Origin: Paracoccus spongiarum
GTDB lineage: Bacteria > Pseudomonadota > Alphaproteobacteria > Rhodobacterales > Rhodobacteraceae
DNA length: 64,000 bases
Assembly: GCF_030732095.1 (NCBI RefSeq)
Contig: NZ_JAVAMQ010000011.1
Span: 62,001 to 126,000, forward strand
Reading direction: 5' to 3'
Below, one piece after another: positions 1 through 64,000 of this stretch. Within the stretch, counting starts at the first letter, position 1, and each line of letters starts with the position of its first letter. A program made the translations under genes and the position numbers. Under the pieces are notes generated by a model that saw nothing but the letters and a program-made list of their open reading frames with translations, searched no databases and was not told where the DNA came from.

Positions 1-891
1 CCCGGCCCAGTGCGCCAGCAGGTCCCAGACCTCGCGCAGGTTGGTCCAGAAGGCGGGCGCCAGACGGCCCGGACCCATCAGGTTCAGGGTCAGCCCCGCC
101 GCCACCACGGCGATCACGCCCGAGGCGCCGAACAGGTGCTCGGCGCCCACATAGGCCAGATAGGGCACCGCGACCGAGACCGACAGCTGCGCCAGCTCGT
201 AACGCGCGAACCACTGCATCAGCAGCAGCGCGGCCCGCGCCACCAGCCAGCCCGCCAGCGCACCGCCCGCCATCAGCATCGGGAATTGCGCGATCGCCTG
301 GCCGAAGCTGGGATCGGGCACGCCCAGCATCACGAAGCCCATGAACAGGCCGAACAGCGCGATGGCGGCGGCGTCGTTCAGCAGGCTTTCGCCCTCGATC
401 ATCCGGGCCAGCCGGCGCGGCGCGGACAGCGACCGGAAGATGCCCACCACCGCCGAGGGGTCGGTGGTCGACACGATCGAGCCGATCAGCAGGCAGACCA
501 CCAGCGGCAACCCGCTGACCCAGGCCAGCGCATAACCGATGGTCAGCGTCGCCACCACCACGGCTACCACCGCCAGCGTCAGGATCGGCACCCAGTCGTC
601 CAGCATCCGGCGCACGTTCATGCCCAGTGTCGCCTGGAAGATCAGCGTCGGCAGGAACAGGTAGAGAAACACGTTCGAGCGGATCGGCAGGTTCAGGATC
701 GCCTCGGCGATGGGGTTCAGCGCGTCGGTCAGTTCGGTCCGCAGGAAGAACACCGCACCGGCCCCGATGAGGATGCCCAGAACCGCAAGGATCACGCTGT
801 AGGGCAGCGACAGCCGCGCCGCCAGCGGCTCGGCCGCGGCGATGACCAGAAACAGAAGTGCGGTGACCGAGATCAGAAGCGCGATGTCCAT
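1..891 (-). CDS. Na+/H+ antiporter, CPA1/NhaP type (C-terminus outside window)
   Basis: The leftward reading frame starts with ATG at 891 and runs off the window edge without a stop, giving the first 297 residues. It is an inner-membrane protein of successive hydrophobic helices. The segment STTDPSAVVG followed about 30 residues later by GESLLNDAAA is the TDP...ND motif pair of CPA1 sodium/proton antiporters, which exchange cytoplasmic Na+ or K+ for external H+. The gene is divergent from the flavin oxidoreductase at 1082, leaving a 190 bp shared upstream region. Family assignment is firm; ion specificity cannot be read from the sequence. Confidence 0.85.
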   Translation of the reverse strand, partial: MDIALLISVTALLFLVIAAAEPLAARLSLPYSVILAVLGILIGAGAVFFLRTELTDALNPIAEAILNLPIRSNVFLYLFLPTLIFQATLGMNVRRMLDDWVPILTLAVVAVVVATLTIGYALAWVSGLPLVVCLLIGSIVSTTDPSAVVGIFRSLSAPRRLARMIEGESLLNDAAAIALFGLFMGFVMLGVPDPSFGQAIAQFPMLMAGGALAGWLVARAALLLMQWFARYELAQLSVSVAVPYLAYVGAEHLFGASGVIAVVAAGLTLNLMGPGRLAPAFWTNLREVWDLLAHWAG

Positions 892-1081
892 GACGTTGCG
901 ATAGCTTGAAAAACCGCCACAGGGAATATCGCGGCGCGGCCGACCCGCGCTTTCGTGACTGCCCACGCGCCAGCCGTCATGCGGAGGGCGGGATGCGGCC
1001 ATGCGCGGAGCCGCCCATTGAAACCTTCCACCGCCGCACACAGTTGGCGATGACAGACACATCGCATCGGAAGGACCCTCC

Positions 1082-2149
1082 ATGCCGACACTTCACGACC
1101 CCCTGCCGCTTGGCCCGCTGACCCTGAAGAACAGGATCGTGATGGCGCCGCTGACCCGCAGCCGCGCCGGCGAGGCACGCGTCCCGAACGCGCTGATGGC
1201 GGAATACTATGCGCAGCGCGCCGGCGCCGGTCTGATCCTGTCCGAGGCCACCAGCGTCACGCCGATGGGCGTGGGCTACGCCGACACCCCCGGCATCTGG
1301 AACGAGGCGCAGGTCGAGGGCTGGAAGCTGGTCACACAGGCCGTCCATGATCGCGGCGGGCTGATCTTCCTGCAATTGTGGCATGTCGGGCGGATCTCGG
1401 CGCCGCTGTTCCTGGACGGCGAGACGCCGGTCGCGCCCAGTGCCATCCGCCCCGAAGGCCATGTCAGCCTGGTGCGGCCCAAGCAGGATTACGTCACCCC
1501 CCGCGCCCTCGGGACCGAGGAAATCCCCGGCATTGTCGAGGCCTATCGCAAGGGCGCCGAGAACGCGCGGCGCGCGGGCTTCGACGGGGTCGAGATCCAT
1601 GCCGCGAACGGCTATCTGATCGACCAGTTCCTGCAGGACAGCACCAACCGGCGCGAGGATCGCTATGGCGGCTCGCTGGAAAACCGCAGCCGTTTCCTGG
1701 CCGAGATCACCGATGCCGTGATCGGCGTCTGGGGCGCGGACCGGGTCGGCGTCCACCTCGCACCGCGGGCCGACAGCCACGACATGGGCGACAGCGACCG
1801 CAAGGGGCTGTTCACCCATGTCGCCCGGTTGCTGGGACAGCGCGGCGTGGCCTTCCTGGCGCTGCGCGAGCATCTGGCCGAGGACAGCCTGCTGGACGAC
1901 ATCAAGGCCGCCTTCGGCGGCGTGGTGATCGCCAATGAGGGTCTGACGCAGGCGAGCGCCGAGGCGCTGCTTCGCGACGGCCGCGCCGATGCGGCGGCCT
2001 TCGGGCGCGATTTCATCGCCACCCCCGACCTGCCGCAGCGGTTCCGCGACGGTCTGGCGCTGAACGAACAGGACCCCGCGACCTTCTATGCCGGCGGCGC
2101 GCATGGCTATACCGACTATCCCACGGCAGCGGCCATCGCGGCCGAATAG
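1082..2149 (+). CDS. Old yellow enzyme family alkene reductase (NemA-like)
   Basis: A 355-residue FMN-dependent TIM-barrel oxidoreductase, the usual length of the NemA/OYE group. The start is LGPLTLKNRIVMAPLTRSRA, the typical first beta strand, and HAANGYLIDQFLQDSTN carries the conserved segment near the flavin and substrate. Family members reduce activated C=C bonds of enones, maleimides or nitro compounds with NAD(P)H; the physiological substrate is unknown. The ATG at 1082 follows GGAAGGA by a short spacer. It stands alone, convergent with glnA across a shared hairpin terminator. Confidence 0.9.
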   Translation: MPTLHDPLPLGPLTLKNRIVMAPLTRSRAGEARVPNALMAEYYAQRAGAGLILSEATSVTPMGVGYADTPGIWNEAQVEGWKLVTQAVHDRGGLIFLQLWHVGRISAPLFLDGETPVAPSAIRPEGHVSLVRPKQDYVTPRALGTEEIPGIVEAYRKGAENARRAGFDGVEIHAANGYLIDQFLQDSTNRREDRYGGSLENRSRFLAEITDAVIGVWGADRVGVHLAPRADSHDMGDSDRKGLFTHVARLLGQRGVAFLALREHLAEDSLLDDIKAAFGGVVIANEGLTQASAEALLRDGRADAAAFGRDFIATPDLPQRFRDGLALNEQDPATFYAGGAHGYTDYPTAAAIAAE

Positions 2150-2171
2150 TCCTCGGAGACCCGAACACGAA

Positions 2172-2198
2172 GAAAGGGCGCCCTTGCGGCGCCCTTTC
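2172..2198. terminator. Bidirectional hairpin terminator
   Basis: A perfect 11 bp stem (2172-2182 with 2188-2198) and a 5 nt loop lie between the convergent oxidoreductase and glnA. The stem begins GAAAGGG and ends CCCTTTC, so either strand shows an A-rich start and T-rich end. It probably ends both transcripts. Confidence 0.75.
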
Positions 2199-2224
2199 CT
2201 GTCGGATCCTGTCCCTGCCGCAGT

Positions 2225-3631
2225 TCAGCAGCTGTAATACATCGCGTATTCGACCGGGTGCGGGGTATGCTCGTAGGCATAGACCTCTTCCCATTTCAGC
2301 GCGATATAGCCTTCCAGCTGGTCGCGGGTGAACACGTCGCCCGCCAGCAGGAAGTCCATGTCCTTCTCCAGCTCTTCCAGCGCCTCGCGCAGGCTGCCGC
2401 AGACGGTCGGGATCTCGGCCAGTTCCTCGGGCGGCAGATCGTAGAGATCCTTGTCCGAGGCGGGGCCGGGATCGATCTTGTTCTTGATCCCGTCCAGACC
2501 GGCCATCAGCAGGGCCGCGAAGGCCAGATAGGGGTTGGCGGCCGGATCGGGGAAGCGCGCCTCGACACGTTTCGCCTTGGGGCTTTCGGTCCACGGAATC
2601 CGCACGCAGCCCGAGCGGTTGCGCGCCGAATAGGCCCGCAGCACCGGCGCCTCGAAGCCCGGGATCAGCCGCTTGTAGCTGTTGGTCGAGGGGTTGGTCA
2701 GCGCGTTCAGCGCCTTGGCGTGCTTCAGGATGCCGCCGATGAAATACAGCGCCTCCTGCGACAGGTCGGCGTATTTGTCGCCTGCGAACAGCGGCTTGCC
2801 GTCCTTCCAGATCGACATGTTGACATGCATCCCCGAGCCGTTGTCGCCCTTCATGGGCTTGGGCATGAAGGTCACCGACTTGCCATAGGCGGCGGCGACG
2901 TTGTGGATGACGTATTTGTATTTCTGAATGTTGTCGGCCTGCTCGGTCAGGGTGCCGAAGATCAGCCCCAGCTCGTGCTGCGCGCTGGCGACCTCGTGGT
3001 GGTGCTTGTCCACCTTCATGCCCATGCGCTTCATGGTGGTCAGCATCTCGCCGCGGATGTCCTGCGCCGCATCGACCGGGTTGACGGGGAAATAGCCGCC
3101 CTTGTGGCCGGCGCGGTGGGCCTGGTTGCCCATCTCGTATTCGGTGTCGGTATTCCAGGCGGCATCGACCGCGTCGATCTGGAACGACACCTTCTGCGGC
3201 GTGACCGAATAGCGCACGTCGTCGAAGATGAAGAACTCGGCTTCGGGGCCGAAATAGGCGGCGTCGCCGATGCCCGAGGATTTCAGGTAGGCCTCGGCCT
3301 TCACGGCTGTGCCGCGCGGGTCGCGGCTGTAGGGCTCGCCGGTGTCGGGCTCGACCACGTTGCAATGCACGCACAGGGTCTTTTCGGCGTAGAACGGATC
3401 GACATAGACCGAGGCGGGATCAAGGATCAGCTTCATGTCGGACTGGTCGATCGACTTCCACCCGGCAATCGAGCTGCCGTCGAACATGAAGCCTTCCTCG
3501 AAGAAGTCCTCGTCGACCAGATCCTTGTCCAGCGTCACATGCTGCAGCTTGCCCTTGGGGTCGGTGAAGCGGACATCGACATAGGCGATCTCTTCATCGG
3601 CGATGAGCTTCAGGACATCTTTGACTTTCAT
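2225..3631 (-). CDS. glnA: Type I glutamine synthetase
   Basis: A 468-residue GlnA, which makes glutamine from glutamate, ammonia and ATP as a dodecamer. Visible family segments are the metal-site region [12 protein letters not shown], the ATP/glutamate region with [30 protein letters not shown], and [10 protein letters not shown]. Tyr397 in [11 protein letters not shown] matches the adenylylated tyrosine of the type I-beta enzymes, so activity is probably set by GlnE. The ATG at 3631 follows AAGGGAAGAG. It lies 75 bp downstream of glnB in the same direction, a standard alphaproteobacterial glnB-glnA unit. Confidence 0.97.
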
Positions 3632-3706
3632 CTCTTCCCTTTCTCGTAGATGTTGCCCGGCTGCCTTGGCGGCCGGGCGTGGAAGTTCTGGGATATGGCG
3701 GCGGGC

Positions 3707-4093
<387 letters not shown>

Positions 4094-4212
4094 TCATGGC
4101 AAGGGTAAATGAAGCACGGCATCTAATCCGAAGCCAAGCGGTTCTACCGGGAAAACATGCCTACAATTTCATCATCACGCCTGTTTTCGGGGCAGAAGCC
4201 ATGCTGAGCGGC

Positions 4213-5790
4213 ATGGAAATCCTCTCCACCGCTCAAATGCGCGCCATCGAATCCGAAGCCATGACCAGCGGCGCGATCACCGGGCCACAGCTGATGGAAC
4301 GCGCGGGCGCCGCGGTCGCGGGGCAGATTCGGCTTGCCTGGCCCAAGGCCGGCCGCGCGACGGTGCTGTGCGGGCCGGGCAACAATGGCGGCGACGGCTA
4401 TGTGATCGCGCTGCTGCTGCGGCGTGCAGGGTGGCGGGTCCGCGTGCTGGGCTGCGACGGCGATCCTGGCCCGGATGCTGCCGAGATGCGGCGCCGCTGG
4501 CGGCAGGCCGGTCCGGTCCTGCCCCTGACGCCCCAGGCGTTCCTGGCCGCGCCGCCGGGCGACATCTGCGTGGATGCGGTCTTCGGCACCGGCCTGACCC
4601 GTCCGCCGGCCCGAGAGATCGCCCAGGTTCTGGCCCTGCTGCCCGGCGAGGACGTCGTGGCGGTCGATTGCCCCAGCGGGCTGTGCCTCGACAGCGGCGT
4701 CCTGCTGGGAAGGCCCCGTGCCGGCGATGCGGGGATGCCGCGCGCCCGGCTGACGGTCGCCTTTGACAGTCCCAAGCCCGGCCACCTGCTGGGCCTCGGG
4801 CCCGCCGTCTGCGGCAGGCTGGTCATCGCGGATATCGGCCTTGGCCCGTGGCGCCAGACCGCGGCGCGCGGCGGCCCCGAGGATCGCCCGGACGGCAGGC
4901 CGGGTCTGGTTGCCATCGCGCAACCCGCCACCGCGCCACGCGACGGCGCAGCGCGGTCGGGGCTGCGCGCCCTGCTGGCCAAGCACAGCCCCGCCCACAA
5001 GTTCAGCCACGGCCACGCGCTGATCCTCGCCGGGGGCGTCGGCGCCGGCGGCGCCGCGCGGCTGGCCGCACGGGCGGCGCTGCGGATCGGCGCGGGGCTG
5101 GTGACGATCGGGCCGCCCGCCGAGGCGCTGGCGGAACATGCCGGCCCCCCCGATGCGCTGATGCGCCGGGCGGTGGATGCCGCGCCGGACCTGTCGGCGA
5201 TGCTGGGCGATGCCCGCCTCCGCGCGATCTGCATCGGCCCGGGCTGCGGCACCCGTCGCGCCGCCGCGCTGCTGCCCGCGGCGCTTGGCTCGGGCCGCCC
5301 CTGCGTGCTGGACGCCGACGCCCTGACGGCGCTGGCGGCCGATGCGGACCTTGCCGCCGGCCTGCACGCGGCCTGCGTGCTGACACCGCATGCGGGCGAA
5401 TTCGCGCGCCTGTTCCCCGACCTTGCCGCGCGGCTGGACGCCGTGCCCGCGCGCGGCCCCGCCGTCTCGCGGCTGGATGTGGCGCGCGAGGCCGCCGCGC
5501 GCTGCGGCGCCGTGGTGCTGCTGAAGGGTCCCGACAGCGTGATCGCCGTCCCGGACGGCCGTGCCATGATCCATTCAGCCGTCGATGTGCCCTGGCTGGC
5601 CACGGCCGGGTCTGGCGACAGTCTGGCGGGGCTGATCGCGGGCGCGATGGCGCGCGGCGTTGCGCCCTGCGATGCGGCGGGGCTGGCCGTCATCCTGCAT
5701 GCGATGGCCGCGCGGTCGATCGGGGCCGGGCTGATCGCGGACGACATCCCGGACCGGCTGCCCGCGATCCTGCGCGGCATCGGCGCGTGA
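4213..5790 (+). CDS. nnr: Bifunctional NAD(P)HX epimerase/dehydratase
   Basis: A 525-residue fusion that repairs hydrated NAD(P)H. The N-terminal half is the YjeF_N epimerase with CGPGNNGGDGYVIALLL; the C-terminal half is the ribokinase-like ADP-dependent dehydratase with the GSGDSLAGLIAG motif near the end. The start is set at ATG 4213 (MEILSTAQMRAIE), where family proteins usually begin; an in-frame ATG at 4201 is possible and neither has a strong ribosome site. It is divergent from glnB and ends about 50 bp before tRNA-Leu. Confidence 0.92.
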   Translation: MEILSTAQMRAIESEAMTSGAITGPQLMERAGAAVAGQIRLAWPKAGRATVLCGPGNNGGDGYVIALLLRRAGWRVRVLGCDGDPGPDAAEMRRRWRQAGPVLPLTPQAFLAAPPGDICVDAVFGTGLTRPPAREIAQVLALLPGEDVVAVDCPSGLCLDSGVLLGRPRAGDAGMPRARLTVAFDSPKPGHLLGLGPAVCGRLVIADIGLGPWRQTAARGGPEDRPDGRPGLVAIAQPATAPRDGAARSGLRALLAKHSPAHKFSHGHALILAGGVGAGGAARLAARAALRIGAGLVTIGPPAEALAEHAGPPDALMRRAVDAAPDLSAMLGDARLRAICIGPGCGTRRAAALLPAALGSGRPCVLDADALTALAADADLAAGLHAACVLTPHAGEFARLFPDLAARLDAVPARGPAVSRLDVAREAAARCGAVVLLKGPDSVIAVPDGRAMIHSAVDVPWLATAGSGDSLAGLIAGAMARGVAPCDAAGLAVILHAMAARSIGAGLIADDIPDRLPAILRGIGA

Positions 5791-5838
5791 ATTTTCCCCT
5801 CGCGCGCCATGGCGGGCTTTGCTAAGACGCGGCGCGTT

Positions 5839-5923
5839 GCGGGTGTGGCGAAATTGGCAGACGCACCAGATTTAGGTTCTGGCGCCGCAAGGCGTGGGGG
5901 TTCAAGTCCCTCCACCCGCACCA
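5839..5923 (+). tRNA. tRNA-Leu (anticodon UAG)
   Basis: An 85 nt tRNA with encoded CCA. The acceptor stem pairs GCGGGTG with CACCCGC; the anticodon stem CCAGA/TCTGG encloses the loop TTTAGGT, so the anticodon is TAG. A long variable arm (GGCGCCGCAAGGCGT region) and the T-arm GGGGGTTCAAGTCCCTC are typical of a class II leucine tRNA reading CUN codons. It marks the left border of a decayed accessory segment, but no repeat of its 3' end was seen further right. Confidence 0.97.
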
Positions 5924-6177
5924 GCCGACGATCCCGGCAGGATGATCCCTGGTCCGCGTCGCGGCGGACGGTCCTCACCCCCCCGGGCACGACGCGCAAT
6001 CGCTGTCTCGGGCGCCGCGTCCTTGCGGCGCGCCGATTGCCCGATGCGTCCCGGCGACCGGACCGGCCAGCGATGGGGCGCGGCCTGCAGGCATGAGGGA
6101 CCTGGCAGCCTGACGCGAAAACCGGCGGTCGCTCCGGTGCAGAGGGGGCGCCCCGGAGCGCCAGCCCCCTACTGCAG
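5924..6177. other. Non-coding flank between tRNA-Leu and element copy 1
   Basis: No convincing gene. It contains a GC-rich inverted repeat around 6136-6160 (CGCTCCGG with CCGGAGCG) and no T-tract. It is the tRNA-side edge of the accessory segment. Confidence 0.5.
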
Positions 6178-6311
6178 ATGTTGATACGCCTCTTCGGTTG
6201 GCCGGTCTGCGGCCAAGCTTTTCTTTGCCTGACGGCGCGTGACCGAGATCCGAATGGAGATGTCAGGTGAATCAGGTCTCGACAATATCCTCGACGGCCG
6301 GCAAGCCGCTC
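6178..6311 (+). repeat. Left inverted copy of the element 5' region
   Basis: About 130 bp match, in inverted orientation and by eye at roughly 80 percent, the segment 12845-12976. The shared stretch contains a hairpin (TTGGCC 6198-6203 with GGCCAA 6211-6216, then CTTTTCTTT), a ribosome site and the first codons of the transposase-like gene. Similarity stops near 6178, so this looks like one end of the duplicated unit. Confidence 0.75.
6198..6225 (+). terminator. Hairpin with T-run at the head of element copy 1
   Basis: A short stem TTGGCC/GGCCAA followed by a T-rich run sits about 50 bp before the GTG start of the degenerate transposase-like gene. It may shield the element from readthrough. 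The second copy has a longer, perfect version of the same hairpin. Confidence 0.5.
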
Positions 6312-7953
6312 GTGCGCCGGTTGCCCCTCTCCTTCGAGGGGGTGGACCTGAAATTCTGCCGCAATCCGCTTTGCGCGACTTTCGGCATCCCGCCCGACCC
6401 CTTCCAGCGCCGACGGGGCGGTCCGCCCGCGCCGGACGAAGCCATCCGCGGAGTAGTGGCCGGGAAGAAGCACGAAGACTTCTTCCGGTGCCCGAGTTGC
6501 GGCAGGACATCCCGGGTCAGGAACAACAAGGCGATCGCCGAAGAGGACCGACGGCGCGAGCGTCTTCACGAGCTCATTCCGGCAGCCCCGTCGTGCCCGG
6601 ATCAGAAGAGCTTTGCGCATGGGATGGAGCCGGAAAAATATCCCGAATTTTATCGCAGCTTCGGCAAGACGGCGAAGGGCGATCCTCGCTGGCAATGCCC
6701 GAGGTGAGCGACGATTTTTTCCATCGGAAAGCCCGCCGCCACAAACGGCCCGACAGGATCCGGCTGATCGTCCGGATCATCTGCAATGAGACCGCGCTGT
6801 CAAGGACCGGCAAGATCGCGGACATCTCCTGTCGGGATCTCTCCGGGAAGATCGACGACTTCCAGGACCGTGCTCGCGCCTTCATGGCCGAGCGGCAGGA
6901 TATCTCGAGGTCGGTCTCCGCGGGGCGCGATCGCGCTTGGCGACCGCCAGCCCAACCCGGATCATCAGTTGGCCCATACAGTGGGCGCAGGGGTCCGTGG
7001 CCGTCCAGCATCTCTGCACAGCACAGGCCCGCTCGGGCTCTATCATGAAAGCTGCCCTCCGGTTCGATCCCTCGATGAACATGGACGATGCCTCGGCGCG
7101 GGCTGTGGCCGCCAGCGAGGATCGACTCTCGGTCGCGTTCCGCACGGATGCGCGCGTCCGGACGAAGACCGGGTTCGAGGCCTATCTCGCAAGCCTTCAG
7201 AAGCAGGGGCGGGTCAAGGAAGCAGACCTCTATCCGTTGCCCCACCAGGCGTACCTGTTCGCTGTCACGTCCTTCAAGAGGCGCACGCCCTGCGGGACCG
7301 CGAGATGATCTCGGCGGCCGATTCCCCGATCTTCCTGATGATAGAGGATGATCGCGGCCTTCAAAACGCCTTCGCGGCTGCGTTCGCAACAGAGATTCGC
7401 GCAGCGGGGTGCGACATCGCGGTGGTCAGCGTCGACAGGGGGATGGCCACGACAAGCGGAAACAGGTCGTCGTTGAGGGCCAGGTCAGGCTCGCAGGGCT
7501 GTCCGGGGCAAGCCTTAGCCTGATCCGCACCCTCTCGGACGAGGACGACGCAGCGCTGGTTGATTCAACGCTGTCGCTCCATGTCCGGGGACTTCTCGTT
7601 GCGCAGGGCGTCCCCTACCCGTTCCCGCGAAAATCGGGGCCCAACAAGGTGGTCAAGGTTCTGGCCCGCCCGGCTGGTAAAGACGTGGTCTCGGTCGCGC
7701 GGTTGCTCCGCCTGGCGAGGCTGAGCAGCGTCGACTCCTGCTTTCACCTCTTACGGCGCAATGTGCGCTTCGCCTCCCGGCCCTCGATATCGTCATGCTG
7801 GGTCGGACCTACCTGGGACAGGCACCACCTCTGCAAGCCAGAACCGATCACGAAGACCGCGGAGATTGCCGCTTTCACCGTGACTGGTGCGAGCCGGGCG
7901 CCGACAAGAAAACGCCCGCGATGCGCCTGGGGTTGGCACGCGGGCGCGTCTAG
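6267..7953 (+). pseudogene. Degenerate zinc-ribbon transposase-like gene, copy 1
   Basis: Pieces in different frames assemble into one protein of about 560 codons from GTG 6267 to TAG 7953. The N-terminus has zinc-ribbon pairs (CRNPLC; FFRCPSCGRTSRVRNNKA; CPD...WQCPR). Then come RHKRPDRIRLIVRIICNE and ADISCRDLSGKIDDFQD, a core with SVAVQHLCTAQAR and MIEDDRGLQNAFAAAFATE, and the C-terminus WCEPGADKKTPAMRLGLARG. This order resembles a proteobacterial DDE-transposase-like family I recognise from memory but cannot name with certainty. An in-frame TGA at 6705 replaces the expected last ribbon cysteine, and several frameshifts follow (near 6740, 6930, 7300 and 7450). It is dead as written. A shorter inverted relative lies at 12420-12889. 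Confidence 0.7.
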
Positions 7954-8356
7954 GAGCGGGATTTCCTGTGATCACTCGCTGGGTTGTCCCTGCAGGCAAC
8001 AGCCCGCAGGGACATCAACATTGACCCTAAGGGGCTGGGGGCGGAGCCGGGGCATGGAACGGGGGATGCAGCGGGGCCAGCCTCTTGCGGTAACATTCGG
8101 CGTCCCCGCGCCGTGACGGCTGCGGGGGGATGGTCAGCGGATCGTGTTGGTGGGATGCTGACGCTGCCAATCATTGCCCGGAGCATGGCCAGCGGGTCAG
8201 CGATCTGCCGGCGCAGTCTTGGCGGCTGGCGGGGCGGCGGCGAAGGCATGGACCGCACGCGACTGATGGCAGGCAGGACGAGGCCGCAAACGCCATACGG
8301 ATCGGCTGCATCGACGTCACCCGCGGCTGCTCAGGTCCGACGCCACGGCGTCCGGG
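7954..8356. other. Intergenic stretch inside the decayed segment
   Basis: About 400 bp without a recognisable gene. A minus-strand frame around 8150-8258 encodes RRQIADPLAMLRAMIG, which resembles a short peptide encoded at the 3' end of element copy 2 (RRSADPLAIVRTII, near 12425-12480). This may be the tail of another lost gene. Confidence 0.4.
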
Positions 8357-11300
8357 TCACAGCTTGATGTCCACCGCCTTGACCATGGGTTCGATCGGGA
8401 CATGCAAGTCCTGAGCCAGCTTGCGGTCCATCAGCCAGACCTGCAGCATCGGAACGCCAGGCCCGCCGTCTGCGACCATCGCGCCGACCACCGGGGCACA
8501 GCGCGAGACGTCCGCCTGGCCCGGGCGGTCGGTGATGACCTCGGGCCAGCCACCCTCGAACCAGTAGTCGGGTCGGTTCAGATAGCTGCCTTCCGGCTGA
8601 CCCTCGGCCCCTGGCGCATAGACCGCGGCCAGGGTTTCGCCCGTTCCAAGGCTGATAAAGCCTTGCGGCTGTCCGAACAGCCCCTGACCGGGACCTTCCT
8701 GTTCGAACAGCATCGCCTCGCCCGGATGGGCGCGGGTCGCGGCCTCGCATTCCGACAGTGGCATGCCCAAGGTCAGCCCGACAAGGTCGTTCGCGGCAAG
8801 CGCTGGCGCGGTCGGCAGCGCCCAGTCCGGCGGTATCAGGGACGCAGTCTGACGATAGCCGCGACCCTCGCGATGCCATGTGGCGACCGCCTCGACCGGA
8901 CCTTCGGCAACGACCACGCCGCGCAGACCTTCGGGCGCGTCGGCCATCGCGTCTACCGGCGCCAGCCGCAGGGCGTCGAGTCGCAGGATCACGGTCGTGC
9001 CCACCCGCTCAGACTCGCCCTGCCCCGGACTGGATACGGCCCCGGCCGCGATCAGAGCCGAGACATGGCCCGCGCCGGGCGGGATCAAGGCCTCGACCCC
9101 GCCGGCGCCGACCGGACGCGGATAGCGGCAGAACTTGTGGGCTGGCGCGGATTCGTGCAGGAAAAGCCGATCCTCGCCAGGGCGCGGACGGTCGGAATGG
9201 TTCATGTGCCCCGCGGCAGGCGTGGCATCACCTGACAGCAGCGTTGGCACTTGCGCGACCAGCGGGATATGCGAATCCGGAATTTCGGTCGCCAGAACGT
9301 CGCGCATGCCCTTGCAGTTCGGCGCGACCTGCGGAGCCTCTCCCCAGGGGACGGCGATGAGGTCGGGCAGCGCCGCCACGCGCTTCTGGGTCCAGGCCTT
9401 GAAGGCGGGAAGCTGCGCCGCAACCCCGCCCGCGTCGGGCGTCAGCGACGGATCGGCGAAAAATGACCCCGAGGGCAAGGCGGCGCGGACCGGGTCATCT
9501 TCCAGCGCATACCACCGTTCCCGCATCAGCCGTTCTATTATCATGCGCGTCCAGGCCGCGTCGTCATAAACCTGCGGATCGGTCAGCCTGCGCCAGCAGG
9601 TCGGCGCCTTCCGGGCCCAGGAACAGCGTTTTGGGCGCTGTCGGATCGGCGACCGTCACGGTTGCCTCCGGCGCCGATCCGGGCGCGGCAATGCGCAGCG
9701 CCACCATCTGGGGCATCCCGGCCCCGCCATCCGGCCCGATCATCAGCTCATCGGGGGCACCGATCGCCAACGCATAGCCATAGCCGACATCGGCGTCCTC
9801 GGCGGCTGCGACGGCCACACCCTGGCATGGGCGGCGACGCCGCCACGCAGGCTGGCCATGGCCTGGATCTGCCGCGCCTCGTCCGGGCCGACTATCAGCG
9901 CGGCATAGGCGGCCGGATCGGCCGCGACCAGCGGCGGAGGTTCCTGGCCCGAGAGGTCGTTGTCGTAGGGCACGGCCCGGAATTCGACGTTCTCAATCTG
10001 CAGACGCCGGGTGCCGGGATCGTACTCGCCCGGCGTTAACCGAAGCCCTATCCAGTATTCGTCCAGCGCCGCGGCGCGCATCCGCTCGGCCAGCGCCGCC
10101 GTATGCGCAGGGCTGGGCCGTCCGCCGCGCGGCCAGAACCGATGATCCCAGGTCAGCATGACCTTGGTGATCTCGCCCGTCGGATCGGCGCGAACGAACG
10201 CCCCCCCCCCACAGGCTCAGCCCGGTTGTCGCGAACAGGTCCTCGCCCGGACCATCACTTGCCGGTGCCGAGGCGGGGGCGCTTTCGGGCAGGTTCAGAT
10301 CGCGCAGTGTCTGGGTCAGTGCAGGGTCGATGAACAGCGCCGCAGCTTCGATCCGTGCGCGCGGCTGCACGGTCTGCAATTCTGCTTCGGCGATCAGGCC
10401 GCCGCCCGCTGCGCGCGGTGTCATCGCCTCGAGGCTGTAGTCGATCACGACGAACACCTGGCGGCCCTGGCCACCGCTCGGGTTCAGCCGGACGATCCTG
10501 TCCAGTAATTCCTGAGCCTGATCCGGAGGCAGCGTGACCGTCGCATCGGGCCTCATGTCCGGTCCGGGCCTGGCCATCGAAAGGTTCATGCAGGGCGACC
10601 CCACATCGACCGGAAAGCCGCCCGAGGTAAAGTCGTATTCGCCCGGATAGGTGGGTGACACCTGCCGAAGCCGCAACGGAAGGTCCGGGGCTCGGTTGAC
10701 GACCGCATCGCGGACCGCCGCGGCTGCCTTGGTCATCGCGGCGTGGCGCGTCAGTTCACTGACCGTTTTCTGTCGATCACCCTGTGCAAGATCGACCGGC
10801 GGCAGCGCCAGCCGTTCGCGCCCTGTCAGGAAGCTTTGCGCCAGGAATTCGGTCAATGCGACATCCGGCATCCGGTCGGGAGCGGCCTCTGACAGGCTGC
10901 GCAGCGCCAGAACTTTCAGCAACGCTTCGTCAGGCGAGTGGCCTGTCAGCAAGGGTTGGTCCGGATCCGGAAACAGCGCCGGAATCTTGTGCGTCTGAAC
11001 GACATAGCGGCCGTCGCTGACCCCGCCGCCGAACAACGCGGCGATCGCATCGGCATCCGCCGGGCGCTGAGACCTCTCGGATGCGGGCGCATCCCCATCC
11101 CAGACATGCAGCACCTCGCCGGCGTGCGTCGGTTCCCCCCGGCGGGCGGCGGATCAGCGTGGCCCGGTTCACCGTCGCTGTCGCGGTGCCGCCGCGATAG
11201 CGGCTGTCTGCGAAGGCCCCGACAATCGGCGCGTGATCGGACAGCGAAAGATCCAGCTGCAGCGCAAGCGTGGTCTTGCCGGCTTTCGGGCCCGCCCAGG

Positions 11301-12284
11301 CCTCAAACCCCGGGGGATCGGGAAGAAAGAAGGGTGCCACGGCTTTCATCACTTAGCGCTTCGATCGCGCGTGGTGGCGCTTCATTTCAAGGTCGATCCC
11401 GGCAATCGTCGTGATGCCGTCGACCTTGGCAAAAGGCATTCCAGGGCTGGGGGGGTCGCCAGCCCCAGCTGGCCGGACATTGACCTGACGCTCGATGATC
11501 GCGCGTGTCGGCGCGGGCGCGTCGGGGCCGGGCAAGGCCGCCCGAACGGCTGCGACCCGCTGGTCCCGATCAACCCGTCCCGACCTCTTGTCCTCGACGG
11601 CCAGGACGTTCCGCGCCAAGGTGAACGGCAGGGTGGGATCATCCAGAGGTTCAGGCCGGGTCGCCGCGGCCCAGATCATCAGAGCGTCATTGAGCGCGTC
11701 GTCGCCGACCATCGCATCCGACGGGGGCAACGGGTCGGCAGCGCCCGGGGACAGCAGGTCGGCCGTCAACGCCATGGTTGCCAACGGTGCAGGGGACGTT
11801 CAGGCGAAGGCCGGAGCAGAAGGGGCCGGCGCGGCGACAGGCGGAGGAGCGATACTGACCAGGGTTCGGACCTGCCCCGGCACCAGATAGCCGGTGGCCG
11901 GAGCATCCATCGAGGCTTGCCAGTCGGCGATCGCCCGACAGTCGCCTGATCCCGGGATGCCGTCGATCTCTCCTTCGTAATGACCAGCCGCGGCCAAGGC
12001 GCGCTGAACGGCCATGGGATGTTCAGACTCATCCGGGGCTGCCGGGGCTCGGCTTGCCGGGCGATTGTCTGCCGTTGAGGCTGCGGAGCCCATTGCTGAC
12101 GTCGCTGCTGCTGAGATCGCGCGCGCTGTTGCTGCTGTTGCTGCTGAGGTTGACGCAACTGTTTCTTGATGACTTCGCCGGCGATGATCCCGAACAGCTT
12201 TCTCAGATCGTCCGCGACAGCGGGCTGCCAAAGGGCGGAGGATAGCAAAAGGCCGGAGATAGCCAATGAGAAAGTGCGGCGCAT
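8357..12284 (-). pseudogene. Large decayed gene for an exported protein with a PG-binding-like segment
   Basis: Minus-strand coding pieces line up end to end over about 1300 codons. The start at ATG 12284 follows GAGAGG and gives a signal peptide (MRRTFSLAISGLLLSSALW, cleavage near AVADD), then a Gln-rich stretch. Near 12040 the frame shifts into a peptidoglycan_binding_1-like segment (MAVQRALAAAGHYEGEIDG). That frame continues past in-frame stops at 11800 and 11353 to a G6 tract, where it shifts. Further shifts fall at a G10 tract (10201-10210), near 9825 and near 9585; the last piece ends at TGA 8357 with PMVKAVDIKL. Removing one G at each tract restores continuity. The stops at 11800 and 11353 could instead be borders of two or three genes. 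Function unknown. Confidence 0.65.
10201..10210. repeat. C10 homopolymer tract
   Basis: Ten consecutive C lie on the plus strand inside the large decayed gene, exactly where the minus-strand frame changes. A nine-base tract would keep WGG joined to AFVRADPTGEITK. It may be a slippage site, a true decay mutation or a base-calling error. Confidence 0.8.
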
Positions 12285-12419
12285 CGTGAACCTCTCACTC
12301 GTCAACCTCCAACGGGTTGCCCGCTCAGCGGTTCAGTCAATCCTTCGGCGCCGATGTTTGCACTTTGTCGATGATATCTGTCTGGCCATGTCAGCAGTTC
12401 GGGTTGGCAAGACGCTGAT

Positions 12420-12889
12420 CATGTGATGATCGTCCGCACGATGGCCAACGGATCGGCGCTGCGGCGGGCGGCCATGCGTGCGGAAAGCGACCCAGAGATG
12501 ATCCTCGTTGGCCGCCACGGCCCTTGCCGCGGCCTCGTCCATGGTCTTCCAGGAATCGAACTGGAGGGTTTCTTCCATGATGAAGCCCAAGCGGGGCCTG
12601 CGCGATGAACAGATGCTGGACGGCGACAGAGGTCCGGTCCCTCCTTGTGGGCCAGTTCATGATCAGGGTCTGGCTATCGGTTGCGAAGCGCGATCCGGAC
12701 TCGGCGAAATCAAGGCTGGAGAAATCCTGACGCTCGGCAGGGAATGCGCGAACGAGATCGCGGAAACAGTCGATCTTCCCTGGGAGATCGCGATAGGAGA
12801 TCTCCACAATCTTGCCGATCTTCGACAGGGAAGTGTCGTTGCCGAGCACCCTTGCGGGCGGTCGAAGATATTCGCGAGACCTGACGCAC
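12420..12889 (-). pseudogene. Truncated zinc-ribbon transposase-like gene, copy 2
   Basis: It begins at GTG 12889 after GGAGG, with VRQVSRISSTARK against VNQVSTISSTAGK in copy 1. The next 470 bp of copy 1, holding all zinc ribbons, are missing. After the junction it reads LGNDTSLSKIGKIVEIS, SGSRFATDSQTLIMNWP, TSVAVQHLFIAQA and, after a frameshift, AVAANEDHLWVAFRTH. Similarity to copy 1 ends there, so the C-terminal third is also gone. It keeps some core residues that copy 1 has lost (ATDSQT), so both derive from a better-preserved parent. Orientation is opposite to copy 1. Confidence 0.7.
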
Positions 12890-12976
12890 CCGACACCTCC
12901 ATTGGAGTCCCGGTCAAGCGCAGTGAAGCAAAGAAAAAGTTGGCCGCAGCGCGGCCAACCGAAGGGCGTATCGACA
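12845..12976 (-). repeat. Right inverted copy of the element 5' region
   Basis: Inverted partner of 6178-6311. Both share the sequence around TCGATACGCC or TTGATACGCC, the hairpin, the ribosome site and the first 12 or so codons. Together the two copies delimit the 6.8 kb decayed segment. Confidence 0.75.
12930..12959 (-). terminator. Perfect 9 bp hairpin with T-run downstream of carD
   Basis: On the minus strand a 9 bp stem (12951-12959 with 12939-12947) and a 3 nt loop are followed by TTTTTCTTT. It lies about 100 nt past the carD stop and belongs to element copy 2, so it probably now ends the carD transcript. Confidence 0.7.
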
Positions 12977-13056
12977 TTTTCCCGTCAGGGCCTTGCCCCG
13001 AAGGGCGCCCGGTTTCGGCGATCATTGGCCCCGGATCGGGGGGTTCCCGTGCCGGG

Positions 13057-13566
13057 TCAGGCGGCGCGCGACAGCAGCACGTCCTCGACTCGCTTCTGGG
13101 CGGCGCCTTCATCCAGGCCGCTGACGGCCGCGACTTCGCGGGTCAGGCGGTCCAGCGCGGCTTCATACAGCTGACGTTCGGAATAGGATTGCTCGCGCTG
13201 TTCGTCGTTGCGGTGCAGGTCGCGCACCACCTCGGCGATGGACATCAGATCGCCCGAATTGATCTTCTGGTCGTATTCCTGCGCCCGACGCGACCACATC
13301 GCGCGCTTGACGCGGGCCTTGCCCTTCAGCGTTTCCAGCGCCCGGTCGATCAGGTCGGGGGTCGACAGACCGCGCATGCCGATCTCGCTGGCGCGCGAGG
13401 TGGGCACCCGCAGGGTCATCTTGTCCTTTTCGAAGGAAATGACGAACATTTCCAGCCGCAGCCCGGCGACTTCCTGCTCTTCGATCGACACGATCCGCCC
13501 CACGCCATGGGCCGGGTAGACGACGAAGTCATCGGGGCGAAACTCATTTTTCTTGGCTTTGGACAT
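13057..13566 (-). CDS. carD: CarD family transcriptional regulator
   Basis: A 169-residue CarD/CdnL protein starting MSKAKKNEFRPDDFVVYPAHGVGRI, the RNA polymerase-interacting Tudor-like domain, followed by a helical DNA-binding half. CarD-type proteins bind the RNAP beta subunit and stabilise open promoter complexes, often at rRNA promoters. The start is ATG 13566 because AGAGGAAG lies 7 nt upstream and homologues begin here, although the frame stays open 16 codons further. It follows fdxA in the same direction after about 330 bp. Confidence 0.93.
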   Translation of the reverse strand: MSKAKKNEFRPDDFVVYPAHGVGRIVSIEEQEVAGLRLEMFVISFEKDKMTLRVPTSRASEIGMRGLSTPDLIDRALETLKGKARVKRAMWSRRAQEYDQKINSGDLMSIAEVVRDLHRNDEQREQSYSERQLYEAALDRLTREVAAVSGLDEGAAQKRVEDVLLSRAA

Positions 13567-13894
13567 ACAGGCTTCCTCTAGGTGGTGCCCTGCGAAGGGC
13601 ACAAAAGACCGCAAGCGGTGCAGGCCGCCTTCGGTCCATTTCTGTCATTCTTGTGGCTTCCTGCCGTGCAGATGGCATGAAAGTTCGGTTACTGGGGCGC
13701 GCACCTTATGGGCCTCTGACTCCCATCAGATGCGAATGTGAATTGAACATAGCATAAATAAGACGCCAGAAAAAGCGCCGCGAAAGTCGCAGGTCCCGCC
13801 TTGCCGGCGGTCTTTTCCGGCTTTTCGGTCAAAGACTTGTCCCGCCGGTGCGGGCGGCCCTCACGACAGCTTGTGCGCGAATCGGCCGCCCGGA
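13567..13894. other. Intergenic region fdxA-carD
   Basis: No gene seen. The part nearest carD is unusually AT-rich (around 13730-13770) and probably contains the carD promoter. A small hairpin (CCGCC/GGCGG near 13797-13812) has no T-tract. Confidence 0.4.
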
Positions 13895-14233
13895 TCAGTC
13901 GCCCTCGCCGGGCGCTTCCGAGAAGTACTTGTCCAGCTTGCCCGCCACGCCGTCCATTTCTTCGGCAGTCGGCAGCGGATCCTTTTTCTGGGTGATGACC
14001 GGCCAGAGTTCCGAATATTTCCGGTTGAACTCGACCCATTTCTCCATGTCGGGTTCGGTGTCCGGGCGGATCGCGTCGGCGGGGCATTCCGGTTCGCACA
14101 CGCCGCAGTCGATGCATTCGTCGGGATGGATGACCAGGGTGTTCTCACCCTCGTAGAAGCAGTCGACCGGGCAGACCTCGACGCAGTCGGTATATTTGCA
14201 CATGATGCAATTATCGGTGACGACATAGGTCAT
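13895..14233 (-). CDS. fdxA: Seven-iron ferredoxin
   Basis: A 112-residue FdxA. Cysteines at 9, 12, 17 and 21 and at 40, 43, 46 and 50 form the two cluster-binding sets ([14 protein letters not shown] and [12 protein letters not shown]), typical of [3Fe-4S]/[4Fe-4S] ferredoxins with a long C-terminal tail. It is a cytoplasmic low-potential electron carrier of unknown partner. GGGAG lies upstream of the ATG at 14233. It sits between hslR and carD, an arrangement common in Rhodobacteraceae. Confidence 0.94.
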
Positions 14234-14386
14234 GGCATGCTCCCGTTCCGGTCCGCCGCGACAGTTACGCCCGGCGCCGCGATCATTCAAGGCCGCGGGT
14301 GGCGAAAAAACCGCCATCCGCGCCGTCTCGCACGGGGCAGGACAGGCGTTCGGAAAGCCGTGCCGCCGGGGGAATTCCGGTCTGCT

Positions 14387-14694
14387 TCAGGACCGGTCGG
14401 CCGCGGGATCGGCCACGCTTTCCGCCGCCGCGTCCAGGTCGTGATAGAGGGTCCGCGCCTCGCTGAAGGGGCCGCGCCGGGCGCCCAGGGCGGCGACCCG
14501 AAGCCTGCGGATGCTGCCCTGCGCCGACAGCACCAGCAGGTCGCCGGGCCGGATCGCGCGGCCGGGCTTGCGGCAGGGCTGGCCGTTCAGCCGCACGCCG
14601 CCCGCCTCGATGCGTGCGGCGGCCAGGCCGCGCGACCTGAACAGCCGCGCGTGAAACAGCCACTTGTCGAGGCGCAGCCCGTCGCCGGCCCCGC

Positions 14695-14698
<4 letters not shown>
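14387..14698 (-). CDS. hslR: S4-domain RNA-binding protein (Hsp15-like)
   Basis: A 103-residue protein with an S4 domain at its N-terminus (LRLDKWLFHARLFRSRGLA), followed by GGVRLNGQPCRKPGRAIRPGDLL. Hsp15 binds stalled 50S subunits carrying nascent chains. The start is GTG 14698, which overlaps the TGA of the upstream helicase gene, so the two are translationally coupled. The C-terminus is acidic and shorter than in E. coli Hsp15. The symbol rests on family resemblance. Confidence 0.82.
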
Positions 14699-17634
<2,936 letters not shown>

Positions 17635-17638
17635 GCCT

Positions 17639-18235
17639 TCAGATATCGGTGCCGACCTGCCGGCGTTCCAGACGCGCCACGCCGTCGATGGCCTCTTGCT
17701 GATTGGGATGGATGGCAAGGCTCTGGCGATAGGCCGCCAGCGCGCGGTCGTCGTCGCCGATCTCCTCGAACAGCGCGCCCAGCTGCGTCAGCGCGGCGAA
17801 GTGGCGCGGCTCGAGGATCAGCACCTGCGACAGGTCGGCGATCGCGGGGCCCGTCTGCCCCGCCGCCGCAAGCGCCGCAGCCCGCGCCTGCCAGCCCGCA
17901 GCAAAGCCCGGCGCATGGTCGGTCAGCGCGCCCAGATGGCCCAGTGCTGCCTCGAGATCGCCCTGGTCCAGCGCCTCCTCGCCGCGCTTCAGAAGCAGGT
18001 CCATCGCCGCCGAGCCGGATTTCGACCATTCCCGCAGAATGTCGGATTCGGCGATCCGCCAGGCTTCGCCCTCGGGCCGGGCCAGCTGGTCGAACAGCCC
18101 GTCCATGCCGGCGGCGTCCTGCGCCGCGGCAAGATGTGCCGCGCCGAAACTTATTGCCAATATGCCGAAAATCGTCAGAACTCGGCGGCGGAGTGCCGTG
18201 ACGACAGAGTGGAATTGATCGGCAAGCGGGCGCAT
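17639..18235 (-). CDS. Exported tetratricopeptide-repeat protein
   Basis: A 198-residue protein with an N-terminal signal peptide (RRRVLTIFGILAISFGAAHL, then AAAQDA) and helical TPR-like pairs. The clearest are ALDQGDLEAALGHLGALTDH, ADLSQVLILEPRHFAALTQLG and DRALAAYRQSLAIHPNQQEA. It probably acts in the periplasm as a protein-interaction scaffold; partner unknown. ATG 18235 is preferred over the longer open frame because it places the signal peptide correctly. It is the first gene of the TPR-helicase-hslR unit, divergent from the SCP2 gene. Confidence 0.82.
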   Translation of the reverse strand: MRPLADQFHSVVTALRRRVLTIFGILAISFGAAHLAAAQDAAGMDGLFDQLARPEGEAWRIAESDILREWSKSGSAAMDLLLKRGEEALDQGDLEAALGHLGALTDHAPGFAAGWQARAAALAAAGQTGPAIADLSQVLILEPRHFAALTQLGALFEEIGDDDRALAAYRQSLAIHPNQQEAIDGVARLERRQVGTDI

Positions 18236-18297
18236 ATCCGAAGGTGTAACCCGGCCCGCATGTCGGGCGCCAGCCAAAGCGCGATGAGAGGACCAGT

Positions 18298-18582
18298 ATG
18301 AGCGATGTTGTGAACGCCGCAGTCGAGAAGCTGAACGAGAAGATCGGCAGCTTCGGGTCGACCGCCAAATTCGTGATCGAGGACGAGGGCTCGATCATGA
18401 TCGACGAGAACGGCGTCCGCGCCGGCGACGAAGAGGCAGAGGTGACCCTGAAGGCGAGCCGCGACACCTTCGAGGGCATCCTGAACGGCACCGTGAACCC
18501 GGCGACCGCCTTCATGATGGGCAAGCTGAAGATCGACGGCTCGATGGGCGTGGCGATGCAGCTGGGTCAGGCGCTGTCCTGA
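18298..18582 (+). CDS. SCP2 sterol-binding domain protein
   Basis: A 94-residue single-domain SCP2 protein: IGSFGSTAKFVIEDEGSIMID in the middle and MMGKLKIDGSMGVAMQLGQ at the end form the conserved lipid-binding fold. Bacterial members bind acyl chains or lipids; the ligand here is unknown. GAGAGGACC precedes the ATG. The lipase-like gene follows after 7 bp, so the two form an operon suggesting a lipid-related role. Confidence 0.9.
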   Translation: MSDVVNAAVEKLNEKIGSFGSTAKFVIEDEGSIMIDENGVRAGDEEAEVTLKASRDTFEGILNGTVNPATAFMMGKLKIDGSMGVAMQLGQALS

Positions 18583-18589
18583 CGGATCG

Positions 18590-19531
18590 GTGACCGAGGC
18601 CGCCCCCTTTCACCAGTTGCCGGGCGATGCCCGGAGGCCGGCACGCGCCTTCTGGGCGCGGGCCGAGGACGGCGTGCGGCTGCGCATGGCCTGCTGGGAC
18701 GGCGGCGACGGGACCGCGGGCAGCATTCTGCTGTTTCCGGGCCGCACCGAATATATCGAGAAATATGCCCCCATCGCCCAGCTTCTGAACGCCGAGGGCT
18801 ATGACGTTCTGGCCATCGACTGGCGCGGACAGGGGCTGTCGGACCGGCTGCAGGACGACCCCCGCCCCGGCCATGTCAACGACTTCGCGGATTACCAGCG
18901 CGACGTGGTGGAAATGGTCGTCGCCGCCACCGAGCTGGACCTGCCCCGGCCCTGGCACCTGCTGGCGCATTCGATGGGCGGCTGCATCGGGCTGGCGGCG
19001 CTGCATGCCGACCTGCCGGTGGCGACGGCGGTATTCTCGGCGCCGATGTGGGGCGTCAACCTGCGCCAGATGCCGCATGGCGTCGCCCTGGGGATCGCAT
19101 ATCTGGCCGGCAGGCTGGGCCACGGCGGGCGCAGCGCGCCGGGCAGCGGCGCGGTCGGCGCCTACATGCTGGACGAGGCGTTCAGCGCCAACCTGCTGAC
19201 CGGCGACGCCGAGGAATGGTGCAGGCTGCTGCGCGAGGCGGCCGCCTGGCCCGACCTGACCATCGGCGGCGCCAGCTATCACTGGGTCTCGCGGGCGCTG
19301 AACGAATGTTCGCGCCTCGACAGGCTCGGCTCGCCCGACCTGCCGATGACCGTGTCGCTGGGCAGCGAGGAAAAGGTCGTCTCGGCGGCGGCGATCCGCA
19401 GCCGCACGGCGCGCTGGCCGAACGCCCGCCTGCTGGAGATCGAGGGCGCGCGCCACGAGGTGATGATGGAGGCCGCGCCCCTGCGCGACATGTTCCTGTC
19501 GGCGGCACTGGAACGGTTCCGCGACGGCTGA
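18590..19531 (+). CDS. Alpha/beta hydrolase, lysophospholipase-like
   Basis: A 313-residue alpha/beta hydrolase starting with GTG. It shows LLFPGRTEYIEKYAPIAQLL at the oxyanion region, AIDWRGQGLSDR, and the nucleophile elbow AHSMGG. This order is that of the PldB-like monoacylglycerol/lysophospholipase group. The catalytic acid and histidine lie in the C-terminal third (EGARHEVMME). Cytoplasmic, no signal peptide. It follows the SCP2 gene by 7 bp. Substrate is inferred from the family only. Confidence 0.85.
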   Translation: MTEAAPFHQLPGDARRPARAFWARAEDGVRLRMACWDGGDGTAGSILLFPGRTEYIEKYAPIAQLLNAEGYDVLAIDWRGQGLSDRLQDDPRPGHVNDFADYQRDVVEMVVAATELDLPRPWHLLAHSMGGCIGLAALHADLPVATAVFSAPMWGVNLRQMPHGVALGIAYLAGRLGHGGRSAPGSGAVGAYMLDEAFSANLLTGDAEEWCRLLREAAAWPDLTIGGASYHWVSRALNECSRLDRLGSPDLPMTVSLGSEEKVVSAAAIRSRTARWPNARLLEIEGARHEVMMEAAPLRDMFLSAALERFRDG

Positions 19532-19553
19532 ACCCCGCCCCCGCGCCACGCCA

Positions 19554-20513
19554 TCACCCGCCCGGGCGGTCGTCCCTGCCCGCCGGCGCCGCGCCCGCCG
19601 GTCCTGGGCGCGTGGCGGCCGCATGACCCGGCAGCCGCAGCCGGACCCGCTTGATGCGGCGGGGATCGGCATCGACCACCTCGAACTCGGCCCCCGAGTC
19701 ATGGCCGATCACCTCGCCGCGCAGCGGCACCCGGCCGGTCAGCATGAAGATCAGCCCGCCGAGCGTATCGACCTCGTCATCCTCGTTGTCGCTGGACAGG
19801 CGCAGCCCGGTCTCGGCCTCGACCTCGGCCAGCGGCGCGCGGGCCTGGATCAGCCACTGGCCGGGCTTCTCGGCCAGCCACAGCCCGCCCTCGACCTCGT
19901 CATGCTCGTCCTCGATCTCGCCGATCACCTGCTCGATCAGGTCCTCGATCGTCACCAGCCCGTCCACCCCGCCATATTCGTCGATCACCAGCGCCATGTG
20001 GATCCGCTTCTGCTGCATCTGCTGCAACAGCACGCCGATCGGCATCGAGGGCGGCACATAGAGAAGCGGGCGCAGCATCGGCCGCAGGGTGAACTTGCCG
20101 CCCTTGCCGAAGCCATGCTTCAGCGCCAGGTCCTTCAGGTGGATCATTCCCAGCGGGCTGTCCAGCGTGCCGCGAAACACCGGCACCCGCGAGAAGCCGT
20201 GCTCGCGGAACATCTCGACCAGATCCTCCAGAGTGACGGTCACCGGAGCGGCGATGATCTCGACCTTGGGGATGGCCACGTCATCGACGCGCAGCCGCCG
20301 CAGATTGACCATGCCGGGCGCGGGCTGTGCGTCGGGGCGGTCGTTCCCCCCGTCCCCCTCAGCCGCATCGTCGCCACCGGTCAGCGCGCCGAAGAAGCGG
20401 CCGAAGAAGCCGCGCGAACTGGGCAGGTCGCGGCCGTCGCCGCCAACGCCGTCGGCCGGGCCTGCCGCGTCTTCGCCCAACGGCATGTCGGGGGATCGGG
20501 ACTCGGAACTCAT
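19554..20513 (-). CDS. CBS-domain protein of the CorC/TlyC family
   Basis: A 319-residue cytosolic CorC-type protein without the DUF21 membrane domain. After a Gly/Asp-rich N-terminus come two CBS domains (DVAIPKVEIIAAPVTVTLED and MALVIDEYGGVDGLVTIEDL) and the C-terminal transporter-associated domain (GLRLSSDNEDDEVDTLGGLI). Family members act in Mg2+/Co2+ efflux or in adenine-nucleotide sensing. The ATG at 20513 overlaps the ybeY stop (ATGTGATG), giving a tightly coupled phoH-ybeY-corC set, as in many proteobacteria. Confidence 0.9.
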   Translation of the reverse strand: MSSESRSPDMPLGEDAAGPADGVGGDGRDLPSSRGFFGRFFGALTGGDDAAEGDGGNDRPDAQPAPGMVNLRRLRVDDVAIPKVEIIAAPVTVTLEDLVEMFREHGFSRVPVFRGTLDSPLGMIHLKDLALKHGFGKGGKFTLRPMLRPLLYVPPSMPIGVLLQQMQQKRIHMALVIDEYGGVDGLVTIEDLIEQVIGEIEDEHDEVEGGLWLAEKPGQWLIQARAPLAEVEAETGLRLSSDNEDDEVDTLGGLIFMLTGRVPLRGEVIGHDSGAEFEVVDADPRRIKRVRLRLPGHAAATRPGPAGAAPAGRDDRPGG

Positions 20514-21007
20514 CACATTGTCTCTTGATAGGGGTCGGGAATGTCGAGGCCGCGCAGGATGCTGCGCTCGGTCGCCTCCATCATCTGCGCATCGGCGTCG
20601 TCGAGATGGTCGTAGCCCAGCAGGTGCAGGGTCGCGTGGACCAGCAGATGCGTGACATGGTGGGCCAGCGGCTTGTGCTGGGCCGATGCCTCGGCCAGGC
20701 AGGTGTCGTAGGCGATGGCGATGTCGCCAAGCTCGTCCTCGTCGGGCGGCTCGGGGCGGGTGCCCGGATCGCGCGGCGCGGGCTCGGCCGAGGGCCATGA
20801 CAGCACATTGGTCGGTTGCGGCTTGCCGCGGAAATCGGCGTTCAGCGCGGCGATGCGGGCGTCGTCGCAGCCCAGCACCGCGACCTCGCCGCCGATGTCG
20901 TGCCAGCGCAGCGTGGCCTCGACGGCGCGCGCGGCCAGGGCGTCAAGCCCGGCCGCGTCCCATCGGTCGTCCTCGATGATGCAATCGGCGGTGATCTCGT
21001 CAGGCAT
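20513..21007 (-). CDS. ybeY: Endoribonuclease YbeY
   Basis: A 164-residue UPF0054 metalloprotein involved in 16S rRNA 3' maturation and 70S ribosome quality control. The zinc motif reads HATLHLLGYDH; the three histidines are present but the usual glycine after the first histidine is alanine. An acidic Pro-rich insert (RPEPPDEDELGD) precedes it. ATG 21007 overlaps the end of phoH by 8 nt. The Gly-to-Ala change is conservative and probably tolerated. Confidence 0.93.
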   Translation of the reverse strand: MPDEITADCIIEDDRWDAAGLDALAARAVEATLRWHDIGGEVAVLGCDDARIAALNADFRGKPQPTNVLSWPSAEPAPRDPGTRPEPPDEDELGDIAIAYDTCLAEASAQHKPLAHHVTHLLVHATLHLLGYDHLDDADAQMMEATERSILRGLDIPDPYQETM

Positions 21008-22076
21008 CGTTTCGCATGGCGCGGCGCGGAACCCGGTCGCCGCGCACCTCCGGCGTTTCGCCCCGCGCGATCGCGGCGGCATCCTCGGCGTCATACGCCT
21101 CGATGATGCGGGCGACAAGCGGGTGGCGCACCACGTCCTTCGCGGTGAAATAGCTGAAGCTGATGCCCTTGACCCCGTCGAGGATGCGCTCGGCATCGGC
21201 CAGCCCCGACTGCATGCCGCGCGGCAGGTCGACCTGCGTGCGGTCGCCCGTGATGACCATGCGGCTTCCTTCGCCCAGCCGGGTCAGGAACATCTTCATC
21301 TGCATCTGCGTGGCGTTCTGCGCCTCGTCCAGCACGACGAAGGCGCTCGAGAGGGTGCGGCCGCGCATGAAGGCCAGCGGCGCAATCTCGATGCGCTTTT
21401 CCTCCATCAGCTTCTGCATCTGCTTGCCGGGCAAGAAATCGTTCAGCGCGTCATAGAGCGGCTGCATGTAGGGATCGACCTTCTCCTTCATGTCGCCGGG
21501 CAGAAAGCCCAGCCGCTCGCCCGCCTCGACGGCGGGGCGCGACAGGATGATCTTGTCGACCTGACCGCCGATCAGCATGGTCACGCCGACCGCCACGGCC
21601 AGATAGGTCTTGCCGGTGCCTGCCGGGCCGATGCCGAAGGCCAGTTCGTTCTCGAAAAGGGCCCGGACATAGGCCTTTTGCGCGTCGGTGCGCGGCTCGA
21701 CCGATTTCTTGCGGGTGCGCAGTTCGTAATTGCCCGAGGCGAACATTTCCAGCTGGTCTGCCGGCGTCATCTCGGCGCCGGGGTCGATGCCCATCCGCAG
21801 CGCCGCCTCGACCTCGGCAAGGCCGACCTGCCGTCCCTGTTCCAGCCGGGCGTAAAGACCGCGCAGCAGCTGTGCCGCCTCGGCCTGCGCCTCGGGGCCG
21901 CCGACCACGGCAAGCTGGTTGCCGCGTCGCAGGATGTGGATGCCAAGGGCTTCCTCGATGCGGGCCAGATGCCGGTCACTGGCACCGCACAGGTCGATCA
22001 GCAGCCGGTTATCGGGAAATTCCAGCAGGGTTTCGGCGTGATGGGTCGCGACGGGGGGCGTTGGGGTCAGGCCCAA
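21000..22076 (-). CDS. phoH: PhoH-like ATPase
   Basis: A 358-residue PhoH family protein. It has a KH-like N-terminus (EFPDNRLLIDLCGASDRHLA) and a P-loop ATPase with Walker A GPAGTGKT (150-157), Walker B VVLDEAQNATQMQ and ITGDRTQVDLP. It is linked to RNA metabolism through its conserved partner ybeY directly downstream. The start appears to be TTG at 22076 because GGAGAGA stands just upstream and no ATG occurs before the conserved N-terminus; this rare codon would keep expression low. Confidence 0.9.
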   Translation of the reverse strand: MGLTPTPPVATHHAETLLEFPDNRLLIDLCGASDRHLARIEEALGIHILRRGNQLAVVGGPEAQAEAAQLLRGLYARLEQGRQVGLAEVEAALRMGIDPGAEMTPADQLEMFASGNYELRTRKKSVEPRTDAQKAYVRALFENELAFGIGPAGTGKTYLAVAVGVTMLIGGQVDKIILSRPAVEAGERLGFLPGDMKEKVDPYMQPLYDALNDFLPGKQMQKLMEEKRIEIAPLAFMRGRTLSSAFVVLDEAQNATQMQMKMFLTRLGEGSRMVITGDRTQVDLPRGMQSGLADAERILDGVKGISFSYFTAKDVVRHPLVARIIEAYDAEDAAAIARGETPEVRGDRVPRRAMRNDA

Positions 22077-22232
22077 AATTCTCTCCAGCTTGGTCTGTTA
22101 AACCTATGGTGGCGCTCCGGGGGGATTCGCACAAGATGATGTTGAGCGATTGTGCGGCATTCCTGCCAGCGAAGGCGGCAGCCGCCGCGTCCGGCGCGGC
22201 CGTGTGCCGCCCGCGCGGGCAGTCCGGGCGGA

Positions 22233-22943
22233 TCATGCGGGCGTTTTCCCCAGAAACTCGGCCAGTTCGGGCGCGGCGTCCATCGCGCTTGCGGCACCCT
22301 GCCAGGCGATGCGACCATCCTGCAGCATCGCGACCCGGTCGCCTATGGCGCGCACCGAGGCCATGTCGTGGGTGATGGTGATGGCGGTCGCGCCGGTTTC
22401 GCGCACGATGCCGCGAATCAGCTGGTTGATGCGGCGCGCGCGGATCGGATCGAGGCCGGTCGTCGGCTCGTCGAAGAAGATGATCTGCGGGTCATCGGCG
22501 ATGGCGCGGGCCAGGCCGACACGCTTGGCCATGCCGCCCGACAGCTCGGCCGGCATCAGGTCGGCGGTTTCGGGCGCAAGGCCCACGCGGCGCAGCTTGT
22601 CGATCGCGATGGCGCGGGCGTTGGCGTCGGCCATGCGCTGGCGCAGCCGGAAGGCCACGTTCTGCCAGACGGTGAGGCTGTCGAACAGCGCACCACCCTG
22701 GAACAGCATCCCGAACCGGCGCAGGAAATCGGGGCGCGTGGCGCGGTCCAGCGGGCGGCCCTGCCACAGCACCTCGCCCCGGTCGGGCGGCACGAGGCCG
22801 AGGATGCATTTCAGCAGCACCGACTTGCCGGTGCCGGACTGGCCGATCACGCACAGGCTTTCGCCCTGCGCCACCGACAGGTCGATGCCGGCCAGCACCG
22901 TCTTGGGGCCGAAGGTCTTGTGCAGGTCACGCGCCTCGATCAT
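22233..22943 (-). CDS. ABC transporter ATPase, MlaF type
   Basis: A 236-residue ATPase with Walker A GQSGTGKS (34-41), Q-loop FQGGALFDSLTV, signature LSGGM and Walker B IIFFDEP, followed by TTGLDP. The FQGGALFDSLTVWQNV segment is typical of the Mla/Ttg2A group that moves phospholipids between inner and outer membrane. It overlaps the permease gene by 4 nt. The substrate-binding MCE protein (MlaD) is not next to it in this window. Confidence 0.9.
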   Translation of the reverse strand: MIEARDLHKTFGPKTVLAGIDLSVAQGESLCVIGQSGTGKSVLLKCILGLVPPDRGEVLWQGRPLDRATRPDFLRRFGMLFQGGALFDSLTVWQNVAFRLRQRMADANARAIAIDKLRRVGLAPETADLMPAELSGGMAKRVGLARAIADDPQIIFFDEPTTGLDPIRARRINQLIRGIVRETGATAITITHDMASVRAIGDRVAMLQDGRIAWQGAASAMDAAPELAEFLGKTPA

Positions 22944-23704
22944 TCGAAGAACAGCCCGGTCAGGATGAAGTTCGCGGCCAGGATGCCGACGGCGGCGGCG
23001 ACGACGGCGGCCTTGGTGGCCTGTCCGACGCCCTCGGCCCCGCGGCCCGAGCGCATCCCGAACCAGCAGCCGCTGGTCGCTACGATCAGCCCGAACGCCG
23101 CGCCCTTCACCAGGCCCGACAGCACGTCCCAGCCCTCCAGATAGGCCCAGCTGTTGGCCAGATAGGCGGTCGAGTTGAAGCCGAGCGACTGCGTGCCGAC
23201 CAGCCAGCCGCCCATGATGCCGATGCTGTCGCCCACCGCCACCAGCAGCGGCACGGTCAGCGTCGCGGCCCAGAGGCGCGGCGTGACCAGCCAGCGCACC
23301 GGGTCGGTGGACAGCGTCACCAGCGCGTCGATCTGTTCGGTGACCCGCATCGTGCCGATCTCGGCCGCGATCGAACTGGCCACCCGGGCCGCGACCATCA
23401 GCCCGCCCAGCACCGGGCCCAGTTCGCGCACCATGCCGATGGCCACGATCGCCGGCACCACGTCGCTGGCCTGGAACCGGGCGCCACCGGAATGGATCTG
23501 CAGGGCCAGCGCGGCGCCGGTGAACAGCGCCGTCAGCCCGACGACCGGCAGCGACAGCCAGCCGATCTGCACCAGCTGCGTGGCGAAGGCGCGCGGATAG
23601 AAGGGCCGCAGCCGCACCAGCCCGCGCCCGGCGAACAGCGCCACCGCGCCGATGCCGCGCATCAGCCGCAGCGCGGCCCGGCCGGTCAGCCTGATGGGGT
23701 TCAA
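22940..23704 (-). CDS. ABC transporter permease, MlaE type
   Basis: A 254-residue integral membrane protein with about five helices and the family segments IHSGGARFQASDVVP and VRELGPVLGGLMVAARVASSIAAEIG, the cytoplasmic coupling helix of MlaE. It forms the core of a phospholipid-transport ABC complex with the ATPase downstream. The reading frame starts with TTG at 23704, overlapping the alr stop; ATG 23662 is an alternative without a better ribosome site. Confidence 0.9.
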   Translation of the reverse strand: MNPIRLTGRAALRLMRGIGAVALFAGRGLVRLRPFYPRAFATQLVQIGWLSLPVVGLTALFTGAALALQIHSGGARFQASDVVPAIVAIGMVRELGPVLGGLMVAARVASSIAAEIGTMRVTEQIDALVTLSTDPVRWLVTPRLWAATLTVPLLVAVGDSIGIMGGWLVGTQSLGFNSTAYLANSWAYLEGWDVLSGLVKGAAFGLIVATSGCWFGMRSGRGAEGVGQATKAAVVAAAVGILAANFILTGLFFE

Positions 23705-24729
23705 AGGTAGGTCCGTTCGTAACGCTGCCGCAGCGAGGTCAGCACCTCGTAGCCGATGGTTCCGGCGAAATCCGCCAGCCGGTCGATGGGCTGTTCGGGG
23801 CAGATCAGCTCCAGCGCATCGGGCACGGAGGAGAGGTCGGTGACATCGGCGGTGATCAGGTCCATCGAGACCCGCCCGACGATCGGACAGGCCGCGCCAC
23901 CGGCGTAAAGGCTGGCGCCGCTGGAGGACAGCGCCCTCAGGATGCCATCGGCATAGCCCGCCGCGACCGTGGCGATGCGGCGCCGCGCCCCGGCCGTCCA
24001 GGTGGCGCCATAGCCCACATACTCGCCGGCCTCGACCTGCCGGGTCTGGATCACCGGCAGCGACAGCCGCACGACCTGCCGCGCCTCGGCGAAGGGCAGC
24101 CCGCCGTAAAGGCCGACGCCCGGCCGCACCAGGTCGAAGTGGTAATCCGGCCCCAACAGGATGCCGCCCGTCGCCGCCAGCGAGCGTGGCACGGCGCAGC
24201 CCTCGGTCATGGCGCGAAAGGCGGCCAGCTGCGCGGCATTGGCCGGGTGGTCCGGCTCATCGGCGCAGGCCAGATGCGACATGATGAAATCGGGCCCCCG
24301 GCCGCCATTCGCCGCCAGAGCCTCGGCCCGGATGGCAGCCCATTCGCCAGCCTCCATTCCCATCCGGTTCATGCCGCTGTCCAGCTGGATCGCGAAGGGC
24401 TGGCCGGGACGCATCACCCGGTCGCGGAAGAACTGCGCGGGGCTGTTCAGGACCGGCACCAGCCCGGCCAGATCCTCGCCCTCCATATGCCCCGACAGGA
24501 CGTTGATGCGCGCGTCATCGGGCAGGTGCGGCCGGATCGCGCGTCCCTCCTTGGCCAGCGCGACAAAGAAGTCGCGCGCGCCGGCCGCATAAAGCGCCGC
24601 GACCACGCGCGGCGCGCCCAGCCCGTAGGCATCGGCCTTGACCACGGCGGCGGCGCGGGCCGCCGGCGCGCGGCCGGCCAGCGCCCGCCAATTGGCCACG
24701 ATGGCCCCGGTGTCGATCGTCAGTCCCAT
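23701..24729 (-). CDS. alr: Alanine racemase
   Basis: A 342-residue PLP enzyme converting L- to D-alanine for peptidoglycan. Lys31 in VVKADAYGLG binds PLP and Tyr240 in EYVGYGATWT is the second catalytic base; CPIVGRVSMDLITADVTD is the conserved C-terminal segment. The start at ATG 24729 is chosen over a longer open frame because homologues begin just before the first beta strand. It reads into the Mla pair and is divergent from pccB. Confidence 0.93.
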   Translation of the reverse strand: MGLTIDTGAIVANWRALAGRAPAARAAAVVKADAYGLGAPRVVAALYAAGARDFFVALAKEGRAIRPHLPDDARINVLSGHMEGEDLAGLVPVLNSPAQFFRDRVMRPGQPFAIQLDSGMNRMGMEAGEWAAIRAEALAANGGRGPDFIMSHLACADEPDHPANAAQLAAFRAMTEGCAVPRSLAATGGILLGPDYHFDLVRPGVGLYGGLPFAEARQVVRLSLPVIQTRQVEAGEYVGYGATWTAGARRRIATVAAGYADGILRALSSSGASLYAGGAACPIVGRVSMDLITADVTDLSSVPDALELICPEQPIDRLADFAGTIGYEVLTSLRQRYERTYL

Positions 24730-24797
24730 GCGCCTTGGCTTGCCCCCCTGCACGGCCCGCGTCAAGTGCCGCCCGCGCGCCACCACCGCCCGCCGAA

Positions 24798-24845
24798 TTA
24801 GCAAATTTGCACTTTGCGCGGGGATGCGGCGATGTAGTTTGCAAA
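24798..24845. promoter_or_regulatory. Possible PccR-type operator upstream of pccB
   Basis: The alr-pccB gap contains the perfect palindrome GCAAATTTGC (24801-24810), then TTTGCACTTTGCG (24806-24818), and a TTTGCAAA box at 24838-24845. In Rhodobacter sphaeroides PccR, a short-chain acyl-CoA regulator, binds TTTGCAAA-X4-TTTGCAAA before pccB. The boxes here are similar but spaced differently, so this is a candidate site. Confidence 0.55.
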
Positions 24846-24916
24846 TTTTCCCAATTCAGCTTTTCTGCAACTGCATCCCAAGCTACCCTGCGCCGATCTG
24901 ATCCGGGGGGCCAGCC

Positions 24917-26449
<1,533 letters not shown>

Positions 26450-26653
26450 GTGACGGAATTCGATCGTGATGCACAAAAGCGTGAATGATGCGGCCGGGCC
26501 ACAGGACGGCGGGTTTGCGCCGCCCGACCCCGACCCCGGCTGTCGGCCGTGGGGGCGCGCGGCTATGATCGGCGTCGCGGCGGCTCGTCAAGAGGCCGTC
26601 CCCACCCCGAGCAGCCGGGCGCCTCGCCGCCCGCCTTACAGGAGCAGAACCTC

Positions 26654-26794
26654 ATGTCGAAGAAAATCATCCTCGGCCTCGTGCTGGTGTCGGCCTTCGC
26701 AGCCTGCCAGCGTCAGCAGCCGGAAGTCGATGTCTACACGCCCACCGCGCCGGTCACCACCGAGCCGGTCTATTCGGGCAAATACGGCAACTGA
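26654..26794 (+). CDS. Very small lipoprotein
   Basis: A 46-residue peptide with ribosome site AGGAGC upstream. MSKKIILGLVLVSAFAAC is a lipoprotein signal with a plausible lipobox ending at Cys18; the rest (QRQQPEVDVYTP onward) is Pro/Thr-rich and ends YSGKYGN. Likely an outer- or inner-membrane-anchored peptide of unknown role. It sits between pccB and pccA with other small lipoproteins. Confidence 0.7.
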   Translation: MSKKIILGLVLVSAFAACQRQQPEVDVYTPTAPVTTEPVYSGKYGN

Positions 26795-26863
26795 TGCCGG
26801 CACCTCGCGGACCGGGCGGCAGCGCCGCCCGGTCCGGACGTCGCGTCCTGCGGGGGCGCGGCC

Positions 26864-27283
26864 ATGCTGAAGCATCGCGGCTTTCCGGGCCGTCTGCCGG
26901 GCACCGACTTCCAGTTCACCATACGCCGCGAGAACCGCAAGGCCGGTCCCACGCCGCTGACGCAGCGCGAGCGGTTCCGCCATCGCAAGCCCGCCGACCA
27001 GCGCGCCGATGCGGGATTCCTGGCCGCCCTGATCGAGAATTTCGGCGATGAGCCCTTCGTGCGCGGCAATCTGGATGCCGGACGGCTGTCCTGGCTTCTG
27101 GGCCGCGAGGTCAAGCCGGTTGGCGATTTCGACCCGGCCGATTACGACCAGCTTCTGCGCGTCGACATGCAGGTGGCCGAAGCCTCGTTTCCGCAGCTGT
27201 TCGCGGCCGACGGACCGTCCGGACCTGACCGGGACGATGCCGATGCCGACCGGGACGAGGGCGATGACGGGGATGGGCGCTGA
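26864..27283 (+). CDS. Conserved hypothetical protein with acidic tail
   Basis: A 139-residue cytoplasmic protein that I do not recognise by function. The N-terminus is basic (MLKHRGFPGRLPGTDFQFTI), the middle is helical (AGFLAALIENFGDEPFVRGN), and the last 30 residues are almost all Asp, Gly and Arg (DRDDADADRDEGDDGD). It lies in the pccB-pccA interval in the same direction. Amino-acid composition looks like a real protein over the first 110 residues. Confidence 0.6.
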   Translation: MLKHRGFPGRLPGTDFQFTIRRENRKAGPTPLTQRERFRHRKPADQRADAGFLAALIENFGDEPFVRGNLDAGRLSWLLGREVKPVGDFDPADYDQLLRVDMQVAEASFPQLFAADGPSGPDRDDADADRDEGDDGDGR

Positions 27284-27413
27284 TGGGCGATTTGCTGCTT
27301 GGCTCCTGGCTGTCACACCCATGTCAGTTTGACTACGCCCGGCGCTGTGCGATAGTCAGCGCGTGTTTTCAACACCGTGCCCCGAAACGGGCCACAGATA
27401 CAGGCAGAACCAC

Positions 27414-27653
27414 ATGCAGACTTCGCTTTTCATCCGCCTCGCCGGCGTCAGCCTCGTCGCGGCCGGCCTTTCGGCCTGCGCCCCCGGCTACCAGACCGGC
27501 CTGTCGCCCGACGCACAGCGCGCCGCTGGCGGGGCCGTGGCCGGTGCTGTCATCGCCAAGGCGCTTGACGAGGACATCGCGACCGGCGCGGCCATCGGCG
27601 CGGCCGGCGGTGCGCTGTGCGACGAATTCGGCGTCTGCCAGCGTCGCTACTGA
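27414..27653 (+). CDS. Small glycine-zipper lipoprotein A
   Basis: A 79-residue lipoprotein: signal MQTSLFIRLAGVSLVAAGLS, then lipobox LSAC. The mature part has AAGGAVAGAVIAKAL and the segment AIGAAGGALCDEFGVCQ, a glycine-zipper-like amphipathic stretch followed by two cysteines that may form a disulfide. The same ending (GGALCND..LC) occurs in the next two genes, so the three are paralogues. Role unknown; membrane insertion or envelope stress functions are possible. Confidence 0.75.
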   Translation: MQTSLFIRLAGVSLVAAGLSACAPGYQTGLSPDAQRAAGGAVAGAVIAKALDEDIATGAAIGAAGGALCDEFGVCQRRY

Positions 27654-27731
27654 TCGCACAACGGCGCGGCCCGCCGGTCCCGGTCGCACCGGGTCGGGTG
27701 GGCGCGCCCCTCTCCTGACAGGTCAGAGCCC

Positions 27732-27944
27732 ATGCACAAATCCCTTGCCCTCGTGGCACTGCTCGGCGCGGTTTCGGTCGCGGGCTGCACGCAGAACATC
27801 AACCCGACCGACACCGACCGCGCGCTTATCGGTGCGGGCGCCGGTGCGCTTATCGCCGATCTGGCGGGTGAAAGCCCGCTGGCCGGGGCCGCCATCGGCG
27901 CCGGAGCCGGGGCGCTCTGCAACGACGCTCGCCTCTGCGAGTGA
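27732..27944 (+). CDS. Small glycine-zipper lipoprotein B
   Basis: A 70-residue lipoprotein with signal MHKSLALVALLGAVSVAGC. The mature part begins TQNINPTDTDRALIG, continues with a Gly/Ala zipper (AAIGAGAGALCNDARLCE) and ends right after the second cysteine of a C-x5-C pair. It is the closest relative of the next gene (shared GCTQNINPTD), showing tandem duplication. About 80 bp separate it from copy A. Confidence 0.78.
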   Translation: MHKSLALVALLGAVSVAGCTQNINPTDTDRALIGAGAGALIADLAGESPLAGAAIGAGAGALCNDARLCE

Positions 27945-28046
27945 TCCCGAGGTTGCGCCGTCTGCGGGCAACCGCGGCGGCGCGGCACTGACATTCCCGC
28001 GCGGGCCGCACCCCGGACCCGTCACGACAACAGAAGGACGACCCTC

Positions 28047-28268
28047 ATGGCCAAGGCATTTGCCCTTGCCGCCGTGCTTGGCGCAACTGCGCTGGCCGGC
28101 TGCACCCAGAACATCAACCCGACCGATGTCGACCGCGCCGCGATCGGCGCTGCGGCTGGCGCCACCATCGCCGCTGTCGGCAACCGCAAGGAAAGCGACA
28201 TCTACAAGGCCGCAGCCATCGGCGCGGCCGGCGGGGCGCTGTGCAACGACGTGCGGCTCTGCCAATAA
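28047..28268 (+). CDS. Small glycine-zipper lipoprotein C
   Basis: A 73-residue paralogue of copy B: signal MAKAFALAAVLGATALAGC, then TQNINPTDVDRAAIG, an inserted charged stretch (NRKESDIYK), and the common ending AAIGAAGGALCNDVRLCQ. AGAAGGACGACC upstream provides a ribosome site. A hairpin with T-run follows before pccA, so the lipoprotein transcript can end there. Confidence 0.78.
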   Translation: MAKAFALAAVLGATALAGCTQNINPTDVDRAAIGAAAGATIAAVGNRKESDIYKAAAIGAAGGALCNDVRLCQ

Positions 28269-28314
28269 CGCCATTGCGGGCGGCGCGCCGACGGCGCGGC
28301 CCCGATCCTCAGCA

Positions 28315-28349
28315 ACCGCGCGTGGCCTGACCGCCGCGCGCGGTCTTTT
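28315..28349 (+). terminator. Rho-independent terminator before pccA
   Basis: An 8 bp stem (28315-28322 with 28337-28344) is followed by CTTTTC. It lies between the last small lipoprotein and pccA and may lower readthrough from pccB into pccA. Confidence 0.6.
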
Positions 28350-28373
28350 CATGTCTGCCGGCCGGGGGGGCCC

Positions 28374-30371
<1,998 letters not shown>

Positions 30372-30441
30372 GGCGCAGGCTTCGCGATCCTGATCCCTGC
30401 CATCCTGCCCCCGGCGCGCATGGGCCGGGGCGGCGTCGCTG

Positions 30442-31026
30442 ATGCCGCCCTTCGACGCATATCTGTCGCCCCAGGCGCAGCAGGCGGTCATCGCCGGCGT
30501 GTTCCTGGCGGCGGGGTGGTGGGTCGTGGCATACCAGAACCGCCGCCGCGACGCCAATCTGCGGGCCGAGCGGGTGCGCGACGTGCAGCGCGCCCTGTTC
30601 GCCGAGATCCGCGCCTATCTCGCGGCGCTTCAGCGCGACGATGTGGGGGCCTATGGCGCGCAGATCATGGATCGCATCCTGACCGAGCCCGGCTATTTCC
30701 CGGTGATCCCGACCGAACGCAACGACGCGATCTTCCGCGCCATCACGGCCGAGATCCATGTGCTGCCCCGCGACACGGTCGATCCGATCGTGCTCTATTA
30801 CAGCCAGTTGAACGCCATTTCGGCGATGATCGCGGATCTGCGGGAACTGGATGTCGCGAGGATCGGGGCCGACCGCGCGGCCAGCATGTATCGCGACTAT
30901 ATCTCGATGAAGGTCGAGGCGCTGGAACTGGGCGGAACGGCGCTGGAGGCGATCCGCGCCAATATCGACGGCCGCGGCGCGGCCGGCGCGCTCAATAACC
31001 CGGCTTCGGGCCGGTCCGGCCGGTGA
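30442..31026 (+). CDS. Hypothetical membrane-anchored protein
   Basis: A 194-residue protein with one N-terminal transmembrane segment (AVIAGVFLAAGWWVVAYQ) followed by positive residues (NRRRDANLRAERVRDVQ), so the rest is probably cytoplasmic and mostly helical. No catalytic motif is recognisable. It follows pccA by 70 bp in the same direction and may be cotranscribed. I cannot assign a function. Confidence 0.65.
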   Translation: MPPFDAYLSPQAQQAVIAGVFLAAGWWVVAYQNRRRDANLRAERVRDVQRALFAEIRAYLAALQRDDVGAYGAQIMDRILTEPGYFPVIPTERNDAIFRAITAEIHVLPRDTVDPIVLYYSQLNAISAMIADLRELDVARIGADRAASMYRDYISMKVEALELGGTALEAIRANIDGRGAAGALNNPASGRSGR

Positions 31027-31057
31027 TCGGCGGAGGGTTGTAGGATGTCGTGCTCAT
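30992..31057 (-). CDS. Possible 21-residue Pro/Gly-rich peptide
   Basis: A short frame from ATG 31057 to TGA 30992 encodes MSTTSYNPPPITGRTGPKPG plus a final Tyr. GGGAG stands 9 nt before the start. It overlaps, in antisense, the last codons of the membrane protein gene. The composition (Pro, Gly, Tyr) is not random-looking, but the frame is too short to be sure. Confidence 0.3.
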   Translation of the reverse strand: MSTTSYNPPPITGRTGPKPGY

Positions 31058-31115
31058 CGCGGAACTCCCGTCTCTCTCGGGTCAATATAGGGCCTTGGAC
31101 GCGCCGGTTCAATCG

Positions 31116-31640
31116 TCATGGCGCAAGCCCGGCGCGGCCGATCTCTTGCCGGCGCAGCGGGAACTTGTCGATGGCGCGGCTGATCTCGCGCACGTCCCAG
31201 GGCGCGGGCTTGCGCTGCTTGACCTGCCCGTCCTTGTCGATCACCACCAGCGAGAAGCCGCGCGGATGCAGTTGCCGCCGCCAGGGCGAGGCCGCGGCGG
31301 GGTCGGCGTCGGTGATCACCACCACGTCACGCTCGGCCAGCATCCCGGGGCGCGACCGCAGCGCCTGCATCTGTTCGCGGAAGGCCGGATCGTCGGGGGT
31401 GTCGGCAAAGACCACCACCGGGCGTGCGGTCCACAGGAAATCGCCGGGCGCCACCGCCGCCGCATCGAATTCGCGCAGCACCGCCGCGGCGGTTGCCGGC
31501 ATCGCGGCGCCGGGCATCTCCTCGGGACTCATCGGCCGGGCCGGCGCCGGCGGTGTGCCGGGCGCCTCGGGCGGCGGCGCCTCGCGGGCCGGGCCCATCG
31601 CCGCCAGTGCCATCGCGAAAATCAGGAATTTCAACTTCAT
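31116..31640 (-). CDS. Exported DUF4174 protein
   Basis: A 174-residue protein with an N-terminal signal (MKLKFLIFAMALAAMG), a Pro-rich linker and a DUF4174-like domain: RPVVVFADTPDDPAFREQMQ, then ERDVVVITD, then RGFSLVVIDKDGQVKQRKP. The fold resembles thioredoxin-like proteins lacking the cysteines. GAGGTG precedes ATG 31640. It is divergent from the mutase, with 54 bp between starts. Function unknown. Confidence 0.75.
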   Translation of the reverse strand: MKLKFLIFAMALAAMGPAREAPPPEAPGTPPAPARPMSPEEMPGAAMPATAAAVLREFDAAAVAPGDFLWTARPVVVFADTPDDPAFREQMQALRSRPGMLAERDVVVITDADPAAASPWRRQLHPRGFSLVVIDKDGQVKQRKPAPWDVREISRAIDKFPLRRQEIGRAGLAP

Positions 31641-31694
31641 CGGCACCTCATCCTTGCCTGAATATAGGCACGGACGGGCCGCGGGAAAGGACGC

Positions 31695-33833
31695 ATGATG
31701 ACAAATCCGACGCTGGAACAATGGCGCAGCCTGGCCTCGAAGGAGTTGAAGGGCGCGGACCCCGACAGCCTGACCTGGGATACGCTGGAGGGGATCGCCG
31801 TCAAGCCGCTCTATACCGAGGCCGACACCGAGGGGCTGGCGCATCTGGGCAGCCTGCCGGGCATGGCGCCCTATACCCGCGGGCCGCGCGCCACCATGTA
31901 TGCGGGCAGGCCCTGGACGATCCGCCAATATGCCGGCTTTTCCACCGCCGAGGAATCCAACGCCTTCTATCGGCGCAACCTTGCCGCGGGCCAGCAGGGC
32001 GTGTCGGTGGCCTTCGACCTCGCCACCCATCGCGGCTATGACAGCGACCATCCGCGGGTCGAGGGCGATGTCGGCAAGGCGGGCGTGGCCATCGACAGCG
32101 TCGAGGACATGAAGATCCTGTTCGACGGCATCCCCCTGGACCGGGTGTCGGTCAGCATGACGATGAACGGCGCGGTCATCCCGATCCTCGCGAATTTCAT
32201 CGTCGCGGGCGAGGAGCAGGGCCATTCCCGCGCGGTGCTGTCGGGCACGATCCAGAACGACATCCTCAAGGAGTTCATGGTTCGCAACACCTATATCTAC
32301 CCGCCCGAACCCTCGATGCGGATCATCGCCGACATCATCGAATACACCGCCGCCGAGATGCCACGGTTCAACTCGATCTCGATTTCCGGCTATCACATGC
32401 AGGAAGCCGGCGCGAACCTGGTGCAGGAACTGGCCTACACCCTTGCTGACGGGCGCGAATATGTGCGCGCGGCGATGGCGGCCGGCATGGATGTGGACGC
32501 CTTCGCGGGGCGGCTGTCCTTCTTCTTCGCGATCGGCATGAACTTCTTCATGGAAATCGCCAAGCTGCGCGCGGCGCGGCTGCTGTGGCACCGGATCATG
32601 ACCGAGTTCGGCGCGCAGAAGCCGGGCAGCCTGATGCTGCGCACGCATTGCCAGACCTCGGGCGTCAGCCTGCAGGAGCAGGACCCCTACAACAACGTCA
32701 TCCGCACGGCATACGAGGCGATGTCGGCGGCGCTTGGCGGCACGCAGTCGCTGCATACCAACGCGCTGGACGAGGCCATCGCCCTGCCCACCGATTTCAG
32801 CGCCCGGATCGCGCGCAATACGCAGCTGATCCTGCAGGAGGAAACCGGCATCACCCATGTCGTCGATCCGCTGGCGGGCAGCTATTACGTCGAAAGCCTG
32901 ACGGCGGAACTGGCCGAGAAGGCCTGGGCGCTGATCGAGGAGGTCGAGGAGATGGGCGGCATGACCAAGGCTGTCGCCTCCGGCATGCCCAAGCTGCGGA
33001 TCGAGGAAACCGCCGCCCGCCGGCAGGCGATGATCGACCGCGGCGAGGAGGTGATCGTCGGCGTCAACCGCTATCGCAAGGAGCGCGAGGACCCCATCGA
33101 CATTCTCGACATCGACAACGTCAAGGTGCGCGACAGCCAGATCGCGCGTCTGGAACGCATCCGCGCCAGCCGCGACGCCGCCGCCTGCACCGCCGCGCTG
33201 GCCGAGCTGAGCCGCCGCGCCCGCGAAGGCGGCAACCTTCTGGAGGCCGCTGTCGAGGCCGCCCGCGCCCGCGCAACCGTCGGAGAGATCAGCATGGCGA
33301 TGGAAAAGGAATTCGGACGCCACCGTGCCGAGGTCAGGACGCTGGCCGGGGTCTATGGCGCCGCCTATGAGGGCGACGAGGGCTTCGCGGCCATCCAGGC
33401 CGATGTCGAGGCCTTTGCGGCCGAGGAAGGCCGGCGGCCGCGCATGCTGGTGGTCAAGATGGGCCAGGACGGCCATGACCGCGGCGCCAAGGTGATCGCC
33501 ACCGCCTTCGCCGATATCGGCTTCGACGTGGATGTGGGGCCGCTGTTCCAGACCCCGGACGAGGCGGCGCAGGATGCGATCGACAACGATGTGCATGTGG
33601 TCGGCATCAGTTCGCAGGCGGCGGGGCACAAGACGCTGGCGCCAAAGCTGATCGAGGCGCTGAGGGCGCAGGGCGCGGGCGACATCCTGGTGATCTGCGG
33701 CGGGGTGATCCCTCAGCAGGACTACGATTTCCTGAAGAAGGCGGGCGTGAAGGCGATCTTCGGGCCGGGGACCAACATTCCCATGGCCGCGGCCGACATC
33801 CTGCGCCTGATCCGCGAGGCCCGCGCGGCCTGA
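31695..33833 (+). CDS. Methylmalonyl-CoA mutase
   Basis: A 712-residue single-chain mutase that converts (R)-methylmalonyl-CoA to succinyl-CoA with adenosylcobalamin. The N-terminal TIM-barrel contains [20 protein letters not shown] and the conserved [10 protein letters not shown]; the C-terminal B12 domain has [10 protein letters not shown], in which His594 is the lower cobalt ligand (DxHxxG). It completes the propionyl-CoA pathway begun by pccB and pccA. No epimerase gene is seen in the window. The cofactor link to the btu genes at 43-47 kb is noteworthy. Confidence 0.96.
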
Positions 33834-33861
33834 GCCCGCACGGGCTTGCGTCCCGCGGTGG

Positions 33862-33905
33862 CCGGGGGGCTGTCTGCCCCCCGGACCCCCCGAGGATATT
33901 TCCGC
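33862..33905. repeat. Family-typical intergenic repeat
   Basis: The GC-rich run around GGGGGGCTGTCTGCCCCCCGG, followed by ACCCCCCGAGGATATTT, resembles a short repeat I recall between genes in many Rhodobacteraceae. The self-complementary GGGGGGC/GCCCCCC part can form a hairpin and could end the mutase transcript. Confidence 0.5.
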
Positions 33906-33962
33906 CAGGGCAAAGGCGGATCGGGTCTGCGTGCCGAGGCCGCGGGGTCCAGGGTCGGCCGG

Positions 33963-35252
33963 TCAGACCTCTTCGATGCGCAGCTCGACCGGATCGCTGA
34001 CCAGCACGCCGGTGCGCGGCAGCGCCTCGATGGCGAAGTCGATGGCATCGGGGGTGGTCTTGTGGGTAACGACCAGCACCGGTACGCTGCTGTCGCTGTG
34101 CTGGCCGTATTGGCGCATCCGGTCGATCGAGATGCCCGCATCGCCCAGAACCGTGGCGATCTTGGCCAGGGCGCCGGGCTTGTCCTGCAATTCGAGGCGC
34201 AGATAATAGGCGGCCGGCACAGCCGTGCGCGCCGGCTGCGCCGCCGTCAGCGACGCGGCCGGCTGGCCGAAGACCGGCAGGCGGACGCCGCGCGCTATCT
34301 CGACGATGTCAGACAGGACCGCGCTGGCGGTCGGGCCTTCGCCGGCGCCGGCGCCGCGCAGGACGATCTGCCCGACGCTGTCGCCCTCGACCACCACCAT
34401 GTTGGTGCCGCCATGCAGCTGTCCCAGCGGGCTGTCGGCGGGCACGAGGCAGGGCGACATGCGCTGTTCGAGCCCGCGCGCCGTCATCTGCGCGACGCCC
34501 AGCAGCTTGATGCGGTAGCCCAGGTCCGCGGCGCGGCGGATGTCGTCGATGCTGACGCGCTCGATCCCCTCGATCTCGACGGCGCCGAAATCGACCTGGG
34601 TGCCGAAGGCGATGGCCGACAGGATCGCCAGCTTGTGGCCGGCGTCGATGCCGCCCACGTCCAGCGTCGGGTCGGCCTCGAGATAGCCCAGTTGGCGCGC
34701 CTCTTCGAAGACCGCCTCGTAGGGCAGGCCCGCGCTTTCCATCCGGGTCAGGATATAGTTGCAGGTGCCGTTCATCACCCCCATGACACGGCTGATGTCG
34801 TTTCCGGCCAGCGATTCCGTCATCGCCTTGATGACCGGGATGCCGCCCGCCACCGCCGCCTCGAAGCGGATCGCGCGGCCGAGGCTTTCGGCCAGTTCCG
34901 CCAGGTCCTGCCCATGCATGGCCAGCAGCGCCTTGTTGGCCGTGACGACGTCCTTGCCGGCGCGCAGCGCGGCCTCGATGCTGTCCCTGGCGATGCCGTT
35001 GTCGCCGCCGATCAGTTCGACGAAGACATCGACATCGTCGGCCCGGGCAACCGCCACCGGATCATTTTCCCAGCGATAGGCGGACAGGTCGGCATCGCGG
35101 TTCTTGAGCCGGTCGCGGGCGCTGATCGCGGTGATCGTCACGTCACGGCCCGACCGGCGGGCCAGCAGCTCGGCATGTTTCTGGACGATCTTGACGACAC
35201 CGATCCCGACGGTGCCCAGCCCGGCAATACCGAGGCGCAGGGGGGACGACAT
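33963..35252 (-). CDS. hom: Homoserine dehydrogenase
   Basis: A 429-residue enzyme that reduces aspartate semialdehyde to homoserine for threonine and methionine. The Rossmann motif GIAGLGTVGIGVV is at the N-terminus; MNGTCNYILTRM and LEADPTLDVGGIDAGHKLAI are the conserved dehydrogenase segments. A C-terminal ACT domain (AYYLRLELQDKPGALAKIAT) suggests feedback control by threonine. The ATG at 35252 replaces a longer open frame because homologues start here. No attenuator was recognised upstream. Confidence 0.95.
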   Translation of the reverse strand: MSSPLRLGIAGLGTVGIGVVKIVQKHAELLARRSGRDVTITAISARDRLKNRDADLSAYRWENDPVAVARADDVDVFVELIGGDNGIARDSIEAALRAGKDVVTANKALLAMHGQDLAELAESLGRAIRFEAAVAGGIPVIKAMTESLAGNDISRVMGVMNGTCNYILTRMESAGLPYEAVFEEARQLGYLEADPTLDVGGIDAGHKLAILSAIAFGTQVDFGAVEIEGIERVSIDDIRRAADLGYRIKLLGVAQMTARGLEQRMSPCLVPADSPLGQLHGGTNMVVVEGDSVGQIVLRGAGAGEGPTASAVLSDIVEIARGVRLPVFGQPAASLTAAQPARTAVPAAYYLRLELQDKPGALAKIATVLGDAGISIDRMRQYGQHSDSSVPVLVVTHKTTPDAIDFAIEALPRTGVLVSDPVELRIEEV

Positions 35253-35738
35253 GGAAGCCTCATGGTTCACGATTGCGCGGGGTGTTAGCGCGCCCGGCCT
35301 TCTGTTGCAACGAGGAAGGCTGCGGCCGGTCCTGCCGATCGGAGCCGGCGTCAGAGCGGCCATCGGGTCTGGCGGCGACAGGCGACGAGATCGGCGGGGG
35401 AAGGTCCGGTCCGGGCGTTTCTGCCTGCGCGGACGAAGCGACCCGCCATGATCGCCATCAGGCCCGGAATCGGCCGAAGGGACGCCCGCGGCGCGCGGAA
35501 GGCAGGGCAGAGCCCAAGGGGCAATCCCGCAGCAGCCAGACAGATCGGATTGCGCGGCCGCGCGACGACGCAGCCATGACGCAGCCCGCGCGGCGGACCT
35601 TGCGGGTCAGGGGTGGTGCCGCAGGGCCACAGCCGACGTTCCGCGGTCCAGGGCAGCGCGCGGCCCGCACCGGTCAGCGCCTGGCCGGGCCAGACCCGCC
35701 AGGCGGACCGGCGCACCGTCGATGGGCGGCCGCATCGC
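35253..35738. other. Intergenic region of 486 bp
   Basis: No gene that I can support. Open frames on both strands have Arg/Pro/Ala-rich, random-looking translations. The hom promoter should lie at the left end. Confidence 0.4.
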
Positions 35739-36260
35739 CTAGTCCCCGTCCCCGAGGCCCGCCCATTGGCCGTCGATGCCGGTGGATCGCATGATCGACA
35801 CCACCCGACGCGCCGCCCGCAGCGTCAGGGCATGGATGTCACGGACATCGCCCGCATTCATGTCGTCGGGAAAGCGTTCGCCGCGGGTGTTGATGAAGGT
35901 CGGGTGCCAGTATCCCGCCTGCTGGCCGGGCCGCCACGAGGCATGGCAGAGAAGGTTGCGGTGCAGCCGGATGCGGTCGAGGTCCTCGGCGAGGCTTTGG
36001 CAATCCTCGATCCCGGCCTGGCGCATCGACGCCGCGAAACTGTCGATCAGCGTGCCGAGGGTGTCGTCGGCGATGTCCTCCATGCGCCGCAGCCAGCGTC
36101 GCAGTTCGGTATCGTCGGCCTCCTGCCCCAGGTCCTGCCGGGTCAGCGAGAAGATCGCCCGCTTCAGCGCCTCTTCGAGGAACCCGAAACCCGAGACCGC
36201 ATGGCCGATGGCCGATGCCATCTCGTCGGACAGGCGGTCTGGTGCGCGCGGCAGGGTCAT
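35739..36260 (-). CDS. Hypothetical protein
   Basis: A 173-residue cytoplasmic, mostly helical protein: SDEMASAIGHAVSGFGFLEE, then LRRWLRRMEDIADDTLGTLI, and a conserved-looking middle RLHRNLLCHASWRPG. The RN..CH segment is reminiscent of HEPN-like or Abi-type helical proteins, but the match is loose. It follows the lytic transglycosylase gene in the same direction after 73 bp. Function unknown. Confidence 0.6.
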   Translation of the reverse strand: MTLPRAPDRLSDEMASAIGHAVSGFGFLEEALKRAIFSLTRQDLGQEADDTELRRWLRRMEDIADDTLGTLIDSFAASMRQAGIEDCQSLAEDLDRIRLHRNLLCHASWRPGQQAGYWHPTFINTRGERFPDDMNAGDVRDIHALTLRAARRVVSIMRSTGIDGQWAGLGDGD

Positions 36261-36333
36261 TGCGATGTCATAGCCCGGCGGGCGGGGCCTGTCTGCCCCG
36301 TCGCGCCATCGGCTCGCCGGGGGGACGGAACGG

Positions 36334-36957
36334 TCAGCTGCCCGCGATGATGCGCACGTAGTTGCGCGTCTCGCGATAGGGCGGGATGCCGCCATGCTTG
36401 GCAACCGCGCCGGGACCCGCATTGTAGGCCGCAAGCGCGAGGCGCCAGTTGCCGAACTGGTTGTACATCATGCGCAGATAGCGGGCGCCGCCGTTCAGGT
36501 TCTGCACCGGGTCGTTGGGATTGACCCCCAGCTTGGCCGCCGTGCCCGGCATCAGCTGCGCCAGTCCGGTCGCGCCCTTGTGCGACCGCGCGCGCGGGTT
36601 CCAGCCCGATTCCTGCTGCACGAGGCGCAGGAACAGATCCTCGGGCACGCCATGCTTGCGCGCCGCCGCCCGGGCATGGGGGATGAAGTCGCTGCGCTTG
36701 CCGCGATAGGCCGGGATGTTGGTCGACAGCTGGATGTCGACGATGCTGCGATTGCCGCCGCCCGGCTGAAGCCGCGCCGACTGCTGGTATTGCGACGCCA
36801 GCCGCGAGTCCATCAGCCGGGTCTGCCGGGCGAACTGGTCGGCCCGCGATTTCGATGAACTGCCCGACAGGCGCAGCCCCTCGGCGGCGGCCGGCATGGC
36901 CAGCGCGATGATCGTGGCGACGCACAGCGCCGTCCTGGCCCGGGGAATGATCCGCAT
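36334..36957 (-). CDS. Lytic transglycosylase, SLT family
   Basis: A 207-residue exported enzyme. [20 protein letters not shown] is the signal peptide. The C-terminal SLT domain shows [20 protein letters not shown] with catalytic Glu116, [14 protein letters not shown], and [12 protein letters not shown], the standard motifs of Slt/MltC-like transglycosylases that cleave peptidoglycan. The N-terminal 80 residues are a Ser/Gln-rich linker. ATG 36957 is chosen to fit the signal peptide. Confidence 0.9.
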
Positions 36958-37275
36958 GTCCTCGCCCTCGTTCTTGCCGTCCTGCGGTCGCCGGCGCGCC
37001 GGACCGACCGAGTGACTCACCTGCCGCGATGTTGTGCCCTCTCGCGTTCACGGGAAACTATACAGCAATCGCCGCATCCCGCCAGCCACCCGGTTTTGGG
37101 GCCTCGGGGCGGCGCGACGATCGGCAAGGTTCCGCCGATCCGGCCCTGACGGCGCAGCCGCGCGGCGCGCGGCTTGGCGGGCGGTCGCGGCCGGCAACCG
37201 GGCGGCGAATGGCTTGCAGGCCGGGCCTCGCCTGCGCTAGACCGGCCTGCGACAGACAGAAGCAGGGAACCCGGC
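36958..37275. other. Divergent promoter region (transglycosylase / ssb)
   Basis: About 320 bp with no gene. It must carry the promoters of both flanking genes, but no clear -35/-10 pair or SOS box was recognised. Confidence 0.4.
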
Positions 37276-37761
37276 ATGGCAGGCAGCGTCAACAAGGTCA
37301 TTCTGATCGGCAATCTGGGCCGAGACCCGGAAATCCGCACCTTCCAGAACGGCGGAAAGGTCGCCAATCTGCGGATCGCGACATCCGAGCAGTGGAAGGA
37401 CCGCACCAGCGGCGAGCGGCGCGAGAAGACCGAATGGCATTCGGTCGCGGTCATGTCCGAGGGGCTGGTCAACGTGGTCGAGCGGTTCCTGAAGAAGGGC
37501 AGCAAGGTCTATGTCGAGGGCCAGCTGGAAACCCGCAAATGGCAGGACCAGTCTGGCCAGGACCGCTATACGACCGAGGTCGTCCTGCGCGGCTTCAACG
37601 GCACGCTGCAGATGCTTGACGGCCGCGGCGACGGCGGCGGCGGCGGACGCGATTCGGGCGGCTATGGCGGCGGCTACGACGATTCCCGCGGCGGCGGCGC
37701 GGGCGGCGGCGCCCCCTCGGGCGGCGGACGCAGCGAATACGACGACGAGATCCCGTTCTAG
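37276..37761 (+). CDS. ssb: Single-stranded DNA-binding protein
   Basis: A 161-residue SSB. The OB-fold starts [20 protein letters not shown] and includes [20 protein letters not shown] and [20 protein letters not shown] Gly-rich flexible linker follows (residues 117-152), and the acidic C-terminal tip EYDDEIPF is the partner-binding tail used by replication and repair proteins. Complete and typical. A hairpin terminator follows. Confidence 0.96.
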
Positions 37762-37796
37762 CGGACCCTCGCCGCGAATCGATCCGGCCTGATGCG

Positions 37797-37820
37797 CGGG
37801 CGGTCCCCTGGGGCCGCCCG
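37797..37820 (+). terminator. Hairpin downstream of ssb
   Basis: GGGCGG and CCGCCC flank a loop rich in C and G and are followed by a modest T-containing stretch (GTTCGCCTTT). A likely terminator of the ssb transcript. Confidence 0.5.
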
Positions 37821-38024
37821 TTCGCCTTTGCGGGTGCCATGAAAAAGATTGCGCGGGGCCGGGCCGATGCCGCCTGCTCGTTGCGCGGTGCGGCCCGGCC
37901 GCTTGCCGAATGATCCGCTGCTTGCATTGCTCCGCGCGGCGGGTCTTCTGGCCGGGTTTCAGGGCGATCCGCGGCGGATCGCGGCAGGCCCGCACGGGGC
38001 CTTGCGAGGGGGAGGAAAGACCAC

Positions 38025-39071
38025 ATGACACTGACCGTCACCGATCTGAAGGCGCCCGAGGGGTTCGAGCGTCTGGTCCGCGCCGAGGACGCCGAGGCCG
38101 GGCTTCGGGCGCTGATCTGCATTCACTCGACGGTCCTGGGTCCGGCGGCGGGCGGCTGCCGGATGTGGGCCTATGGCGGCGAGGCCGAGGCAATCGAGGA
38201 TGTCACCAGGCTGGCCCGCGGCATGACCTACAAGAACGCGATGGCGGGGCTTGGCCTTGGCGGCGGCAAGTCGGTGATCATCGGCGATGCGCGCCGCGAC
38301 AAGACGCCGGCGATGATGCGCGCCTTCGGCCGCGCGGTCGAGGCGTTGGGGGGCCGCTACTACACCGCCGAGGATGTCGGCATCTCGCCCGAGGACATGG
38401 CCCATGCCGCACGCGAGACACGCTTTGCGGTCGGGCTGTCGGGCGCCTCGGGCGATCCCTCGCCCTGGACGGCCGAGGGGGTGTTCCGCTGTCTGCTGAC
38501 CGGCGCCGCGCATGTCTTCGGCAGCGACGACCTGCGGGGCCGGCGGGTGCTGGTGCAGGGGCTCGGCCATGTCGGCATGGATCTGGCGCGCAAGCTGGCG
38601 GCGGCCGGCGCCGACCTGGTGGTGACCGACATCCACGCCGAGGCCCTGCGGATCGCCACGGCGGATCTGGGTGCTGCGGTCTGCGAGCCGGGCGCGGTCT
38701 TCGAGCAGCAGATGGATGTCTACGCGCCCTGCGCGCTGGGCGGGGTGATCACCGATGACAGCGCGGCGCGGCTTCGGGCGCGGCTGATCTGCGGGGCGGC
38801 CAACAACCAGCTTGCGACGCCGGCGCTGGCCCGCAGCCTCCGGGCGCGCGGCATCACCTACCTGCCCGACTACGTGGTCAATGCCGGCGGCATCATCAGC
38901 GTCGCCAGCGAGATCCACGGCAAGGACGACGCCTGGCGCCGCGCCCGGCTGGACGGGATCGCCGGGCGCGTGGCCGAGATGCTGGTCCGCGCCGGCGCCG
39001 AGGGCCGTTGCACCACCGACATCGCCGACGAGATGGTGGGGCGGATGCTGCAGGGCCGCTCGGCCGCCTGA
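38025..39071 (+). CDS. Leucine/valine-type amino acid dehydrogenase
   Basis: A 348-residue Glu/Leu/Phe/Val dehydrogenase. Lys70 (MTYKNAMAGLGLGGGK) and Lys82 match the catalytic lysines of leucine dehydrogenase, and the Rossmann motif VLVQGLGHVGMDLA follows. It interconverts branched-chain amino acids and 2-oxo acids with NAD+. Since valine and isoleucine breakdown gives propionyl-CoA, it may feed the pcc/mutase pathway; this is inference. GGAGG upstream of ATG 38025. Specificity among Leu, Val and Phe cannot be read. Confidence 0.88.
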   Translation: MTLTVTDLKAPEGFERLVRAEDAEAGLRALICIHSTVLGPAAGGCRMWAYGGEAEAIEDVTRLARGMTYKNAMAGLGLGGGKSVIIGDARRDKTPAMMRAFGRAVEALGGRYYTAEDVGISPEDMAHAARETRFAVGLSGASGDPSPWTAEGVFRCLLTGAAHVFGSDDLRGRRVLVQGLGHVGMDLARKLAAAGADLVVTDIHAEALRIATADLGAAVCEPGAVFEQQMDVYAPCALGGVITDDSAARLRARLICGAANNQLATPALARSLRARGITYLPDYVVNAGGIISVASEIHGKDDAWRRARLDGIAGRVAEMLVRAGAEGRCTTDIADEMVGRMLQGRSAA

Positions 39072-39237
39072 TCCGCGCGACCGGACGCGGCCGCCGGAAC
39101 GCAGCGCCGGCGGCGGGGCGCGGGGGCGCAGCCCCCAGCCGCGCGGACCCCTCGACGGGGTCCAAGCGGCTTGCCTGCTGCCGCCCCGGACCGGCCCACC
39201 CCGAACCGGCCGCCGGGACAACGCGCCCGGCGCGCTG

Positions 39238-40212
39238 TCAGCCCGGCGGGATGGGCCCGCCCGGCGAGGCGGTGCGCGGGCGCCCGCGCAGCCGCGCCTC
39301 GCGCCACATCGCATAGCCGCCCGCCGCCGCGATGATCCCCGCGCCGGCCAGCGTCCAGCCGTCGGGCCGCTCGCCGAACACTGCCATCGCCAGCAGGATC
39401 GCGAAGATCAGCCGGGAGTAGCGGAACGGCGCGATCGCCCCGATCTCGCCGATCCGCGTCGCGATGACCATCGCCAGATAGCCCCCCAGCCCGAAACCGA
39501 CGCAGGCAAGCAGCATCGCCGCCTGCCTCGCATCGGGCATCATCATGCGCTGGCCGCCCAGCAGCGCAAGCACCGCGCCCGCAAACGCCATCGCGCCAAA
39601 GGCCGATGCCGTCAGCATCCCCGACCCGATTCCGGGCGGCAAGCGGCGGGTGATGAGGTCGCGCGCCGCCAGCGCCAGCACCGCGATCAGCGCCAGCAGC
39701 GAGGCCGGCTGATAGGCGTCGGTCCCCGGCCGCACGATCAGCAGGACCCCCGCGAAGCCTGCCAGGATCGACAGCCAGCGCCGCCAGCCGACCGGCTCGG
39801 ACAGGAACAGCGCCGCACCCAGCGTCATCAGCAGCGGCAGCGCCTGCAGGATGGCCGATGCGATGCTGAGATCGCCCGTGGCCAGCGCGGTGACGAAGCA
39901 GATCGCGCAGATCGCCTCGCACAGATTGCGCGCCAGCACCCCGCGATGCAGCAGGTCGCGCGGCCGCAGCCCGCCGCCGCGCAGCGCCACCCAACTGCCA
40001 AACACCACCATGCCGGCCAGCCCGACGATCATCAGCACCTGTCCGGTCGGCATCGCGCGCGACAGCAGCTTCAGCAGCGTGTCCTCGAAGGCAAAGCCGG
40101 CCATCCCCAGTGTCATCAGCAGCGCGGCGCGGGCATTCTGGCCGCCGCCGTCCGCGCCGGGGCCCGCCTGCAGGGGCCCCTGCGGACCCGCTCGCCCGAT
40201 CGCCTTCGCCAT
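39238..40212 (-). CDS. EamA/DMT family transporter
   Basis: A 324-residue membrane protein with two five-helix EamA repeats, about ten transmembrane segments (first GMAGFAFEDTLLKLLS, last AGAGIIAAAGGYAMW). Such proteins export amino acids or metabolites; the substrate is unknown. The start ATG 40212 follows AGGAGG by 6 nt. It is divergent from the small metal-binding gene and convergent with the dehydrogenase. The cytoplasmic tail is Arg-rich. Confidence 0.88.
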   Translation of the reverse strand: MAKAIGRAGPQGPLQAGPGADGGGQNARAALLMTLGMAGFAFEDTLLKLLSRAMPTGQVLMIVGLAGMVVFGSWVALRGGGLRPRDLLHRGVLARNLCEAICAICFVTALATGDLSIASAILQALPLLMTLGAALFLSEPVGWRRWLSILAGFAGVLLIVRPGTDAYQPASLLALIAVLALAARDLITRRLPPGIGSGMLTASAFGAMAFAGAVLALLGGQRMMMPDARQAAMLLACVGFGLGGYLAMVIATRIGEIGAIAPFRYSRLIFAILLAMAVFGERPDGWTLAGAGIIAAAGGYAMWREARLRGRPRTASPGGPIPPG

Positions 40213-40300
40213 CTCCGTCCTCCTGCGGCCTGTGGTCGCGGCTTGCCGCAGCGCCGAACCGAGACCAGAATGCGCGCCGGTTGTCAAATCAGAGGCTGAC

Positions 40301-40486
40301 ATGATCCTGTCCGTTCCCGACATGAGCTGTGCCCATTGCAAGGCCGCGATCGAGGCCGCGTTGGGCCGCGCCGGTGGCCGCGCCGAGGTCGATCTGGCCG
40401 CGCGCACCGTCAGCGTCACCGGCCTCGACCGCCCGGCGGCCGAGGCCGCCATCCGCGCTGCCGGCTACGCGCCCGGCCCCGCCTGA
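40301..40486 (+). CDS. Heavy-metal-associated domain protein (CopZ-like)
   Basis: A 61-residue single HMA domain with the metal site MSCAHC (residues 8-13) in MILSVPDMSCAHCKAAIEAA. It probably carries Cu(I) as a cytoplasmic chaperone. No copper ATPase or regulator is adjacent, so its partner must lie elsewhere. Confidence 0.85.
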   Translation: MILSVPDMSCAHCKAAIEAALGRAGGRAEVDLAARTVSVTGLDRPAAEAAIRAAGYAPGPA

Positions 40487-40633
40487 CGCAGTCGCATCGC
40501 CCCGAACACGCGGCTGTGATTGAGCGGGACTGACCCTTTTGCTATATGCTGTTTGCATGAAGGGTCTTCGAGACCGGTCGAACCGGCGTGCCCTCGATGA
40601 GGATAGGACAAGAAACCCGAGGAGACAGTCCCC

Positions 40634-40936
40634 ATGCTGAACCGCATCATCGTCGCGGCGGCGGCCATCGCGATGACCGCACCGCTGGCCATGGCCGGCC
40701 CCATCGACAGCGCCTGCGTGCGATCCGATCGCGCGCGCGGCAATTCGCCGCTGTGCGGCTGCATCCAGCGCGTCGCCGACCAGACCCTGTCGCGATCCGA
40801 CCAGCGCCGCGCCGCCGCCTTCTTCAAGGACCCGCATCACGCCCAAGAGGTGCGGATGTCCAAGAGTGACGCCGACAACGCCTTCTGGGCGCGCTACAAG
40901 AACTTTGCCTCGGCAGCCGAGGCTTACTGCCGCTGA
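40634..40936 (+). CDS. Small periplasmic hypothetical protein
   Basis: A 100-residue exported protein: signal MLNRIIVAAAAIAMTAPLAMA, then a mature part with CVRSDRARGNSPLCGCIQRV (three cysteines) and ending YCR, so up to two disulfides are possible. Rhodobacteraceae homologues are sometimes labelled arginine transporter, which the size and lack of membrane helices do not support. It precedes cobB by 5 bp, same strand. Function unknown. Confidence 0.8.
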   Translation: MLNRIIVAAAAIAMTAPLAMAGPIDSACVRSDRARGNSPLCGCIQRVADQTLSRSDQRRAAAFFKDPHHAQEVRMSKSDADNAFWARYKNFASAAEAYCR

Positions 40937-40941
40937 CGCCG

Positions 40942-41625
40942 ATGCGGATCGTGGCGCTGACCGGGGCGGGCATTTCAGCCGAAAGCGGGCTTGCCACCTT
41001 CCGCGCCAGCGAGGGGCTGTGGGAACGGCATCGCATCGAGGACGTCGCCACGCCCGAGGCCTTCGCCCGCGATCCGGCCCTGGTGCATCGGTTCTACAAC
41101 GCCCGGCGCGACAAGGCGGCGGCGGCACGGCCCAACGCCGCGCATCTGGCGCTGGCGCGGCTTGCCGAGAGCCACGACCTGACGCTTGTCACCCAGAATG
41201 TCGACGACCTGCATGAACGCGCCGGCAGCCCCGGGGTGATCCACATGCATGGCCGGCTGGCCGGGGCGCTCTGCGCGGCCTGCGGCCATCGCTGGCCGGC
41301 ACCCGCCCGGATGCAGCCGCAGGATCCCTGCCCGCATTGCGCCGCGCCCGCCACCCGCCCCGATATCGTCTGGTTCGGCGAGATGCCCTATCGGCTGGAC
41401 CGCATCTGGGCCGCGCTCGAGGCCTGCGACCTCTTCGCGGCGATCGGCACCTCGGGCAATGTCCATCCCGCCGCCGGATTTGCCCGGCATGCCGCGCGGC
41501 ACGGCGCCGAATGCGTCGAGCTGAACCTCGAGGCCAGCCGCAACGCCGATGATTTCGACCGCCGCATCCTCGGCCCAGCCTCGCGCACCGTGCCCGACTG
41601 GGTCGCCGCCCTGACCGCGCGCTGA
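40942..41625 (+). CDS. cobB: NAD-dependent protein deacylase (sirtuin)
   Basis: A 227-residue Sir2 protein that removes acyl groups from lysines using NAD+. The NAD site is LTGAGISAESGLATFR at the N-terminus; TQNVDDLHERAG and catalytic His103 in VIHMHGRL follow; Cys111, Cys114, Cys130 and Cys133 make the zinc ribbon. It resembles the CobB/SIRT5 desuccinylase group; with propionyl- and succinyl-CoA metabolism nearby, an acyl-repair role is plausible but not shown. Confidence 0.94.
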   Translation: MRIVALTGAGISAESGLATFRASEGLWERHRIEDVATPEAFARDPALVHRFYNARRDKAAAARPNAAHLALARLAESHDLTLVTQNVDDLHERAGSPGVIHMHGRLAGALCAACGHRWPAPARMQPQDPCPHCAAPATRPDIVWFGEMPYRLDRIWAALEACDLFAAIGTSGNVHPAAGFARHAARHGAECVELNLEASRNADDFDRRILGPASRTVPDWVAALTAR

Positions 41626-41717
41626 GGCGTGCGCCCGGCGCCGCGCCGCGGGCTTTCACGCCGGTTTCATGCTAGCATCGGATCATCCCGCCAGATCGCG
41701 ATTGCACGAGGCCGACG

Positions 41718-42824
41718 ATGAAACTTGCCGTCTGGAACATGGAATGGCTGAACGACATGGTGACCACCGATGCCGACGGGCAACCGGTGCTGAAGCCGGG
41801 CGACGTCCGCGTGCGCGGCCCCAAGCCTCCCTGGCAATCCGAAAACCCGACCGTCGCACAGCGCTCGGCGCTGATCGCGGAGGGGCTGGCCGACCTGGAC
41901 GCCGATCTGGTGGTGGTGGTCGAGGGGCCGAACATGGGCGGCGAATTGCAGGCGATCTTCGACGCGCTGGCGCCGGGCGACTGGCTGTGCCACGTCCAGC
42001 GGTCGCGCTATCTGTCGCGGCCGGGCGCGGGCGGCCGCAGGCTGGGATCGTCGCAATGCGTCGGGCTTGCGCTGCGCATCGACCGTGGCGCCTTCGCCGT
42101 TCCGCCGGCGATCGTCTGGGACAGCGAGGAGCCCGCCTCCGGCGCGGTCTTCGACGCCTCCGAGCCGTTCTTCCTGGATGTCGAGGAAAACGGCATCTTC
42201 GAATGGTTCCGCTACGAGCGCCGGCCGCTCTATGCCGAGATCCGCCCCGCCGCGGGCCGCCCGTTCCGCATCCTCGGGCTGCACCTGAAGTCCAAGGGCA
42301 TCTTCGCGGCCTATGAATGGTCGAAATGGTGGCAGCTGGCCGATGCCAACCGCCGCCGCCTGCTGGCCCAGTGCCGGCACCTGCGCACGCATTTCCTCGA
42401 CCGCTACCTGACCGAGGCCGGGACGGCCGGGATCCCGCTGGTGGTCTGCGGCGACATCAATGACGGGCCGGGCTTCGACACCTCGGAAATGCGGCTGCTG
42501 GCCTCGGGGGTCGAGACGGTGATGGGCACCGTCTGGCGCCCCCGACTGAGCCTCGGCAATGCGCTGTTCGACGGGCTGTCGCCCGCCGATCAGGAGGCGC
42601 TGAACTTCGAGGACCTGGGCACGACGCGATTTCCCGACCCGATCTTCAACGACGTGCATCACCGGGTCTGGATCGACCACATCCTCTACAGCCGCAACGC
42701 GCCGCAGGGCTGGGTCCGCGAGGCGCGGATCCCGCGCGAGACCGCGGGCGGCACCGAATACTGGAAGATCAGTGACCATTTCCCGGTCACCGCGCTGATC
42801 GACCTGCCGCCGGCCACGGCCTGA
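41718..42824 (+). CDS. Endonuclease/exonuclease/phosphatase-fold protein
   Basis: A 368-residue EEP-fold hydrolase. MKLAVWNMEWLNDMV at the start, VVVEGPNMGGELQAIF (catalytic Glu), FRILGLHLKSKGIF, VVCGDINDGPGFDT and the final YWKISDHFPVTALID (Asp-His) form the full catalytic set. Substrate could be nucleic acid or a phosphate ester. No signal peptide. Its stop lies 50 bp before the B12 riboswitch. Confidence 0.88.
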   Translation: MKLAVWNMEWLNDMVTTDADGQPVLKPGDVRVRGPKPPWQSENPTVAQRSALIAEGLADLDADLVVVVEGPNMGGELQAIFDALAPGDWLCHVQRSRYLSRPGAGGRRLGSSQCVGLALRIDRGAFAVPPAIVWDSEEPASGAVFDASEPFFLDVEENGIFEWFRYERRPLYAEIRPAAGRPFRILGLHLKSKGIFAAYEWSKWWQLADANRRRLLAQCRHLRTHFLDRYLTEAGTAGIPLVVCGDINDGPGFDTSEMRLLASGVETVMGTVWRPRLSLGNALFDGLSPADQEALNFEDLGTTRFPDPIFNDVHHRVWIDHILYSRNAPQGWVREARIPRETAGGTEYWKISDHFPVTALIDLPPATA

Positions 42825-42873
42825 GGGCCTTTGGGCTTGCGCGAATCCGGCAGACGGGCTAGGCCCGCCCTGC

Positions 42874-43040
42874 CTCGGTTCCGGGCCATGCCCGGTGAAA
42901 AGGGAACGCGGTGCGATTCCGCGACTGCCCCCGCAACTGTCAGCGGCGAGCGAGGCCGGAGAATGCCACTGTCCGCACCCTGCGCGGATGGGAAGGTCCG
43001 GCCAAGCCTTGACCCGCGAAGTCAGGAGACCTGCCGAAGG
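42874..43040 (+). promoter_or_regulatory. Cobalamin riboswitch
   Basis: The conserved elements occur in order: GGTTCC followed by GCCCGGTGAAAAGGGAACGC, then GACTGCCCCCGCAACTGT, GCCACTG near 42965, GGAAGGTCCGGC, and the B12 box AGTCAGGAGACCTGCC at 43020-43035. It folds on binding adenosylcobalamin or a related corrinoid and should repress btuB, whose ATG is 140 bp further, and the uptake genes behind it. Confidence 0.96.
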
Positions 43041-43178
43041 CCGTCACCCTGAGGGCATGCGAGGGGCATGCGCGAAGCGGATCTTCCGTCGTGGTGGTGT
43101 CCCCTGTCCGGCGCAGCCCTGCTGCCCGGATCAACCGCGTCCCATGCCGCCCGCCCGCGGCCGGAAGGATCCCGACCG

Positions 43179-44999
43179 ATGAACCGCCCCGCCCTGCTGA
43201 TTGCCGCCGCCCTGCCCGCCAGCCTCGCGCTGGCCCTGCCCGCCCGGGCCCTGCAACCCTATGTCCTGCCCGAGATCACGCTCAGCGCCTATCAGACCGA
43301 GGCCGAACTGGGCCGCACCGGCGCCACCGTCGAGGTCGTCACCCGCGAGGATCTGGAGGCCGAGGGCAGCGCCCGGCTGGTGGACTACCTGACCACCCTG
43401 CCCGGCATCTCGGCCACCGCCAATGGCGGTTTCGGAACCCAGGCCACGCTGAGGCTGCGCGGGTTGGCCGGGCAGTATGTCAAGGTGCTGGTCGACGGCA
43501 TCGACGTGTCGGATCCCTCCTCGACGCAGATCCGGCTTGATCCCGGCGCGCTGATGACCGGGGACATCGCCCGCATCGAGGTGCTGAAGGGGCCGCAATC
43601 GGCGCTGTACGGATCAGAGGCGATCGGCGGCGTGATCTCGATCACCACGCTGCAGGCCGACGAGCCGGGCACCCGGCAGCGCGCGGCGCTGGAATATGGC
43701 AGCCACGCGACCAGCCGCGCGGCCTACAGCGTCACCACCGCCGGCCAGCGCCACGGGCTGGCGCTGACCCTGCAACAGCTGGACACCGACGGCTTCTCGG
43801 TGGCCGACGAGGCAGATGGCAACACCGAGGCCGACGCCGCCCGCGCCCGGCGGGCCACCCTGTCGGGCCGGGTCGACCTGACCGACAGCCTCAGCCTTGG
43901 CGCCGCGGGCTTCTGGCAACAGACCGAGGCCGAGACCGATGGCGACTTCCCGGTGCTGGAGGACGGCGCCGACGCCAGCAACGCGATCACCCGCGGGCTG
44001 CGGCTGTTTGCCGAACATGACGCGGGCGGGCTGCGCAGCCTCCTGTCGATCCAGCGCAGCAGCATCGCCCGGCGCGAGATCTATGATGGCGTGACCTATC
44101 CCTATGACGGCATCCGGACCGAGGCGGAGTACATGGGCTCGACCGACCTGGGCACGCGAACGGTGCTGGCCTGGGGCGGCACCCACAGCCGCGAGGAGTT
44201 CGACGGTGACGGCACCACTGCCGGCTTCATCACCAATTCGGTCTTTGCCGAGGCGCGCTATGCGGCCAGCCCCGCGCTGGACCTGGCCTTGTCGCTGCGT
44301 CACGACAACAATTCGCAATTCGGCGGCAAGAACACCGCCCGGGTCGCGCTGGCCTGGCAGCCCGACGACCGCTGGACGCTGCGGGCGCAATGGGGAACCG
44401 GCTACCGCGCGCCCTCGCCCTACGAGCTTTATGGCGCATGGGTCGGCGTGCCCACGCTGCAGCCGGAAACCGCGCGGGGCGGCGAGATCGGCGTCGAATA
44501 TGCCCTCGGCGCGGACAGCTTGATCCGCGCCACCGTCTTTCACACCGTGGTCACCGACCTGATCGACTATTCCTTCGACAGCTTCACCTATGCCCAGATC
44601 CCCGGCGACACGCGCAGCCGCGGGATCGAGTTGTCCGGCCGGACGCCGCTGGGCGCGGGGCTGGAGCTGTCGGGCAACTACACCTGGACCGACAGCGAAC
44701 GCCCGGACGGGCTGCCGCTGGAGAGGGTGCCCGAACATGTGCTGAACCTGCGCCTTGACGCGCCGGTTGGCGCAAAGGCCCGCCTGGGTCTTGGCCTGAC
44801 CCATGTGGCAGGCACGACCGACCGCGACGCGCCGCTGCCCGACTACACGCTGGTCGATGCTTCGGCCGAATACGCCCTGACCGACCGCGCCACCGGCTAT
44901 CTGCGCATCGAGAACCTGCTGGACGAGGATTACCAGGTGCTGCGCGGCTATGGCACCTCGGGACGCGCGGTCTTTGCGGGGGTCCGTGCGGAGTTCTGA
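43179..44999 (+). CDS. btuB: TonB-dependent vitamin B12 receptor
   Basis: A 606-residue outer-membrane receptor. A signal peptide (LLIAAALPASLALALPARAL) precedes the plug domain with RLVDYLTTLPGISATANGGF and IARIEVLKGPQSALYGSEAI, and the beta barrel ends with a C-terminal ADDR.F-type strand (VFAGVRAEF). It imports cobalamin with energy from TonB. The ATG 43179 is chosen for the signal peptide and its distance behind the riboswitch; an in-frame ATG at 43068 lies too close to it. Confidence 0.95.
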   Translation: MNRPALLIAAALPASLALALPARALQPYVLPEITLSAYQTEAELGRTGATVEVVTREDLEAEGSARLVDYLTTLPGISATANGGFGTQATLRLRGLAGQYVKVLVDGIDVSDPSSTQIRLDPGALMTGDIARIEVLKGPQSALYGSEAIGGVISITTLQADEPGTRQRAALEYGSHATSRAAYSVTTAGQRHGLALTLQQLDTDGFSVADEADGNTEADAARARRATLSGRVDLTDSLSLGAAGFWQQTEAETDGDFPVLEDGADASNAITRGLRLFAEHDAGGLRSLLSIQRSSIARREIYDGVTYPYDGIRTEAEYMGSTDLGTRTVLAWGGTHSREEFDGDGTTAGFITNSVFAEARYAASPALDLALSLRHDNNSQFGGKNTARVALAWQPDDRWTLRAQWGTGYRAPSPYELYGAWVGVPTLQPETARGGEIGVEYALGADSLIRATVFHTVVTDLIDYSFDSFTYAQIPGDTRSRGIELSGRTPLGAGLELSGNYTWTDSERPDGLPLERVPEHVLNLRLDAPVGAKARLGLGLTHVAGTTDRDAPLPDYTLVDASAEYALTDRATGYLRIENLLDEDYQVLRGYGTSGRAVFAGVRAEF

Positions 45000-45819
45000 G
45001 CGCCTTCGACGCAGGCTGGCGGCGGTGCTGCTTGGCGCGGCCATGCTGGCCGGCCCGGCGCTTGCAGAGGCACCACCGCAGGGCGCCGCGACACCGCGCC
45101 GCGTGGTGTCGATGAACCTCTGCACCGACCAGATCGCAATGCTGCTGGCCGCGCCCGGCCAGCTTGTCTCGGTCAGCGACCTGGCCCGCAACCCGCGCAT
45201 GTCCGCGATGGCCGACGAGGCGCGGGGTTTTGCCGCCAATCACGGTCGGGCCGAGGAAATCTACCTGCTGCGCCCCGACCTGGTCATTGCGGGCGCCTTT
45301 GCATCGGGGCCGACCGTGGCGCTGCTGCGGCGCCTCGGCCTGCGCGTCGAGGTGCTGGAACCCGCCGAAAGCATCGCGGCGATCCGGGCCGAGATTGTCC
45401 ATGTGGGCGCCTTGCTGGGCCGCCACGAGGCGGCGGCCGACCTGCTGGCGCGGTTCGACCGGGGCGTGGCGCGCAGCGCGCGGCGCGAGGATCGCGGCCG
45501 GGCGGCGCTGTACTACGCCAACGGCTTCACCTCGGGCCGCGACACCCTGGCCGGCGAGATCCTGGCGCAGGCCGGCTATCGCAACATCGCGGCCGACTAC
45601 GGCATCGCCACGACCACGCATCTGCCGATGGAACTGCTGGTGATGGCGCAGCCCGACCGGCTGATCACCGGCGCCAGATGGCCCGGCCAGTCGCGCGGCG
45701 AGGCGCTGCTGGAGCATCCGGCGCTGGCCCGCGCGGCACCGCGCCTCGCCGAGGTCACGGACCGCGACTGGGTCTGCGGCACCCCCTTCATCCTGCGCGC
45801 CATCGAGGCGCTGCGATGA
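44986..45819 (+). CDS. btuF: Periplasmic cobalamin-binding protein of an ABC importer
   Basis: A 277-residue BtuF-like protein with a signal peptide (RRLAAVLLGAAMLAGPALAE) and the fold-specific segments RRVVSMNLCTDQIAMLLA, YLLRPDLVIAGAFASGPT and TTHLPMELLVMAQPDRLI. The start is GTG 44986, overlapping the end of btuB by 14 nt; ATG 44950 would also be in frame. It delivers B12 to the BtuC/BtuD pair. Specificity follows from the riboswitch and btuB. Confidence 0.9.
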   Translation: MRSSERLRRRLAAVLLGAAMLAGPALAEAPPQGAATPRRVVSMNLCTDQIAMLLAAPGQLVSVSDLARNPRMSAMADEARGFAANHGRAEEIYLLRPDLVIAGAFASGPTVALLRRLGLRVEVLEPAESIAAIRAEIVHVGALLGRHEAAADLLARFDRGVARSARREDRGRAALYYANGFTSGRDTLAGEILAQAGYRNIAADYGIATTTHLPMELLVMAQPDRLITGARWPGQSRGEALLEHPALARAAPRLAEVTDRDWVCGTPFILRAIEALR

Positions 45820-46802
45820 GGGCCCTGTTCGCCGGGCTGGGGCTGCTGGTGGCGGCGCTGTGGCTGGCCTCGCTGCTGACCGGCCCGGCCGGGATCGCGC
45901 CGGCCGAGGCGATCGCCGCGCTGGTCCGTGGCGGCGAGGGTCCGGTGCCCATCGTGATGACCGAGATCCGCCTGCCCCGCGCGCTGCTGGGTCTGGCGGT
46001 CGGGGCCGGGCTGGGGCTGTCCGGCGCGGCGATGCAGGGATATCTGCGCAACCCGCTGGCCGAACCGGGGCTGATCGGCGTCTCGGGCATGGCGGCGCTT
46101 GGCGCGGTCATCGCGATACAGACCGGCCTGGCGCTGAGCGCGCCGCTGGCCCTGCCGGTCGCGGCCCTGACCGGCGCGGCGCTGGGGGTGGGGCTGCTGG
46201 TCGCGCTGGCCGGCCCGCGCGGCGGGTCGGTGACGCTGATCCTTGCCGGCGTCGCGATCTCGGCGCTGGCGGGGGCCGGCACGGCGCTGGTGCTGAACCT
46301 GTCGCCAAACCCCTATGCCGCCAACGAGATCGTCTTCTGGCTGATGGGATCGCTGGCCGATCGGTCGATGCAGCATCTGTGGCTGGCGCTGCCGCCGATG
46401 CTGTCGGGCGCGGCGCTGATCGTCAGCGCCGGGCGCGGGCTGGACGCGCTGACGCTTGGCGAGGGTGCGGCGGCCGCGATGGGCGTCTCGCCCGCCGGGC
46501 TGCGCTGGCGGCTGGTGGCAGGCGTGGCGCTGATCGTCGGGCCGGCGACGGCGGTTGCCGGAGCCATCGGCTTTGTCGGACTGGTCGTGCCGCACCTCCT
46601 GCGGTCCCGGGTCGGCGCGCGCCCCTCGGCGCTGCTGCCTGCGGCGGCGATGGGCGGGGCGGCGCTGTTGCTGGCGGCCGACATCGCGGTGCGGCTGATC
46701 CTGCCCGAGCGCGACCTGAAGCTGGGCGTGCTGACCGCCATCGTGGGGGCGCCACTGTTCCTGCACCTGATCTGGAAGACCCGCAGCGGGGGCCGGGTAT
46801 GA
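45816..46802 (+). CDS. btuC: Cobalamin ABC transporter permease
   Basis: A 328-residue FecCD-family permease with about ten transmembrane segments and the coupling region around GAIGFVGLVVPHLLRS. EIRLPRALLGLAVGAGLGLSG is the family N-terminal signature. The ATG overlaps the btuF stop (ATGA), and its own stop overlaps btuD the same way, so the three genes are coupled. Confidence 0.93.
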   Translation: MRALFAGLGLLVAALWLASLLTGPAGIAPAEAIAALVRGGEGPVPIVMTEIRLPRALLGLAVGAGLGLSGAAMQGYLRNPLAEPGLIGVSGMAALGAVIAIQTGLALSAPLALPVAALTGAALGVGLLVALAGPRGGSVTLILAGVAISALAGAGTALVLNLSPNPYAANEIVFWLMGSLADRSMQHLWLALPPMLSGAALIVSAGRGLDALTLGEGAAAAMGVSPAGLRWRLVAGVALIVGPATAVAGAIGFVGLVVPHLLRSRVGARPSALLPAAAMGGAALLLAADIAVRLILPERDLKLGVLTAIVGAPLFLHLIWKTRSGGRV

Positions 46803-47539
46803 CCCTTCTGGACCTGCGCGGCCTGTCGGTCACCCGCCGCAACCGCCCCGTCCTGCACGGCATCGGCCTGGCCGTCAGGGCGGGCGAGCTGGTCGGGCTG
46901 ATCGGTCCCAACGGCGCGGGCAAATCCTCGCTGATGGAGGCCGCGCTTGGCCTGATCCCCTTCACGGGCACCTCCGACCTGGCGGCGCTGGACCCCGGCC
47001 ACCGCGCCCGCAGGGCCGCCTATCTGCCGCAATCGCGCGAGATTGCCTGGCCCGTCAGCGTCGAGGACCTGGTGGCGCTTGGCCGCATTCCCTGGCCCGG
47101 CGGCGGGCGCAGCCCCGCCGACCGCGCGGCCATCGACGCGGCCATCGCCCGGATGGGGCTCGAGGGGTTCCGCAGGCGCACCGCGCTGCGCCTGTCAGGG
47201 GGCGAACAGGCCCGCGCGCTGATTGCCCGCGCGCTGGCGCAGCAGACCCCCCTGCTGATCGCGGACGAGCCGGTGGCGGGCCTTGATCCGGCCCAGCAGC
47301 TGGCCTGCCTGCGGCTGTTTCGCGCACTCGCCGACGAGGGCCACGGCATCCTCGCCTCGATCCATGATCTGGGGCTTGCCGCGCGCTTCTGCACAAGGCT
47401 GGTGCTTCTGGCCGAGGGGCGGGTGCTGGCGGACGGCCCGCCCGATCAGGTCTTGCAGGATGCGCTGATGCGCCGCGCCTTCGGCATCATCACGCGGCGG
47501 ATCGACACGCCGGACGGTCCGGCAATCCTCCCCGTCTGA
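46799..47539 (+). CDS. btuD: Cobalamin ABC transporter ATPase
   Basis: A 246-residue ATPase with Walker A GPNGAGKS (36-43), the Q-loop at AAYLPQSREIAWPVSVEDLV, signature LSGGEQARALIARAL and Walker B LLIADEP. It powers the BtuCDF importer. It ends the riboswitch-controlled rightward operon and is convergent with the ParA gene 30 bp away, with no obvious terminator between. Confidence 0.93.
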   Translation: MTLLDLRGLSVTRRNRPVLHGIGLAVRAGELVGLIGPNGAGKSSLMEAALGLIPFTGTSDLAALDPGHRARRAAYLPQSREIAWPVSVEDLVALGRIPWPGGGRSPADRAAIDAAIARMGLEGFRRRTALRLSGGEQARALIARALAQQTPLLIADEPVAGLDPAQQLACLRLFRALADEGHGILASIHDLGLAARFCTRLVLLAEGRVLADGPPDQVLQDALMRRAFGIITRRIDTPDGPAILPV

Positions 47540-47569
47540 CAAATCGCTCCGATACTTTTTCGTTCAATG

Positions 47570-48205
47570 TCAGGACATTGCCGCAAGAACCTCATCCGTC
47601 AGCGCAGCAATCTCGTCGCGGGCGGGGCCGCTGCGGACGCGCTCGACCGCGCCCAGCCCCTGGCCCAGGGTTTCGGCATAGGCGACGCGGTTGGCGACCT
47701 GCGTCTCGGCCACGGCGGCGCCCAGTTCGGCCGCCTTCTCGCCCACCTCGGCCGACAGCCGGGTGTTCGGACGCACCCGGTTCAGCACCACCAGCACCGA
47801 CGCCTTCTCGCGCCGCGCCAGATCCAGCACCCCCTCGGTCGCCCACAGGTCGACATGGCTTGCCGCCACCGGCACCAGCACCAGATCGGCGGCCCGCAGC
47901 GAGGGCCGCAGGTCGCTGTCGATCTTGGGCGGCGTGTCGATGATGACGAAATCGAACCGCCGCTTCAGCTTTTCGGATTCGTAGCTGGCGCCCCAGGCCG
48001 ACGAGGTCGAGAAGTCCAGCGCCTCGTCCTCGCCCTGTGCGCCGAGGCGTTCGAGAAACCAGCGCCCCATGCTGCCCTGCGGGTCGGTATCCACCAGCGC
48101 GACCGAATGCCCGCGCTGATGCAGGCTGACCGCCAGATTGACCGCGATCGTGGTCTTGCCCGAGCCGCCCTTCTGCTGCGCCACCGTGATGATCCTGCCC
48201 GTCAT
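47570..48205 (-). CDS. Orphan ParA-family ATPase
   Basis: A 211-residue ParA/MinD-type ATPase with the deviant Walker A KGGSGKTT (12-19), VALVDTDPQGSMGRW and FDFVIIDTPPKIDSD. No ParB gene or parS-like repeats are next to it, so it is unlikely to be the chromosome partition protein; orphan members position other cellular cargo. GGGGAG precedes ATG 48205. Partner unknown. Confidence 0.9.
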   Translation of the reverse strand: MTGRIITVAQQKGGSGKTTIAVNLAVSLHQRGHSVALVDTDPQGSMGRWFLERLGAQGEDEALDFSTSSAWGASYESEKLKRRFDFVIIDTPPKIDSDLRPSLRAADLVLVPVAASHVDLWATEGVLDLARREKASVLVVLNRVRPNTRLSAEVGEKAAELGAAVAETQVANRVAYAETLGQGLGAVERVRSGPARDEIAALTDEVLAAMS

Positions 48206-48282
48206 CCTGCCGTCTCCCCGCCCGTTCAGGGCAGGTTAGCCGGGCGATTTTGCAATTGCGAGGAGTATTTGCGCCCGCAGCA

Positions 48283-48606
48283 TCACGCGCGGTAGACGCC
48301 CTGAACCTCATACATCACCGGCTCGAAGCTTTTGCACATGGCGTGGATGTCGCGGTTCCTGCGGCGCATCTCGTCGCTGCGCAGCATCGCCTGGTAATCC
48401 TTGCGGTCGCGCCATTGCGAATAGGTGGCGATGCGGGTCTGCGCGTCGTTGAGATGGATTGCGCCAGCGATGAAGCCGGGCTGGTTGCGGATCACCTGAT
48501 CCCAGGCGTCGCTGAGCAGGTCCAGCACGTCATGGGCGCTGCCGGGGGTGACCTCGAAGGTGCAGATGACGGTCTGTCCGTCGAAGTCCGGGCGGATGTC
48601 GGGCAT
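48283..48606 (-). CDS. Antibiotic biosynthesis monooxygenase-domain protein
   Basis: A 107-residue ABM (dimeric alpha/beta barrel) protein: VICTFEVTPGSAHDVLDLLS, IRNQPGFIAGAIHLNDAQTR and YSQWRDRKDYQAMLRSDEM follow the family pattern. AGGAGG lies 7 nt before ATG 48606. ABM proteins include cofactor-free monooxygenases and small stress proteins; no neighbour points to either. Cytoplasmic. Confidence 0.88.
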   Translation of the reverse strand: MPDIRPDFDGQTVICTFEVTPGSAHDVLDLLSDAWDQVIRNQPGFIAGAIHLNDAQTRIATYSQWRDRKDYQAMLRSDEMRRRNRDIHAMCKSFEPVMYEVQGVYRA

Positions 48607-48742
48607 GGCTGGCCTCCTTCTGGCGATGCGCTGCGATCAGCCTAGGCCCGAATTGCCCGCAGGCAAAGTCCCCAGGCCGCCCATTGCCGATGCCCGCGCG
48701 GCGGGGCATGGTCGGGCCGACATGACCTGCGGAGAGGCACCG

Positions 48743-49792
48743 ATGATCCCGGTATTCGATGGCCACAACGACTTCCTGCAGCGCGTGGTCGCGGCGGGCA
48801 GCGAGGGGGTGGCGCTGTGGCTGTCGGGCGACGGGACCGGCCACCTGGACCTGCCGCGGGCCCGCGAGGGCGGGCTTGCGGGCGGCTTCTTCGCGATCTG
48901 GATCCCCTCGCCCGCCGGCCCCGACGATGCCGAGGCGGCGCTGATGATGCAGCAGCCGCCCTACCGCCTGCCGCTGCCCGACGCGATCGGCCATGACACG
49001 GCCCTTCCGCACGCCTTCCGGCAGGCGGCGGCGCTGCGGGCGCTGGAACGCAGCGGCACCCTTGACGTGGTGACCAGCGCGGCCGGGCTGCGCGCCAGCA
49101 TCGCCGCCGGCCGGGTGGCCGCGATCATGCACATGGAAGGCGCCGAGGCGATCCGCGACCCTGACGCGCTGCATCTGTGGCACCGGGCCGGGCTGCGCTC
49201 GCTGGGGCCGGTCTGGTCGCGGCCCACGTCCTATGGCGAGGGGGTGCCGTTCGCCTATCCCGCCGGGCCCGATATCGGCGGCGGACTGACCCGCGCGGGC
49301 CGTGAACTGGTCGCTGCCTGCAACGCGCTGCGGATCATGCTGGACCTGTCGCATCTGAACGAGGCCGGCTTCGACGACATCGCCCGGTTGTCGGACGCGC
49401 CGCTGGTCGCCAGCCACAGCTGTGCCCATGCGATCTGCCCCAGCGCGCGCAACCTGACCGACCGTCAGTTGCAGGTGATCGCAGACAGCGGAGGGCTGGT
49501 CGGGCTGAACTTCGCCTCCAGCTTCCTGCGCCCCGACGGCAAGCGCCTGCCGCTGGAGGGGTTCGAGGTGATGCTGCGACATCTGGATCACCTGCTGGGC
49601 ATTCTCGGCGAGGGGGGCGTGGCGCTGGGGTCGGATTTCGACGGCGCGCTGATGCCGCGCGACCTGCCCGACGCGGCCGCCCTGCCCCGGCTGATCGAGG
49701 CGATGCGCGCGCATGGCTATGGCGAGGCGCTGATCCGTCGGATCGCCTGCGACAACTGGATCTCGGTGCTGGAACGCAGCTGGGGCGGCTAG
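48743..49792 (+). CDS. Membrane dipeptidase family protein (M19)
   Basis: A 349-residue zinc peptidase. DGHND at residues 6-10 gives the first metal ligands, IMHMEGAEAI the bridging Glu, and MLDLSHLNEAGFDDI with VASHSCAHAI the remaining His sites; GVALGSDFDGAL is near the C-terminus. It probably hydrolyses dipeptides, or D-amino-acid-containing ones as in related Rhodobacteraceae enzymes. No signal peptide. The start is ATG 48743 after GGAGAGG; ATG 48722 also fits. Convergent with the Lrp gene, overlapping its end by 4 nt. Confidence 0.9.
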   Translation: MIPVFDGHNDFLQRVVAAGSEGVALWLSGDGTGHLDLPRAREGGLAGGFFAIWIPSPAGPDDAEAALMMQQPPYRLPLPDAIGHDTALPHAFRQAAALRALERSGTLDVVTSAAGLRASIAAGRVAAIMHMEGAEAIRDPDALHLWHRAGLRSLGPVWSRPTSYGEGVPFAYPAGPDIGGGLTRAGRELVAACNALRIMLDLSHLNEAGFDDIARLSDAPLVASHSCAHAICPSARNLTDRQLQVIADSGGLVGLNFASSFLRPDGKRLPLEGFEVMLRHLDHLLGILGEGGVALGSDFDGALMPRDLPDAAALPRLIEAMRAHGYGEALIRRIACDNWISVLERSWGG

Positions 49793-50304
49793 CGGGCGGC
49801 CTCGGGGATCGGCAGCGCGCTGGTCGCCTTGATCTCCTCCATCGACAGCAGCGCGGTCACGTTGTGGATCCTGACCTCGCCGATCAGCGACTGGTAGAAG
49901 CGGTCATAGGCGCGGGCGTTCCTGACCTGCACCTTCAGGATGTAGTCGATGTCGCCCGCCAGCCGGTGCGCCTCGATCACCTCGGGGCGTTCGCGCAGCG
50001 CCTGCAGGAAGCGCGCGGCCCAGTCCTTGTCATGCTCGGCGGTGCGGATCAGCACGAAGAAACACGCCTCCAGCCCCAGCGCCTCGGGGTCGAGGATCGC
50101 CACCTGACGGCGGATCACCCCGGCCTCGCGCAGCTTGCGGATGCGGTTCCAGACCGGGGTCTTGGACGCCCCGACCCGGTCGGCGATCTGGTCCAGCGAC
50201 AGGCTGGCGTCCTCTTGCAGCAGGGACAGGATTTTGCGGTCCACCTCGTCCAGCCGGACAGGCGTTTGCGATGCGCCCGCATCCTGCGAAATCTGTTCCG
50301 GCAT
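49789..50304 (-). CDS. Lrp/AsnC family transcriptional regulator
   Basis: A 171-residue regulator. The N-terminal HTH reads LDEVDRKILSLLQEDASLSL, then DQIADRVGASKTPVWNRIRK; the C-terminal RAM domain (EVIEAHRLAGDIDYILKVQV) binds a small effector, often an amino acid. It is divergent from the sulfate-assimilation operon, so control of cysteine or methionine synthesis is likely. The intergenic region contains repeated AAAATTC boxes that could be its operator. Confidence 0.93.
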   Translation of the reverse strand: MPEQISQDAGASQTPVRLDEVDRKILSLLQEDASLSLDQIADRVGASKTPVWNRIRKLREAGVIRRQVAILDPEALGLEACFFVLIRTAEHDKDWAARFLQALRERPEVIEAHRLAGDIDYILKVQVRNARAYDRFYQSLIGEVRIHNVTALLSMEEIKATSALPIPEAAR

Positions 50305-50350
50305 GACATTCCCTTGCGACTGATCGTCCTTATTTTTCAGACCCTATCGC

Positions 50351-50372
50351 AAAATTCCAGAACAAAATTCTA
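50351..50372. promoter_or_regulatory. Possible Lrp operator between the regulator and the cys operon
   Basis: AAAATTC occurs twice (50351-50357 and 50364-50370, 13 nt apart), and AGAACAAAATTCT (50359-50371) is an inverted repeat. It lies in the only AT-rich part of the 100 bp divergent promoter region. The assignment is inferred from position. Confidence 0.45.
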
Positions 50373-50404
50373 TATTGAGGGCATCAGGAAGAGGTCCGAA
50401 TCCC

Positions 50405-50734
50405 ATGAGCAAAGCCTTCACACCGACGGCCGCCCGCCCCGGCGTCATCACCGCGAACGATCTGCGGGAAGGTCATAACCTGTGGATGTGCGATGCCGGC
50501 TGGACCCCCGATCCGGCGCAAGCCACGCTGTTCGAGGACGAGGCCATCGCCGAACTGGCGCTGCTGAAGGCGATCGGCCAGTCGAACCTCGTCGTCGGCG
50601 CCTATCTGGTCGAGGCCCGGCGCGGCCCCAACGGCCCCGAGCCGACCCATTTCCGCGAGGCCTTCCGCCAGACCGGACCCTCGAACTATTTCCACGGAAT
50701 CCAGGCGCAGAAAGCCGAGGCAGCCAATGTTTGA
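50405..50734 (+). CDS. DUF2849 protein of the sulfite reductase operon
   Basis: A 109-residue protein with the segments NDLREGHNLWMCDAGWTPDP, AIAELALLKAIGQSNLVVGA and GPEPTHFREAFRQTGPSNYF, typical of DUF2849. It occurs almost always directly before cysI in alphaproteobacteria, suggesting a role in assembling or serving sulfite reductase, perhaps in siroheme or electron supply. The end overlaps cysI by 8 nt. Confidence 0.88.
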   Translation: MSKAFTPTAARPGVITANDLREGHNLWMCDAGWTPDPAQATLFEDEAIAELALLKAIGQSNLVVGAYLVEARRGPNGPEPTHFREAFRQTGPSNYFHGIQAQKAEAANV

Positions 50735-52385
50735 TGTCCGCCCCGTCGAGACCGATTACGTCCGCCACCGCGCGGCGCAGTTCCGCGCCCAGGTTGCCCG
50801 CCGCCTTGACGGCAGCCTGACCGAGGACGAATTCCGCCCGCTGCGGCTGATGAACGGCGTCTATCTGCAACTGCACGCCTACATGCTGCGCGTGGCGATC
50901 CCCTATGGCACGATCAGCCCCGACCAGATGCGGATGCTGGCGCATCTGGCGCAGCATTACGACAAGGGTTACGGCCACTGGACCACCCGCCAGAACATCC
51001 AGTTCAACTGGCCCAAGCTGGTCGACATCCCCGACATGCTGGATCTGCTGGCCTCGGTCGGGATGCACGCCATCCAGACATCGGGCAACACGATCCGCAA
51101 CGTGACCACCGACGCCTTTGCCGGCGCCGCCGCCGATGAATTCGCCGATCCGCGCCCCTATGCGGAACTGCTGCGCAGCTGGTCCACCGACCATGCCGAG
51201 TTCCAGTTCCTGCCGCGCAAGTTCAAGATCGCGATCACCGGCGCCGCGCGCGACAGGGCGCTGGTTGCGGCCCACGACATCGGGCTGCGGCTGATCCAGC
51301 GCGACGGGGCCACCGGCTTCGAGGTCTGGGTCGGCGGCGGGCTGGGCCGCACGCCGATGCTGGGTCAGGTGATCCGCGACTTCCTGCCCGAGGAAGACCT
51401 GCTGCCCTATATCGAGGCGATCATCGCCACCTACAACCTGTCGGGCCGGCGCGACAACAAGTACAAGGCCCGCATCAAGATCACCGTGGCCGAGCGCGGG
51501 CTGGACGTGTTCAAGGCCGAGACCGAAGAGGAATTCCTGCGCCGCCGCCGCGATTTCCACGGCGCCGACCGGGACGCGCTGGCGGTCTTTGCCAGGCGGT
51601 TCACGCCGCCGGCCTTCCGCAACGCCCCGGCGACCGGCTACGAGGCCGAGCGTCAGGCCAACCCGGCCTTCCGCAGCTGGACCGACACCAACCTGCATCC
51701 GCATCGCGTCGACGGCTATTCCAGCGTCATCGTGACCTTCAAGGCCGCGGGTGCGACGCCGGGCGATGCCAGCGCCGGGCAGATGCGCCTGCTGGCCGAT
51801 CTGGCCGAAACATATGGCCACGGCGACCTGCGCATCAGCCATGACCAGAACGTCGTGCTGCCGCATGTCCACAAGTCGGATCTGCCGGCGCTGTATCTGG
51901 CGCTGCGCGGAGCGGGTCTTGCGACGGCCAATGCCGGGCTCACCAGCGACATCATCGCCTGCCCCGGCATGGACTACTGCACGCTGGCCACCGCCCGCTC
52001 GATCCCCATCGCGCAGGAGATCGCCGACCACTTCCGCGCCGTCGGCCTGGAAGAGGAAATCGGCAAGCTGAACATCCGCATCTCGGGCTGCATCAATGCC
52101 TGCGGCCACCATCATCTGGGCCATATCGGCATCCTCGGGCTGGATCGCGCCGGGGTCGAAAATTACCAGATCACCCTGGGCGGAGACGGCTACGACATCC
52201 CGGCCATCGGCCAGCGCGCCGGTGCGGGCTTCCCCGCCGAAGAGGTCGTGCCCGCCATCGACCGGCTGCTGCGCGCCTATCTGGAACTGCGCGAGGATGC
52301 GTCGGAACGGTTCATCGACGCCTATCGCAGGCTTGGGCCCGCGCCCTTCAAGGCCGCGCTGTACCCCGAGGTGGCCCATGCTTGA
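50727..52385 (+). CDS. cysI: Sulfite reductase hemoprotein (nitrite/sulfite reductase family)
   Basis: A 552-residue siroheme [4Fe-4S] enzyme with two ferredoxin-like halves. GYGHWTTRQNIQFNWPKLVD is the siroheme-side segment; CPGMDYC (Cx5C) and CINAC (Cx3C) bind the coupled cluster. It reduces sulfite to sulfide with six electrons. Length and neighbours favour assimilatory sulfite reduction over nitrite. It is cotranslated with the PAPS/APS reductase (8 nt overlap) and probably takes electrons through the fpr gene product. Confidence 0.93.
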   Translation: MFDVRPVETDYVRHRAAQFRAQVARRLDGSLTEDEFRPLRLMNGVYLQLHAYMLRVAIPYGTISPDQMRMLAHLAQHYDKGYGHWTTRQNIQFNWPKLVDIPDMLDLLASVGMHAIQTSGNTIRNVTTDAFAGAAADEFADPRPYAELLRSWSTDHAEFQFLPRKFKIAITGAARDRALVAAHDIGLRLIQRDGATGFEVWVGGGLGRTPMLGQVIRDFLPEEDLLPYIEAIIATYNLSGRRDNKYKARIKITVAERGLDVFKAETEEEFLRRRRDFHGADRDALAVFARRFTPPAFRNAPATGYEAERQANPAFRSWTDTNLHPHRVDGYSSVIVTFKAAGATPGDASAGQMRLLADLAETYGHGDLRISHDQNVVLPHVHKSDLPALYLALRGAGLATANAGLTSDIIACPGMDYCTLATARSIPIAQEIADHFRAVGLEEEIGKLNIRISGCINACGHHHLGHIGILGLDRAGVENYQITLGGDGYDIPAIGQRAGAGFPAEEVVPAIDRLLRAYLELREDASERFIDAYRRLGPAPFKAALYPEVAHA

Positions 52386-53109
52386 CGGAAACCTGGACAG
52401 CCGCGCCGAGCGGCTGAACGGCCGCTATCGCCATCACGCGGCGATCGACGTGCTGCGCCGCGCGGTCAGCGACCCCGAACTGGGCCGGGTCGCGCTGGTG
52501 TCGTCCTTCGGGGCGGAATCGGTCGTGCTGCTGCACATGGTCAGCGTGGTGGCACCGGGCCTGCCGGTGCTGTTCATCGACACGCAGATGCTGTTCCCCG
52601 AGACGCTGGACTACCAGCGCGAGGTCTCGGCCAGGCTGGGGCTGACGGATGTGCGGGTGATCCGCGCCAGCGAGGCCGAGGTGGCCCGTCACGATCCCGA
52701 CGGCACGCTGCACCGGTTCGACACCGACGCCTGCTGCGACTTCCGCAAGACCGTGCCGCTCGAACGGGCGCTGTCGGGTTTCGACGCCTGGATCACCGGG
52801 CGCAAGCGGTTCCAGGGCGGCCAGCGGACCGAGCTTGAATTCTTCGAGCCCGAGCCGCCGCTGCGCCTGCGCGTGAACCCGCTGGCGCATTGGCGGGCCA
52901 GCGACGTGCAGGACTACATGATCGAGAACAACCTGCCGCGGCATCCGCTGGTTGCGAAGGGCTATCCCTCGATCGGCTGCGCGCCCTGCACCTCGCCGGT
53001 GAAGCCGGGCGAGGACCCCCGCTCGGGCCGCTGGCGCGGCAGCGACAAGACCGAATGCGGCATACATTTCATCGGTGGACGCATGGTCCGCGGAAAGGTG
53101 ACGGCATGA
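52378..53109 (+). CDS. cysH: Assimilatory adenylyl-sulfate (APS) reductase
   Basis: A 243-residue reductase that makes sulfite from activated sulfate. It has CC at 119-120 (ACCDFRKTVPL), a second pair Cys201/Cys204 (SIGCAPCT) and Cys227 (KTECGIH). These four cluster cysteines mark the [4Fe-4S] group that prefers APS; E. coli-type PAPS reductases lack the CC/CxxC set. The catalytic cysteine is in ECGIH. It overlaps DUF934 by 4 nt. Confidence 0.92.
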   Translation: MLDGNLDSRAERLNGRYRHHAAIDVLRRAVSDPELGRVALVSSFGAESVVLLHMVSVVAPGLPVLFIDTQMLFPETLDYQREVSARLGLTDVRVIRASEAEVARHDPDGTLHRFDTDACCDFRKTVPLERALSGFDAWITGRKRFQGGQRTELEFFEPEPPLRLRVNPLAHWRASDVQDYMIENNLPRHPLVAKGYPSIGCAPCTSPVKPGEDPRSGRWRGSDKTECGIHFIGGRMVRGKVTA

Positions 53110-53495
53110 CCGACCAGCACAGCAGCGACCCGATCATCGTCCGCGACGACGGGTTCCACGCCCGCGACATAGCGGCGCCGGTCACGCTGGCGCCCGACAC
53201 CGACCCGGCGACCCTGTCCGATCATCTGGACAGCGATCTGCTGGCCATCGACTTTCCCGCCTTCACCGACGGGCGCGGCTTCAGCCTTGCCCGCCGCCTG
53301 CGCGAGCTGGGCTTTCGTGGCCGGCTGCGCGCCACCGGCGGGCTGATCGCCGATCAATACGCCATGGCCCGGCGCGTCGGCTTCGACGAGGTCGAGATCC
53401 CGGCCGAGCGGGCCGCCCGCCAGCCCGCAGACCAGTGGCTGGCGCGCGCCCAGGACTGGCGCGACTGGGACCACCGCGCCCGCCTTGCAGGCTAG
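53106..53495 (+). CDS. DUF934 protein of the sulfate assimilation operon
   Basis: A 129-residue protein with the DUF934 hallmarks: AIDFPAFTDGRGFSLARRLR, ELGFRGRLRATGGLIADQYA and RRVGFDEVEI. It travels with cysH/cysI in proteobacteria and is thought to help sulfite reductase; the biochemical role is not established. It is translationally coupled to cysH by a 4 nt overlap. Confidence 0.9.
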   Translation: MTDQHSSDPIIVRDDGFHARDIAAPVTLAPDTDPATLSDHLDSDLLAIDFPAFTDGRGFSLARRLRELGFRGRLRATGGLIADQYAMARRVGFDEVEIPAERAARQPADQWLARAQDWRDWDHRARLAG

Positions 53496-53547
53496 GCGGG
53501 GTTTCCCCGCCGCGCCGCTTCGCCTAAAGACAGTCAGGAAGACCGAC

Positions 53548-54390
53548 ATGACGCTGGACCTTACCGTGGCCGACGCCGCCGCCAAACCCGCCAAGAAGAC
53601 CCTGCCCGACGCGCAGACCGTGACCTCGGTGCGCCACTGGACCGACAGCCTGTTCTCGTTCCGGGTGACGCGCCCCGCCAGCCTGCGGTTCCGGTCGGGG
53701 GAATTCGTGATGATCGGGCTGCCCGACGACAACGGCAAGCCCATCCTGCGCGCCTATTCGATCGCCTCGCCGAACTGGGACGACGAGCTTGAATTCTATT
53801 CGATCAAGGTTCAGGACGGCCCGCTGACCTCGCGCCTCCAGCATATCCGGCCCGGCGACCAGATCATCCTGCGCCCCAAGCCGGTCGGCACGCTGGTGCT
53901 TGACGCGCTGCTGCCGGGCAAGCGGATGTGGTTCCTCGCGACCGGCACCGGCATCGCCCCATTCGCCAGCCTGATGCGCGATCCCGAGACCTACGAGCGT
54001 TACGAGCAGGTCGTGATGATGCACACCTGCCGGACAGCCGACGAACTGACCTATGGCCGCGAACTGGTCGAGAACCTGCGCCACGACCCCCTGCTGGCCG
54101 AGCTTTACGGCGACGACTTCGCCAACCGGCTGCTGTATTACCCGACCACCACGCGCGAGACCACGGACCGGATGGGCCGGATCACCGACAACTTCACCAC
54201 GGGCAAGGTCTTTGCCGATCTGGGCCTGCCGCCGATCTCGGCGCAGACGGATCGCGCGATGATCTGCGGCAGCCTCGCCTTCAACATCGACGTGAAGGCG
54301 GTGCTGGAGGGCTTTGGGCTGCGTGAGGGCGCGAACTCCGATCCCAGGGAATTCGTGGTCGAGAAGGCCTTCGTCGGCGACGGCGTCTGA
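53548..54390 (+). CDS. fpr: Ferredoxin/flavodoxin-NADP+ reductase
   Basis: A 280-residue FAD reductase. The FAD segment RAYSIASPNWDDELEFYSIK and the NADP-binding core FLATGTGIAPFASLMRDPET are followed by MICGSLAFNIDVKAVLEGFG and the C-terminal FVVEKAF. It passes electrons from NADPH to ferredoxin or flavodoxin and is probably the donor branch for CysI and CysH. ATG 53548 follows AGGAAG. A strong hairpin terminator comes right after the stop. Confidence 0.94.
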   Translation: MTLDLTVADAAAKPAKKTLPDAQTVTSVRHWTDSLFSFRVTRPASLRFRSGEFVMIGLPDDNGKPILRAYSIASPNWDDELEFYSIKVQDGPLTSRLQHIRPGDQIILRPKPVGTLVLDALLPGKRMWFLATGTGIAPFASLMRDPETYERYEQVVMMHTCRTADELTYGRELVENLRHDPLLAELYGDDFANRLLYYPTTTRETTDRMGRITDNFTTGKVFADLGLPPISAQTDRAMICGSLAFNIDVKAVLEGFGLREGANSDPREFVVEKAFVGDGV

Positions 54391-54422
54391 GCGGGCGGGC
54401 ATCGCCACTTGCACGGATCCAC

Positions 54423-54455
54423 GGGGCGCGGCAGGCGATGCCGCGCCCCTTCGCG
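54423..54455 (+). terminator. Hairpin terminator after fpr
   Basis: An 11 bp stem (54423-54433 with 54439-54449) and a 5 nt loop lie just past the fpr stop, closing the sulfate-assimilation operon. The T-tract is short. Confidence 0.65.
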
Positions 54456-54461
54456 TCCTGC

Positions 54462-54474
54462 GGGGGGGGGGGGG
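54462..54474. repeat. G13 homopolymer tract
   Basis: Thirteen consecutive G lie between the fpr terminator and the OmpA-family gene, about 120 bp upstream of its ATG. Such tracts can change length by slippage and alter promoter spacing; they are also common sites of sequencing error. Confidence 0.85.
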
Positions 54475-54595
54475 CGGCCGCCGCGGATTTCCCGCCGATC
54501 ACGGGCGGGTCACGGGCTTTTTTGGAACCTTCCGTCGCAGGGCCTGTTACAGAGCGGGAATCATCGGCCGCGCCGTCCAGTGTAAAGGAGCCAAC

Positions 54596-56698
54596 ATGCG
54601 CCGGATCATCCACAACTCGACCGCGATTGCGGTGTGCCTTTCGATGCTGGCGCCGCATGTCGCGACAGCGCAGGCGCAGCTGCCCGTGACCCAGACGCAG
54701 CCCGCCGCCGGCGATGCGGCGGCCGACCTGCTGCTGGCTCAGGCCGGCGGCAACCCGCAACTGACCGAAGAGCAGAAGCTGAAGCGTCGCCAGGAACGCG
54801 CCGCCCGCCGCGAGGCCGGGAAGGACGGCGCCGCGCGGCCCGAGCGCGCCGAGAAGCGCCGCAACGAGCCCGCGCCGAAGGCGGCAAAGGACGATACGGC
54901 CAAGGATGGGCCCGGCGAACGCGCCCGCAAGGCGGCCGAGGCCGCCGAAAAGCCCGCCCGGAAACCCGAGGCGCGCAAGGCCGAACAGGAACCCGCCAGG
55001 CGCCCCGAACGCAAGGCCGAGGACCGCGAAGCCGGGAAGCGCGACCCCGAGCAGCGCGCATCCCAGCGTCCGGGCCGCGCCGAGCAGGCGCGCGACCACC
55101 CCTCGCAGGACCGCCCCGCCCGCCGCGCCGACGAGGCCCCGCGCCGAGAGAACCCACCCCGGCGCGATGCCCGCCCCTCCGAGGAGGATCTCGCGCGGCG
55201 CCTGGAACAGCGCCAGCGCGAGGATGACGAGCGCGCCCGGCGCGACGAGCGCCGCGAGGAGGCGCGTGACGACCGACGCCGCGATCGTGCGGCGCAGGTC
55301 AGCCTCGCCACATCGGCGGTGGCCCGCGACCGCACGGGCACCCTGCCGGGCCTGGGCAGCCTTGCGGACCGCGAGGTGGCCTCGGGGCTGACCGAGGACC
55401 GGCTTGCCTGCCTCTCGGGCGGGGTCGCGCCCTGCCGCGACGGGGATCTGTATGTCACGCCGCGCGGCGTCGTTCTGGAACGCAACCGCAACGGCGCCTA
55501 TCTGCTGGCCCCGGCCGCGCAGCAGATCTATCGCGTCGACCGCGATGGCCGCGTCGTCGATCGCCAGTCCGGCCGCGATGCGCGGATCAGCGAGGCAGCC
55601 CGCGAAGCCGCGCGCGAGACCCGCGCCGCGGCCAACGCCGCCGCGCTGCGCGAGGATCGCCAGCGCCGCCGCGACATCATCGAGCAGCGCATCACCGACC
55701 AGAATCGCCGCCGCTCGTCGCAGGACTTCCGCTACAGCCTCAATGAGGCGTGGCGCGAGGCCGAACGTCGGCAGCGCGGCGAGACGCGCTGGCAGGAGGA
55801 TGACGACGACGACCGCAGCGACCTGGTCAAGGCGCTGCTTCTGGGCCTTGGCGCGGTCGCGGTCGGCTCGATGCTGAACAATAACCGCCAGGTCGCGCTG
55901 AGCACGCCGGACCGGGTCGTGGTCACCCGCCCCGATGGCAGCCAGGAGGTCATCAAGGACGAGGTTGCGCTGCTGCGCCAGCCCGGCTCGACGGTGACGA
56001 CCGAGGAGTTCGACGACGGCTCGTCGCGGACCATCGTGACCCGGCCCGACGGCAGCAAGGTGGTGACCATCCGCGATGCGGACCTGCGCATCCTGCGGCG
56101 CACGCTGGTGTCGCCCGATGGCCGCACCACGCAGCTGATCGACGACACCGCCGAGGTCGCGCCGGTGGACGTGGCCACCCTGCCCGCGCCCGCGCCGCTG
56201 ACCGAATACGGCGCGGGGATGGACGAGGCCGCGCTGCGGGCGGCGCTGGCCCGCGAATCCGGTGTGGACCGCCGCTTCACGCTGGGCCAGATCCGCAACA
56301 TCAGCGAGGTGCGGTCGCTGGTCGCGCCGGTCGACATCGAGGCGATCACCTTCGACACCGGCTCCTCGGCAATCTCGCCCGACCAGGCGTCGCGGCTGTC
56401 GGGCCTCGGCGCCGTGATCGCCGATGCGGTCGCCGCGAACCCGCGCGAGATGTTCCTGATCGAGGGCCATACCGACACGGTGGGCCCCGATCCGATGAAC
56501 CTTGCGCTGTCGGACCGGCGGGCGGAATCGGTGGCCCTTGCGCTGACCGAGTATTTCGACGTGCCGCCCGAGAACCTTGTGGTCCAGGGCTATGGCGAAC
56601 AGGATCTGAAGATCCGCGCCGATGGTGACATCCGCGACAACCGCCGCGCCTCGGTGCGCCGGATCACCGACCTGCTGCGCACCGCCGAACTGCAATAG
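54596..56698 (+). CDS. Large OmpA-family protein with Arg/Glu/Ala-rich linker
   Basis: A 700-residue envelope protein. The signal peptide (AVCLSMLAPHVATAQ) is followed by about 200 residues of Arg/Glu/Ala/Lys-rich, likely disordered sequence, then a beta-rich middle with repeated VTRPDGS motifs. The last 120 residues are an OmpA domain (FDTGSSAISPDQASRLSGLG and FLIEGHTDTVGPDPMNLALS) that binds peptidoglycan. AAAGGAG precedes ATG 54596. It probably ties the outer membrane to the wall; the charged linker is unusual. A hairpin terminator follows. Confidence 0.85.
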   Translation: MRRIIHNSTAIAVCLSMLAPHVATAQAQLPVTQTQPAAGDAAADLLLAQAGGNPQLTEEQKLKRRQERAARREAGKDGAARPERAEKRRNEPAPKAAKDDTAKDGPGERARKAAEAAEKPARKPEARKAEQEPARRPERKAEDREAGKRDPEQRASQRPGRAEQARDHPSQDRPARRADEAPRRENPPRRDARPSEEDLARRLEQRQREDDERARRDERREEARDDRRRDRAAQVSLATSAVARDRTGTLPGLGSLADREVASGLTEDRLACLSGGVAPCRDGDLYVTPRGVVLERNRNGAYLLAPAAQQIYRVDRDGRVVDRQSGRDARISEAAREAARETRAAANAAALREDRQRRRDIIEQRITDQNRRRSSQDFRYSLNEAWREAERRQRGETRWQEDDDDDRSDLVKALLLGLGAVAVGSMLNNNRQVALSTPDRVVVTRPDGSQEVIKDEVALLRQPGSTVTTEEFDDGSSRTIVTRPDGSKVVTIRDADLRILRRTLVSPDGRTTQLIDDTAEVAPVDVATLPAPAPLTEYGAGMDEAALRAALARESGVDRRFTLGQIRNISEVRSLVAPVDIEAITFDTGSSAISPDQASRLSGLGAVIADAVAANPREMFLIEGHTDTVGPDPMNLALSDRRAESVALALTEYFDVPPENLVVQGYGEQDLKIRADGDIRDNRRASVRRITDLLRTAELQ

Positions 56699-56724
56699 GT
56701 ACACGTCTCGCGCCGAGACGACGA

Positions 56725-56755
56725 AAACGCCCGCGGCCATGCCGCGGGCGTTTGC
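56725..56755 (+). terminator. Rho-independent terminator after the OmpA-family gene
   Basis: A long stem around AACGCCCGCGGC and GCCGCGGGCGTTT with an A-rich start and T-rich end lies 30 bp past the stop. It can work on both strands. Confidence 0.75.
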
Positions 56756-56784
56756 CGTTCTCGCCCGTCCCCCCGAGCAGGGGC

Positions 56785-56952
56785 CAGAATCAGGTCGGGC
56801 AGGAAGGTCGCGACCTGCGGGAACATCGCCAGCATGGCCGCAAAGCCGATCGTGATGAGCAGCAACGCAAAGGTCACGCAGGCGACAAGCGCCGTGCTGC
56901 GGCCGGTGATGTTCGGGATCACCGCGACGGTGAAGGCGACCGGCGGCGTGAC
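56785..56952 (-). pseudogene. TRAP transporter large permease (DctM) fragment
   Basis: About 55 codons of a membrane protein: VTPPVAFTVAVIPNITGRST, then LLLITIGFAAMLAMFPQVAT and FLPDLIL. This is the C-terminal helix pair of DctM-type TRAP permeases. The sequence upstream does not continue the family, and downstream the frame runs on with no family-like end, so only a fragment remains. Confidence 0.6.
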
Positions 56953-57399
56953 CTGCGCCCATTTTGAAGCGGACAACGACGCGCCCCATCTGCGGACGGC
57001 CGACCCGACGACCTGCATTGGTCCCGCGAAGTCGCTGAACCCCTGTCGGAACAGGACGCCCCGATGGCCGCCGCCGAAGCGTGCGGCGCGGGCCTCGTGC
57101 ATCCGGGCCATGGCTTCCCGTCCGCGCGGGCGGTCCTCGCCGGGGCACTCACGGCTGCGGGCCGTCTGCGGGTTGTCCCCACCCTTCGGATCATGGCGAT
57201 GGCGGAGGAGAGACGGTGCCCATGAGGGGACGAACCTTGCCCGGTGGTGGCCATCACCGGCCTGTCGGTGGACTGGCCGGCGCGGTGCCACGCGACACCC
57301 GGATACGCGGTCTTTGCGGTCGGCAGCCGTCCGGGATACTGCTGTCTCGGCACTCTGGACCTGCGCGTTCAGACGCCGCGGCGCATGGTGCTGATGGCC

Positions 57400-58266
57400 C
57401 GCCCGGCGACCGGCCCGCTGACGGTCGCAAGATCTCGGACCGGGGGTCTCGGCCTCGGCGGGGCAACGCGGCTGGAATCCCGGCGGCAGCGCAGATCGGC
57501 ACCTCCTCGATCCTGCGCAACACCGCCTTGCCCCCGTTCGAGCGGCGTCACGCTGAGACCCGCCACGCTGGACGCCGCGATCACCCCCGCGCGCAGCTGG
57601 GTGATCCTGAAGTCGCCCTCTCACCCGACCGGCGCGGCCTGTGCCGGGGCCCAACTGCGCGGCCGGGGCAAGGCGCTGCTGCGCCAACCGCAGGTGCCGG
57701 TCCTCTGCAGCGAGGTCTGCGACCGCATCTGGCATGCCGATTTCCCGCCCTGCGCCATAATTGGCGCTGCGGCCGCAGGCGCTGGTGGTCAATCGTGCGT
57801 CGACAAGTCCCGCGATGACCGGCCGACGGATCGGCCATGCCGCGGGACCGCGCGGCCTGATTGCCGCGATCAGCAGGCTGCAATCGCAGATGTCGTCCTG
57901 CCCCTCATCGATCAGCCAGGGGGCGGCCTTTGCGCCGACTGTCGGAGGGCCGAACTTGCGGGGTCCGCCGAGGTCTATCGGCAGCGCCGCGCCCGCGGCC
58001 ACGGCCTGGTCAACGCCAGACCCGGCCTGCGCAGCGGCCTGCCGAACCGCGCATTCCATCTCTATCCGTACGGCGCCAGCCTGATCGGCAAGACCGAGCC
58101 CGACGGCACGCCGCTGCGGACCGATCCGGATGTCAGCATCTATCCGCCAGACGAGGCCGGGATCGCCCCGGCCCATCGCGGAGCCGATGGGCTTGGACCC
58201 CATCTCCGAATCTCGACCGGCACCTCCAGGGAGCTCGTCGAGGCGGCCCGCGCAAGGCCGCGCTGA
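57400..58266 (+). pseudogene. Degenerate class I/II aminotransferase
   Basis: Pieces in different frames resemble an aspartate-type PLP aminotransferase. TLDAAITPARSWVILKSPSH with PTGAA matches the usual TLDAAI..TK.LILNSPSNPTGA region, and VPVLCSEVCDRIWHADFPPC the cofactor region. After a frameshift, TGRRIGHAAGPRGLIAAISR and LQSQMSSCPSSISQ appear, then a further shift leads to LRSGLPNRAFHLYPYGASLI. The PLP-lysine motif (usually SKAYAMTGWR) is destroyed by the shift near 57780. The N-terminal part cannot be traced with confidence; sequence 56953-57399 shows no gene I can name. Confidence 0.7.
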
Positions 58267-58324
58267 TGGCGCCGCCCGGCCCGTGCCGCAGGTTGACAGC
58301 GGGACCGGACGCGATGCGACGATC

Positions 58325-59152
58325 TCAGGCCGCGAGACCCAGGATCGCCCGCGCCTCGGCCGGGGTCGCGACCGGGCGTTCGTGGCGGGCGCAGATCGCC
58401 GCCGCGCGGCTGACCAGCGCGGCATTCGACGGCGCAAGCCTGTCGCGGTCCAGCCGCACATTGTCCTCGAGCCCGGTGCGCACATGGCCGCCCGCGCCGA
58501 TCGACCATTCGTTCAGGGTGAGCTGCTGCGGCCCGATGCCCGCGGCGCACCAGGGCGCATCCGGCCCGAACAGCCGTGCGACGGTGCGCACATAATAGTC
58601 GAACACGTCGCGATCAGCCGGCATGGCGTTCCTGACGCCCATCACGAACTGGATGTAGGGCGTACCCGCAAGCCGCCCGTCATCGGCCATCCGCTTTGCC
58701 TGAAGGATGTGGGACAGATCGAAGGCCTCGATCTCGGGCTTGACGCCATGCGCCAGCATCTCGCCGGCCAGCCAGTCCACCAGCTCGGGCGGATTCTCGT
58801 AGACCCGGCCCGGGAAATTGTTCGAGCCGACCGACAGCGACGCCATCTCGGGTCGCAGCGGCAGCATGGCGCCGCGTTCGCGCCCGGCGCCCGAGCGGCC
58901 GCCGGTGGACATCTGCACGATGAGGCCCGGACAATGGGTGCGCAGCCCCTCCATCAGCCGCGCAAAGCGGTCGGGGTCCGAACTGGGCCGGCCCTCGTCG
59001 TCGCGGACATGACAATGGGCGATGCTGGCCCCGGCCTCGAAGGCTGCGTGGGTGGATTCGACCTGTTCGGCGATGGTGATCGGGACGGCCGGGTTGTTGG
59101 CCTTGGTCGGAAGCGAGCCGGTGATGGCGACGCAGATGATGCAGGGGGTCAT
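58325..59152 (-). CDS. Beta-keto acid cleavage enzyme (BKACE)
   Basis: A 275-residue TIM-barrel enzyme of the DUF849/BKACE family, which splits a beta-keto acid with acetyl-CoA into acetoacetate and a new acyl-CoA. His46 and His48 in SIAHCHVRDD and Glu229 in RTGLEDN match the zinc ligands of the Kce prototype at almost identical numbers; the Glu at Kce position 14 is replaced (TGSLPTK), as in a common subfamily. ATG 59152 is chosen to fit homologues; ATG 59173 is possible and neither has a clear ribosome site. It is last in the benzoate operon, next to an enol-lactonase. Confidence 0.88.
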   Translation of the reverse strand: MTPCIICVAITGSLPTKANNPAVPITIAEQVESTHAAFEAGASIAHCHVRDDEGRPSSDPDRFARLMEGLRTHCPGLIVQMSTGGRSGAGRERGAMLPLRPEMASLSVGSNNFPGRVYENPPELVDWLAGEMLAHGVKPEIEAFDLSHILQAKRMADDGRLAGTPYIQFVMGVRNAMPADRDVFDYYVRTVARLFGPDAPWCAAGIGPQQLTLNEWSIGAGGHVRTGLEDNVRLDRDRLAPSNAALVSRAAAICARHERPVATPAEARAILGLAA

Positions 59153-59223
59153 GGCAGGGTCCAGCGTTGGCATGGTGAAAAGGGGTGCGGGGCGGGCCGG
59201 TCCAGGGCGGCATCGCGGCGGCC

Positions 59224-60012
59224 TCAGCCGCCCGCCTGCAGGAAGTCCCGCAGGGTGGCGGTGAAGCGCGCCGGGGCCTCGAGGTTGACGATATGCCGGC
59301 CAGGCAGCGACAGATGTGCGCCCTGCTGGACAGCCTCGGCGATCGCCTGCAACTCGGCCGGCGGGCAGACCGGGTCATCCTCGCCCGAGATCGCCAGCAG
59401 CGGACATGCGATCCGCGCGATCTGGTCGCGCAGATCGGCCCCCGCCAGCGCGGCGCAGCAGCCGACGTAGCCCTCGGCCGGGGTGGCGGCGAAGCCGGCC
59501 AGGATGGCCTCGGCCTCGGCCGGCCGGGCGGCACGGAAGGCCGGCGTCAGCCAGCGTTCGGCGGTGGCAGACAGCAGCCCCTGCAGGCCATGCGCGGCGA
59601 CCTCGTCGATCCGCGCCCGCCAGGCATCGGCGCTGCCGATGCGCGCGGCGGTGGCACAGACCACCATCCGCCCGATCCGCTCCGGGGCGTGGATGCCCAG
59701 CCATTGCCCGGTAAGCCCGCCGATCGAGAGGCCGCAGAAATGGCTTTGCGCGATCCCCAGCCCGTCCCACAGCGCGATCACGTCGCGCCCCAGGTCCCCA
59801 AGAGCAGGGAGCGTATCCGGCCTGCCCGAGCGGCCGTGGCCGCGCCGGTCGTAGCGAAGGATGCGAAAGCCATCCGACAGCCCCGCGATCTGCGCATCCC
59901 ACATGTGAAGGTCGGTGCCCAGCGAGTTGCAGAAGGTCAGCCAGGGTCGGTCGTCCCCGGCGCCGTCGATGCGATAGTGAAGCCGGTGGGTCGGCAGGTC
60001 CAGATGAGGCAT
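59224..60012 (-). CDS. pcaD: 3-Oxoadipate enol-lactonase
   Basis: A 262-residue alpha/beta hydrolase. TFCNSLGTDLHMWDAQIAGL, RYDRRGHGRSGRPD and the nucleophile Ser96 in CGLSIGGLTGQWLGIHAPER are typical of PcaD, which opens 3-oxoadipate enol-lactone to 3-oxoadipate. The final His lies in SLPGRHIVNLEAP. It lies in the ben cluster between the transporter and the BKACE gene, which fits catechol-branch degradation. The start ATG 60012 follows AGGAACG. Confidence 0.9.
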   Translation of the reverse strand: MPHLDLPTHRLHYRIDGAGDDRPWLTFCNSLGTDLHMWDAQIAGLSDGFRILRYDRRGHGRSGRPDTLPALGDLGRDVIALWDGLGIAQSHFCGLSIGGLTGQWLGIHAPERIGRMVVCATAARIGSADAWRARIDEVAAHGLQGLLSATAERWLTPAFRAARPAEAEAILAGFAATPAEGYVGCCAALAGADLRDQIARIACPLLAISGEDDPVCPPAELQAIAEAVQQGAHLSLPGRHIVNLEAPARFTATLRDFLQAGG

Positions 60013-60072
60013 GATCGTTCCTGAAGGAAAGTGGGCGCGCGGCCGGTCGCCGCGCGCCACGGGTGGCCGGGC

Positions 60073-61404
60073 TCAGGCCGGGGCCAGCCGCGTCGCGTCG
60101 CGGTTGCCCGAATTCGCCAGGGCAAAGACCAGCATCGCCACGGCCGACACGGCGGCAGGGATCGCGAAGATCAGGAAGTTCTGGCCCAGCGGCAATTCGC
60201 GCGCCAGCAGCACCCCGCCAAGGGTCGGCCCGACGATGGCGCCGATCCGGCCCACGCCCGAGGCCCAGCCCAGCCCGGTCGACCGGACCGACAGGTTGTA
60301 AAGCTGCGCCACGCTTGCATACAGCAGGATCTGCGTGCCGATGGTGGTGGCGCCGGCGACGAAGACCAGCAGGAACAGCATCCCCGGCCCCGGATTGGTC
60401 CCGATCATCGCGATCGACAGGGCAGCCGCCGCGAAATAGCCCACCACGATCCTGGGCAGGCCGAAACGGTCACCCAGCCGGCCGCCCGCGATGGCGCCCG
60501 CCATGCCGCCGAAATTCAGCGAGAACAGCGACAGAAGGCTGGCGCGTTCGGCATAGCCCGCCTCTTGCAGCACCTTGGGCAGCCAGGACGACAGCAGGTA
60601 GACCAGCAACAGGCAGCAGAAGAAGGACAGCCACAGCATCAGCGTGCGCAGCGTGCGCCCGTGACGGAACAGTTCGGCGATCGAGGCCGACGCGCCCTTG
60701 GCCTCGCTGAAGGTCAGCCGGTCGTCGGCGGCCAGCGGCGTGGCCGGGTCGATCCGGGCAAAGATGCGCCGGGCCTCGTCCTGCCGGCCCTGGCGGATCA
60801 GGAAGCCCAGGGATTCGGGCAGCTTCCACAGGATCAGCGGCAACAGCAACAGCGGCACCGCGGCGACGAAGAACATCGGCTTCCAGCCATAGCTGGGGAT
60901 GATCCCGATCCCCATGCCGGCCGCGACCATGCCGCCCACCGAATAGCCCGAGAACATCAGCGCCACCATCGTGCCGCGCAGGCGCCTGGGGGCGTATTCG
61001 TTCATCAGCGCCACGGCGTTCGGCATCAGCCCGCCGCAGCCAAGCCCGGCGATGAAGCGGAAGATCTTGAACTGCTCGGGCGAGGTGGCGAAGCCGGTCA
61101 GCAGGGTCGCGGTGGTGAACAGCAGGAAGCTGATGGCGATGCCCTTCTTGCGGCCGATCCGGTCGGCCAGCGGCCCCAGCACCAGCGCCCCGAACATCAT
61201 CCCGAACAGCGCCCAGGCCTGCAGCGCGCCGGCCTGCGGCTTGGTCAGGCCCCATTCCGCGATCAGCGTCGGCAGCACGGTGCCGGCGACGAACACGTCG
61301 TAGCCATCGACCACCAGCAGCGCGCCGCAGAGCGCCACCACCATCCACTGAAAGCGGCCAAAGCGGCCCCGGTCGATGGCCTCGTTCACATCAATGCTGC
61401 GCAT
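60073..61404 (-). CDS. benK: Aromatic acid:H+ symporter (AAHS, BenK/PcaK-like)
   Basis: A 443-residue MFS transporter with twelve predicted helices. The motif DGYDVFVAG in the first helix and LGPLADRIGRKKG in the loop between helices 2 and 3 are typical of AAHS members, which take up benzoate, 4-hydroxybenzoate and related acids with protons. The cluster makes benzoate the likely substrate, hence the symbol; specificity is inferred from neighbours. It is followed by pcaD after 60 bp. Confidence 0.86.
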   Translation of the reverse strand: MRSIDVNEAIDRGRFGRFQWMVVALCGALLVVDGYDVFVAGTVLPTLIAEWGLTKPQAGALQAWALFGMMFGALVLGPLADRIGRKKGIAISFLLFTTATLLTGFATSPEQFKIFRFIAGLGCGGLMPNAVALMNEYAPRRLRGTMVALMFSGYSVGGMVAAGMGIGIIPSYGWKPMFFVAAVPLLLLPLILWKLPESLGFLIRQGRQDEARRIFARIDPATPLAADDRLTFSEAKGASASIAELFRHGRTLRTLMLWLSFFCCLLLVYLLSSWLPKVLQEAGYAERASLLSLFSLNFGGMAGAIAGGRLGDRFGLPRIVVGYFAAAALSIAMIGTNPGPGMLFLLVFVAGATTIGTQILLYASVAQLYNLSVRSTGLGWASGVGRIGAIVGPTLGGVLLARELPLGQNFLIFAIPAAVSAVAMLVFALANSGNRDATRLAPA

Positions 61405-61448
61405 TGTCTTCCTCTCCCTTCTTCGGTTCTGTGCGAATGGACATGCCG

Positions 61449-62234
61449 TCAGCCAAGGTCGCCTCCCGCGACGGGCAGGACGGTGCCGGTGATGTAGGAG
61501 GCCTCGTCCGAGGCCAGGAACAGGATCGGCGCGGCCTGTTCCTCGATGCTGCCATAGCGGTGCATGAAGGCCGACTGGCGGACCTGGTCGACGACCTCGG
61601 CCATCCAGGCTTGCTCGCGCGGGCTGTCGCCCTCGGCATTGCGCGGAATGCGGCGGGGCGGCGCCTCGGTTCCCCCGGGCGCGGTGGCCACGACGCGGAT
61701 GTTCTGCCCCGCCAGTTCCATCGCCAGTGACTGGGTGATCGCATTCACTCCGCCCTTGGCCGCCGAATAGGGCACGCGGTGGATGCCGCGGGTGGCGTTC
61801 GACGAGACGTTGACGATGGTCCCGCCGCCGCGCGCGGCCAGATGCGGCAGCACCGCCCGGCAGCAATACAGTGTCGGCATCAGCGAGCGGCGGATCTCGG
61901 CGTCGATCTGGTCGGGCTCGAATGCGGCGAAGGGGCGCATGCGGATCGCGCCGCCGACATTGTTGATGAGGATGTCGACGCCGCCGAAGCGGTCGGCGGC
62001 GTGGCCCATCGCGGCCTCGGCCCCCTGCCAGGTCTCGAGATCGGCGGTGACGGCCGCCGCCTCGCCGCCGGCCTCGGCGGCGACCTCGGTCACGAAATCG
62101 GCGCGGTCCACGAACAGCACCCTGCCGCCCTCGGCCGCCGCGCGCAGGGCGACGGCGCGACCGATCCCCTGCGCGGCCCCGGTCACGACCAGCACCTTGC
62201 CGGCAAAGCGGCCGGGAAAGACCGCGGCGCTCAT
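61449..62234 (-). CDS. benD: Benzoate cis-diol dehydrogenase
   Basis: A 261-residue short-chain dehydrogenase. TGAAQGIG is the NAD-binding motif, LINNVGGAI the core strand, and Tyr in VPYSAAKGG the catalytic Yx3K. It oxidises and decarboxylates the benzoate diol formed by BenABC to catechol with NAD+. The start ATG 62234 overlaps the benC stop (ATGA), so it is coupled to the dioxygenase. Function follows from motif plus position. Confidence 0.93.
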   Translation of the reverse strand: MSAAVFPGRFAGKVLVVTGAAQGIGRAVALRAAAEGGRVLFVDRADFVTEVAAEAGGEAAAVTADLETWQGAEAAMGHAADRFGGVDILINNVGGAIRMRPFAAFEPDQIDAEIRRSLMPTLYCCRAVLPHLAARGGGTIVNVSSNATRGIHRVPYSAAKGGVNAITQSLAMELAGQNIRVVATAPGGTEAPPRRIPRNAEGDSPREQAWMAEVVDQVRQSAFMHRYGSIEEQAAPILFLASDEASYITGTVLPVAGGDLG

Positions 62235-63259
62235 GCGCTGGCCTTCAGCGGCGCGTTTGGCGTGAACTTCTCGTAGTGGAAGCTGGCCGGGCGGATGCCG
62301 TCGTCGTCCAGGTAGTGGCGGACGGCATCGACCATCGGCGGAGGACCGCACAGGTAGACATCGACCTCGCCCGCGGCCAGCATGTCCTCGGGCATGTGCT
62401 GGATGACCCAGCCCTTGCGCGGGTGGTCCGAGGCCGGATCGGCCACCACCGTCGCGAAGGTGAAGTTCGGCAGCCGCGCGGTAAAGGCCGCGATCTGATC
62501 GACCAGCACCAGGTCCAGATCGCGGGTCACGCCGTAGATCAGGTGGATCTGGCGGCGCGATCCGGCGCGCGCCAGAACCTCGAGCATCGACAGGAAGGGC
62601 GCAAGCCCGGTGCCGCCGGCCAGGAACAGCAGCGGCCCCTCGCCCTCGCGCAGATAGAAGCTGCCCATCGGCCCGGTCAGTTCCAGACGGTCGCCGGCGG
62701 CGGCCCGCGCCAGCCAGTTGCTCATCAGCCCGTCGGGGATCTTCTTGATGAGAAACCCCAGATCGCGGTCGCCCGGCGCGGTGCTGAAGGAATAGGAGCG
62801 GTGATCGCCACTGCCCGGCACGGCGATGTTGACATACTGGCCGGGCAGGAAGCCGGGCGCGGTCGCCCCCTCGTCGATGGCCAGTTCCAGCACCACGGCC
62901 GCGTCGTGATGCGGCGCGATGCGGGTGACGGTGGCCGCGATCGTCTGCTGGCCGGTCTTGCAGGACGCGGCCGTCACAGGCACCGACAGCACGCAATCCG
63001 AGGACGGCACCATCTGGCAGGTCAGCACCAGCCCGCCCCGGGCCTCGTCCTCGGTCAGGGCGTCGTCGATATACTCGTCGCCCAGGTCATAGCTGCCGCT
63101 TTCGGCGCGGCATTTGCAGGTACCGCAAACGCCGTCCGAACAGTCCATCGGCAGGTTGATCTTGTTGCGGAACGCCGCGTCAAGGATCTTCTCGCCGGGC
63201 TTGCAGTCCACGAAGCGGGTCACCCCGTCCTCGAAATTCAGCGCGATCGTATAGCACAT
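62231..63259 (-). CDS. benC: Benzoate 1,2-dioxygenase reductase component
   Basis: A 342-residue one-chain reductase: an N-terminal plant-type [2Fe-2S] ferredoxin with CSDGVCGTCKC and a fourth cysteine in VLTCQMV, an FAD domain (RSYSFSTAPGDRDLGFLIKK), and an NAD domain (FLAGGTGLAPFLSMLEVLAR). It passes NADH electrons to the BenAB oxygenase. AGGAGG precedes ATG 63259. It lies 40 bp after benB. Confidence 0.95.
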   Translation of the reverse strand: MCYTIALNFEDGVTRFVDCKPGEKILDAAFRNKINLPMDCSDGVCGTCKCRAESGSYDLGDEYIDDALTEDEARGGLVLTCQMVPSSDCVLSVPVTAASCKTGQQTIAATVTRIAPHHDAAVVLELAIDEGATAPGFLPGQYVNIAVPGSGDHRSYSFSTAPGDRDLGFLIKKIPDGLMSNWLARAAAGDRLELTGPMGSFYLREGEGPLLFLAGGTGLAPFLSMLEVLARAGSRRQIHLIYGVTRDLDLVLVDQIAAFTARLPNFTFATVVADPASDHPRKGWVIQHMPEDMLAAGEVDVYLCGPPPMVDAVRHYLDDDGIRPASFHYEKFTPNAPLKASA

Positions 63260-63299
63260 GGTCGCCTCCTCCTTGCGGTTGTGCGGGGTCAGGCGGTCC

Positions 63300-63815
63300 T
63301 CAGACGTGATAGACGTCGATGACCTGGCGGATGTAGTCGTTCTTCAGCACGATCTTCTTCGCGGCGATGCGCAGCCCCTCGCCGGTCTGGCGCAGGGTCA
63401 CGAACATCGTCCCGAAGAACTGGTCGGTGGTCTTGTAGCGGTGGTTGAGGGTGTGGAAGTTGTAGCGGACATCCACCTCGGCGCCGCGATCGGCCAGCAC
63501 CTCGACGTTCTGCACCGCATGGCTGGTGCGCGGTTCGGGCGTCGATGCACCCGAGCGTTCGGTCTTGATGCGGAAGACGCGATCCTCAAGCCCCTCGCGG
63601 TTCGGGTAGTAGATCAGCGAGATCTCGGATTGCGGGTCCTCTGTGGTCTGGTCGTTGTCGTCCCAGGCCGGCATCCAGTAGGAGGCGTCGGGCGCATAGC
63701 AGGTCAGCCATTCATCCCACTGCCGGTCGTCCAGCAGGCGCGCCTCGCGATAGAGAAAGGCGCAGATGGCGTGATGGTCGATGCCCGCGCGGGCGGTGTC
63801 GTGATCCAGGCTCAT
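63300..63815 (-). CDS. benB: Benzoate 1,2-dioxygenase small (beta) subunit
   Basis: A 171-residue beta subunit of a Rieske ring-hydroxylating oxygenase: AICAFLYREARLLDDRQWDE, CYAPDASYWMPAWDDND and LNHRYKTTDQFFGTMFVTLR are family segments. It stabilises the alpha3beta3 enzyme and does not carry the metal sites. The ATG 63815 overlaps the benA stop (ATGA). Choice of benzoate over related acids follows from benC and benD. Confidence 0.94.
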   Translation of the reverse strand: MSLDHDTARAGIDHHAICAFLYREARLLDDRQWDEWLTCYAPDASYWMPAWDDNDQTTEDPQSEISLIYYPNREGLEDRVFRIKTERSGASTPEPRTSHAVQNVEVLADRGAEVDVRYNFHTLNHRYKTTDQFFGTMFVTLRQTGEGLRIAAKKIVLKNDYIRQVIDVYHV

Positions 63816-64000
63816 GCTGCTTCTCCCGTGTTCTGACCGGCTTTCTCGGCGGCAAGCGCCGCGCGCATCACGCCGGCCCAGTGTTCGTGCTGGCAGACGA
63901 ACAGCCCCTCGTCCTCGCTGCGTTCGCCCGACATGACCGGGTTCAGCCCCATGCGGCGGGCGTTCTCGTCCGGGCCATGCACCCACAGCGGCGCGCCGCG
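63812..64000 (-). CDS. benA: Benzoate 1,2-dioxygenase large (alpha) subunit, C-terminal end
   Basis: The last 62 codons of the catalytic subunit enter from the right window edge: LWVHGPDENARRMGLNPVMS, then EDEGLFVCQHEHWAGVM, as in the C-terminus of BenA. The Rieske and mononuclear iron domains are outside the window. It is the first recognisable gene of the leftward ben operon. Confidence 0.85.
   Translation of the reverse strand, partial: RGAPLWVHGPDENARRMGLNPVMSGERSEDEGLFVCQHEHWAGVMRAALAAEKAGQNTGEAA

Follow-up and report, generated by a model that had tools for sequence, protein, structure and literature searches.

BKACE as the likely last dedicated enzyme of the catechol branch in a Paracoccus genome that carries a second copy in the protocatechuate branch

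The idea that a BKACE enzyme ends the 3-oxoadipate pathway is already in print, and the genome analysed here adds another instance. In the passages of PMC6449761 that deal with Ralstonia eutropha H16, catBCD and a COG3246 gene lie under CatM/BenM, and the COG3246 protein of this catechol regulon is proposed as a beta-ketoadipate cleavage enzyme; this betaproteobacterium thus likewise has a BKACE-family gene in its catechol/benzoate regulon, whereas our genome differs in having one run that also takes in ben genes and a major facilitator (MFS) gene, and in having a second, protocatechuate copy. The excerpts of PMC8963497 and PMC12379598 on Methylobacterium describe pca operons with a BKACE gene (kce) and without pcaIJ or pcaF, the gene being proposed for their step; in nearly every strain kce is flanked by pcaG and pcaB, as at the second locus of our genome, but it serves the protocatechuate branch only, whereas our genome has it in the catechol branch too. 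A summary of Bastard et al. 2014 in PMC4922564 places beta-ketoadipate among the substrate groups. To these accounts we add two branch-specific copies in one genome, swapping of the gene between branches, a link to scoA, and a proposed re-reading of mutant data from Roseovarius.

The window, a 64,000-nucleotide stretch of Paracoccus spongiarum DNA (positions 62001-126000 of contig C3), carries on its minus strand at 58325-59173 an open reading frame of 282 residues that matches PF05853 over the whole domain (model 1-274 of 274; 320.5 bits, cut-off 24.8; E 1.1e-95), which is where the first-pass annotation had placed a BKACE; the pcaD that it had named alongside is also where it said, at 59224-60012 on the minus strand (3-oxoadipate enol-lactonase, 262 residues; TIGR02427, 313.3 bits, cut-off 255.85). 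The E-values rule out chance for both family matches. Two starts are possible for the BKACE, at 59173 or 59152. The protein scores 484.1 bits against NF053568 (cut-off 350), the NCBIfam equivalog named '3-oxoadipate:acetyl-CoA acetyltransferase', the annotation of which probably rests on Bastard et al. 2014, and it fails to reach the Kce equivalog of lysine fermentation (249.6 bits, cut-off 382). From the two profile matches and residues aligned to Kce, we annotate it as a predicted 3-oxoadipate:acetyl-CoA acyltransferase. Both copies in this genome lie more than 130 bits above the NF053568 cut-off and keep the metal and catalytic residues, and in the features compared (score, metal ligands, catalytic residues) we found no difference between them and this family (BKACE, PF05853, DUF849/COG3246).

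Zinc ligands had been claimed at His46, His48 and Glu229; these residues are present, and, because that numbering counts from Met8, they are His53, His55 and Glu236 of the 282-residue frame. The nearest solved structures are 3fa5, whose alignment covers residues 5-280 of 282, 3chv and 3no5, all deposited without a named function, with Kce (2y7d) fourth. Aligned to Kce, Ser89, Glu149, Arg232 and Asp237 pair with Ser82, Glu143, Arg226 and Asp231, which we take to be so numbered and to be catalytic in that enzyme. Among 82 aligned BKACEs, His53, His55, Ser89, Arg93 and Glu149 are invariant, Arg232 and Asp237 are kept in 81 and Glu236 in 80. The window protein thus has in common with Kce its family, its metal ligands and these presumed catalytic residues, and differs not only in failing the Kce equivalog but at two positions: the counterpart of Kce Glu14 is Leu21 (all 82 aligned BKACEs have Leu or Val there), and Arg93, four residues past Ser89, pairs with an Ala in Kce. 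These differences may bear on substrate charge, and Arg93 may bind the far carboxylate of 3-oxoadipate.

The operon in which BKACE lies begins beyond the window, and we read its start from the same contig. On the minus strand the order is catB, catC, catA, benA, benB, benC, benD, the MFS gene, pcaD and BKACE, with a divergent LysR gene at the top (C3 129983) whose nearest match is BenM (264.8 bits, far below the cut-off of 600). The part from benA to catB, which runs on past the window, occupies C3 125812-129821 on the minus strand, where catA (449.9 bits, cut-off 392), catB (548.3, cut-off 334.95) and catC (145.8, cut-off 130.6) all score above their cut-offs. All on the minus strand of the window itself are the 3' end of benA (63812-64000, the gene continuing past the window; TIGR03229, 726.9 bits, below the cut-off of 780.95), benB for the small subunit of benzoate 1,2-dioxygenase (63300-63815; TIGR03232, 256.2 bits, cut-off 225.55), benC for its reductase (62231-63259; NF040810, 545.4 bits, cut-off 430), benD for the benzoate diol dehydrogenase (61449-62216; NF040811, 438.6 bits, cut-off 380) and an MFS transporter nearest the aromatic acid:H+ symporter family (60073-61437; TIGR00895, 377.1 bits, below the cut-off of 418.55). 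Gaps of 60 bp and 50 bp separate the MFS gene from pcaD and pcaD from BKACE, respectively.

The first of these gaps holds a hairpin with 10 bp of all-GC stem (60034-60058, minus strand), picked out by a terminator-site scan and by shuffle folding, in which its z was -2.53 and 3 of 200 shuffles folded equally well; terminator-like sites in the stretch numbered 5 against 2.2 expected. This strong hairpin is a possible terminator or attenuator that could end or attenuate the ben transcript ahead of pcaD-BKACE, so that pcaD and BKACE may or may not be co-transcribed with the rest. Downstream of BKACE, a frame at 57244-58266 on the plus strand matches the PF02682 carboxyltransferase domain over residues 3-67 only (E 7.6e-8). 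The five open reading frames in 56590-58550, between BKACE and the next gene, yielded nothing beyond this 65-residue match, and the fragment is probably the remnant of a decayed gene.

We then looked for the classical end of the pathway in the rest of the genome, a draft of 3.93 Mb in 93 contigs that is 99.93% complete. A search for pcaF, a check that the first-pass annotation had suggested, came out in favour of its reading: no gene in this draft scored above the TIGR02430 cut-off of 597. The best scorer, at 404.4 bits, is a BktB subfamily thiolase (658 bits, cut-off 565); the other two full-length thiolases reach 291 and 268 bits, and two pieces of about 120 residues, one of them near the end of contig C3, reach 85.5 and 83.7 bits. 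These pieces may be cut genes, and their score per residue is like that of general thiolases. The companion search for pcaIJ gave a mixed answer: there is none in the operon, yet of the three PF01144 CoA-transferase matches in the genome, two form an adjacent pair on contig C89 that scores above the joint pcaIJ/scoAB model cut-offs, models that cannot separate pcaIJ from scoAB, so absence is not clean. The third match is a 640-residue gene nearest FadX and below the FadX cut-off. By their sequences, a candidate for acetoacetate activation and candidate thiolases are thus present.

We consider it likely that BKACE completes the catechol branch as its last dedicated enzyme, acting on 3-oxoadipate with a ScoAB-type transferase and a thiolase downstream. 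PcaD would open the enol-lactone to 3-oxoadipate; the zinc-dependent BKACE would condense this with acetyl-CoA and cleave the condensation product to give succinyl-CoA plus acetoacetate; the acetoacetate would receive the CoA of succinyl-CoA through the ScoAB-type CoA-transferase; and two acetyl-CoA would result from the action of a general acetoacetyl-CoA thiolase. We infer the substrate, the products and the use of the enzyme in vivo from sequence. The bypass suggested by the first-pass annotation holds up as far as BKACE standing in for pcaIJ and pcaF within the operon and 3-oxoadipate as its substrate are concerned; its one enzyme in place of three does not, because a CoA-transferase and a thiolase, to be supplied from other parts of the genome, are still required to deal with acetoacetate. 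The standard reactions add up, for either route, to 3-oxoadipate + CoA -> succinate + acetyl-CoA, and the BKACE route therefore brings no saving in CoA balance. The same inventory could be read in the classical way, with the C89 transferase acting as PcaIJ, BktB or another thiolase acting as PcaF, and BKACE as an accessory or overflow enzyme. The scores of the C89 pair against the joint models would suit this arrangement; the pair, however, adjoins topA, with no recognised aromatic gene nearby, and on all the evidence considered here we regard a classical end through general enzymes as unlikely.

The second BKACE gene lies in a protocatechuate cluster in the order pcaQ-pobA-pcaD-pcaC-pcaH-pcaG-BKACE-pcaB, where it would play the same role. 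Its product scores 487.7 bits against NF053568 (cut-off 350), and the genes of the cluster are above their equivalog cut-offs except pcaB (332.7 bits, cut-off 355.75). The genome therefore has a separate pcaD and a separate BKACE for each ring-cleavage branch; identity is 75.2% between the BKACE proteins and 40.5% between the pcaD products.

In some relatives, the two branches carry far more similar copies. We found BKACE in cat or cat/ben clusters of four congeners, G020 (L178), G226 (L237), G260 (L239) and G292 (L249, with one in-frame TGA), and outside the genus in G117 (L199). The catechol and protocatechuate copies of G226 are 98.4% identical in DNA and 99.6% in protein, its pcaD copies being at 76.1%, and those of G020 are 95.6% and 98.5% identical. 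These blastn matches, of 861 bp in G226 and 852 bp in G020, cover the BKACE gene and some 10-30 bp of flanking sequence; apart from these, blastn links the clusters only through pcaD of G226, at 77.9%. The branch copies of G117 and G292 are older, at 75.9% and 79.6% identity. In a quick tree of 116 rows, catechol-branch BKACEs fall in at least four places, many forks being weakly supported; the G292 copy is absent from it, a start-motif filter removed 18 of the 95 family loci and 4 genus loci, and repeated sequences were entered once. The copying in relatives, recent in some of them, is, like the genes, their families, residues and order, the two copies and the absence of pcaF above cut-off, read from the sequence. 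With catechol-branch copies in at least four places of the tree and some branch copies near-identical, BKACE was recruited to the catechol branch, or overwritten there, on more than one occasion. In one such operon, that of G020 (L178; C11 722500-738500), BKACE follows the MFS gene with no pcaD found between them, and the only pcaD match of that genome sits in its pca cluster.

This swapping amounts to a natural test of the substrate of the enzyme. The only intermediates common to both branches are the enol-lactone and 3-oxoadipate, and of these only 3-oxoadipate is a beta-keto acid; a near-identical BKACE ending both branches favours this shared intermediate, and the swapping thus points to 3-oxoadipate as the substrate. 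The repeated occurrence of BKACE in the operons of the two branches, and its copying between them, also argue against an accessory role beside a classical end. We met no earlier description of such swapping in the literature examined. The enzyme might instead serve mainly another beta-keto acid, for example the substituted 3-oxoadipate that a substituted benzoate would yield, given that the BKACE family is promiscuous according to the part of PMC4922564 that covers it and that relatives lie beside other intradiol dioxygenases at 8 of 95 loci. We think this very improbable, since the protein matches the NF053568 equivalog and a single genome has near-identical copies for both plain branches, catechol and protocatechuate.

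A ScoAB-type step downstream of BKACE gains from a second kind of neighbour. At 4 of 95 family loci, no more than 160 bp separate BKACE from the start of a scoA-like gene (82-86%), and at a fifth pcaB lies between; the same spacing occurs at 8 of 80 named loci, which are the best 80 of 576 matches and lean to close relatives, with a ninth again having pcaB between. In Bradyrhizobium STM 3809 (L077), BKACE-scoA-scoB faces pcaD-benDCBA, that pcaD being 39% identical to the one in the window. The scoA-like pair beside BKACE could equally read as pcaIJ, as the joint models do not decide; nevertheless, scoA directly adjoining BKACE in other genomes fits acetoacetate as the substrate and counts against a classical end. 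Removal of acetoacetate could matter, because this compound inhibits a different BKACE, from Paracoccus denitrificans (IC50 1.45 mM in the assays excerpted from PMC11961710).

To place the locus in its family, we surveyed 120 Rhodobacteraceae genomes (119 genera) and the rest of the class at one genome per family. NF053568 BKACEs occur in 84 of 120 family genomes (97 copies) against 2 of 93 outside, so the textbook pathway may end differently across a large family, and, if so, mutants and annotations for which PcaIJ and PcaF are taken for granted could be misread. Above its cut-off, pcaD occurs in 98 of 120 family genomes and 22 of 93 outside; genes above the pcaF model cut-off occur in 74 of the 120, and pcaF-model genes in 18 of those 22. 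Within the family, pcaD is present in 76 of the 84 BKACE genomes and 22 of the 36 others (p 0.0005; p-values in this survey are descriptive, as the genomes are related), and 24 genomes have BKACE and pcaD without a pcaF-model gene above cut-off. Of the 97 BKACE copies, 26 have pcaD within 3.2 kb; of the 78 pcaF-model genes, 0 have it within 15 kb. The contexts of the 95 family loci, that is, the 97 copies minus the two of our genome, comprise 50 with pcaH/G within 8 kb, 2 with cat/ben genes, 8 with another intradiol dioxygenase, 3 with pcaD/C/B only and 32 with none of the aromatic genes tested; such context counts skip weak BenC and regulator hits and mostly also matches under 40-50% of query length (the 29 genus loci excepted), and contig ends truncate several of the loci. 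The 29 genus loci are those of 61 matches that yielded a new locus, and, like 20 further hand-picked stretches, they give no rates; the named and unnamed sets overlap (L168 is likely L048, and L186 likely L057).

We considered, as a proof of the route, whether BKACE and PcaF exclude each other; the 120 family genomes do not support this (p 0.10), and neither do the 98 pcaD genomes when scored for pcaF-model genes away from paaA (25 of 76 with BKACE, 9 of 22 without; p 0.61). TIGR02430 also catches phenylacetate-pathway thiolases, with 36 of 78 family matches within 15 kb of paaA (as seen also at L104-L111) and a pcaF-model gene in 55 of 56 paaA genomes, and for this reason these genes are a poor control. 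The two are neighbours in the congener G284 (L252 5652-9988), where a PcaR-type regulator is followed by pcaI, pcaJ, pcaF (702 bits, cut-off 597) and BKACE. At L082 and L101 the pca cluster that holds BKACE also has a pcaF-like gene (83% and 69% identical to the L252 one), and at L240 such a gene (93%) lies about 9 kb away from BKACE; a 44% match occurs in 1 of 95 family loci, and none was seen in the short stretches of the 29 genus loci. The reading of BKACE as a replacement, which the first-pass annotation had advanced, hence fits the window operon and does not hold everywhere, since elsewhere the gene can adjoin pcaF. That a complete pcaIJF can stand beside BKACE lends some weight to BKACE as an addition to a classical end; pcaF beside BKACE favours 3-oxoadipate as the substrate, yet also shows that the two routes can coexist.

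The remaining argument for a classical end comes from mutants of Roseovarius nubinhibens, as given in the portions of PMC12442348 cited here. A 'pcaI', a CoA-transferase chosen by alignment, was needed for growth on 4-hydroxybenzoate, although the mutant still consumed some; pcaF and another thiolase were singly dispensable, and loss of both lowered the final density; other enzymes or routes were found able to complement the two. The authors favour a third thiolase, of beta-oxidation, with expression up in the mutants, and such thiolases are proposed as substitutes for pcaF; the words BKACE, DUF849 and acetoacetate are absent from the main text. The mutant result fits the BKACE route too. If R. 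nubinhibens has a BKACE, a scoA mutant would lose acetoacetate and spend succinyl-CoA remaking acetyl-CoA, and its expected phenotype, little or no growth with partial consumption, would match the one in those portions of PMC12442348. Two other Roseovarius records (L074, L087) have BKACE between pcaG and pcaD-pcaB; by that same account R. nubinhibens has pcaB and pcaIJ away from its pca cluster, a differing layout that counts against the re-reading. Tentatively, and at somewhat less than an even chance, we propose that much of the Rhodobacteraceae ends the pathway through BKACE, ScoAB and a general thiolase for acetoacetyl-CoA, that the 'pcaIJ' of R. nubinhibens is a ScoAB with acetoacetate as its substrate, and that its pcaF is dispensable through BKACE rather than thiolase crosstalk. 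As for the BKACE next to pcaD in the window, the feature is real and was correctly read, and its interpretation is probably correct.

Some relatives occur in other surroundings. At L052 (9117-10831), L177 (7717-11219) and L180 (7491-9205), BKACE overlaps the gene of another intradiol dioxygenase, below the catechol model cut-off in L052 and L177, the two that were scored, and no pcaD was seen. An aromatic-ring FAD monooxygenase comes next in L177, with a similar frame in L052, and by eye no maleylacetate reductase was recognised at the three loci; maleylacetate is itself a beta-keto acid, and if it is what their dioxygenase produces, BKACE might use it directly as a substrate. Near BKACE at L154 (7529-12897) and L217 (6654-11464) are genes for an intradiol dioxygenase and an alpha/beta hydrolase, together with one resembling that of muconate cycloisomerase (506 bits in L154; recognised by eye in L217), perhaps a branch for substituted catechols. 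At L170 (7575-9476), the genes that come after BKACE are those of a malonic semialdehyde reductase (NF003768, 272.8 bits against a cut-off of 152) and of a YCII-domain protein.
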